DNA from: Methanobrevibacter sp.
GTDB lineage: Archaea; Methanobacteriota; Methanobacteria; Methanobacteriales; Methanobacteriaceae
Assembly (NCBI RefSeq): GCF_030539875.1
Contig: NZ_JAUNXI010000004.1
Span: 83,575-116,923 of the forward strand
Length of the DNA stretch: 33,349 bases
Direction: 5' to 3'
Shown here: positions 1 to 33,349 of the stretch, in pieces
Layout: each line of letters opens with the position of its first letter
Numbering within the stretch: the stretch's first letter is position 1
Position numbers and translations under genes: made by a program
Notes under the pieces: generated by a model
Database searches by the model: none
What the model was told of the DNA's origin: nothing
The model's input: the letters and a program-made list of their open reading frames with translations, nothing else

Positions 1-459
1 GGACCTGAAAGATATGTTGAAACTGAAAAACCCGCCAAACCTAATGATGAAAATTACAGGGATGATGACGGTAGTACACAACAGCCTTCTCCTGACCACA
101 ATACTGATGGAACAAACCCTGGCGGCAAAGACAATGGCAGGGGAAACTATATAAATGGAACCTCTTCCAGTTCACATATTTCCAACAGCGGAAATTCCGG
201 TAAGTATGGAACTAACGGTTCAGATATTTTCTCCCATGACTCTTCAGATATGGGTGAAAATGCAATATCTAAAGGTGATGTAAATGCAGGTTCATCAAGT
301 CAGGGTTCTGGTGAGGAATCTAAAGCTTATGAAGTAGTTCCTGAAACTCCAATATCCAAATCTATTGTTAATACTTCAGGTATTGTTATTTTAAGTATTA
401 TTGTGTTACTGGGATGTTTTATTATTGGGTATCGGCGTAAATTAAAATTCGATGAATAA
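1..459 (+). CDS. C-terminal end of an adhesin-like, membrane-anchored surface protein (5' end outside window)
   Basis: The frame is open from base 1 to the TAA at 457-459, giving 152 codons with no start in the window, so this is only the C-terminus. The visible part is a low-complexity stretch rich in Ser, Gly, Asn and Asp with almost no hydrophobic residues. A single hydrophobic segment follows (about residues 124-142, IVILSIIVLLGCFIIGY) and then a short basic tail (RRKLKFDE). A disordered hydrophilic stalk, one membrane helix and a positive cytoplasmic tail are typical of adhesin-like proteins that Methanobrevibacter species carry in large families. The ectodomain that would define the family is missing, so binding target and repeat type cannot be stated. 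A T-rich stretch directly follows the stop codon. Confidence 0.8.
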   Translation, partial: GPERYVETEKPAKPNDENYRDDDGSTQQPSPDHNTDGTNPGGKDNGRGNYINGTSSSSHISNSGNSGKYGTNGSDIFSHDSSDMGENAISKGDVNAGSSSQGSGEESKAYEVVPETPISKSIVNTSGIVILSIIVLLGCFIIGYRRKLKFDE

Positions 460-461
460 AA

Positions 462-492
462 TTTTCTTTTCTTTTTTTTCTTTTATTTATTA
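462..492 (+). terminator. T-rich archaeal terminator after the adhesin-like gene
   Basis: Immediately after the stop there is a long run of T interrupted by single C and A residues (TTTTCTTTTCTTTTTTTTC and onward). Archaeal RNA polymerase terminates at such oligo-T tracts without needing a hairpin. Confidence 0.5.
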
Positions 493-547
493 ACATGTTT
501 CTACAAAGTATATTTAATGGCTGTAAAATCTTGTTCTTTAAAAATAA

Positions 548-772
548 ACACACATAAACTTTGAAATAATCGATATTGCTTCAATCAATTATTTAATTGG
601 TATTGATGAAGGAATTATTTCTGTTTTTTTAAAAACATTCCACATCATCTATTGTTATGTAAATTCGAATTTAAATTGGTTAAAAGCCGATTACCTACTA
701 TTGATTGGTAATGTTAATAATGATGTAAATGAAGTTAAGGATCCCTGCTGTATTGACATACAGAAAGGCTAA
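548..772 (+). pseudogene. Possible decayed reading frame in the 365-bp gap 460-824
   Basis: The gap between the adhesin-like gene and the next gene holds no intact gene that I can support. One frame stays open for 74 codons from 548 to the TAA at 770-772. It reads like protein towards its end (LNWLKADYLLLIGNVNNDVN, then EVKDPCCIDIQKG), but it has no ATG or convincing GTG/TTG start and no ribosome binding site, and it is preceded by a stop at 545-547. I do not recognise the product. It may be the eroded 3' end of a gene or chance openness in AT-rich DNA. Confidence 0.2.
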
Positions 773-824
773 TTAAATAATCTAGTTCATATTTCAAGAG
801 AAATATCCAAAACAAAAAATAATA

Positions 825-1223
825 TTATTTCTTAATTTCTCTTAATAATTTTTTACGAGTAGTTATCAAATGTAATCCTAAAAATATTATGCTGAAAACT
901 GAAAAGGATTTATGAATATGTGAAATTTTATGATTTCCAATTTTTAAGCTTTTTAATGATTGTTGGCTGTAAAGAATACCTGAAATGATTGTTATTAATA
1001 AAGAGATAAGTAATCCGATATTTATGATAAGGTCTACGGTTCTTTTAAGATCATATTTTCCCTTATTTATTGCTTTAAAATATTTTTTATTATATTTTAA
1101 ATGTAATATTACTAAAAACAATAATCCTATTCCAATAATTTCATGAATTAAAACAGGAAGGCTAAGAAATTCTAATATAATTGCAACGCCCATTAAAATA
1201 TCCACAGTAATTTTTTTATTCAT
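825..1223 (-). CDS. Small four-helix membrane protein with paired H-x13-H motifs (DUF4405-like, cytochrome b-type)
   Basis: A 132-residue integral membrane protein with four hydrophobic segments (about residues 5-26, 28-43, 63-85, 104-121). Two helices carry histidines spaced as in b-type cytochromes: H27-x13-H41 and H104-x13-H118, with H98 and H102 just before. This pattern and the length fit DUF4405-type proteins, which resemble cytochrome b membrane subunits; heme binding is inferred. I start at the ATG at 1221-1223 rather than the TTG one codon upstream because AGGA lies 8 nt before it. The promoter region on the minus strand carries a metal-box-like palindrome next to a TATA element, the same arrangement as in front of the transporter and methyltransferase operons nearby. 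A role as a reductase in metal uptake is a hypothesis only. Confidence 0.75.
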   Translation of the reverse strand: MNKKITVDILMGVAIILEFLSLPVLIHEIIGIGLLFLVILHLKYNKKYFKAINKGKYDLKRTVDLIINIGLLISLLITIISGILYSQQSLKSLKIGNHKISHIHKSFSVFSIIFLGLHLITTRKKLLREIKK

Positions 1224-1260
1224 CAAACCATTCCTGATTTTATTATTTGTTTTTTTTTCT

Positions 1261-1286
1261 TATTTAAATTTTTAGTTATGCCTAAA
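1261..1286 (-). promoter_or_regulatory. DtxR-like palindrome (box 1) plus TATA element for the H-x13-H membrane protein gene
   Basis: TTTAGTTATGCCTAAA at 1271-1286 matches the perfect palindrome found at 9005-9020 in 14 of 16 positions. Read on the minus strand, a TATA-like TTTAAATA (about 1261-1268) follows directly, placing transcription start near 1240 and the box at the BRE/TATA position. A bound repressor there would block TBP/TFB. Confidence 0.55.
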
Positions 1287-1414
1287 TTTTTTTATTATTC
1301 TCTGGTTAGTGTGGCTATAAAAAGAGGTATAATAATGTTTACAATAATTATAATTTTACAGTTACATTTTTTTTATTTGATTTTGGATTAATTGGAAATG
1401 TTATTTTAGACATG

Positions 1415-1446
1415 GGGCAATTGGATGCCTCATATTGGGCATAATT
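1415..1446 (+). promoter_or_regulatory. GGGCA direct repeats upstream of the AraC-type gene (possible autoregulatory site)
   Basis: GGGCAATT at 1415-1422 and GGGCATAATT at 1437-1446 are direct repeats 22 bp apart, two helical turns, as in AraC-family operators. Between them ATGCC (1425-1429) forms an inverted half-site with GGCAT at 1438-1442. The block lies about 35 bp upstream of the TATA element of the AraC-type gene. Confidence 0.35.
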
Positions 1447-1479
1447 TTCAATCAAAAATATTTCTTAACCAATTCAAAA

Positions 1480-1510
1480 TTTAAATAAAATAGATTTCAA
1501 ATTTAAGCAT
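1480..1510 (+). promoter_or_regulatory. TATA element of the AraC-type gene; transcript probably leaderless
   Basis: TTTAAATAAAA lies at about 1480-1490. The expected start point about 25 bp downstream coincides with the ATG at 1511, and no Shine-Dalgarno sequence precedes that ATG. This suggests a leaderless mRNA. Confidence 0.45.
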
Positions 1511-2461
1511 ATGAATGAAAATCTTTATGGAATTTTAGATAAGGTTTTAAAATCTGAATTTTCAATTGAAGGCGATGGTTCTAAAAAGACTATTAAGTTG
1601 GGAAAGGATGCCGAACACGGAAAAATGGAAACTCATTCCATATTTGATGGAATTGTCATTGCTTTTATTGACATTAACATTAACAACTTTGATAATGTTT
1701 TTTTTGAAGATAAGATTTCTTCTCGTTTACTTCAAATCAACCATTGTGCTGAAGGCAGATATTCATATGCCCTAAACGATGATAAGATTGTTTATTTTGG
1801 AAAAGGGGATCTGTGTGTTAACATTTATGATCTGACAAAAACGGTTTCCGATTTTCCTTTAGGATATTATGAAGGATTGGAGATTTTCATTGATGTTGAT
1901 GCTGCAAATGAACCGATTAAAGAGGTCATCCCTGATTTTGATTTAATTGAATTATATGAGAGTTTAGAAAAATCTAAGGGTTATAGGTTAGTCAGAGCAA
2001 ATGAAAAAATCGACCATGTAATCGGTGAGTTATATTGTATTGATGAGCGAATTAAAGAACCTTATTTTAAATTAAAATGTTTGGAACTATTGCTGTTTGT
2101 ATCCATAGCCAGTGAATCCAAAACGGAATCAATTTCACTTTCTAAAAAACATGTTAATATAGTGGAAAGTGTCAAAGATGATTTGATTAAGGATTTGGGA
2201 AGTAAAATCACAATCGGGGAGTTGGCCAATAAACATGATGTAAGCAAAACAACCTTGAAAAACTCTTTTAAGGAAGTTTATGGAAAACCTATTTTCAAAT
2301 GGAGAAAAGAGTACAAACTTGATTATGCTTGTCGTTTGATTGAAAAAGGACAGTTATCTATTTCAGAGATATCTAAAAAAGTCGGATATTCTTCTCCTTC
2401 AAAATTTAGTCAGGCATTTAAGGGACATGTTGGCTGCACTCCATCGGAGTATAAAAAATAA
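1511..2461 (+). CDS. AraC/XylS-family transcriptional regulator
   Basis: A 316-residue protein. The last ~100 residues form the AraC double helix-turn-helix domain: first HTH in TIGELANKHDVSKTTLKNSF (about 238-257), then second HTH and family signature in the segment ending ISEISKKVGYSSPSKFSQAF, followed by GCTPSEYKK at the C-terminus. The N-terminal ~200 residues are the presumed ligand-sensing part and match nothing I can name. It lies directly upstream of, and in the same direction as, the ABC/ECF transporter operon. This order resembles the AraC-type regulator YbtA with the YbtP/YbtQ siderophore importer in bacteria. AraC regulators are common in bacteria and uncommon in archaea, so bacterial transfer is likely. 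Control of the adjacent operon is inferred. Confidence 0.9.
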   Translation: MNENLYGILDKVLKSEFSIEGDGSKKTIKLGKDAEHGKMETHSIFDGIVIAFIDININNFDNVFFEDKISSRLLQINHCAEGRYSYALNDDKIVYFGKGDLCVNIYDLTKTVSDFPLGYYEGLEIFIDVDAANEPIKEVIPDFDLIELYESLEKSKGYRLVRANEKIDHVIGELYCIDERIKEPYFKLKCLELLLFVSIASESKTESISLSKKHVNIVESVKDDLIKDLGSKITIGELANKHDVSKTTLKNSFKEVYGKPIFKWRKEYKLDYACRLIEKGQLSISEISKKVGYSSPSKFSQAFKGHVGCTPSEYKK

Positions 2462-2462
2462 T

Positions 2463-2493
2463 TTTTGTCTTTTTGGTATACTTTTGTCTTTTT
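2463..2493 (+). promoter_or_regulatory. Direct repeat TTTTGTCTTTTT x2 after the AraC-type gene (terminator or operator)
   Basis: The 12-mer TTTTGTCTTTTT occurs at 2463-2474 and again at 2482-2493, a 19-bp period, with GGTATAC between the copies. It starts one base after the AraC-type stop codon, so the simplest reading is a T-rich terminator. Exact duplication upstream of the regulated operon also suits an AraC-type direct-repeat operator. Confidence 0.35.
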
Positions 2494-2541
2494 AGTTCAA
2501 ATAAATATATATACTTATTTTAAAAATAGTTAATAATGAAA

Positions 2542-2575
2542 ATAAGGTATTCCTAATTATTTTTTTATAAATTCT
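2542..2575 (+). promoter_or_regulatory. DtxR-like palindrome (box 2) and TATA element upstream of the transporter operon
   Basis: ATAAGGTATTCCTAAT at 2542-2557 matches the perfect box at 9005-9020 in 12 of 16 positions. A TATA element (TTTATAAATT, about 2564-2573) follows within a few bases, the same box-then-TATA arrangement as boxes 1 and 4. Transcription would start near 2595, giving a leader of roughly 85 nt. Confidence 0.45.
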
Positions 2576-2612
2576 TTTAAATTTGTTCTTTTATTTATTT
2601 TTAAGATATTTT

Positions 2613-2633
2613 AAAGGACTGTCCTTTTAGGAC
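2613..2633 (+). promoter_or_regulatory. Three alternating AGGAC half-sites in the transporter operon leader
   Basis: AAAGGACTGTCCTTT (2613-2627) is an inverted repeat with 7-bp arms. Its right arm forms a second inverted repeat with the next half-site: GTCCT-TTT-AGGAC (2621-2633). It could be a protein-binding site or alternative leader RNA hairpins. The binding factor is unknown. Confidence 0.3.
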
Positions 2634-2644
2634 CATTTTAAATT

Positions 2645-2675
2645 TTTAGGCATACCTAAATTAAATTATAAGGAG
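2645..2675 (+). promoter_or_regulatory. DtxR-like palindrome (box 3) and Shine-Dalgarno of the transporter operon
   Basis: TTTAGGCATACCTAAA at 2645-2660 differs from the perfect box at 9005-9020 in one base. It ends 21 bp before the first transporter ATG. A strong ribosome binding site AAGGAG follows at 2670-2675, 6 nt before ATG 2682. Confidence 0.6.
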
Positions 2676-2681
2676 TTTATC

Positions 2682-4472
2682 ATGTCAAATACTCAAAATA
2701 AAAATAAATTTATACGATTATTGAATTATTCGGGTAATTATAAATATTTGTCAATCTTAGGTATGATATTATCTGCTTTAAGTGCCATATGTTTACTGCT
2801 TCCATTTGTATACATATGGGATGTTGTCAATGCACTTTTGACTGTTGCTCCAAACTTCAGTCAGGCGCAGAACTTGGATACATATGCTTTTAATGCATTC
2901 GCATTTGCAGTTGCAGGAATAGTCTTAAACTTTTTCGGTTTAATGGGCACTCACTTATCTGCATTTAAAAATGAGAAGAACATGAAAGATGCAGCTATAA
3001 GTCATCTGCTTAAGCTGCCTTTGGGATATTTTTCAAATCATACCAGCGGCGGGCTTAGAAAAGTAATTGATTTTAGCACTGCAAAAACCGAAACATTTTT
3101 AGCTCATCAGTTATTTGATTTGACTGGAGCTATTGTAACACCAATAGCTTTTTTAATATTGTTATTCAGTTTTAACTGGATTTTAGGTTTAATCTGTTTG
3201 ATTCCAATCGTTTTATGTTTCCTATTCATGTATCCTATGTTTTCTTCTGAATCTCAGAATTTTATGGTTCAGTATCAGACATATCTTGAAAGAATGAACG
3301 GTGAAGCGGTGGAATATGTTAGAGGAATTCCGGTTACAAAAGCATTCCAGCAAAGTGTTTATTCATTTAAAAACTTCATTGGTGCAATCAGGAATTATGC
3401 AAAATTCTCAGCTAACTATTCATTGTCTACCCAGTTTCCAATGACTGCATTTACAGTATCCATCAATGGATTTTTTGCTCTATTGATTCCTGCAGGAATA
3501 TTGCTTGCAGGATCTCTAGTCGATAAAAAATTCTTAGCGGATTTCATGTTTTATGTAATATTCACACCAATATGTGCTGTGATGATGAATAGGATAATGA
3601 CAGTTTCACAGGATTGGATGTTGGCAAGCCATGCTTTGGAAGGCATTGAAGAAATTTTAGCCGAAAAGCCTTTAGTTGAAGCGGTTAATCCTCAAAAACC
3701 TAAAAATCATTCAATCGAATTTGAAGAGGTCTATTTTGACTATGAAAAAACTGATGGTGATGAGCATATATTAAATGATGTTAATTTAAGAATTGATGAA
3801 AATGAAACTGTTGCATTAGTTGGACCGTCCGGCAGCGGTAAAACAACTATAGCATCACTGATACCAAGATTCTGGGATGTTGATGAAGGTTCTATAAGGG
3901 TTGGTGATGTTGATGTAAGGGATATTTCAACAAAAGATTTGATGGAAAACATTTCATTCGTATTTCAGAATACCACTTTATTCAAAGATTCAATTTACAA
4001 TAATGTAGCTATTGGTTGTAAAGGAGCTTCAAGAGAAGATGTTAAAAAAGCATTAAGTTTGGCTCAATGTGATGATATAATTGATGAGCTTCCTGATGGA
4101 ATCGATACAGTGATTGGAACTGAAGGAACGTATCTTTCAGGAGGTCAGCAACAAAGGATAGCGCTTGCAAGAGCAATACTTAAAGATGCTCCAATAATCA
4201 TTTTAGATGAAGCCACCGCTCTGGCGGACCCGGAAAACGAATATATGATTCAAAAGGCAATTTCTGAAATTACAAAAGATAAGACTGTAATAATGATTGC
4301 ACATAGATTATCCACAGTCAAGAATGTAGATAAGATTTATGTTGTTGAAAATGGACGAATTGTTGAAAAAGGCAATCATGATGCATTAGTTGAAAACAAA
4401 GGGATTTATTCAAGAATGTGGGATGAGTTTAACCAGTCCATTCAATGGAAAGTAAAAAGTGAGGCGGTATGA
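2682..4472 (+). CDS. ABC half-transporter, type IV fold with fused ATPase (YbtP/IrtA-like), first subunit
   Basis: A 596-residue half-transporter. Residues ~1-320 form a six-helix membrane domain; residues ~345-590 form the nucleotide-binding domain with Walker A GPSGSGKTT, Q-loop VFQNTT, signature LSGGQQQR and Walker B IIILDEAT. The D-loop reads ALADPENE where most ABC proteins have SALD; a variant D-loop of this kind is also what I recall for the YbtP/IrtA group of siderophore importers, which use an exporter-like fold for uptake. The stop abuts the ATG of the next gene, so the two proteins should form a heterodimer. There is no N-terminal siderophore-reductase domain as in IrtA. Substrate is inferred from family and context, not visible in sequence; multidrug export remains an alternative. 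Confidence 0.88.
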   Translation: MSNTQNKNKFIRLLNYSGNYKYLSILGMILSALSAICLLLPFVYIWDVVNALLTVAPNFSQAQNLDTYAFNAFAFAVAGIVLNFFGLMGTHLSAFKNEKNMKDAAISHLLKLPLGYFSNHTSGGLRKVIDFSTAKTETFLAHQLFDLTGAIVTPIAFLILLFSFNWILGLICLIPIVLCFLFMYPMFSSESQNFMVQYQTYLERMNGEAVEYVRGIPVTKAFQQSVYSFKNFIGAIRNYAKFSANYSLSTQFPMTAFTVSINGFFALLIPAGILLAGSLVDKKFLADFMFYVIFTPICAVMMNRIMTVSQDWMLASHALEGIEEILAEKPLVEAVNPQKPKNHSIEFEEVYFDYEKTDGDEHILNDVNLRIDENETVALVGPSGSGKTTIASLIPRFWDVDEGSIRVGDVDVRDISTKDLMENISFVFQNTTLFKDSIYNNVAIGCKGASREDVKKALSLAQCDDIIDELPDGIDTVIGTEGTYLSGGQQQRIALARAILKDAPIIILDEATALADPENEYMIQKAISEITKDKTVIMIAHRLSTVKNVDKIYVVENGRIVEKGNHDALVENKGIYSRMWDEFNQSIQWKVKSEAV

Positions 4473-6218
4473 ATGATATCAGAATATTTCACTGAAAGAT
4501 TTGGACTTACAAAAGAGGGTTCCGATAATTTGATTAAAGGAATCATCTACACGTCACTTTTAAACATTGCGTTCATGCTTCCAGTCGGTTTATATGCATT
4601 GCTCATTAATATGTGGGTAGAACCATTGACTGGAGGTAAGGTCATCGAGCCGAACCTTGGCATGTTTATCGTATTGATATTAATCGTTTTAGGAATTATC
4701 TTTGCATTGGCATGGAAACAATATCACTTTGTATTCAACACAACTTACACAGAAAGTGAAAACAGAAGAATCAATCTGGGTGAAAATTTAAGAAAACTTC
4801 CGCTGTCATTCTTTGAGAACAGAGACTTGGCAGACTTGACATCAACAATCATGAATGACTGCACTGATTTGGAACATGTCTTTTCACATGCGATTCCACA
4901 ATTGCTCGGTTCAATTATCTCATTGGTTCTTGTTGCAATTGGAATGTTTGTCTTTGATTGGAGACTTGCCCTTGCACTATTATGGCCAGTTCCTGTAGCA
5001 TTTGCAATTTTATATGCATCAAAAATTCTCATCTATAAAGGTGGTGAAATTGTCATGGAAGATTTGCTTGATTGCGGAGATACAATGCAGGAATGTATAG
5101 AATCCATCAGAGATTTGAAATCATACAGTTATCATGATGAATACTTTGGAAAGATTTCTGGATTAACTTCCAAAATTGAAAAATCAAGAATCAAAGCAGA
5201 ATTAATGGCTGCTTCCGGAGTAATCACTGGCAAAGTTGTCTTGAATTTAGGAATAGTTTCTGTAATTCTTCTAGGTTCATACTTAATAATGAATTCACAG
5301 GTGTCACTCTTTACACTTTTAATATTTCTGATAGCCTCCGCAACGATTTATGCACCAGTTGAAAACGGGTTAATGTTTTTATCTGAAATATTGATGATGG
5401 ATATAAAAATTGAAAGGACCAAAGAAATTGAATCATTAGTTGTTGAAGAGGGATTAACTGAATATTCCTTAAATGGTTATGATATTGAATTTAAAGGTGT
5501 TGATTTCAATTATGATGATTTAAAAAATGTTTTAACTGATATTAATTTTACAGCAAAACAGGGTGAGGTTACAGCGCTTGTTGGACCTTCAGGTGGTGGA
5601 AAATCCACGGTTTCCAAACTGGCTGCCAGATTCTGGGATCCAGTTTCTGGTGAAGTGATTCTGGGAGGGCATGATTTGTCAAAACTGGATAGTGAAAAAC
5701 TCTTGGAAAACTTCTCAATTGTTTTTCAGGATGTGATGCTGTTTAATACTTCAATTCTGGAAAATATTCGGGTCGGTAAAAAGGATGCAACTGATGAAGA
5801 AGTTGTTGAGGCTGCAAAACTTGCAGAATGTGAAGATTTTGTCCAAAAACTTCCTGATGGCTATGATGAGGTCATTGGTGAAAATGGTGAGTTGTTATCT
5901 GGGGGTCAAAGACAAAGAATTTCAATTGCAAGGGCATTGCTTAAGGATGCTAATGTCATTCTTCTGGATGAAGCTACATCATTTTTGGATGTTGAAAATG
6001 AATCTAAGATTCAAAAAGCGTTATCTCAGTTAATTAAAAACAAGACTGTGATAATTATTGCTCATAGGATGCGTACAATAGCAAATGCCGATAAAATTAT
6101 TGTTCTCGATGAAGGTAGAATCGCTGAGCAAGGTTCACCTGAGGAATTATTAGCTCAAAATGGACTGTTTAAGAAAATGGTCGACTTACAAAATTTAAGT
6201 GGGGAATGGGTAATCTGA
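4473..6218 (+). CDS. ABC half-transporter, type IV fold with fused ATPase (YbtQ/IrtB-like), second subunit
   Basis: A 581-residue partner of the preceding gene. The membrane domain occupies about residues 1-310. The ATPase domain has Walker A GPSGGGKST, Q-loop VFQDVM, signature LSGGQRQR, Walker B VILLDEAT with D-loop SFLDVENES, and switch His in IIAHRM. The ATG at 4473 follows the upstream TGA with no gap, and GAGGCGG (4461-4467) serves as a ribosome binding site, so translation is coupled and equal subunit amounts are expected. The paired, non-identical D-loops indicate a heterodimer with one normal and one altered ATP site. Importer of a metal-chelate is the preferred reading because an ECF module of the kind found with siderophore transporters follows directly. 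Confidence 0.88.
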   Translation: MISEYFTERFGLTKEGSDNLIKGIIYTSLLNIAFMLPVGLYALLINMWVEPLTGGKVIEPNLGMFIVLILIVLGIIFALAWKQYHFVFNTTYTESENRRINLGENLRKLPLSFFENRDLADLTSTIMNDCTDLEHVFSHAIPQLLGSIISLVLVAIGMFVFDWRLALALLWPVPVAFAILYASKILIYKGGEIVMEDLLDCGDTMQECIESIRDLKSYSYHDEYFGKISGLTSKIEKSRIKAELMAASGVITGKVVLNLGIVSVILLGSYLIMNSQVSLFTLLIFLIASATIYAPVENGLMFLSEILMMDIKIERTKEIESLVVEEGLTEYSLNGYDIEFKGVDFNYDDLKNVLTDINFTAKQGEVTALVGPSGGGKSTVSKLAARFWDPVSGEVILGGHDLSKLDSEKLLENFSIVFQDVMLFNTSILENIRVGKKDATDEEVVEAAKLAECEDFVQKLPDGYDEVIGENGELLSGGQRQRISIARALLKDANVILLDEATSFLDVENESKIQKALSQLIKNKTVIIIAHRMRTIANADKIIVLDEGRIAEQGSPEELLAQNGLFKKMVDLQNLSGEWVI

Positions 6219-6247
6219 TTTCCTTAAAAAAATTTAGGAGAAAAATT

Positions 6248-6829
6248 ATGTCTGAAAGATTAAATGTGAAGGATTTAATCACTGTAGGTGTTTTTGCAGT
6301 GATATTAATAGTATTAATATTTGTATTTGGAATGCTAGGTTATATTCCTATTCTAATGTTGGCATTACCAATTTTGGCTGCATTGATTTGTGGAATTCCA
6401 TATATGCTGTTTTTAACAAGAGTTTCTAAATTTGGAATGGTTACATTACTGGGGTTAATTCTGGGTATAATAATGTTTTTAAGCGGTCACACATGGATAC
6501 CAATAATTGTATTCACTTTATTTGCATTCATTGCTGATTGTATCTTAAAAATGGGTAATTATTCCTCAATCAAAAACTCAATTATTAGTCATGGTGTTTT
6601 TATAATGGGGATTATGGGTAATATGTTGCCATTTTTCATTTTAAGAGATTATTTCATGGAAGCAATGCGTGTTTCAATGGGAAATGATTATGTTAATGTT
6701 ATCACCCCATTTCTTAACAGTGGAGTTTTAATAATCTTAGTTATTTTAACATTCATTGTAGGTGTTGCAAGTGCATATCTTGGAAAAATCGTATTGAAAA
6801 AACACTTTGAAAAAGCAGGTATAGCTTAG
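6248..6829 (+). CDS. ECF transporter S component, MptD/Trep_Strep family
   Basis: A 193-residue, very hydrophobic protein with about six membrane segments and few charged residues, ending in a short basic tail (KKHFEKAGIA). I chose the ATG at 6248 because TTAGGAG (6234-6240) sits 7 nt before it; the longer frame starting at 6206 would overlap the upstream gene and lacks a site. Size, topology and context match the MptD/Trep_Strep family of substrate-binding ECF subunits, which in bacteria occur with paired YbtP/Q-type ABC proteins, for example in the mpt iron-uptake locus of Mycobacterium avium subsp. paratuberculosis. It would bind the substrate and dock on the T subunit encoded next. The ligand is unknown. 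Confidence 0.75.
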   Translation: MSERLNVKDLITVGVFAVILIVLIFVFGMLGYIPILMLALPILAALICGIPYMLFLTRVSKFGMVTLLGLILGIIMFLSGHTWIPIIVFTLFAFIADCILKMGNYSSIKNSIISHGVFIMGIMGNMLPFFILRDYFMEAMRVSMGNDYVNVITPFLNSGVLIILVILTFIVGVASAYLGKIVLKKHFEKAGIA

Positions 6830-6837
6830 GTGTGATT

Positions 6838-7557
6838 ATGGGATTAGAACTAAATTTTAATCTAGATCCAAGAACTAAAATTCTTATTCTAGTTATTTTA
6901 AGTTTTATGGTTTTCAATGATGTGTCATTATATGTCAGTGGAATTTTAGTTTTAATTCCATTTATTTGTTTATTCTTCACAAATCATAAAAAGGCTTCTT
7001 TAATCTATATTGCAGCTTATATTCTTGCAAAATATGTCCAGATTTATATTCTCCCAGTTGCAACTGGTTTTCTGGCTATACTGTTGATAACTTTTAGTTA
7101 TACAGTTTCTAGAATGTTGCCGATTATTATGATGGGATATTATACTATAACAACAACAAAAGTAAGTGAATTTATTTCATCTATGGAAAAAAGCAGTATT
7201 CCACGAGACATTATCATACCTGTCTCAGTTGTGTTTAGATATGTTCCATCAGTTTTTGAAGAGATAAAATCAATAACCAATGCAATGAAAATGAGGGGAT
7301 TTGGCCTATCAGTTAAATCTTTGAAAAACCCTTTAAAATTAATAGAATTTTATATGGTTCCTATCTTGATTAGTGCCATTAAAACTGCAGATGAACTATC
7401 TGCTGCATCTCTAACAAGAGGTCTCAGCAATCCAGAGCATAGAACTCATTTATTTGAAGTAAAACTAACTAAACTGGATTACGCCCTTTTAACAATAACA
7501 TTCATAGGCTTCGGAATATATGTATATAATTTTTTGAGAGGTGTTTTAATTGCTTAA
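6838..7557 (+). CDS. ECF transporter T component (EcfT/CbiQ-like energy-coupling membrane protein)
   Basis: A 239-residue protein with N-terminal membrane helices and a cytoplasmic coupling region. The family's two short coupling motifs (usually Ala-Arg-Gly) appear as MRG in NAMKMRGFG and TRG in AASLTRGLS, separated by about 50 residues; these helices insert into grooves of the ATPases. The ATG at 6838 is preceded by AGGTG (6828-6832), which overlaps the TAG stop of the S gene; a GTG at 6832 is an alternative start. It links the S component to the ATPases encoded by the next gene, whose start lies inside the end of this one. There is only one T gene, so this is a dedicated (group I-like) ECF system rather than a shared one. 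Confidence 0.85.
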   Translation: MGLELNFNLDPRTKILILVILSFMVFNDVSLYVSGILVLIPFICLFFTNHKKASLIYIAAYILAKYVQIYILPVATGFLAILLITFSYTVSRMLPIIMMGYYTITTTKVSEFISSMEKSSIPRDIIIPVSVVFRYVPSVFEEIKSITNAMKMRGFGLSVKSLKNPLKLIEFYMVPILISAIKTADELSAASLTRGLSNPEHRTHLFEVKLTKLDYALLTITFIGFGIYVYNFLRGVLIA

Positions 7558-8998
7558 AATGGATGATGTTTCATTTACATATACGAACAATGACGATACT
7601 CAAAATTTAACTGATATTAATTTAAACATTGAAAAAGGTGAGGTGATTCTGCTTTGTGGCGAGTCAGGTTGTGGAAAAACAACCCTCACACGTTTTTTAA
7701 ATGGGCTTATTCCAAATTTCTTTGAGGGTAAAGGACAGGGAAATGTTTATTTGAAAAATGATTTAATCAGTGAAATGCCTATATATGAAATTTCAAAGCA
7801 TATAGGTTCTGTTTTTCAAAACCCAAAAACACAATTTTTCAATGTCGATACAACTTCAGAGCTGGTTTTCGGATGTGAAAACATATCAATGGATGTTGAT
7901 GAGATTAAAAAAAGGTTAGTTAATGTAGTTAATGATTTTAACATTAACAACTTAGTTGATAAGAATATTTTCAAGTTATCTGGCGGTGAAAAGCAGAAAA
8001 TTGCCTGTGCATCAGTATCAGCTGTTTGTCCGGATATCCTGGTTTTAGATGAACCATCCTCCAATTTGGATTCAAAGTCAAGCTGGGATTTTGAAAAAAT
8101 AATTAAAAAATGGAAAGATCAGGGAAAAACAGTGATTATTGCCGAACATAAACTGTTCTTTTTAAATGATGTTGTTGACAGAGCCATATTTCTTAAAGAA
8201 GGAAAAATAACTAATGAATGGTCAATTGATGAATTTAAAAATATAACTCATCAGGATTTTGGATTACGGCAATTAAATTTGAATAATTTGGAATTGAAAA
8301 GAGAAGAATACTACTCTGAGAATCGGGAATTTTTAGAACTTAAAAACTTCAAATTCAGCTATGGTGGATCACAGGTTTTAGATATTGGCAATGTTAAAAT
8401 TCCAAAAAATGAAATTATTGCCATTATTGGTAAAAACGGTGCTGGAAAATCAACGTTTGCTAATTGTTTATGCGGTCTTAAAAAATCATGTAAAGGTGAG
8501 TTAATTTTTAATGGAAGTGCTTTGAAAAGAAATGATAGACTTAAAAAATCTTATATGGTAATGCAGGATGTAAATCACCAATTGTTTACAGAAAGTGTTC
8601 TTGATGAGGTCCTGTTAAGTATGGATGAAGAAGATATTGAATCGGCTGAAAATATTCTTGGAAATTTAAACCTGATGCATTTAAAAGATGCTCATCCAAT
8701 GGCTTTGTCTGGTGGTGAAAAGCAAAGAGTGGCTATTGCATCAGCTATTGCATCTAAAAAAGAAATATTGATTTTTGATGAGCCTACAAGTGGGCTTGAT
8801 TTAAAAAACATGAGACAGGTTTCAGAAAACTTAAGGTATTTGCAGAGCCGGGGAATTACTTCTTTCATCATAACACACGATTTTGAACTGATTTGTGAGG
8901 TTTGCTCTCATATATTGCATTTTGATGATGGTCAAATTATAGGCAATTATAAAATCGATGAAGATAAACTGAAGGACTTCTTTTTAAGGGAGCAATAA
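7550..8998 (+). CDS. ECF transporter ATPase, two fused ABC domains
   Basis: A 482-residue protein with two complete ABC ATPase domains in tandem, the fused form of EcfA/EcfA'. Domain 1 (~1-235): Walker A CGESGCGKTT, signature LSGGEKQK, Walker B LVLDEPSSNLD. Domain 2 (~260-480): Walker A GKNGAGKST, signature LSGGEKQR, Walker B LIFDEPTSGLD. I use the TTG at 7550 because GAGAGGTG (7536-7543) lies 6 nt before it; the first ATG at 7559 is 15 nt away. The start overlaps the end of the T gene by 8 nt, implying translational coupling. It is the last gene of the five-gene operon; a metal-box palindrome and a new promoter follow. Confidence 0.9.
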   Translation: MLKMDDVSFTYTNNDDTQNLTDINLNIEKGEVILLCGESGCGKTTLTRFLNGLIPNFFEGKGQGNVYLKNDLISEMPIYEISKHIGSVFQNPKTQFFNVDTTSELVFGCENISMDVDEIKKRLVNVVNDFNINNLVDKNIFKLSGGEKQKIACASVSAVCPDILVLDEPSSNLDSKSSWDFEKIIKKWKDQGKTVIIAEHKLFFLNDVVDRAIFLKEGKITNEWSIDEFKNITHQDFGLRQLNLNNLELKREEYYSENREFLELKNFKFSYGGSQVLDIGNVKIPKNEIIAIIGKNGAGKSTFANCLCGLKKSCKGELIFNGSALKRNDRLKKSYMVMQDVNHQLFTESVLDEVLLSMDEEDIESAENILGNLNLMHLKDAHPMALSGGEKQRVAIASAIASKKEILIFDEPTSGLDLKNMRQVSENLRYLQSRGITSFIITHDFELICEVCSHILHFDDGQIIGNYKIDEDKLKDFFLREQ

Positions 8999-9002
8999 GT
9001 TA

Positions 9003-9035
9003 AATTTAGGTATACCTAAATTATTTATAGTATAA
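9003..9035 (+). promoter_or_regulatory. Perfect 20-bp palindrome (box 4) and TATA element of the methyltransferase operon
   Basis: AATTTAGGTATACCTAAATT at 9003-9022 is a perfect palindrome and the best copy of the box seen four times in this region. A TATA element (TTTATAGTATAAAA, about 9024-9037) overlaps its right edge. The expected transcription start falls at or near the ATG at 9051, and no Shine-Dalgarno is visible, so the mRNA is probably leaderless. The arms resemble DtxR/IdeR-type operators, whose half-sites are TTAGG-like. Confidence 0.65.
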
Positions 9036-9050
9036 AAACATATTAATATT

Positions 9051-9527
9051 ATGGATGAAAATCATTTGCCAGTTTTTGGTATAGGACCATATTTAATTTC
9101 AATAATTGGAATCATAACAATAATTTCCTCCATTTTATCATACTATTATTTAATCCCAATTTACAAAATAAACGAATTAAATATGGTCTTTCTAATTTTA
9201 GGGACAATATTAATAATTTTTGGTATTGCTTTTTGGATTCCAACAGTTCTAATCTCAAAGATTGATAAGGAAGTTGAAAACAATAACTTGGTTACAACTG
9301 GAATATGTGATTATCTAAGGCATCCAATCTATGCCTTATTTTTCTATATTGCTGTAGGGTTAATATTAATCTCTCAAAATATCTTTTTTGTCTTGCCGGT
9401 AATTATCTGGGCATTTTTAACAGTTGTAATTTTAAAAACCGAAGAAACATGGTTAATTGATAAATGGGGTCAAGATTATTTAAATTATTCTAAAAAAGTT
9501 AACGGATTCATCTCGAAGGTGATATAA
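9051..9527 (+). CDS. Membrane methyltransferase of the isoprenylcysteine carboxyl methyltransferase (ICMT) family
   Basis: A 158-residue protein with about four to five membrane segments. The C-terminal half carries the ICMT signature: TTGICDYLRHPIYALFF (RHPxY, about residues 83-99) and EETWLIDKWGQDYLNYSKKV (about 132-151), both parts of the S-adenosylmethionine and catalytic region. Family members methylate carboxyl groups of prenylated cysteine in eukaryotes; in bacteria and archaea the substrates are mostly unknown. Its last base overlaps the ATG of the next gene, itself a SAM-dependent methyltransferase, so the two form a unit under the palindromic box at 9003-9022. Role in the metal-uptake island is inferred from that shared box. 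Confidence 0.8.
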   Translation: MDENHLPVFGIGPYLISIIGIITIISSILSYYYLIPIYKINELNMVFLILGTILIIFGIAFWIPTVLISKIDKEVENNNLVTTGICDYLRHPIYALFFYIAVGLILISQNIFFVLPVIIWAFLTVVILKTEETWLIDKWGQDYLNYSKKVNGFISKVI

Positions 9528-10222
9528 TGGGATTTTTTGACAATATGAGAAAACCAGAAGGAAAATTAGGTAATTTTCAATTAAAATCAATGAACAAGGG
9601 ACACACTCCAGTTTCACTATGGGGATTAAAGCATTTGAACATAAAACCAGATGATATTATTCTAGATGTGGGCTGTGGTGGTGGAATTAACATTAATAGG
9701 ATGGCAAAAAAGGCAAAAATGGTATATGGTATTGATTACAGTATTGAAAGTGTGAATTTGTCACGAGAAGTAAACCGTCAGGAAATATATGATGGCAAGG
9801 TAAAGGTTATTGAGGGCAATGTTGCAAGTCTGCCCTTTGAAGATAACACTTTTGATATAGTGACAGCATTTGAAACAGTCTATTTCTGGCCGGATATTGA
9901 AAAATGCTTTGGCGAAGTGAAAAGAGTTCTCAAACCCGGCGGAATATTTTTGATTGGAATGGAATCAAGCGGATCAGATAACCTAATCATGAAAGTATTT
10001 GAAAAATTAATTGACATGACTGTATATAATGCTGAGGAAATCACTGAATTTTTACAGAATAATGATTATTCACAAATTACAGTTTATTTGAGGGACGGTA
10101 AAAATAAAAAGGAAATAATAAAAGAAATTGATGGCGAAACAAAAACTGTTGTTGATGATTATGACCATAGTTCTTTTTTGGATAAGTTTGTCCAATGGAT
10201 GGCAATTGTAGCGACAAAATAA
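9527..10222 (+). CDS. Class I SAM-dependent methyltransferase
   Basis: A 231-residue soluble Rossmann-fold methyltransferase. Motif I is ILDVGCGGGINI (D47-G53 core), the acidic motif II end is YGIDYS (about residue 70), a post-motif segment is GNVASLPFEDNTFDIVTAFE, and the following KRVLKPGGIFLIG is the typical motif III/post-III of the UbiE/type-11 group. These enzymes transfer methyl to small molecules, lipids or quinone-like compounds; the acceptor here cannot be named. The ATG overlaps the stop of the ICMT-like gene in TAATG. As both lie under the same palindromic box as the transporters, modification of an imported metallophore or of a membrane or cofactor molecule needed under metal stress are candidate roles. 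Confidence 0.85.
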   Translation: MGFFDNMRKPEGKLGNFQLKSMNKGHTPVSLWGLKHLNIKPDDIILDVGCGGGININRMAKKAKMVYGIDYSIESVNLSREVNRQEIYDGKVKVIEGNVASLPFEDNTFDIVTAFETVYFWPDIEKCFGEVKRVLKPGGIFLIGMESSGSDNLIMKVFEKLIDMTVYNAEEITEFLQNNDYSQITVYLRDGKNKKEIIKEIDGETKTVVDDYDHSSFLDKFVQWMAIVATK

Positions 10223-10371
10223 TTTAATCAATGTTTACCAATTAAAAATGGAAAACTTGATTTAGGCACCTGACAATCCGTGTTTTTCATTGAACTGGAG
10301 GGTTCAAGAAATAATAGGGCGATAACTTTGACAATGGCTGGCGAATAATTAAAAAAGAAAAAGTAATGAAT

Positions 10372-12030
10372 TTATTTATTAATAAACTCAATTTCGAATG
10401 CAATTACAGGATACTCTAAAGTAAAGTTTGTAATTACTTCAGGTGAAACCTCACCAAAGAATCCTTTAATTGTGCCTTTTTGGGCTTCACCGGTTACATC
10501 GGAAGCCCTTCCCTCAATAAAAGTTTTGTTTTCACTATCACTAATTTCCATGGTGTAACCTAAGTTTGCTAAAACGCTTGTCATGATGGATTTGATTTCA
10601 GTAAAGTTGGCTGTTGAGTGACATACTAATGCAGCTAATTTTTTAGAAGAAACAGTTTTGTTTTCTTTTGTATCATCAAGATATAAGACATCTCCGATTT
10701 CAAATATTTTCTGCGGCAAATCTTCATGTTTATTGTCTTCTAAAAATTCCATTAATGAGTTGATTAAACTGGTTCTAATCATAGTTCTATCGATTGTAAT
10801 AGGTTTTGCAACTTGAACATGAGGTTTTTCCTCCTGGTTCATTTTTTCATAGTGAGCCTCTTCGTTTGTAAGCATTAAACTCATTACTTCTTGGAATCCT
10901 AAACCGACCATTACTTCACGGATGGTGCTTTCTGCTTTAAACCAGTTGTTTTCATAAGCAACAGTGTTGATGTCCGGAAGTTTGGATACTACATCATTAA
11001 TGTGATATTGTATGGCAATGTTTTCAACAATATCCACTTCATGCAATATGTCTATTCTGTAAGAAGGAATAATTGCCTTGATTTCATTATCATCAATTAT
11101 TTCAGCATCAAAACGTGCTTTTAATAGCAATTCTTTAATGTCTTGTGCAGTTAAAGTAGTTCCTCCAATCAGTTCATTGGCAGTATCTACATGAACATTC
11201 ATTTCTTGTGGAGTTAAGTCTGGTGTTGAAATAGTTTTATCTTCGTATTTAACTTCCATGGATCTGATTTGACCACCAACTTCTGCAAATGATGAGCAGA
11301 TAATGTTTAATGCATGGTTAACTGCTCTTTCATCAGTTCCGGTTACATCAACAATAATGTTGTGTGTGTCTTCTGTAAGTTTGGTTAATTCTCCGTTAAT
11401 GATTGGAGGCATAGATAAAACCTGGTCATCTTTATCAAGAATTAATGGATATTTGTCAAAATCCTGGATTAGGTGAGCGTAATCTTTACCTTTGTCATGT
11501 TCAGTTAGGATTTCATTTGGAGTCATTTCACAATCTTTTTCTAATGGAACAAATTTATTTTCATCTACTGGTGTTGCAATGTATTTAAATGGTCCGTTAA
11601 CAACATCTGCATTATGAATACCTATAGCTACTTTTTTTCTGTCTCTTCCAATTACCCAATGGAGGTTTTCCTGGAAATCCATAATGTATTTGAGTTTATC
11701 GCCAGCAAAGTCAACATCATCAATCTTAGCAAATCCAATATAGGGCCTAATTTCTGCAACATCTCTGTCTACAGTAACATAATCATCGGATTTTTTAACT
11801 TCGTAATCTGGAAAACCGACTTCCTGACCGATGAATCCTTTAAATGATCTAGCCACTCCTTCAACAGACAGGTTATCCGGTCTGTTCGGGAAAAATTCCA
11901 CTTTGATTTCCTCATCGTCAAAATCTTCAATATCACTAGACATCATTGGTAAGGTGTCAATCAGTTCCTCTTTTTCCATATCGATTCCTAAATCTTTTAA
12001 ATCTTGATATTTAAATGTTATAACTGGCAT
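10372..12030 (-). CDS. pheT: Phenylalanyl-tRNA synthetase beta subunit
   Basis: A 552-residue protein, the short archaeal/eukaryal form without the tRNA-binding N-terminal extension of the ~800-residue bacterial subunit. It begins [20 protein letters not shown], followed by the B1-like region with [20 protein letters not shown], the B3/4 editing domain in the middle, the B5 domain (about 270-345, including [18 protein letters not shown]), and the C-terminal catalytic-like fold ([18 protein letters not shown] and on). It pairs with PheS, encoded elsewhere. The minus-strand ATG at 12030 has GGAG about 9 nt upstream. A His-rich membrane protein gene lies 22 bp upstream in the same direction and probably shares the transcript. 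Confidence 0.96.
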
Positions 12031-12052
12031 TTAATAACTCCGTTAATTATTT

Positions 12053-12409
12053 CTATAATCCATAGATTAACATGAAAAATAGAGATTCAATAACAAAATG
12101 AAGAGCTCTATGTTCTAATTCTCCCATACCTGGTAAAAACAGTGTATGAGTTATATCTATTACAAAATGAATTAGGCCTGCTAGAATTCCAATAATCGGA
12201 TTTAAGAAAACTACTGACACTACAATAAAATGAAATCCTGCTTCCATTATTTCATGTATTGCCCAAGTTTGCCATGTGGAATGTGTGGATTGTTGAATCA
12301 AACCACCCAACAGAATATAAAAGTTATTAAAAACTTTCCACATGAGTGTGGTGTGCAATACATCGCTTATAGCTAAAACAATAGCAACATAAAACCATAT
12401 CATTTGCAT
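12053..12409 (-). CDS. Conserved-looking His-rich membrane protein of unknown function
   Basis: A 118-residue protein with about four membrane helices. Polar, metal-ligand-type residues sit inside or next to each helix in regular spacing: D16-x2-H19, H52-E53-x2-E56-x3-H60, H81-x3-D85-x2-H88, and E97-x2-H100-x3-H104-x3-E108. Such a pattern is not expected for a structural membrane protein and suggests a metal site within the membrane. I do not recognise a family. An AAAGGA motif about 10 nt before the ATG is the likely ribosome binding site. It lies 22 bp upstream of pheT on the same strand, so the two are probably co-transcribed, but this association may be only positional. Confidence 0.7.
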   Translation of the reverse strand: MQMIWFYVAIVLAISDVLHTTLMWKVFNNFYILLGGLIQQSTHSTWQTWAIHEIMEAGFHFIVVSVVFLNPIIGILAGLIHFVIDITHTLFLPGMGELEHRALHFVIESLFFMLIYGL

Positions 12410-12540
12410 TTTTTCACAGTCCTTTTATTATTGATAATATTAATAATTTTAATTTTATTATATAATATAGTTAACTATTATAGTTTTTATTTTTGAAAAT
12501 TTTGTTTAATTTTCCTGAAATTATGCAAGTTTCATGATAC

Positions 12541-12599
12541 TTTTTTAAATAAGAAAATACATATTTAATAATATTATTATTATCTATTATTTATTAGGA
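12541..12599 (+). promoter_or_regulatory. valS promoter region and Shine-Dalgarno
   Basis: TTTTTTAAATAA at 12541-12552 is a fair TATA element, giving a start near 12570. TTAGGAG (12593-12599) precedes the ATG at 12608 by 8 nt. The rest of the 198-bp gap is AT-rich with no gene. Confidence 0.4.
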
Positions 12600-12607
12600 G
12601 AAAATAT

Positions 12608-15319
12608 ATGGCAAATGAAGAAATCCCAAAAGACTATGATTTTAAAAAAGAGAAGGTATGGGAGAAAAAATGGGAAGATGAGGACATCTACAAATACATT
12701 GGAGATGGATCCCGTCCCAGATACATAATTGATACTCCCCCACCATACCCAACAGGACTTATTCACTTAGGGCATGTTTTAAATTGGGTTTATATTGATA
12801 TGAACGCAAGATACAGAAGATTAAAAGGACATGATGTATTGTTCCCACAGGGATGGGATTGTCACGGCCTTCCAACCGAAGTAAAAGTTGAAGAAACTCA
12901 TGGAATTAAGAAAAATGATGTTTCAAGAGCAGTATTCAGACAATATTGTGTTGATTTGACTACTGAAAATATTGCAAGCATGAAATCACAAATGAAGGCT
13001 ATGGGTTTTTCACAGGACTGGAATCGTGAATTTGTTACAATGACTCCTGAATATATGAGAAGAACTCAATATTCATTTTTAAAAATGTATGATGAAGGGC
13101 TGATTTATCAGGGCATTCACCCTGTAAACTGGTGTCCTCGTTGTGAGACAGCTATTGCATTTGCAGAAGTCGAATACAGTGATAATACCACATTCTTAAA
13201 TTATGTAAACTTCCCTCCAGCTGTTGAAGATTCTTATGATGATATTGTATCTTCACAAACATCAGGAAAGCAGGCGGACTCTAAAACTGAAGGTATTTTA
13301 ATTGCCACTACAAGACCGGAATTGATGTCTGCTTGTGTGGCTGTTGTAATTCACCCGGAAGATGAAAGATACGCCCACCTTTTAGGCAAATATGTGGAAG
13401 TTCCTCTTTCTCATCAAAAAGTAAAAATCATTGCAGATGAAGAAGTGGACCCTGAATTTGGTACAGGTGCAGTAATGATTTGTACTTTTGGGGATAAAAC
13501 TGACGTAAGTTGGGTAAATAAATATGACCTTGAAATCATTGATGCAATTGATGAAACCGGTACATTGACATCTGCAGCCGGAAGATATGAAGGAATGGAT
13601 TTGCAGTCTTGTAAAAAACAGACTATTGAAGATTTGGATGCTGAAGGCTACTTATTAAAACAAGAACAAGTAGAGCAAAATGTAGGTCAATGCTGGAGAT
13701 GCAAAACTCCTATTGAAATTCTTGTTAAAAAACAATGGTTTGTAGCTGTAAGGGATTTGATTGAAAAGACTAAGGACGCGGCAGATGAAATGAACTGGGT
13801 GCCTGAACACATGAAATCCCGTATGTTAAACTGGGCAGATTCAATGGAATGGGACTGGTGTATTTCAAGACAAAGAATATTTGCAACTCCGATTCCAGTA
13901 TGGTATTGTAAAGACTGTGGAAAAGTAATATTGCCTGATGCTGAAGATTTGCCGATTGACCCAACACAGGATAAACCAAAACACCCTTGTGAATGCGGAT
14001 GTGAGGAATTTATACCTGAAGAAGATGTTTTAGACACCTGGATGGATTCATCCATTTCCCCATTGTCTATTGCAGGATGGCCTGATGAAGATTATGTCAA
14101 CCACTTTCCTTCCAATATACGTCCACAAGGACACGATATTATCCGTACATGGGCATTTTACACAACCCTCAGATGTTTGGCATTAACAAATCAAAAACCA
14201 TTCAGCGATATTGTAATTAATGGTATGGTATTTGGTGAAGACGGATATAAAATGAGTAAGTCCAGAGGAAATGTAATCGGACCGGAAGAGGTAATTGAGA
14301 AATACGGTGCTGATGCTCTTAGAACATGGGCTGCAAACAGCGTACCTGGATCTGATGTAATCTTTGACTGGAAAGAAATAAAACACGGATACAGATTCTT
14401 GAGAAAATTCTGGAATGCATTCAGATTCATCAGTATGCATATTTTTGATGAAGAGGTATCTTACGGAGACGTTAAAGGCAACTTGGACCCGTTAGATTTA
14501 TGGATTTTATCTAAACTTAACAACTTAAATAAGATTGTTGATGAGGCATTTTCTGAATACAACTATGCAGAAACTATCAGTTCTATTGAAAAGTTCTTCT
14601 GGCATGATTTCTGTGACGAATACATAGAATCTGTAAAATATAGATTGTATACTGATGTTCCAGATGAATCTAGAAGGGCTGCAAAATACACTCTAAGATG
14701 CGTTGTTGAAACCTCTTTAAAATTACTCTCTCCTATTGTTCCATTCTTTGTGGAGGAAGTATATCAATACTTCGACAACCAATCTATTCATGCTGCTTCA
14801 TGGCCTGAAGTAAATGAAGAATTAATCAATGAAGATATGGAAACTAAAGGTGAAACTACAGTTGAATTGATTGATGAAGTAAGAAGATTTAAATCAGCTT
14901 CGAAAATACCGTTAAATGCTGAACTTAGCGAAGTAAATGTATATACTTCCGATGAGGATTTAGTTGATGTATTTAATCAATTTGAAGATGATATTAAAGG
15001 TACTTTAAAAATCAACAATCTGGAAATTAGTTCCGGAAAACCGGAAGTTCATGAAAAAATCATTGAAATAGAACCTGACATGTCTCAAATAGGACCTAAA
15101 TTCAAAGGGGATGCTGGTAAAATTATTGGTTATTTAAAATCTAACAGTATTGATGAAATTGCCGCTGTTTTAGATGAATCTCATGAACTTTCAATTGGTG
15201 AAATTGTAGTGCCTGAAAGCATGTTGAATATCAAAAGAGAGGTTGTAGGTGCATCCGGTAAGAAAGTTGATATCCTACAGTCTGATAATTTGGATATGAT
15301 TGTTGAAGTAATTAGATAA
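12608..15319 (+). CDS. valS: Valyl-tRNA synthetase
   Basis: A 903-residue class I synthetase that attaches valine to tRNA-Val. The HIGH signature is HLGH (residues 53-56, in [13 protein letters not shown]) and the KMSKS loop is KMSKS at 548-552. The large insert between them is the editing domain (CP1), with [19 protein letters not shown] typical of ValRS. Cysteine pairs in [24 protein letters not shown] and PCECGCEEF are likely zinc sites, common in archaeal ValRS. The anticodon-binding domain occupies about 650-800. Length matches archaeal and bacterial ValRS. It is monocistronic: its own promoter lies upstream and a convergent gene follows 55 bp downstream. Confidence 0.97.
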
Positions 15320-15374
15320 TTGCTTCTCAATTTATATTTTTTATTAAAAAATAAGTGTAAGCTATAAAAATAGC

Positions 15375-15779
15375 TCATAATAAATAATGTTCTTTTACTA
15401 AATGAATAACTTGTTTTGCTTCTTCTGTTTGGGCTCTTGGAACTTTAAATGAAATCGGCACGTTCATTGATCCGCCTTCAATCAATACTACTGGATTGTT
15501 GCTCACACCAATTTTAATATCTACATCAAAGTCAAGTGTTCCTGCAGTTTCAAAAGAAATAGTTCTAATTGTATTTTTTGGGAAAAATTTAACTTCTACC
15601 TTTTTGCCACTAATGCCTTGAACATCTATAGTATATATTCCATAATTGGTTAAGATGATGGCATCTCTTACAAAATGGAATGACTGAATGATTTCTTCGC
15701 CTGGAGCGAGGTATTCTTCTACATATGAGGTGTCTCCACCTACTTCGGCATGGCCAACTACTTTATCTAAAAATCCCAT
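15375..15779 (-). CDS. Bacterial-type PH-domain protein
   Basis: A 134-residue soluble protein with alternating beta strands and one C-terminal helix, matching the small bacterial pleckstrin-homology-like family (bPH). The typical start is EEYLAPGEEIIQSF (a residue-20s segment in which these proteins set up the first strand), followed by RDAIILTNYGIYTIDVQG, the strand pair that marks the family, FFPKNTIRTISFE, and the final helix RAQTEEAKQVIHLVKEHYLL. Family members form ring-like oligomers in some crystal structures; function is generally unknown. It is convergent with valS and divergent from aroA, so it stands alone. No Shine-Dalgarno of good quality is seen. Confidence 0.8.
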   Translation of the reverse strand: MGFLDKVVGHAEVGGDTSYVEEYLAPGEEIIQSFHFVRDAIILTNYGIYTIDVQGISGKKVEVKFFPKNTIRTISFETAGTLDFDVDIKIGVSNNPVVLIEGGSMNVPISFKVPRAQTEEAKQVIHLVKEHYLL

Positions 15780-15975
15780 AATATCACATCATTATCTTTT
15801 TAATTACTGCATATTATACTTATGTATTTTTTTAAAGCGATTATCATGTTTTATCAGTCATAGATTTATTTATCATGATTATGATTCTACAATTGTATGT
15901 TTGCTTTCAAAGACGCATCCTTATAATTTCGGTAACTATTTATTGAATCTAATCAAAAGATATTAATGATAAACA

Positions 15976-17295
15976 ATGATTCTTAGGGTAAAGAATATTT
16001 CAGATATAGGTGGTGAGGTTAAAGCACCTCCATCTAAAAGTTACTCACACAGAGCAGTGATTTTAGCCAGTCTGGCCAGAGGAACTTCAAGATTGTATGA
16101 CATGTTATATTCTGAAGATACTTTTGCATCAATTAGGATTTGCAAAGCATTAGGGGCTAAAATAACTAAAAATGAAGGTTATCTGGAAGTTACTGGAACT
16201 GGAGGTAAACTCCACAATTCCTGTGATGGGCCAATTGATTTGGCAAATTCGGGAACTACGTTAAGGCTAATGACATCGGTATCTGCATTAAGTGATAATG
16301 AAGTTATTTTAACAGGTGATGAATCTCTTCAAACAAGGCCTATGGGACTTTTGATTGATGCTTTAAAACCTTTGGGGATTGAAGTGAATTCTTTAAAAAA
16401 TAATGAAAAAGCACCAATATTGATTAAACCCGGATTTTATGGTGGCGAAACTAATATTATGGGCAATGTTAGTTCACAGTTTATTTCATCAATTTTAATT
16501 TCCTCTCCATTGTCTAAACATGGTGTTGGATTATATGTTTTGCAGGAATTTAAATCAAAACCTTATGTTGATATGACATTGGAGATTATGGGCAAATTCG
16601 GAGTTAAATTAAATAAATCCCGCCATTTAAAACATGAAACATGTAATAAGGAATATCAGACTTGCAGAATTGATGAGTTTAAAATTACCAAACAAGATTA
16701 TGTCGCTTGTGACTACACTGTTGAAGGAGACTATTCCTCAGCATCTTATTTACTTGCATTAATCGCAATTCATGGCGGAAAAGCTAAAATTAAAAATTTA
16801 TTTAGAAATTCTAAACAAGGTGATAAATATATTCTGAATATTCTTCAAAAGATGGGTGCAACTGTTATTTATGGTGAGGACTATGTTGAAATCGCATCAA
16901 ACGGAAATTTGAAAGCTATTGATGTTGATTTGTCAAATGCTCCTGATTTATTAATTACTGTTGCAGTTTTAGCAGCACTGGCTGAAGGAACAACAAACAT
17001 TACAGGTGTTGCTCATGCAAGAGTGAAAGAAACAGACAGAATCGATACAACTTGCCGTGAATTGGAAAAATTGGGTTGCAGATTAGAAGAGCATGAAGAC
17101 GGAATGAGCATAACCGGAGGGGTTTCCTCAGGTATTGTTGATTCACATGGGGACCACAGGCTTGCAATGGCGTTTTCATTGATTGGGCTAAAACATGATA
17201 TTGAAATTACTGATGGGGAAGTATTTGATGTTTCATTTCCCAATTTCATTGAGTCAATGGCAAAACTCGGTTTTGAACTGGAGTTGGTTGAATGA
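15976..17295 (+). CDS. aroA: 3-phosphoshikimate 1-carboxyvinyltransferase (EPSP synthase)
   Basis: A 439-residue enzyme of the shikimate pathway that joins phosphoenolpyruvate to shikimate 3-phosphate for aromatic amino acid synthesis. Recognisable motifs are [17 protein letters not shown] (shikimate-phosphate-binding Lys/Ser/Arg, about 17-33), the PEP-site loop [11 protein letters not shown] (about 88-98), [21 protein letters not shown] and the C-terminal ETDRI and [10 protein letters not shown] signatures. Length fits the family (about 425-440). The ATG at 15976 lacks a Shine-Dalgarno and the nearest TATA-like sequence suggests a very short leader. The last four bases overlap the nth start (ATGA), so the two are translated together. 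The 196 bp upstream hold only the divergent promoters. Confidence 0.97.
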
Positions 17296-17921
17296 ATAAG
17301 GAAGAACGTGTAATTAAATTAATTGAGAATCTGGAAGGTATTTTTGAGATAAGAACATTTCTTAATCATGACCCCTATAAAGTATTAGTCAGAACTATTC
17401 TTTCTCAAAGAACCCGTGATGAGAATACTGATCAGGCTACCAATAATCTGTTTGACAAATATAAAGACATTTATGAAGTTGTTGAAGCTCCAATTGATGA
17501 TATAAAAGGATTAATAAGGCCTGCGGGTTTTTATAATGTAAAAGCTTCAAGAATTCAAGAAGTATCTCAAATCCTAATTGACCAATATGGCGGGGAAGTT
17601 CCAGACACGGTAAACGAGCTGGTAAAACTTCCGGGTGTTGGCAGAAAAACTGCAAACTGCGTTATGGTTTTTGCTTTTGAGCTTCCGGCAATTCCTGTAG
17701 ATACTCATGTTCACAGAATTTCAAATAGATTGGGTTTAGTGGATACTAAAAATCCTGATGATACTGAAGTTGAACTTACTAAAATCACTCCTAAAGAATT
17801 ATGGATTAAATTGAATGATTTGATGGTTCAGTTTGGCCAGAATATCTGTAAACCCATCTCACCTGATTGCGAAATCTGTCCGTGCAGTGAAATCTGCGAT
17901 TATTTTAGAGAAAATATTTAA
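17292..17921 (+). CDS. nth: Endonuclease III (DNA glycosylase/AP lyase)
   Basis: A 209-residue base-excision repair enzyme that removes oxidised pyrimidines and cuts the abasic site. It carries [20 protein letters not shown] at the N-terminus, the helix-hairpin-helix [12 protein letters not shown] (about 116-127) with the catalytic Lys in GRKTA, and the catalytic Asp in [14 protein letters not shown]. The C-terminus has the 4Fe-4S loop C-x6-C-x2-C-x5-C ([17 protein letters not shown]). Length equals that of E. coli Nth. The start overlaps the aroA stop, an operon without an obvious metabolic link. A T-rich terminator follows. Confidence 0.95.
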
Positions 17922-17945
17922 TTTCTTTTCTTTAGATTTTTTTCC
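17921..17945 (+). terminator. T-rich terminator after nth
   Basis: AATTTCTTTTCTTTAGATTTTTTTCC immediately follows the nth stop; it is an oligo-T tract of the archaeal kind, directly before the cysK promoter. Confidence 0.45.
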
Positions 17946-17989
17946 AAAACATTTATAAGGTAAATAATTATAATATAACAATAGTTATA
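17946..17989 (+). promoter_or_regulatory. cysK promoter with ATAAC-N4-GTTAT operator over the start point
   Basis: AAAACATTTATA at 17946-17957 contains the TATA element and is identical to the block upstream of metY (21797-21808). TATAACAATAGTTATA at 17974-17989 is an inverted repeat with 6-bp arms; its core ATAACAATAGTTAT (17975-17988) is the exact reverse complement of the element at 21817-21830. The expected transcription start lies inside it, the usual place for a repressor that blocks polymerase. Confidence 0.65.
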
Positions 17990-18052
17990 CAATTTTAAGA
18001 TAACTTTTCAGATTTACTTGTATAATTCAATTTAAAAAATTGGTGAATAAAA

Positions 18053-19000
18053 ATGGTAAATATTCCAGAATTAAAAAGAGGAGTGCTTGATAGCGTAATT
18101 GATGCTATTGGAAACACTCCAATTATAAAATTAAACAATTTAACAAAAGATTTAGATGCAGAAATTGATGTAAAAATGGAGTCATTCAACCCGACAGGCA
18201 GTGTTAAAGACCGTGTTGCTGTTTCAATGATTGAGGATGCAGAAGAGAAAGGACTGCTAAAGAAAGGCTCTGTCATCATCGAACCTACCAGTGGAAACAC
18301 AGGTATTGGTTTAGGATTTGCTGCTGCTGCAAAAGGTTATAAATTAATACTGACAATGCCTGAAACAATGTCTATTGAAAGAAGAAAACTCTTGGCTATT
18401 TTTGGCGCTGAAATTGTATTAACACCAGGTTCTGAAGGTATGGGCGGAGCCATCAAAAAGGCTGAAGAATTGCATAAAGAAAACCCTAATTCAATAATTT
18501 TGGGCCAATTTGACAACGAAGCTAATGTAGCCATCCATTATAAAACAACCGGTCAGGAAATTTTAAGGGATACTGATGGAGAAGTTGATTATGTTGTTGC
18601 AGGAGTAGGGACTGGCGGAACCATAACAGGAATAGGTAAAGCTTTAAAAGAGGCGCTTCCTCATGTTAAAATTGTTGCTGTTGAGCCGGAAGAGTCACAG
18701 ACTTTATCCAAAGGTATTAAAGGACCTCATAAAATCCAGGGAATCGGTGCAGGGTTTGTTCCATCAATTTATGATTCTGGTGTAATTGATGAGGTTATTC
18801 CCGTACCTAGCGAGGAAGCCGGAAAAACATTAATTGAACTTGCTAAGCATGAGGGTATTTTTACAGGCATTTCTTCTGGAGCAGCAACCTGGGCTGCTTT
18901 GCAATTGGCTAAAAGAAAAGAAAATGAGGGCAAAAGAATAATAGCTATTTTACCGGATAACGGTGAGAGATACCTATCTGAAGAATGGTTATTTAAATAA
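18053..19000 (+). CDS. cysK: Cysteine synthase (O-acetylserine sulfhydrylase)
   Basis: A 315-residue PLP enzyme that makes cysteine from O-acetylserine and sulfide. PLP lysine is K52 in NPTGSVKDR. The phosphate-side TSGNTGIGLGF loop binds the substrate carboxylate, and VGTGGTITGIGKALKE binds the PLP phosphate. Near the C-terminus is LPDNGERYLSEEWLF, typical of CysK/CysM. GGTGA (about 18041-18045) precedes the ATG. Its partner cysE starts 66 bp downstream. Bacterial-type CysK with CysE is not universal in methanogens, many of which make cysteine on tRNA through Sep-tRNA; here free-cysteine synthesis is clearly encoded. Expression is probably controlled at the ATAAC-N4-GTTAT operator. Confidence 0.96.
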   Translation: MVNIPELKRGVLDSVIDAIGNTPIIKLNNLTKDLDAEIDVKMESFNPTGSVKDRVAVSMIEDAEEKGLLKKGSVIIEPTSGNTGIGLGFAAAAKGYKLILTMPETMSIERRKLLAIFGAEIVLTPGSEGMGGAIKKAEELHKENPNSIILGQFDNEANVAIHYKTTGQEILRDTDGEVDYVVAGVGTGGTITGIGKALKEALPHVKIVAVEPEESQTLSKGIKGPHKIQGIGAGFVPSIYDSGVIDEVIPVPSEEAGKTLIELAKHEGIFTGISSGAATWAALQLAKRKENEGKRIIAILPDNGERYLSEEWLFK

Positions 19001-19010
19001 GATAAATTAT

Positions 19011-19060
19011 ATATACTATATGTTATATAGATAAACAGAATAACATTAATATATAGAGGT
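19011..19060 (+). promoter_or_regulatory. cysK-cysE spacer with degenerate operator-like sequence and Shine-Dalgarno
   Basis: The 66-bp spacer contains TACTATATGTTATA (19014-19027), close to the metY operator AACTATTGTTATA but with one extra base, so a weak or lost site. GAGGT (19056-19060) is the cysE ribosome binding site, 6 nt before ATG. Confidence 0.25.
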
Positions 19061-19066
19061 TTATCA

Positions 19067-19774
19067 ATGTTTAAAAATTTAAGGGATGAAATTAAAGCTA
19101 TCAAAGATAAGGATCCGGCTGCAAGGTCAACATTGGAAATTTTCTTATGTTATCCTGGTTTTTATGCTTTATTAATGCATAGAGTGAGCCATTGGCTGTG
19201 GAATCATTCTTTCAAACTTTTGGCACGTATCAATTCCAATATAGCCAGATCTGTTACTGGTATTGAAATTCACCCCGGTGCAACATTTGGTAAACGAGTA
19301 TTTATTGATCATGGTATGGGTGTTGTTGTTGGAGAAACAACAATTGTTGGCGATGATGTGCTAATTTATCAGGGTGTGGTTCTTGGAGGAACCAGTACTG
19401 AAAAGACTAAAAGACACCCGACTATTGAAAAAGGAGTTATTGTTGGTGCCGGTGCTAAAGTAATGGGTAATATTACTATTGGAGAGTATTCTAAAATTGG
19501 TACTGGTGCTGTTGTTTTAAAAGACGTTCCTCCTGAATCAACATGTGTAGGCATTCCAGGCCGTATTGTAAAACGTAAAGGTGTGCCTCATGAAAGAGTT
19601 GATTTAGACCATGATAAACTTCCGGACCCTGTTGCCGACGCATTTAGAACTATAGTAAAGCATCTTCAGGAAAATGATGAGCAAATCAAAATTTTATTTG
19701 ATAAAAATGAGATATGCTTGGCTGATGATTCTAATGATGAACAGGAAGATTTGGAAAATTTGTTTAAGAAATAG
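19067..19774 (+). CDS. cysE: Serine O-acetyltransferase
   Basis: A 235-residue enzyme that acetylates serine with acetyl-CoA to give O-acetylserine, the CysK substrate. The N-terminal helical part includes LCYPGFYALLMHRVSHWLW (catalytic-domain entry, His in HRVSH). The left-handed beta-helix of hexapeptide repeats begins at IEIHPGATFGKRVFIDHGMG (catalytic His in DHGMG) and continues through VGETTIVGDDVLIYQGVVLG and GAKVMGNITIGEYSKIGTGA, then PPESTCVGIPGR. It resembles the short bacterial form (about 170-230 residues). The acidic tail (DDSNDEQEDLENLFKK) lacks the C-terminal Ile that CysE usually inserts into CysK, so a CysK-CysE complex is less certain. The regulator gene follows after 12 bp. 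Confidence 0.95.
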   Translation: MFKNLRDEIKAIKDKDPAARSTLEIFLCYPGFYALLMHRVSHWLWNHSFKLLARINSNIARSVTGIEIHPGATFGKRVFIDHGMGVVVGETTIVGDDVLIYQGVVLGGTSTEKTKRHPTIEKGVIVGAGAKVMGNITIGEYSKIGTGAVVLKDVPPESTCVGIPGRIVKRKGVPHERVDLDHDKLPDPVADAFRTIVKHLQENDEQIKILFDKNEICLADDSNDEQEDLENLFKK

Positions 19775-19786
19775 AAGTGATTAGAT

Positions 19787-20161
19787 ATGAAGCCGCCTTG
19801 TGAAATTGTTGTATGGTATGTTATACCGGCTATTAGATCTGAATTAGCTAAAGAACTTTTAAATTTGGGAATGAAGCAAAAGGATGTTTCTGAACTTATG
19901 GATATTACTCAGCCTGCTGTGTCTCAATATATTACTGATAAGCGAGGTAGTGGAATTAGACTTGATGAAGATGTAAGGGAAATGATTCAAACATTTGCTA
20001 ATCAGCTTTTTGAAGGTGAAGCTACTAAAGCAGATTTAATTCCGAGAACTTGTAAAATTTGTAATAATGTGAATATATCTGATGTATTAAAACAACTTGA
20101 CATTGACAAATCACACATTAGTGAGGATTGCCAATCTTGTTTGGGTTCTGAGATAAATTAG
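19787..20161 (+). CDS. Small HTH regulator with C-terminal four-cysteine site
   Basis: A 124-residue protein. Residues ~15-60 form an XRE-like helix-turn-helix: LLNLGMKQKDVSELMDITQP then AVSQYITDKRGSG. The C-terminus holds two cysteine pairs, C89-x2-C92 (TCKICN) and C115-x2-C118 (DCQSCLG), 22 residues apart, enough to bind zinc or an iron-sulfur cluster; C5 is a fifth cysteine. It resembles archaeal XRE-type predicted regulators (COG2522-like). It lies 12 bp after cysE and before tRNA-Cys and cysS, inside the cysteine island. The island's two main promoters share an operator, so I propose it as their regulator, sensing sulfur, cysteine or cluster status through the cysteines. Binding has not been shown here; the operator may belong to another protein. 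Confidence 0.85.
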   Translation: MKPPCEIVVWYVIPAIRSELAKELLNLGMKQKDVSELMDITQPAVSQYITDKRGSGIRLDEDVREMIQTFANQLFEGEATKADLIPRTCKICNNVNISDVLKQLDIDKSHISEDCQSCLGSEIN

Positions 20162-20172
20162 GTAAATGTTGG

Positions 20173-20203
20173 AAATAATAGTAAAGTATTTAAACTATTA
20201 TTT
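20173..20203 (+). repeat. 10-bp inverted repeat upstream of tRNA-Cys
   Basis: AAATAATAGT (20173-20182) and ACTATTATTT (20194-20203) are perfect complements across an 11-nt spacer that contains TATTTAAA, a likely TATA element for the tRNA. It may be an operator around the TATA box or chance in AT-rich DNA. Confidence 0.3.
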
Positions 20204-20233
20204 ACTAATATTTTAATATCCTTTAATTTTAAT

Positions 20234-20305
20234 GGCAAGTTTACCGAGTGGCTTAGGTGTGTGGCTGCAGACCATAATACGGGGGTTCAAATCCCTCACT
20301 TGCCT
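20234..20305 (+). tRNA. tRNA-Cys (anticodon GCA)
   Basis: A full cloverleaf: acceptor GGCAAGT pairs with ACTTGCC; D-stem ACC/GGT with GG in the loop; anticodon stem TGTGG/CCATA with loop CTGCAGA, anticodon GCA; short 4-nt variable loop; T-stem GGGGG/CCCTC with loop TTCAAAT. The discriminator base is T (U73), the main identity element of tRNA-Cys. CCA is not encoded and no intron is present. It lies 32 nt upstream of cysS on the same strand, so tRNA and cognate synthetase are probably on one transcript. Confidence 0.96.
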
Positions 20306-20337
20306 TTCTTAATTACTATTTTTTGAGGTTATTTTTT

Positions 20338-21684
20338 ATGGACGTCTATTCAACTTTAACTCGCAGTAAAGAGAATTTTGTGACTATTAATAAAAATAGA
20401 GTTAACTTATTTGTATGCGGTCCTACTGTTTATGATGATGCTCATATTGGGCACGGTAGAACTTACATTTCATTTGATACAATAAAAAGATATTTGGAAT
20501 ACAGGGGTTATGCCGTATTTTATATTCAAAATATTACTGATATTGATGATAAAATCATTAACAGGTCAAAAGAAAGCGGCATTCCGGCAGACCAGTTGGC
20601 TCGCAAATATGAAAAGAGATACATTGAAGACATGAATAAATTAAATGTAAATAATGTTAATTTATTTGCAAGGGCAACTGATCATGTTGATGAAATTTTA
20701 GACCAAATTCAAAGATTGATTGACAAGGGATTTGCCTATGAAACTGAAGACGGAGTCTACTTTGAAATTGATAAGTTTCCGGAATTCGGCAAGCTCTCAA
20801 ATAGGAATGTTGAAGAATTAGAATCCCATAGGGATATTGCAGAATCTGCCAAAAAGAATCCTCAGGACTTTGCACTTTGGAAAAAACGTAGTGGAGTGGA
20901 TGAACCTACCTGGCAGTCTCCATGGGGCGACGGAAGGCCTGGATGGCACATTGAAGATACTGCAATAACAGAATATTACTTCGGACCCCAGTATGATGCT
21001 CACGGAGGAGGACTTGACTTAATATTTCCTCATCACGAAGCGGAAATTACTCAAATGGAGGCAGTTTCAGGAAAAGCTCCTATGGTGCAGTTCTGGTTAC
21101 ATACCGGATTTTTAAATGTTAATGGGGAAAAAATGTCAAAATCATTAAATAACTTCATTACAATCCGTGAATTGCTTAAAGATTACGAACCTGACACTTT
21201 CAGATTCTTTGTACTTTCAACTCACTACAGAAGTCCGATTGACTTTTCAAAAGATTCGCTTCACCAGTCTGAAAGAAGTTTGGAGAGGATTAGAAAATAT
21301 TATGAACTTTTGGATGTTGAAGCTGACGGAAATGATTATGAATGTGATGTTTTAACTTCCCATAAAGATGAATTCTTCAATAGTATGGATGATGACTTTA
21401 ACACTCCAAAGGCAATTGCAGCCATCTTTGGATTGATAAACGATACTAAAAATCAGTTATCTGCATTATCTGATGAAGATAAAATAGCCATTAAAACATT
21501 TTTAGATGATGCGGCACATATCTTCGGCGTCAGCTTTGAAGCTGAAGAGGTTAATGCCGGTTCAGATGATTTACTTAAATTGATTACTGATGTCAGGTCT
21601 GAGTTAAGAGCGAATAAGCAATATGAATTATCTGATAAGATTAGAGATGATTTAATAGCATTAAATTATGAAATTGAGGATTAG
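20338..21684 (+). CDS. cysS: Cysteinyl-tRNA synthetase
   Basis: A 448-residue class I synthetase. HIGH is HIGH at 36-39, preceded by the zinc ligand C27 in FVCGPTVYDDAHIGHGR; other zinc ligands lie in the GWHIEDTA and FPHHEAEITQME regions; the usual zinc-ligand Cys in a GWHIECS motif appears here as GWHIEDT. The KMSKS loop is KMSKS at 265-269. I start at ATG 20338, with TGAGGT (20325-20330) as ribosome binding site; a TTG at 20323 would overlap that site. Having CysRS means the organism can charge tRNA-Cys directly rather than only through the SepRS/SepCysS route of many methanogens. It directly follows the tRNA-Cys gene and ends in a hairpin-T terminator. Confidence 0.96.
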   Translation: MDVYSTLTRSKENFVTINKNRVNLFVCGPTVYDDAHIGHGRTYISFDTIKRYLEYRGYAVFYIQNITDIDDKIINRSKESGIPADQLARKYEKRYIEDMNKLNVNNVNLFARATDHVDEILDQIQRLIDKGFAYETEDGVYFEIDKFPEFGKLSNRNVEELESHRDIAESAKKNPQDFALWKKRSGVDEPTWQSPWGDGRPGWHIEDTAITEYYFGPQYDAHGGGLDLIFPHHEAEITQMEAVSGKAPMVQFWLHTGFLNVNGEKMSKSLNNFITIRELLKDYEPDTFRFFVLSTHYRSPIDFSKDSLHQSERSLERIRKYYELLDVEADGNDYECDVLTSHKDEFFNSMDDDFNTPKAIAAIFGLINDTKNQLSALSDEDKIAIKTFLDDAAHIFGVSFEAEEVNAGSDDLLKLITDVRSELRANKQYELSDKIRDDLIALNYEIED

Positions 21685-21710
21685 GAAAATATTTTCCTAT
21701 TCTTTTTTTT
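21682..21710 (+). terminator. Hairpin plus T-tract terminator after cysS
   Basis: TAGGAAAATATTTTCCTA at 21682-21699 is a perfect inverted repeat that includes the cysS stop codon, followed at once by TTCTTTTTTTT. It has the shape of a factor-independent terminator. Confidence 0.6.
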
Positions 21711-21796
21711 ACTTCTGTTTTTCAACTTTTTATTTTACTGATTACTTTTTTCCATTAATTTTTATCTTCAGTTTTCAATATTTTTTTAGGTTTATC

Positions 21797-21831
21797 AAAA
21801 CATTTATATATAAAAAATAACTATTGTTATA
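21797..21831 (+). promoter_or_regulatory. metY promoter with the same operator as cysK
   Basis: AAAACATTTATA at 21797-21808 is identical to the cysK TATA block. ATAACTATTGTTAT at 21817-21830 is the cysK operator core in reverse orientation. The predicted start point again falls in the operator. Identity of both blocks in two promoters 3.8 kb apart, both for sulfur amino-acid genes, is strong evidence of a shared regulator. Confidence 0.65.
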
Positions 21832-21832
21832 T

Positions 21833-21858
21833 GTGAATATAACACGTGACATATTCAC
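21833..21858 (+). promoter_or_regulatory. 8-bp inverted repeat in the metY leader
   Basis: GTGAATAT (21833-21840) and ATATTCAC (21851-21858) flank a 10-nt spacer containing CACGTG. It begins 2 bp after the operator and lies in the probable 5' leader, so it could be an RNA hairpin or a second protein-binding site. Confidence 0.4.
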
Positions 21859-21886
21859 AAAAATCAGATTATAAAGGTGATAATTA

Positions 21887-23185
21887 ATGACAAATAAAAA
21901 TTACGGATTAGCAACATTAGGTGTACGTGCAGGCCAACAGCCTGATTCTGCAACTGGAGCTCAAGCGGTTCCGATTTATCAGACAACTTCATATGTATTT
22001 AAAGATGCGGATGAAGCTGCTAGGAGATTCGCCCTTCAAGAGTTTGGTCAAATTTATTCCAGACTTACCAATCCTACCAGCGATGTATTCGAAGCAAGAA
22101 TTGCCGCTATCGAAGGAGGTAATTCTGCTATTTCAACATCAAGTGGTCTTGCAGCAATTTCATATGCAATTTTAAACGTAACTAGTCCTGGTGACAACAT
22201 TGTTTCTGCTGACAACCTTTACGGTGGTACTTATCAATTATTTAACTACACTTTTAAAGATTTGGCCCGTGAAGTTAAATTTGTAAACTCACAGAACCTG
22301 CAAGCATTTGAAGAGGCAATTGATGAAAAAACCAAAGCAATATATGTGGAATCAATTGGAAACCCAAAATTGGATGTTCCGGACTTTGAAGCATTGGCAG
22401 AAATTGCACATTCACATGATATTCCGTTAATCGTAGACAATACTGTTGGTGTTGGATTGGTCAGGCCATTATTGCATGGAGCTGATGTGATTGCAGCATC
22501 TGCAACTAAATATGTTGGCGGTCACGGAACTGCCGTTGGAGGATATATTGTGGATTCAGGTAAATTTAACTGGGGTAACGGCAAGTTTGATAACTTCACA
22601 AAACCTGATCCAAGTTATCACGGACTTGTATTCTGGGATGCGTTTGGTGATGTTCCTGAACTTGGAAACATTGCTTTTACTGTAAGGGCAAGAGCAAGAC
22701 TATTGAGGGATTTAGGAGCAACCCAGGCACCTGTACACAGTTTCATATTCTTGCAGGGACTTGAAAGCCTGGATGTGCGTGTAAAAAGACACTCTGAAAA
22801 TGCACTTAAAGTTGCAAAATTTTTAGAAAGTCATCCTAAAGTGGCTTGGGTTAACTATCCTGGACTTAAATCACATCCAACTTATGAAAATAATAAAAAA
22901 TACCTTAAAGATAACTTTGCAGGAGTCTTGGGATTCGGTGTTAAAGGAGGTGAGGAAGCAGGCAGGAAATTAATTGAAAAATTGGAATTATTCTCAATTC
23001 TTGCAAATATTGGAGATGCAAAAAGTCTTGCAATACACCCTGCAAGTACAACACATCAGCAATTGTCTCCAGAAGAACAAGAAGCAACAGGAGTTACACC
23101 GGACTTTATTAGGCTTTCAATAGGTCTTGAAGATGCTGATGATTTAATTGATGATTTAAGTCATGCACTTGACAATATTGACTAG
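21887..23185 (+). CDS. metY: O-acetylhomoserine (thiol)-lyase / O-acetylserine sulfhydrylase, MetY type
   Basis: A 432-residue Cys/Met-metabolism PLP enzyme that makes homocysteine from O-acetylhomoserine and sulfide. PLP lysine is K208 in SATKYVGGHG; the length and the PSYHGLVFWDAFG insertion fit the MetY group rather than cystathionine synthase or lyase (about 380-400 residues). Other signatures: YSRLTNPTSDVFEARIAAIE, NLYGGTYQLF, YVESIGNPKLDVPD, the C-terminal SLAIHPASTTHQQL and LSIGLEDADDL. GGTGAT (about 21875-21880) lies 6 nt before the ATG. Promoter and operator match those of cysK. The nifS gene follows after 43 bp and may share the transcript. Confidence 0.94.
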   Translation: MTNKNYGLATLGVRAGQQPDSATGAQAVPIYQTTSYVFKDADEAARRFALQEFGQIYSRLTNPTSDVFEARIAAIEGGNSAISTSSGLAAISYAILNVTSPGDNIVSADNLYGGTYQLFNYTFKDLAREVKFVNSQNLQAFEEAIDEKTKAIYVESIGNPKLDVPDFEALAEIAHSHDIPLIVDNTVGVGLVRPLLHGADVIAASATKYVGGHGTAVGGYIVDSGKFNWGNGKFDNFTKPDPSYHGLVFWDAFGDVPELGNIAFTVRARARLLRDLGATQAPVHSFIFLQGLESLDVRVKRHSENALKVAKFLESHPKVAWVNYPGLKSHPTYENNKKYLKDNFAGVLGFGVKGGEEAGRKLIEKLELFSILANIGDAKSLAIHPASTTHQQLSPEEQEATGVTPDFIRLSIGLEDADDLIDDLSHALDNID

Positions 23186-23228
23186 TGAATGAAATCTATT
23201 TAAAAAAAAGATAATCGGAGGATGGCAA

Positions 23229-24437
23229 ATGTATTTAGATAACTCAGCAACAACACAGGTTAGTAAAGAAGTTTTTGAAGAAATGAAACCCTATTTCACA
23301 GAGGAGTTTGGAAATCCTTCCACTCTTTATGGCATAGGTCGCGAGTCTAAAAAAGCATTAAATCTTGCTCGTCAGAGAGTAGCTGACGCAATTAATGCTA
23401 AACCGGATGAAATTATTTTCACAAGCGGAGGATCGGAATCTGATAACCTGGCCATTAAGGGTATTGCTTTTAAATTAGCTAAAAAAGGCAGACATATAAT
23501 CACTACTGGCATTGAACATCCTGCAGTTGTTGAGACATTGAAATTTTTAGAATCATTTGATTTTAAAATTACTTATTTGCCGGTATATGAAAATGGAATT
23601 ATTAAGGTTGAAGATTTAATGGAAGCAATAACTGATGAAACAATTTTAATTACTGTTATGCACGGCAATAATGAAATAGGCACTATTCAGCCAATTGAAG
23701 AAATCGGGAAAATTGCACGTGAAAGAGGCATTAAATTCCACTGTGATGCTGTTCAAACTTTCGGCAAAATTGAAGTGGATGTTGAGAAATTGAATGTGGA
23801 TTTGCTGTCTTTATCTTCACATAAAATTAATGGTCCGAAAGGTGTTGGAGCATTGTATATTAAAAAAGGAACTCCGATTGAACCTTTGATTCATGGTGGA
23901 GGTCAGGAAAGGGGACTTAGGTCAGGTACTGAAAATGTTTCAGGAATTGTTGGTTTTGGAAAAGCATGCGAATTAGCAAACAATCAACTTGAGGAACACT
24001 ATGAAAAGTTAATAGCCATTAGAGATGATCTGATTGATAAAGTGCTAACTACAATCCCTGAATCTTATCTAAATGGGGATGTTGAAAAAAGATTGCCTAA
24101 TTTAGTCAATTTCAGATTTAAAGCAATTGAAGGTGAATCTTTAATTTTGCTGCTTGATGCGGAAGGTTATCAAACTTCAACTGGATCTGCCTGTTCTTCT
24201 AATAAGTTAATGGCATCTCCGGTTTTAACAGCATTGGGATTGAATCCTGTTGATGTGCACGGGTCACTTAGGATTTCCCTTGCTCCTGAAAGTGATAATT
24301 TTGATGTTGATGAATTTGTAAATGCGGTTGCAAAAGCAGTTGAAAGATTAAGGGAAATGTCCCCTTTATGGAATCAGAAAATTGATTATGAAGATGTAAT
24401 GTGTAAAAAACATAAAAATGCATGTGGGAGATGTTGA
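23229..24437 (+). CDS. nifS: Cysteine desulfurase, NifS/IscS type
   Basis: A 402-residue PLP enzyme that takes sulfur from cysteine for iron-sulfur cluster assembly. It begins MYLDNSATTQVSKEVFEEM; PLP lysine is K199 in SSHKINGPKGVG; the catalytic Cys is C322 in STGSACSS, which places it in group I (NifS/IscS). GGAGG (23217-23221) precedes the ATG by 7 nt. The C-terminus carries an extra cysteine-rich tail (C392, C399, C402; ending CGRC), possibly used for sulfur hand-over or metal binding. The scaffold gene iscU follows two bases after the stop, a normal desulfurase-scaffold pair. Confidence 0.95.
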   Translation: MYLDNSATTQVSKEVFEEMKPYFTEEFGNPSTLYGIGRESKKALNLARQRVADAINAKPDEIIFTSGGSESDNLAIKGIAFKLAKKGRHIITTGIEHPAVVETLKFLESFDFKITYLPVYENGIIKVEDLMEAITDETILITVMHGNNEIGTIQPIEEIGKIARERGIKFHCDAVQTFGKIEVDVEKLNVDLLSLSSHKINGPKGVGALYIKKGTPIEPLIHGGGQERGLRSGTENVSGIVGFGKACELANNQLEEHYEKLIAIRDDLIDKVLTTIPESYLNGDVEKRLPNLVNFRFKAIEGESLILLLDAEGYQTSTGSACSSNKLMASPVLTALGLNPVDVHGSLRISLAPESDNFDVDEFVNAVAKAVERLREMSPLWNQKIDYEDVMCKKHKNACGRC

Positions 24438-24439
24438 TT

Positions 24440-24811
24440 ATGGATTATTCAGAAAAAGTGATGGATCATTTTACAAATCCAAGAAACTGTAGAAAAATGG
24501 AAGATGCAGACGGTGTGGGAACTGTGGGAAACCCAACCTGTGGTGACTTAATGACAATTTATATCAAGGTGGAGGATGATGTAATTCAGGATATCTCATT
24601 TCAAACCTTCGGATGCGGAGCAGCAATTGCAACCAGCAGTATGATTACTGAAATTGCTATTGGAAAAACTCTAGATGAGGCATATAAAATCTCAAGAAAT
24701 GATGTTGCAAACAATCTGGATGGTCTTCCACCAGTTAAAATGCATTGTTCAAATCTTGCTGCAGACGGTCTTCAGGCAGCCATTGAAAATTATTATGAAA
24801 ACTATCAATAA
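24440..24811 (+). CDS. iscU: Iron-sulfur cluster scaffold protein, IscU/NifU N-domain type
   Basis: A 123-residue scaffold on which NifS-derived sulfur and iron are assembled into clusters. The three ligand cysteines are C34 (NPTCGD), C59 (FGCGAAIATSSM) and C103 (KMHCSNLA), with D36 in the first loop as in IscU. The KMHCSNLA sequence lacks the LPPVK-type HscA-binding stretch in the exact bacterial form, though PPVK is present just before it. I start at ATG 24440 because GGGAG (24426-24430) fits; ATGs at 24422 and 24431 would lie within the nifS gene. Operon with nifS. Confidence 0.94.
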   Translation: MDYSEKVMDHFTNPRNCRKMEDADGVGTVGNPTCGDLMTIYIKVEDDVIQDISFQTFGCGAAIATSSMITEIAIGKTLDEAYKISRNDVANNLDGLPPVKMHCSNLAADGLQAAIENYYENYQ

Positions 24812-24870
24812 GAATAAATACAATATGAAATATAAATATTAGTACTGAATAATTATCGGAGATGATTATA

Positions 24871-25245
24871 ATGGCAAATTTTATAAAATGTGAAGTATGC
24901 GGAAGTATTTTAGGAATGTTTGTTAAAGGAGAAGGTGAAGTCTGCAGTCCGGATCTCATTAAAATCCCTGTTCAAACCGAAGGAGACAAAGCTCCTAAAC
25001 ACAAACCAGTTTTAGAAACTGACGGAGATAATGTAACTGTAAAAGTCGGTGAAGTTGCCCATCCAATGGATGATGACCATTTCATTCAATTTTTAGTTGT
25101 TGAAGCCGGCTCAGAACAATACGCAAAATCCTTCAAACCAGGAGATGTTGCAGAGGCGACCTTCACTATCGGCGCAGACAAAATTGCTGATGGTGTCGTG
25201 GCATATGCATTCTGTAATTTGCATGGACTCTGGTCCAGCGAATAA
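24871..25245 (+). CDS. Desulfoferrodoxin-like superoxide reductase with an incomplete rubredoxin-type site
   Basis: A 124-residue protein. The C-terminal domain has all five ligands of the superoxide reductase iron centre: H44, H64, H70, C115 and H118 (in PKHKP, AHPMDDDHF and FCNLHGLW). The N-terminal desulforedoxin-like part keeps C7, C10 and C25 but has Ser26 where desulfoferrodoxins have a second adjacent Cys, so centre I is altered or lost. The usual EKH motif reads PKH, so the Glu near the active site is missing while the Lys is kept. Expected role: reduction of superoxide to peroxide in an oxygen-sensitive methanogen. GGAG (24858-24861) is the ribosome site. Placement after nifS-iscU suits protection of iron-sulfur assembly. 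Confidence 0.88.
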   Translation: MANFIKCEVCGSILGMFVKGEGEVCSPDLIKIPVQTEGDKAPKHKPVLETDGDNVTVKVGEVAHPMDDDHFIQFLVVEAGSEQYAKSFKPGDVAEATFTIGADKIADGVVAYAFCNLHGLWSSE

Positions 25246-25277
25246 GTTTAAAATTTATTTTTAAACTTCTTTTTTTA
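25244..25277 (+). terminator. Hairpin plus T-tract terminator after the desulfoferrodoxin-like gene
   Basis: AAGTTTAAAA (25244-25253) and TTTTAAACTT (25259-25268) form a perfect 10-bp stem with a 5-nt loop, followed by CTTTTTTT. It closes the metY-nifS-iscU region. Confidence 0.6.
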
Positions 25278-25330
25278 TTATATTTTTTCATGAAAAATTT
25301 TAATAACTTGTTTTTATATAACTTAAAATC

Positions 25331-25846
25331 GTGTCGAGTTATAGTAAATTAATAATTTTTATTTTAGTTTTACTAATTATTCCAGCAGCTATTTTCTTTA
25401 TTGATAGTTCAATAGACAACATTAATAAAACCATGCCTGAGATTAGCGACGCTATTGTTAATGGAGATAAGGACTATAATGAAGCAGTTCAATTAGTTAA
25501 TGGTAAAAGTTTTGACAAGTCAAAGGATAAGGCAATATCTGCAGGAAATAATTATAATAACAGTCTAAATAAATTAAAAGATATTCAAAGGGATTTTTCT
25601 CCCGATATAAATGATGTTCAAAAAGAGTATATTGACACGGTCATTAGGGAATTGGAGTTAAAAATTAGTGCTGTTGATAATTTGATAGATGCTATTGATA
25701 ATTTTAAAGTAAATTCAAATTATACGGGAACTAATTATGCTTCACAAGCCAATAACTTGATTTATGAAGCGGTAAAGTACCAGGATGAACGTAATGCAAT
25801 AGTTGAAAACAATTCAAATTTATTCAAACAAAATTTTATCATATAA
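25331..25846 (+). CDS. Hypothetical secreted or membrane-anchored protein
   Basis: A 171-residue protein with an N-terminal hydrophobic segment (LIIFILVLLIIPAAIFFI, about residues 7-24) that is a signal anchor, followed by a mostly helical, polar outer part with many Asn, Asp and Lys residues and probable coiled-coil character (about 60-125). There are no cysteines and no recognised domain. The GTG at 25331 gives this length; no ribosome binding site is seen and the TATA-like stretch at about 25311-25320 is too close for a normal start point, so the exact start is uncertain. The DHH-protein gene follows after 15 bp and may be co-transcribed. Function unknown. Confidence 0.7.
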   Translation: MSSYSKLIIFILVLLIIPAAIFFIDSSIDNINKTMPEISDAIVNGDKDYNEAVQLVNGKSFDKSKDKAISAGNNYNNSLNKLKDIQRDFSPDINDVQKEYIDTVIRELELKISAVDNLIDAIDNFKVNSNYTGTNYASQANNLIYEAVKYQDERNAIVENNSNLFKQNFII

Positions 25847-25861
25847 TTAAGAGGTTTTAAA

Positions 25862-28123
25862 TTGAAAACTAAATGTCCAAAATGTAAAGGAATAGGTTCA
25901 ATAGTTGTGGACTATAAGGAATGTGATGCCTGTGGAGGAACAGGCTTTGAAGAAGATGCTTTTAATGTAGGCAGCCATTTTAAAGGCATCACAAGCAATG
26001 CAAAAGCAAAATTTGACTTAGGTGGGGAAGAAGATATTCCATGTGAAGCATGTAATGGAAAGGGTCAGGTTGAAGTTTATCAGGAATGTCCTCACTGTCA
26101 TGGAACCGGTCAGATTAATGTTTGCAGAGATTGCGGCAAATCAATCGGCAATCAGCATGATTTATGTGCCAGTTGTGAAGAAAAAAGGAAACTGGAGAAA
26201 ACTAAACATGATGAATTTGAAGCCCGTAGAAATGCGGCCAGGGATGTTTATGTCTTGGATTCCATATGTGAAATGAGGGATATGGATAAGGATAAATTAT
26301 ACAAGGGAAGAATTACCCGAACTGAAAAATACGGCGCTTTTGTCAGCTTGAATAATAATGTTTGGGGACTTATGAGAGGTGACGTATCAGAGTATAATGT
26401 CGGTGATGATGTAATTGTATTTATTACATCCATTAAATCTCGAGAGAGAAAAATTGATTTGGCGCCGGCTCATGTTGAAAATTACAATATTAAAAAATTA
26501 ACTAAGTCATTCCCAAGAACTTTAATCGATAAACTTGAAGAGAATAAAGGTCGTATGGTTAGAATAGACGGTGAGGTCCAACAAATTCAGCAAACTTCAG
26601 GGCCTACCATTTTCATTATCCGTGATGAGAGCGCTACCGCTGAAATTGCTGCATTCGATAAGGCTGGTGAGAGGTCATATGCAGAAATCGAACTTGGCGA
26701 TTTTGTACAGGTTGTAGGGGAAGTCAATGAACATGGCGGAAAAACACAAATTGAATCATCTTCAATGGTAAAACTTGATGCGAAAAATGCCAATAAGTTA
26801 CATAATTTAATCGACGATGCATTAAACAAGAAGGCCGAACCGAAACATGTCGATTTCTTAGTCAAAAGTGATGTTTTAAACAGACTTAAACCGAAGATGA
26901 GGGAAGCGGCCAGAAGAATTAGAAGGGCAATACTTGATGGCAGAACAATTTTAATAAGGCACCACAATGATGCTGACGGTATTTGTTCTGGTGTTGCAAT
27001 GGAAAAAGCTGTCATTCCGTTGATAGAAGAAATAAATCCGAGCAATGATGCTCAATATTATTATTTCAAAAGATCTCCAAGTAAGGCACCATTTTACGAA
27101 CTTGAGGATGTTGTTAAAGATTTGTCTTTTGCCCTTGAAGACCAGGAAAGGCATGGTCAAAAGTTACCGTTAATAGTTCTTTTAGACAACGGATCAACTG
27201 AAGAGGATATTGTTGCCTTAATGCAGGCTAAAATCTATGATATTGAAGTTGTGGTTATTGACCACCACTCTCCAGGTGAACTATTAACTAAGGAGGTTAA
27301 GGACGGGGAAATATTTGGCGCTACAGTTGCAGTAGATGAATATGTGGACTGTCATGTAAATCCGTATTTGGTTGGCGGAGATTCACAATTAACTGCAGGA
27401 GCCATATCAGCAGAAGTTGCCCATTTAATTAATCCCGACGTTAAAGATCAGATTAAACATTTGCCTGCTGTTGCTGCATTAGGTGATAGGGCTGACTGTG
27501 GTGAGGTCTGTCAGTATTTGGAAATAGCCAATGAAAAAGGATTTACTAAAGATCACCTGGCTAAAATTGCGGAATGTGTTGATTTTGAAGCATATTTCCT
27601 AAGATTTATGAATGGTAGGGGAATAATGGACACTATTTTGGCTGTTGATAATCTTGATAAGCATGAAAAAATGATTGAGGCATTATATAAAGAATATCAA
27701 AAAAGGGTTGATACTCAACTTAAAGCAGCTCTTCCAAATATTAAGAGAACCAAGTTTGATAACGGAATATACTTTAATATTATCGATGTTGAAAAATACG
27801 CACACAAGTTTACATTCCCTGCTCCAGGTAAAACTTGCGGATTTGTCCATGACAAAGTAATAAATGAATTGGGTATTGATAAACCTATTGTAACATTAGG
27901 CCATGGTCCTGATTTCGGAGTATTTAGAGCTACTGATGCAGTTAATGAACAATACGGGTTCAATGTCAATGAAATTGTATCTGAAATGATGGAAAAGGTG
28001 CCTCAGGCAGGTATTGATGGTGGAGGCCATGAGTGTGCAGGTTCTATTAAATACATTGAAGGGTTAGGACAAGAGGTTTTATATAAAGTAGTCGAAGAAA
28101 TCCAATCTTTATCTAAAAAATAA
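25862..28123 (+). CDS. Archaeal RecJ-like DHH phosphoesterase with DnaJ-type zinc fingers (COG1107-like)
   Basis: A 753-residue multi-domain protein. Residues ~1-85 hold four CxxCxGxG motifs like the DnaJ zinc finger, then a CxxC...CxxC ribbon (~90-107). An S1 RNA-binding fold (GRITRTEKYGAFVSLNNN, ~140-205) is followed by an OB-fold (VRIDGEVQQ to GEVNEHGGKTQIES). The DHH domain has RHHNDADGI (~365-373) and DHH at 467-469, and DHHA1 ends with GGGHECAG (~719). This arrangement is that of an archaea-specific RecJ-like exonuclease group. A nuclease acting on single-stranded DNA or RNA is expected; substrate is not determined. The start is TTG at 25862 with GAGGTT 7 nt before. The N-terminal fingers make zinc or nucleic-acid binding likely. 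Confidence 0.93.
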   Translation: MKTKCPKCKGIGSIVVDYKECDACGGTGFEEDAFNVGSHFKGITSNAKAKFDLGGEEDIPCEACNGKGQVEVYQECPHCHGTGQINVCRDCGKSIGNQHDLCASCEEKRKLEKTKHDEFEARRNAARDVYVLDSICEMRDMDKDKLYKGRITRTEKYGAFVSLNNNVWGLMRGDVSEYNVGDDVIVFITSIKSRERKIDLAPAHVENYNIKKLTKSFPRTLIDKLEENKGRMVRIDGEVQQIQQTSGPTIFIIRDESATAEIAAFDKAGERSYAEIELGDFVQVVGEVNEHGGKTQIESSSMVKLDAKNANKLHNLIDDALNKKAEPKHVDFLVKSDVLNRLKPKMREAARRIRRAILDGRTILIRHHNDADGICSGVAMEKAVIPLIEEINPSNDAQYYYFKRSPSKAPFYELEDVVKDLSFALEDQERHGQKLPLIVLLDNGSTEEDIVALMQAKIYDIEVVVIDHHSPGELLTKEVKDGEIFGATVAVDEYVDCHVNPYLVGGDSQLTAGAISAEVAHLINPDVKDQIKHLPAVAALGDRADCGEVCQYLEIANEKGFTKDHLAKIAECVDFEAYFLRFMNGRGIMDTILAVDNLDKHEKMIEALYKEYQKRVDTQLKAALPNIKRTKFDNGIYFNIIDVEKYAHKFTFPAPGKTCGFVHDKVINELGIDKPIVTLGHGPDFGVFRATDAVNEQYGFNVNEIVSEMMEKVPQAGIDGGGHECAGSIKYIEGLGQEVLYKVVEEIQSLSKK

Positions 28124-28136
28124 AATAAGATGTAAA

Positions 28137-29027
28137 ATGACTTTAGGAAATTACTGTAAAAAATGCGGCCACAGAATTCTTCCAAATAACATATATTGTC
28201 CCGGTTGTGGTTTTAAAACTGGATATTATGAAACAGAAGAGTCTACTGTATTTGCACCTCCAATACACAATATTGGCTTTTTTAATTTTCCTATTGACTT
28301 TTCTCCATTTATTTTAAGCGGCCGTCGCGATTTTCAATATGAAATCTGCCGTTGCGGATACCTAAATGATGTTAATAATGAATTTTGCTATATGTGCGGA
28401 GCAAAAAGAACTCCCAGTAAACTGGCTAAAATTTTAAAAAAGAAATCTAAGCCAAAATTTAATTTGGATAGTGTTTTATGTGAATGCGGTGCAGTTAATT
28501 CTAAAGAAGATTTATTTTGTGAAATGTGTGGCAAACAGCTTCAAGAAGAGGAGACATTTGAGGATAACAATAACTACAGTAATTTCAATATAATGTATAA
28601 AGATTCTGTTTTTTGCTTTTGCGGAGAGGAAAACGAAAAATCCACACAATTTTGTAAAAATTGCGGTTTGCCCCTTATTAATTATTCCCAACTAAATGAT
28701 GTCATGTTGTTATGTGCTTGTTCCACTTTAAATGATGTTAATTCTTCTTTCTGTATAGAGTGTGGAGAAAATTTAACAAAAGAAAATTCCCTTATTGTTT
28801 GTGTTTGTGGTCAGAAGAATCCAATGAATTTTAAATTCTGTCAGAATTGCGAAAGGCCATTAAATCCCCAAAGAATAATTAAATCAAAAATTGTTTGTTC
28901 ATGTGGTGAAATTCTTGACTGGAATACTGAATTTTGCTCTAACTGCGGTAAAAATATTAAAAACATGATAAAGATTAGGAGATCCACTATTAAGATAGTA
29001 AAAAGCCTTAAAAGCAAGTTTAGGTAG
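28137..29027 (+). CDS. Protein of seven tandem zinc ribbons
   Basis: A 296-residue protein made largely of zinc ribbons. The first is CxxC-x10-CxxC (C7, C10, C21, C24). Six more follow with a fixed C-x-C-x10-C-x2-C pattern: CRCG...CYMCG, CECG...CEMCG, CFCG...CKNCG, CACS...CIECG, CVCG...CQNCE and CSCG...CSNCG. The CxC first knuckle in all six is unusual for ribbons, which normally have CxxC. An aromatic Pro/Phe-rich segment (about 39-60) separates ribbon 1 from the others, and the tail is basic (KIRRSTIKIVKSLKSKFR). It lies 13 bp after the DHH protein and directly before another zinc-ribbon protein, so all three are likely one operon. Function unknown; protein or nucleic-acid scaffolding is a guess. 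Confidence 0.85.
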   Translation: MTLGNYCKKCGHRILPNNIYCPGCGFKTGYYETEESTVFAPPIHNIGFFNFPIDFSPFILSGRRDFQYEICRCGYLNDVNNEFCYMCGAKRTPSKLAKILKKKSKPKFNLDSVLCECGAVNSKEDLFCEMCGKQLQEEETFEDNNNYSNFNIMYKDSVFCFCGEENEKSTQFCKNCGLPLINYSQLNDVMLLCACSTLNDVNSSFCIECGENLTKENSLIVCVCGQKNPMNFKFCQNCERPLNPQRIIKSKIVCSCGEILDWNTEFCSNCGKNIKNMIKIRRSTIKIVKSLKSKFR

Positions 29028-29035
29028 TGATTTTT

Positions 29036-30013
29036 TTGAAAATTTGTGATGTTTGCGGAACTTTTAACTTTAAAGAAAATAATTATTGCACCCATTGCGG
29101 TAATTGCTTTATTGATGAGCATATCTGTCCTTATTGCGGGTCAGTTAATTTGGATTATGCAGACAAGTGTATTAAATGCGATAAACAGATAAATCCGATT
29201 TATATCAGTGATTTTGATGTGTTGTTTAGTGAATTTAATGAAGAATTATTATCTAATGCCAGTATAAGTGATGAGAAATACAATGAGTTGTTATCGGATA
29301 TTTTTATAAGGGCCAATTTTACAGAAATCTATGACGATACAATAAAAAATAAAATTTTAAAGCTGGCCAGTATTTTTACTCCATGCGAGCCTAAATCAAG
29401 GGGATATGAGCGGGGATTCATATTTTTAGGTAATCGAATTTATTATGATGATAGATTGGATGAATCAATTCAAATAGCAACTATTGTTCATGAATTGGCT
29501 CATTATCTTTTATTTACTATAATAGAGTCTTTACTGTGTGATATATTTAAAGTCAGAACCTCATCAACATTGCAAAGCTTTATATGGTATTTTTTAACTC
29601 TTCCCGAGTTTAAAATCATGAATGAATACTGTGCACACACTGTTGAAGGCAGATTCATCCCATTCGGATATCAGAATTACGGATCATTTAATTCATTAGT
29701 TGAAAATACTTCTTTGGATGATGAATCTGTTAGAACTATGATGGTGTTTGGAAATTCATTTGCTAATGAAATTATTGTCTATCTTGAAAGATATATTGGA
29801 CATGATTTAAGGCATGAAATAAAATTACAGTATAAAATGGACTTAAATGAACCAAATTATGATTCGATATTTGCAGAGACAAATGATTGTCTTCCGTTAA
29901 ATGTTAAAAATAGTATGCTAATAAAAATTTTGTATGATATTTTTAAAGAAACATCAAAACCGGAGACCCGTATGGAATTGGAAAGTATTAAGGAAGGAAT
30001 TGACATTTCCTAA
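29036..30013 (+). CDS. Zinc-ribbon protein with HELAH metallopeptidase-like motif
   Basis: A 325-residue protein. Two ribbons lie at the N-terminus: CDVCG...CTHCG and CPYCG...CIKCD (within residues 1-50). After a helical linker, TIVHELAHYLLF (H152-E153-x2-H156) is a zincin HExxH motif. A possible third ligand is the Glu in NEYCAHTVEGRF about 50 residues later, as in gluzincin or SprT-like folds. No signal peptide is present, so a cytoplasmic peptidase is suggested. I use TTG 29036 because AGGT (29022-29025) is 10 nt upstream; GTG 29027 is the alternative. It starts 8 bp after the seven-ribbon gene. Its stop codon overlaps that of the convergent regulator gene. Peptidase activity is inferred from the motif alone. 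Confidence 0.8.
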   Translation: MKICDVCGTFNFKENNYCTHCGNCFIDEHICPYCGSVNLDYADKCIKCDKQINPIYISDFDVLFSEFNEELLSNASISDEKYNELLSDIFIRANFTEIYDDTIKNKILKLASIFTPCEPKSRGYERGFIFLGNRIYYDDRLDESIQIATIVHELAHYLLFTIIESLLCDIFKVRTSSTLQSFIWYFLTLPEFKIMNEYCAHTVEGRFIPFGYQNYGSFNSLVENTSLDDESVRTMMVFGNSFANEIIVYLERYIGHDLRHEIKLQYKMDLNEPNYDSIFAETNDCLPLNVKNSMLIKILYDIFKETSKPETRMELESIKEGIDIS

Positions 30014-30297
30014 TATTTTTTTTCTTTGATTTCGATGTTTTTCAATACATCTTTTCCGGTATCGGTTAATCTGTATAACCTTCCTTTACGGGCTTCTTCA
30101 TTGATACACTCAACAATTTCTTTACTCTTCAATTCACTTAAAACTTTTGAAATATGATTAGTTCTAATACCACTATCTTTTGCAATGTTGGTTGGAATTT
30201 TAACTTCATCTCCAATAGACTTTAATGTTTTTTCTCTATATTTGGAAATCTGAACATAGGAAGTTAACTTTAAGAGTTCATCATTTTGTTTTGACAT
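30010..30297 (-). CDS. Small winged-helix transcriptional regulator
   Basis: A 95-residue protein with a winged-helix fold: KIPTNIAKDSGIRTNHISKV (helix-turn-helix, about 34-53), LSELKSKEIVECINEEARKG (recognition helix end and wing), then RLYRLTDTGKDVLKNIE (wing strand and last helix). There is no ligand-binding domain and no cysteine. Similar small regulators are frequent in Methanobacteriales. Its promoter region has a perfect 24-bp palindrome (30318-30341) that covers the TATA element, so it probably represses itself. Its stop codon overlaps by four bases with the end of the convergent zinc-ribbon/HELAH gene. Target genes other than itself could include the divergent zinc-ribbon membrane protein gene at 30442. 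Confidence 0.85.
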   Translation of the reverse strand: MSKQNDELLKLTSYVQISKYREKTLKSIGDEVKIPTNIAKDSGIRTNHISKVLSELKSKEIVECINEEARKGRLYRLTDTGKDVLKNIEIKEKKY

Positions 30298-30317
30298 AAT
30301 AGAATATTATCTATTTC

Positions 30318-30341
30318 ATGTTATAAAATAGTTTATAACAT
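30318..30341 (-). promoter_or_regulatory. 24-bp palindromic operator over the promoter of the winged-helix gene
   Basis: ATGTTATAAA (30318-30327) and TTTATAACAT (30332-30341) are perfect 10-bp arms with a 4-nt spacer. On the minus strand it contains the TATA element; the expected start lies near 30300, right at the start codon (30297). Binding of a dimer there would shut off transcription. Confidence 0.6.
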
Positions 30342-30441
30342 TATACACACCAATTTGATTATTATAGAATATTTTTCGATTAATTTATAAATTAATAATA
30401 TCAAATTTAATATCAATTGACTTTAATTATATGGGGATTAT

Positions 30442-31053
30442 ATGGAATGTGACAATTGCGGTTTTAAAAATAAAAGTAACGCTAGATACTGCACAAAATG
30501 CGGAAGTCCTCTAAATGAGGTTGAAGCATATGATTCAAATACTGCTTCTAAAAGCAACTCTAAGATTATAATAATATCTTTAATTGTTATTATTTTTATT
30601 CTTCTTGGGTGCATTGGATTTTTTGCTTTAAATAATAATACAAATACCCAGGAAGTTCCAAAAAATGCTGTTATACAAGAGGATTCATCACAAAATATAA
30701 ATCAGAATAATGATTTGGAATCTGCATCTATTTCATCAAAACAGGCAGTTGAATCAAAATCATGGAAGTCAATCGGTAAATTTTCAGGATCAGGTTCAGG
30801 ATTTGAGACAGTTTCTGTTCCTGAAGGAAAAATAATGGTGAAACTTTCAGCTTATCCGATTAAAAATTATGCAACTAATCATTTGTATGTTTCAGGGTCC
30901 AATGGCGAGTCTGGCGGTGTTGACTGGAACTCAAAAAGCGCTGTTAAAACAAAATCAGATTCATTTACCTACACTTCATCTTCACCGGTGGAATTTACCA
31001 TTGATTATGATGAGACTGTAAGTTGGAATGTTGAATTCTTCAAATATCAATAA
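30442..31053 (+). CDS. Zinc-ribbon membrane protein with an outer beta-rich domain
   Basis: A 203-residue protein. Its N-terminus is one zinc ribbon (C3, C6, C18, C21; ECDNCGFKNKSNARYCTKCG). One membrane helix follows (about 43-66, IIIISLIVIIFILLGCIGFF), then an Asn/Gln-rich linker and a C-terminal ~100-residue region rich in beta strands and aromatic residues (KSWKSIGKFSGSGSGFETVS and onward). The ribbon should face the cytoplasm and the beta domain the outside. Such zinc-ribbon plus helix proteins are common in methanogens; their role is not known. It is divergent from the winged-helix gene and lies 32 bp upstream of rnp3, so it may be the first gene of the RNase P transcript. Confidence 0.8.
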   Translation: MECDNCGFKNKSNARYCTKCGSPLNEVEAYDSNTASKSNSKIIIISLIVIIFILLGCIGFFALNNNTNTQEVPKNAVIQEDSSQNINQNNDLESASISSKQAVESKSWKSIGKFSGSGSGFETVSVPEGKIMVKLSAYPIKNYATNHLYVSGSNGESGGVDWNSKSAVKTKSDSFTYTSSSPVEFTIDYDETVSWNVEFFKYQ

Positions 31054-31085
31054 ATTATTTAATTGATAAAATTAAACAGATTATT

Positions 31086-31796
31086 ATGTTTTATGATTTA
31101 AATATTAAAGGAAGTAGCTTGGAAAACAATCTTAAACTGGCTAATGAGGCTTCTCTTTATGGTTGGAATCATATTAATTTTTCATACAGTCCTGATGAAT
31201 TTTTAAATGCTTTTGAGTTTAAAAATGATTTGGAGGAATTGTTGAGTGATAAGATAGGTTTTGATTACACTTTGGAGATTAATTCCTCAAACGTTAATGA
31301 AATTAGGAAATATGCTAACAGATTTAGAGATAAATCTTCCTGTATTTCTGTTATCGGAGGGGATTTGAAGGTAAATAGGGCAGTATTGGAAAACATAAAA
31401 ATCGATGTTTTATCAAGGCCTTACTTTAGAAGATATGATTCCGGCTTAAATCATGTACTTGCAAAAGAGGCTCTAAAAAATAATGTGGCTATTGAATTAT
31501 GCTTTAAAGATGTTTTAAGAAGTTATCTGTCTCCCAGGTCAAAAATCATTTCTAATTTTAAAGATATTTATAGATTATATAGGAAATTTGATTTCCCTTT
31601 GATACTCTCTTCAAGAGCCGAATCAGTATTTGATATTAAAACCACCCATGATTTTGCAGCTGTTTTTAAACAGACCGGTTTGACAGATTCAGAGATTAAT
31701 AAGTCATTTGAAAATGCGGCAGGTATACTGGAATTTAATCGGAATAGGAAAAACATGATTTTAAAGGGAGTAAGGAGGATTAATGATGAAGCTTAA
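31086..31796 (+). CDS. rnp3: RNase P protein component 3 (Rpp30 homologue)
   Basis: A 236-residue TIM-barrel-like protein of archaeal RNase P, which removes the 5' leader of pre-tRNA. Family features: start MFYDLNIKG, YGWNHINFSYSP, CISVIGGDLKVNRAVLENIK, IDVLSRPYFRRYDSGLNHVL, and LILSSRAESVFDIKTTHDFA near the end. Length agrees with archaeal Rpp30 (about 210-240). Its end overlaps the start of rnp2, the Pop5 partner; in the holoenzyme the two form a heterotetramer. The order rnp3-rnp2-psmA-SBDS is conserved in archaea. Confidence 0.92.
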   Translation: MFYDLNIKGSSLENNLKLANEASLYGWNHINFSYSPDEFLNAFEFKNDLEELLSDKIGFDYTLEINSSNVNEIRKYANRFRDKSSCISVIGGDLKVNRAVLENIKIDVLSRPYFRRYDSGLNHVLAKEALKNNVAIELCFKDVLRSYLSPRSKIISNFKDIYRLYRKFDFPLILSSRAESVFDIKTTHDFAAVFKQTGLTDSEINKSFENAAGILEFNRNRKNMILKGVRRINDEA

Positions 31797-32142
31797 GGTA
31801 TTGCCTCCTACACTTAGAAAAAACAACCGATATTTGGCAGTCGATATTAAGGCTGATTCTCAAATTAATAAAGATGATCTGGTTACAATTATCTGGGATT
31901 CATGTATCCGCTTTCAGGGGGAGCTCAACACTTCCAATTTTAATTTATGGGTTATGAAATTTTTTGAAATGGATAAGTGCAGTGATTATTATCATTATAA
32001 AGCCATTATCAGGTGTCAAAGAGATTATGTTGATGAGGTCAGATCATCACTTGCTTTAGCTACAAAATTCGGGCGCTGCTGGATTTCTATAACTACTTTA
32101 GGGTTGTCTGGAACCATAAAAGCGTCAACAAGATACATTTAA
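31786..32142 (+). CDS. rnp2: RNase P protein component 2 (Pop5 homologue)
   Basis: A 118-residue protein with the Pop5 start KLKVLPPTLRKNNRYLAVDI, central LWVMKFFEMDKCSDYYHYKA and IIRCQRDYVDEVRSSLALAT, ending GRCWISITTLGLSGTIKAST. It forms a complex with Rpp30 and supports RNase P RNA catalysis. GGAGG (31774-31778) is 7 nt before ATG 31786; the adjacent ATG 31783 gives one residue more. It overlaps rnp3 by 11 nt. A 216-bp gap without a gene follows before psmA. Confidence 0.93.
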   Translation: MKLKVLPPTLRKNNRYLAVDIKADSQINKDDLVTIIWDSCIRFQGELNTSNFNLWVMKFFEMDKCSDYYHYKAIIRCQRDYVDEVRSSLALATKFGRCWISITTLGLSGTIKASTRYI

Positions 32143-32323
32143 TTACTTTTTGTTATTTTAAAATAGAAAAATATATAAATAATTTATTAATATAAATATC
32201 ATTTGGATTTATGGAAAAAAGAATAAAAAAATACTTTAATTTATCTATAATGTAGAGATTAAAATTAAAATTTGCCTTTTCATGGAGATTTGGTTTTATT
32301 TTTTTATGTAGTTGAACTTAAAA

Positions 32324-32351
32324 TTTATAAAATATTATTAAAATGTGAGGT
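32324..32351 (+). promoter_or_regulatory. psmA promoter and Shine-Dalgarno
   Basis: TTTATAAA at 32324-32331 is a TATA element and GAGGT (32347-32351) lies 7 nt before the psmA ATG. The upstream part of the 216-bp gap is AT-rich; I see no gene or structured RNA there. Confidence 0.4.
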
Positions 32352-32358
32352 ATAATAA

Positions 32359-33132
32359 ATGCAACCTTTACAAAATGCTGGATATGATAGGGCAATTACT
32401 GTATTTAGCCCAGATGGAAGACTTTTCCAAGTTGAATATGCAAGAGAAGCTGTTAAAAGAGGAACCACATCTATTGGTGTAAAAAGTTCTGAAGGTATTG
32501 TTTTAGCTGTTGATAAAAGAACTACTTCTAAACTAGTTGAAGCATCATCTATTGAAAAAATATTTAAAATAGATGATCATATTGGAGCAGCCACTTCAGG
32601 TCTTGTTGCTGATGCAAGAGCTTTAGTTGAAAGAGCAAGAATTGAAGCACAGATAAACAAAATAACCTATAGTGAACCTATTCGCGTAACTAGTTTATCT
32701 AAAAAGTTATGTGACATGTTACAGTTATACACTCAAAATGGTGGTGTAAGACCATTTGGTTCTGCTTTGATTATTGGTGGTGTATTCAATGGCAAATGCA
32801 AATTATTCGAAACTGATCCAAGTGGAGCGTTAATTGAATACAAGGCTACTGCTATTGGTTCAGGCAGGTCTACTGCTATGGAAATATTCGAAGAGAGATA
32901 TGAAGATGATTTAACTTTAGATGGAGCAATTGAATTAGCATTAACCGTTATTAATGAAGCTACTGACCATGAAACTACTTCAAATAACGTTGAAATAGCC
33001 GTCATTAAAGTTGATGATGAAAAATACGTAAAACTTTCTCAAGAGGAAGTACAAAAATATATTGATGAAATTCTTGTTGAAGAAGAGGAAGAAGAAACTG
33101 AAGAGGAAGAATCTGAAGATTCTCAAGAATAA
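32359..33132 (+). CDS. psmA: Proteasome alpha subunit
   Basis: A 257-residue subunit of the outer rings of the archaeal 20S proteasome. It starts with [20 protein letters not shown], the gate-forming N-terminus, then [15 protein letters not shown] (alpha signature), GIVLAVDKR and the later [20 protein letters not shown]. The catalytic N-terminal Thr is absent, as expected for alpha. The C-terminal tail is very acidic ([20 protein letters not shown] region), a usual feature. The SBDS gene follows after 25 bp, so both belong to the archaeal proteasome/exosome gene cluster. Confidence 0.97.
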
Positions 33133-33157
33133 TTCTTCTTAGTTAGGGGATGTTTTG

Positions 33158-33349
33158 ATGGTAAATGTTGATGAAGCTATTATTGCTAAATATGAATACT
33201 GTGGCGAACACTTTGAGATTTTAGTTGATCCGGATTTAGCAGCTGATTTTAGAAATCCTGATGGCCCAGATGTTGCTGTTGAAGATCTTTTAGCTGTTGA
33301 AGAAATTTTTAAAGACTCTAAAAAAGGAGATAAAGCTTCTGGCGAAGCT
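33158..33349 (+). CDS. Ribosome maturation protein SBDS homologue, N-terminal part (cut by window end)
   Basis: ATG at 33158 opens a frame that continues to the last base (64 codons, no stop). It reads [20 protein letters not shown] then [18 protein letters not shown], the N-terminal FYSH domain of SBDS, followed by [20 protein letters not shown], the family's next conserved segment. SBDS helps release eIF6 from the large ribosomal subunit in eukaryotes; archaeal homologues commonly sit between psmA and the exosome genes rrp4/rrp41, as expected here. Confidence 0.93.

Follow-up and report, generated by a model that had tools for sequence, protein, structure and literature searches.

A helix-turn-helix protein with five invariant cysteines as a probable switch for sulfur use in a family of gut and rumen methanogens

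Methanogens live on sulfide and are heavily Fe-S dependent, and how their sulfur supply is matched to the synthesis of cysteine, coenzyme M and clusters is at issue. In a 33,349-nt stretch of a Methanobrevibacter genome (hereafter the window), a small gene for an XRE-type helix-turn-helix (HTH) protein with paired cysteines lies among genes of cysteine metabolism, which raises the question of what DNA this protein binds and what its cysteines report. In the open literature that we searched, we found neither a regulator of sulfur assimilation in Methanobacteriales nor a description of this protein, its operator or a role for COG2522. Judging from sequence comparisons, the protein is probably a switch for sulfur use in its family, that is, for cysteine and methionine synthesis, sulfur movement and the building of sulfur-containing cofactors. 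A named protein, an operator and a list of targets make this directly testable in Methanobrevibacter or Methanosphaera, which inhabit the human gut and the rumen, the latter a site of methane production.

The first-pass annotation had placed a 124-residue XRE-like protein with a CxxC-x22-CxxC pattern between cysE and tRNA-Cys/cysS. The open reading frame, its Pfam match and the gene map agree with all of this (Table 1), and Cys5, which had gone unmentioned, is to be added to the pattern. Downstream of the regulator gene lies cysS; farther along the window come metY and the genes for a cysteine desulfurase and an IscU-like protein. An Rfam search matched the tRNA alone.

Table 1. Positions of the regulator gene, its predicted operators and neighbouring genes in the window
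Feature	Position	Strand	Remarks
Operator ATAACAATAGTTAT of the cysK-cysE-regulator operon	17975..17988		starts 23 nt after the start of the TATA box TTTATAA (17952)
cysK (cysteine synthase)	18053..19000	+	first gene of the predicted operon; named by sequence
Degenerate operator-like site ATACTATATGTTAT before cysE-regulator	19013..19026		weaker site
cysE (serine acetyltransferase)	19067..19774	+	ends 12 bp before the regulator; named by sequence
Regulator gene	19787..20161	+	encodes an XRE-type HTH protein of 124 aa whose C-terminal part is a cysteine module; ATG start, twelve bases 3' of the cysE end
Cys5 codon, PPCEIVVWY motif	19799..19801	+	invariant in 95/95 orthologs
Helix-turn-helix, residues 29-50	19871..19936	+	Pfam and predicted helices 31-38 and 42-50
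Putative recognition segment ITQPAVSQY, residues 40-48	within HTH 19871..19936	+	
First CxxC (C89, C92)	20051..20062	+	invariant
Second CxxC (C115, C118)	20129..20140	+	invariant
tRNA-Cys(GCA)	20234..20305	+	
Operator ATAACTATTGTTAT of metY	21817..21830		starts 14 nt after the start of the TATA box TTTATATA (21803)
metY (O-acetylhomoserine sulfhydrylase type)	21887..23185	+	regulon member; named by sequence

The protein belongs to the XRE/Cro HTH type by its match to HTH_3 (PF01381) over residues 21-53, which passes the curated Pfam cut-off narrowly (E 5.4e-5, 23.6 bits against 23); the same domain was matched by all 16 members of the family alignment (E<=0.01). Pfam, NCBIfam and PDB sequence searches returned generic HTH matches and nothing more specific. 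The AlphaFold model (mean pLDDT 83.5, the final part weaker) places the cysteine pairs in or at helices 81-93 and 113-119, and it had no PDB match with E below 0.4. The full cysteine pattern is C89-x2-C92-x22-C115-x2-C118 plus Cys5, the last within the N-terminal motif PPCEIVVWYVIP. Beyond the HTH and this cysteine module, no domain was found in Pfam, the family alignment or the model.

Orthologs were present in 102 of the 120 Methanobacteriales genomes sampled, all of them within the window's own family, and were absent from the twelve genomes of two other families of the order. The best 80 loci from a search of genome contigs all came from Methanobacteriaceae or close relatives. None of the five cysteines varies among the 95 aligned orthologs, so the cysteine pattern is not due to chance. 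The recognition segment ITQ-x-A is equally invariant, single changes excepted. Many relatives outside the window's close group carry two extra candidate ligands (LCxLH between the CxxC pairs), giving six Cys/His positions (two CxxC with a CxxH between them), and these are missing from the window's lineage. The order cysK-cysE-regulator is kept through much of the family; in other genera the regulator stands beside cysE, cysK or metY in varied orders, and in Methanosphaera-like genomes it stands alone. In three such cases (L101, L104, L113) the lone gene is near a glutamate-cysteine-ligase-like gene, and another gene of that kind (L226) has the operator in its promoter.

The candidate operator is the palindrome ATAAC-N4-GTTAT, whose exact form occurs in the window only before cysK and before metY. 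At the degenerate site before cysE, 35 of 67 relatives have a version with one mismatch, where about 3 would be expected. Across the sampled genomes, the exact palindrome was found within 300 bp upstream of cysK at 51 of 60 loci and of metY at 37 of 41, where shuffled sequences give about 0.1. The first-pass annotation had named the joint occurrence of the protein and an operator before cysK/metY as a check, and these counts speak in its favour. The copies are often tandem, with commonest spacings of 15 at cysK and 20 at metY; the tandem pattern was detected in 57 of the 120 genomes, whereas none of them contained the reversed control pattern. The distance from the start of the TTTATA box to the operator is fixed, namely 23 nt at cysK (31 cases) and 14 nt at metY (43 cases). 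The operator thereby lies between the TATA box and the transcription start or over the start, and such positions are where archaeal repressors act. From this placement, binding should block either the recruitment or the escape of RNA polymerase.

Neither the window nor its own genome shows by itself an enrichment of the loose pattern (12 sites in the genome against 13 in the reversed control), which would suit an explanation by chance or by an AT-rich promoter feature; half of these 12 sites are inside genes. Such an explanation is very hard to credit given the conserved tandem copies with their empty control, the fixed TATA spacing and the near absence from coding sequence: just 4 of 119 stringent sites in the loci retrieved fell inside ORFs of 100 aa or more, though 74% of that DNA is coding. 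We therefore take the palindrome as a real operator, because it is conserved and consistently placed in other genomes. As for metY, a second conserved palindrome, TGTGAATATAACACGTGACATATTCACA (21832-21859), is present downstream of the operator, and relatives retain TATAACACGTGATATA 22-23 nt past the main site. Within this second palindrome lies ATAAC-ACGT-GAYAT, an operator with one to two mismatches, so that the palindrome may be an additional site of lower strength or else an element of its own.

In the stringent form of the operator, ATAACWATNGTTAT, 784 sites were counted in the 102 regulator-positive genomes against 84 for the control. Enrichment was observed in 96 of these 102 genomes and in 2 of the 18 that are regulator-negative; among genomes at least 90% complete, the figures are 72 of 75 with the regulator and 0 of 13 without it. 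The two enriched regulator-negative genomes (G099 and G108) are 82-87% complete and lack the cysE locus as well, so the regulator probably lies in an assembly gap. Twelve of the 18 regulator-negative genomes represent the two outgroup families, so that the co-occurrence partly reflects shared ancestry, and for this reason the exceptions matter. Family members in which the regulator is absent or interrupted by a stop codon (G071, G100, G103, G114 and G039) have lost the operator sites or retain few of them. Of these, G114 has cysK-cysE-cysS with no regulator between; its cysK is preceded by a one-mismatch site, and the whole genome contains a single stringent site. The complete genome G039 has a stop codon inside its regulator gene and shows no enrichment.

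The operator might also be bound by a different transcription factor, with the HTH protein at 19787 acting on some other target. The link between regulator and operator is indeed indirect, phylogenetic profiles are confounded by ancestry, and two complete genomes (G037 and G050) have the gene while stringent sites are absent. In G037, an apparently intact regulator has moved away from cysKE, and no operator is present there. G050 has the sole ortholog with a changed recognition segment, ITQAAVSQY. Against this, the regulator gene is itself situated in operator-preceded operons of several gene orders: cysK-cysE-regulator, divergent metY/regulator (L112), regulator-cysE (L123) and cysS-cysK-regulator-cysE (L124), with the operator at promoter position. 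The loss of sites along with the gene also speaks against it, as does the fact that no other regulator gene recurs among the targets at the roughly 100 loci examined. We regard this alternative as improbable and hold, with the first-pass annotation, that the HTH protein is the candidate for the operator, on the strength of both the co-occurrence and the operators before its own operons. In G050 (L125, L421), the regulator's own promoter carries TAACAGTGTTA, an inverted repeat with different spacing; together with the changed recognition segment, this is possibly a single case of protein-DNA covariation.

The predicted regulon was compiled from some 17 genomes, in which about 100 loci with stringent or tandem sites were retrieved; the targets metY, cysK, cysE and SufC are named by sequence likeness. 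Among the families that occurred two or more times as targets are metY, cysK, cysE, MetX, NifS, ThiI, ThiS, ThiF/MoeB and MoaE, as well as LarE, HcgB, HdrC, NifB, NifH-like and nitrogenase component-1-like proteins, FeoB and sulfonate/NMT1-type binding proteins. ComA, SufC, TusA, MetK and a glutamate-cysteine ligase are among the single cases. Of the 25 recurrent families, by our count, about 19 have to do with sulfur, Fe-S or metallo-sulfur cofactors. For one family (cluster 12), a reading as ThiC was rejected, since Pfam gives the nitrogenase component-1 type. In the window's own genome, promoter-positioned sites precede cysK, metY, comA and a NifB-like radical SAM gene. At the last of these (L305, around G000:C7:56073), the operator ATAACAGTAGTTAT is located 36 nt before the start codon, although the genus is not known to fix nitrogen. 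Genes for small proteins are found repeatedly straight behind the operator in several genomes (L225, L230, L239; L220, L211; L216, L248, L296). Where searched against Pfam and NCBIfam they had no match, and they are candidates for unknown sulfur-related functions. The idea that the protein senses sulfur or cluster status fits with this regulon, which is wider than could be seen from the window.

Taken together, we consider it likely that this protein, as a dimer, represses a regulon of sulfur and metallo-sulfur genes that includes its own gene, and that its cysteine module is the sensor and most likely holds a labile Fe-S cluster. According to this model, a dimer would bind the 14-bp palindrome (best core AATA/TATT) through its XRE-type HTH, often at tandem sites 14-21 bp apart, and would control cysKE, itself and metY. 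Depending on the genus, it would also control genes for cysteine desulfurase, Fe-S assembly, tRNA and cofactor thiolation and coenzyme M, and further those for molybdopterin, the FeGP cofactor and nitrogenase-like proteins. As the protein has no other part, either the HTH or the cysteine module must contain the sensor. The C-terminal four-cysteine module and Cys5 would hold a metal-thiolate centre that is assembled while sulfide and cysteine are abundant and lost once they run short. An Fe-S-sensing regulator would be expected to conserve three or four cysteines, and five are invariant here. Provided that the pairing of regulator and operator is right, we give an Fe-S cluster in this centre something close to an even chance, and favour it over zinc and, after that, over a thiol switch.

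As for zinc, the same regulator and operator would be at work, but the cysteines would hold a structural metal, and the signal would be a small molecule that binds at another place, namely cysteine, O-acetylserine, O-acetylhomoserine or sulfide. The CxxC...CxxC spacing is typical of zinc sites, and from the six Cys/His positions of many relatives different lineages keep different sets of four, e.g. Cys4 in Methanobrevibacter and Cys3His in haloarchaeal proteins of the ThiR type. However, a regulator made of just an HTH and a cysteine module has no ligand domain for such a signal, and Cys5 is also invariant while lying outside the module, so we find the zinc reading rather unlikely, if still a serious one.

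The thiol-switch reading again keeps the regulator and operator. Here the cysteines would respond to sulfide, polysulfide or the redox state by thiol/disulfide or persulfide switching, as the CxxC of SurR does. SurR is an ArsR-like winged helix with a single CxxC redox switch. In Thermococcales, it is an archaeal regulator of sulfur-linked genes, as proposed here, though with another regulon. The SurR of Pyrococcus, cited as a sulfur-dependent redox regulator in a passage of PMC10746257, offers a precedent, and the two CxxC pairs with Cys5, as well as the sulfur genes among the targets, would suit such a switch. On the other hand, the cytosol of Methanobrevibacter, a strict anaerobe, is reducing, and the two pairs are always retained together, a pattern that suggests a metal site rather than a single redox disulfide. 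We deem a thiol switch unlikely, and retain the labile cluster as our preferred sensor.

Concerning the origin of the protein, a search of plasmid records retrieved haloarchaeal relatives annotated as thiamine-phosphate synthase family, which are HTH-ThiN fusions of the ThiR type. ThiR-type thiamine regulators of archaea, in which an HTH is said to be fused to ThiN, were reportedly described by Rodionov and colleagues in 2017 (J Bacteriol 199:e00743-16, as cited in PMC10746257). In hhalign comparisons, our regulator aligned with two such haloarchaeal proteins at a probability of 97-98% (E 1.9e-11 and 1.1e-14, 119-120 columns), its full length corresponding to the ThiR HTH and the Cys/His stretch that follows. 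In contrast to ThiR, the 124-aa protein has no C-terminal ThiN domain (PF10120), which is absent from the whole genome too, while Cys5 and the first CxxC, present in the regulator, are missing from the haloarchaeal proteins compared. From this, we infer a ThiR-type regulator devoid of its ligand domain rather than a ThiR. The targets differ as well: whereas ThiR regulates thiamine genes, those predicted here serve cysteine, methionine, sulfur transfer and metallo-sulfur centres, and ThiS, ThiF and ThiI among them are sulfur-transfer proteins and do not make this a thiamine regulon.

Tentatively, and with some doubt, these observations can be read as a family-wide archaeal sulfur and metallo-sulfur regulon under a stand-alone ThiR-type HTH protein, in which an Fe-S cluster held by the cysteine module would have replaced the lost ThiN as the sensor, one ancestral regulator having given rise to both vitamin and sulfur/cluster regulators. 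The Cys/His set of the haloarchaeal ThiR relatives, which occupy oxic habitats, is as compatible with structural zinc as with a cluster. In its proposed manner of working, with a cysteine-bound centre reporting sulfur or Fe-S status, the protein would be analogous to bacterial Fe-S regulators of the IscR, SufR and RirA types, whose targets (desulfurase, assembly and cofactor genes) are similar. These have Rrf2 or ArsR-like winged-helix folds, unlike the regulator, and we found no sequence relation to them. The bacterial regulators CymR, CysB and CmbR likewise act on cysK, methionine synthesis and sulfur uptake, but differ in family and operator; they sense O-acetylserine or the CysK complex.

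Two further features of the window were observed. Downstream of the cysteine genes, a run of genes (28137-31053) encodes proteins rich in zinc-ribbon (CxxC) repeats, one of which has a metallopeptidase-like HExxH stretch. Within the same region, a 95-aa winged-helix-like protein encoded on the minus strand (30010-30297) represents another DNA-binding candidate.
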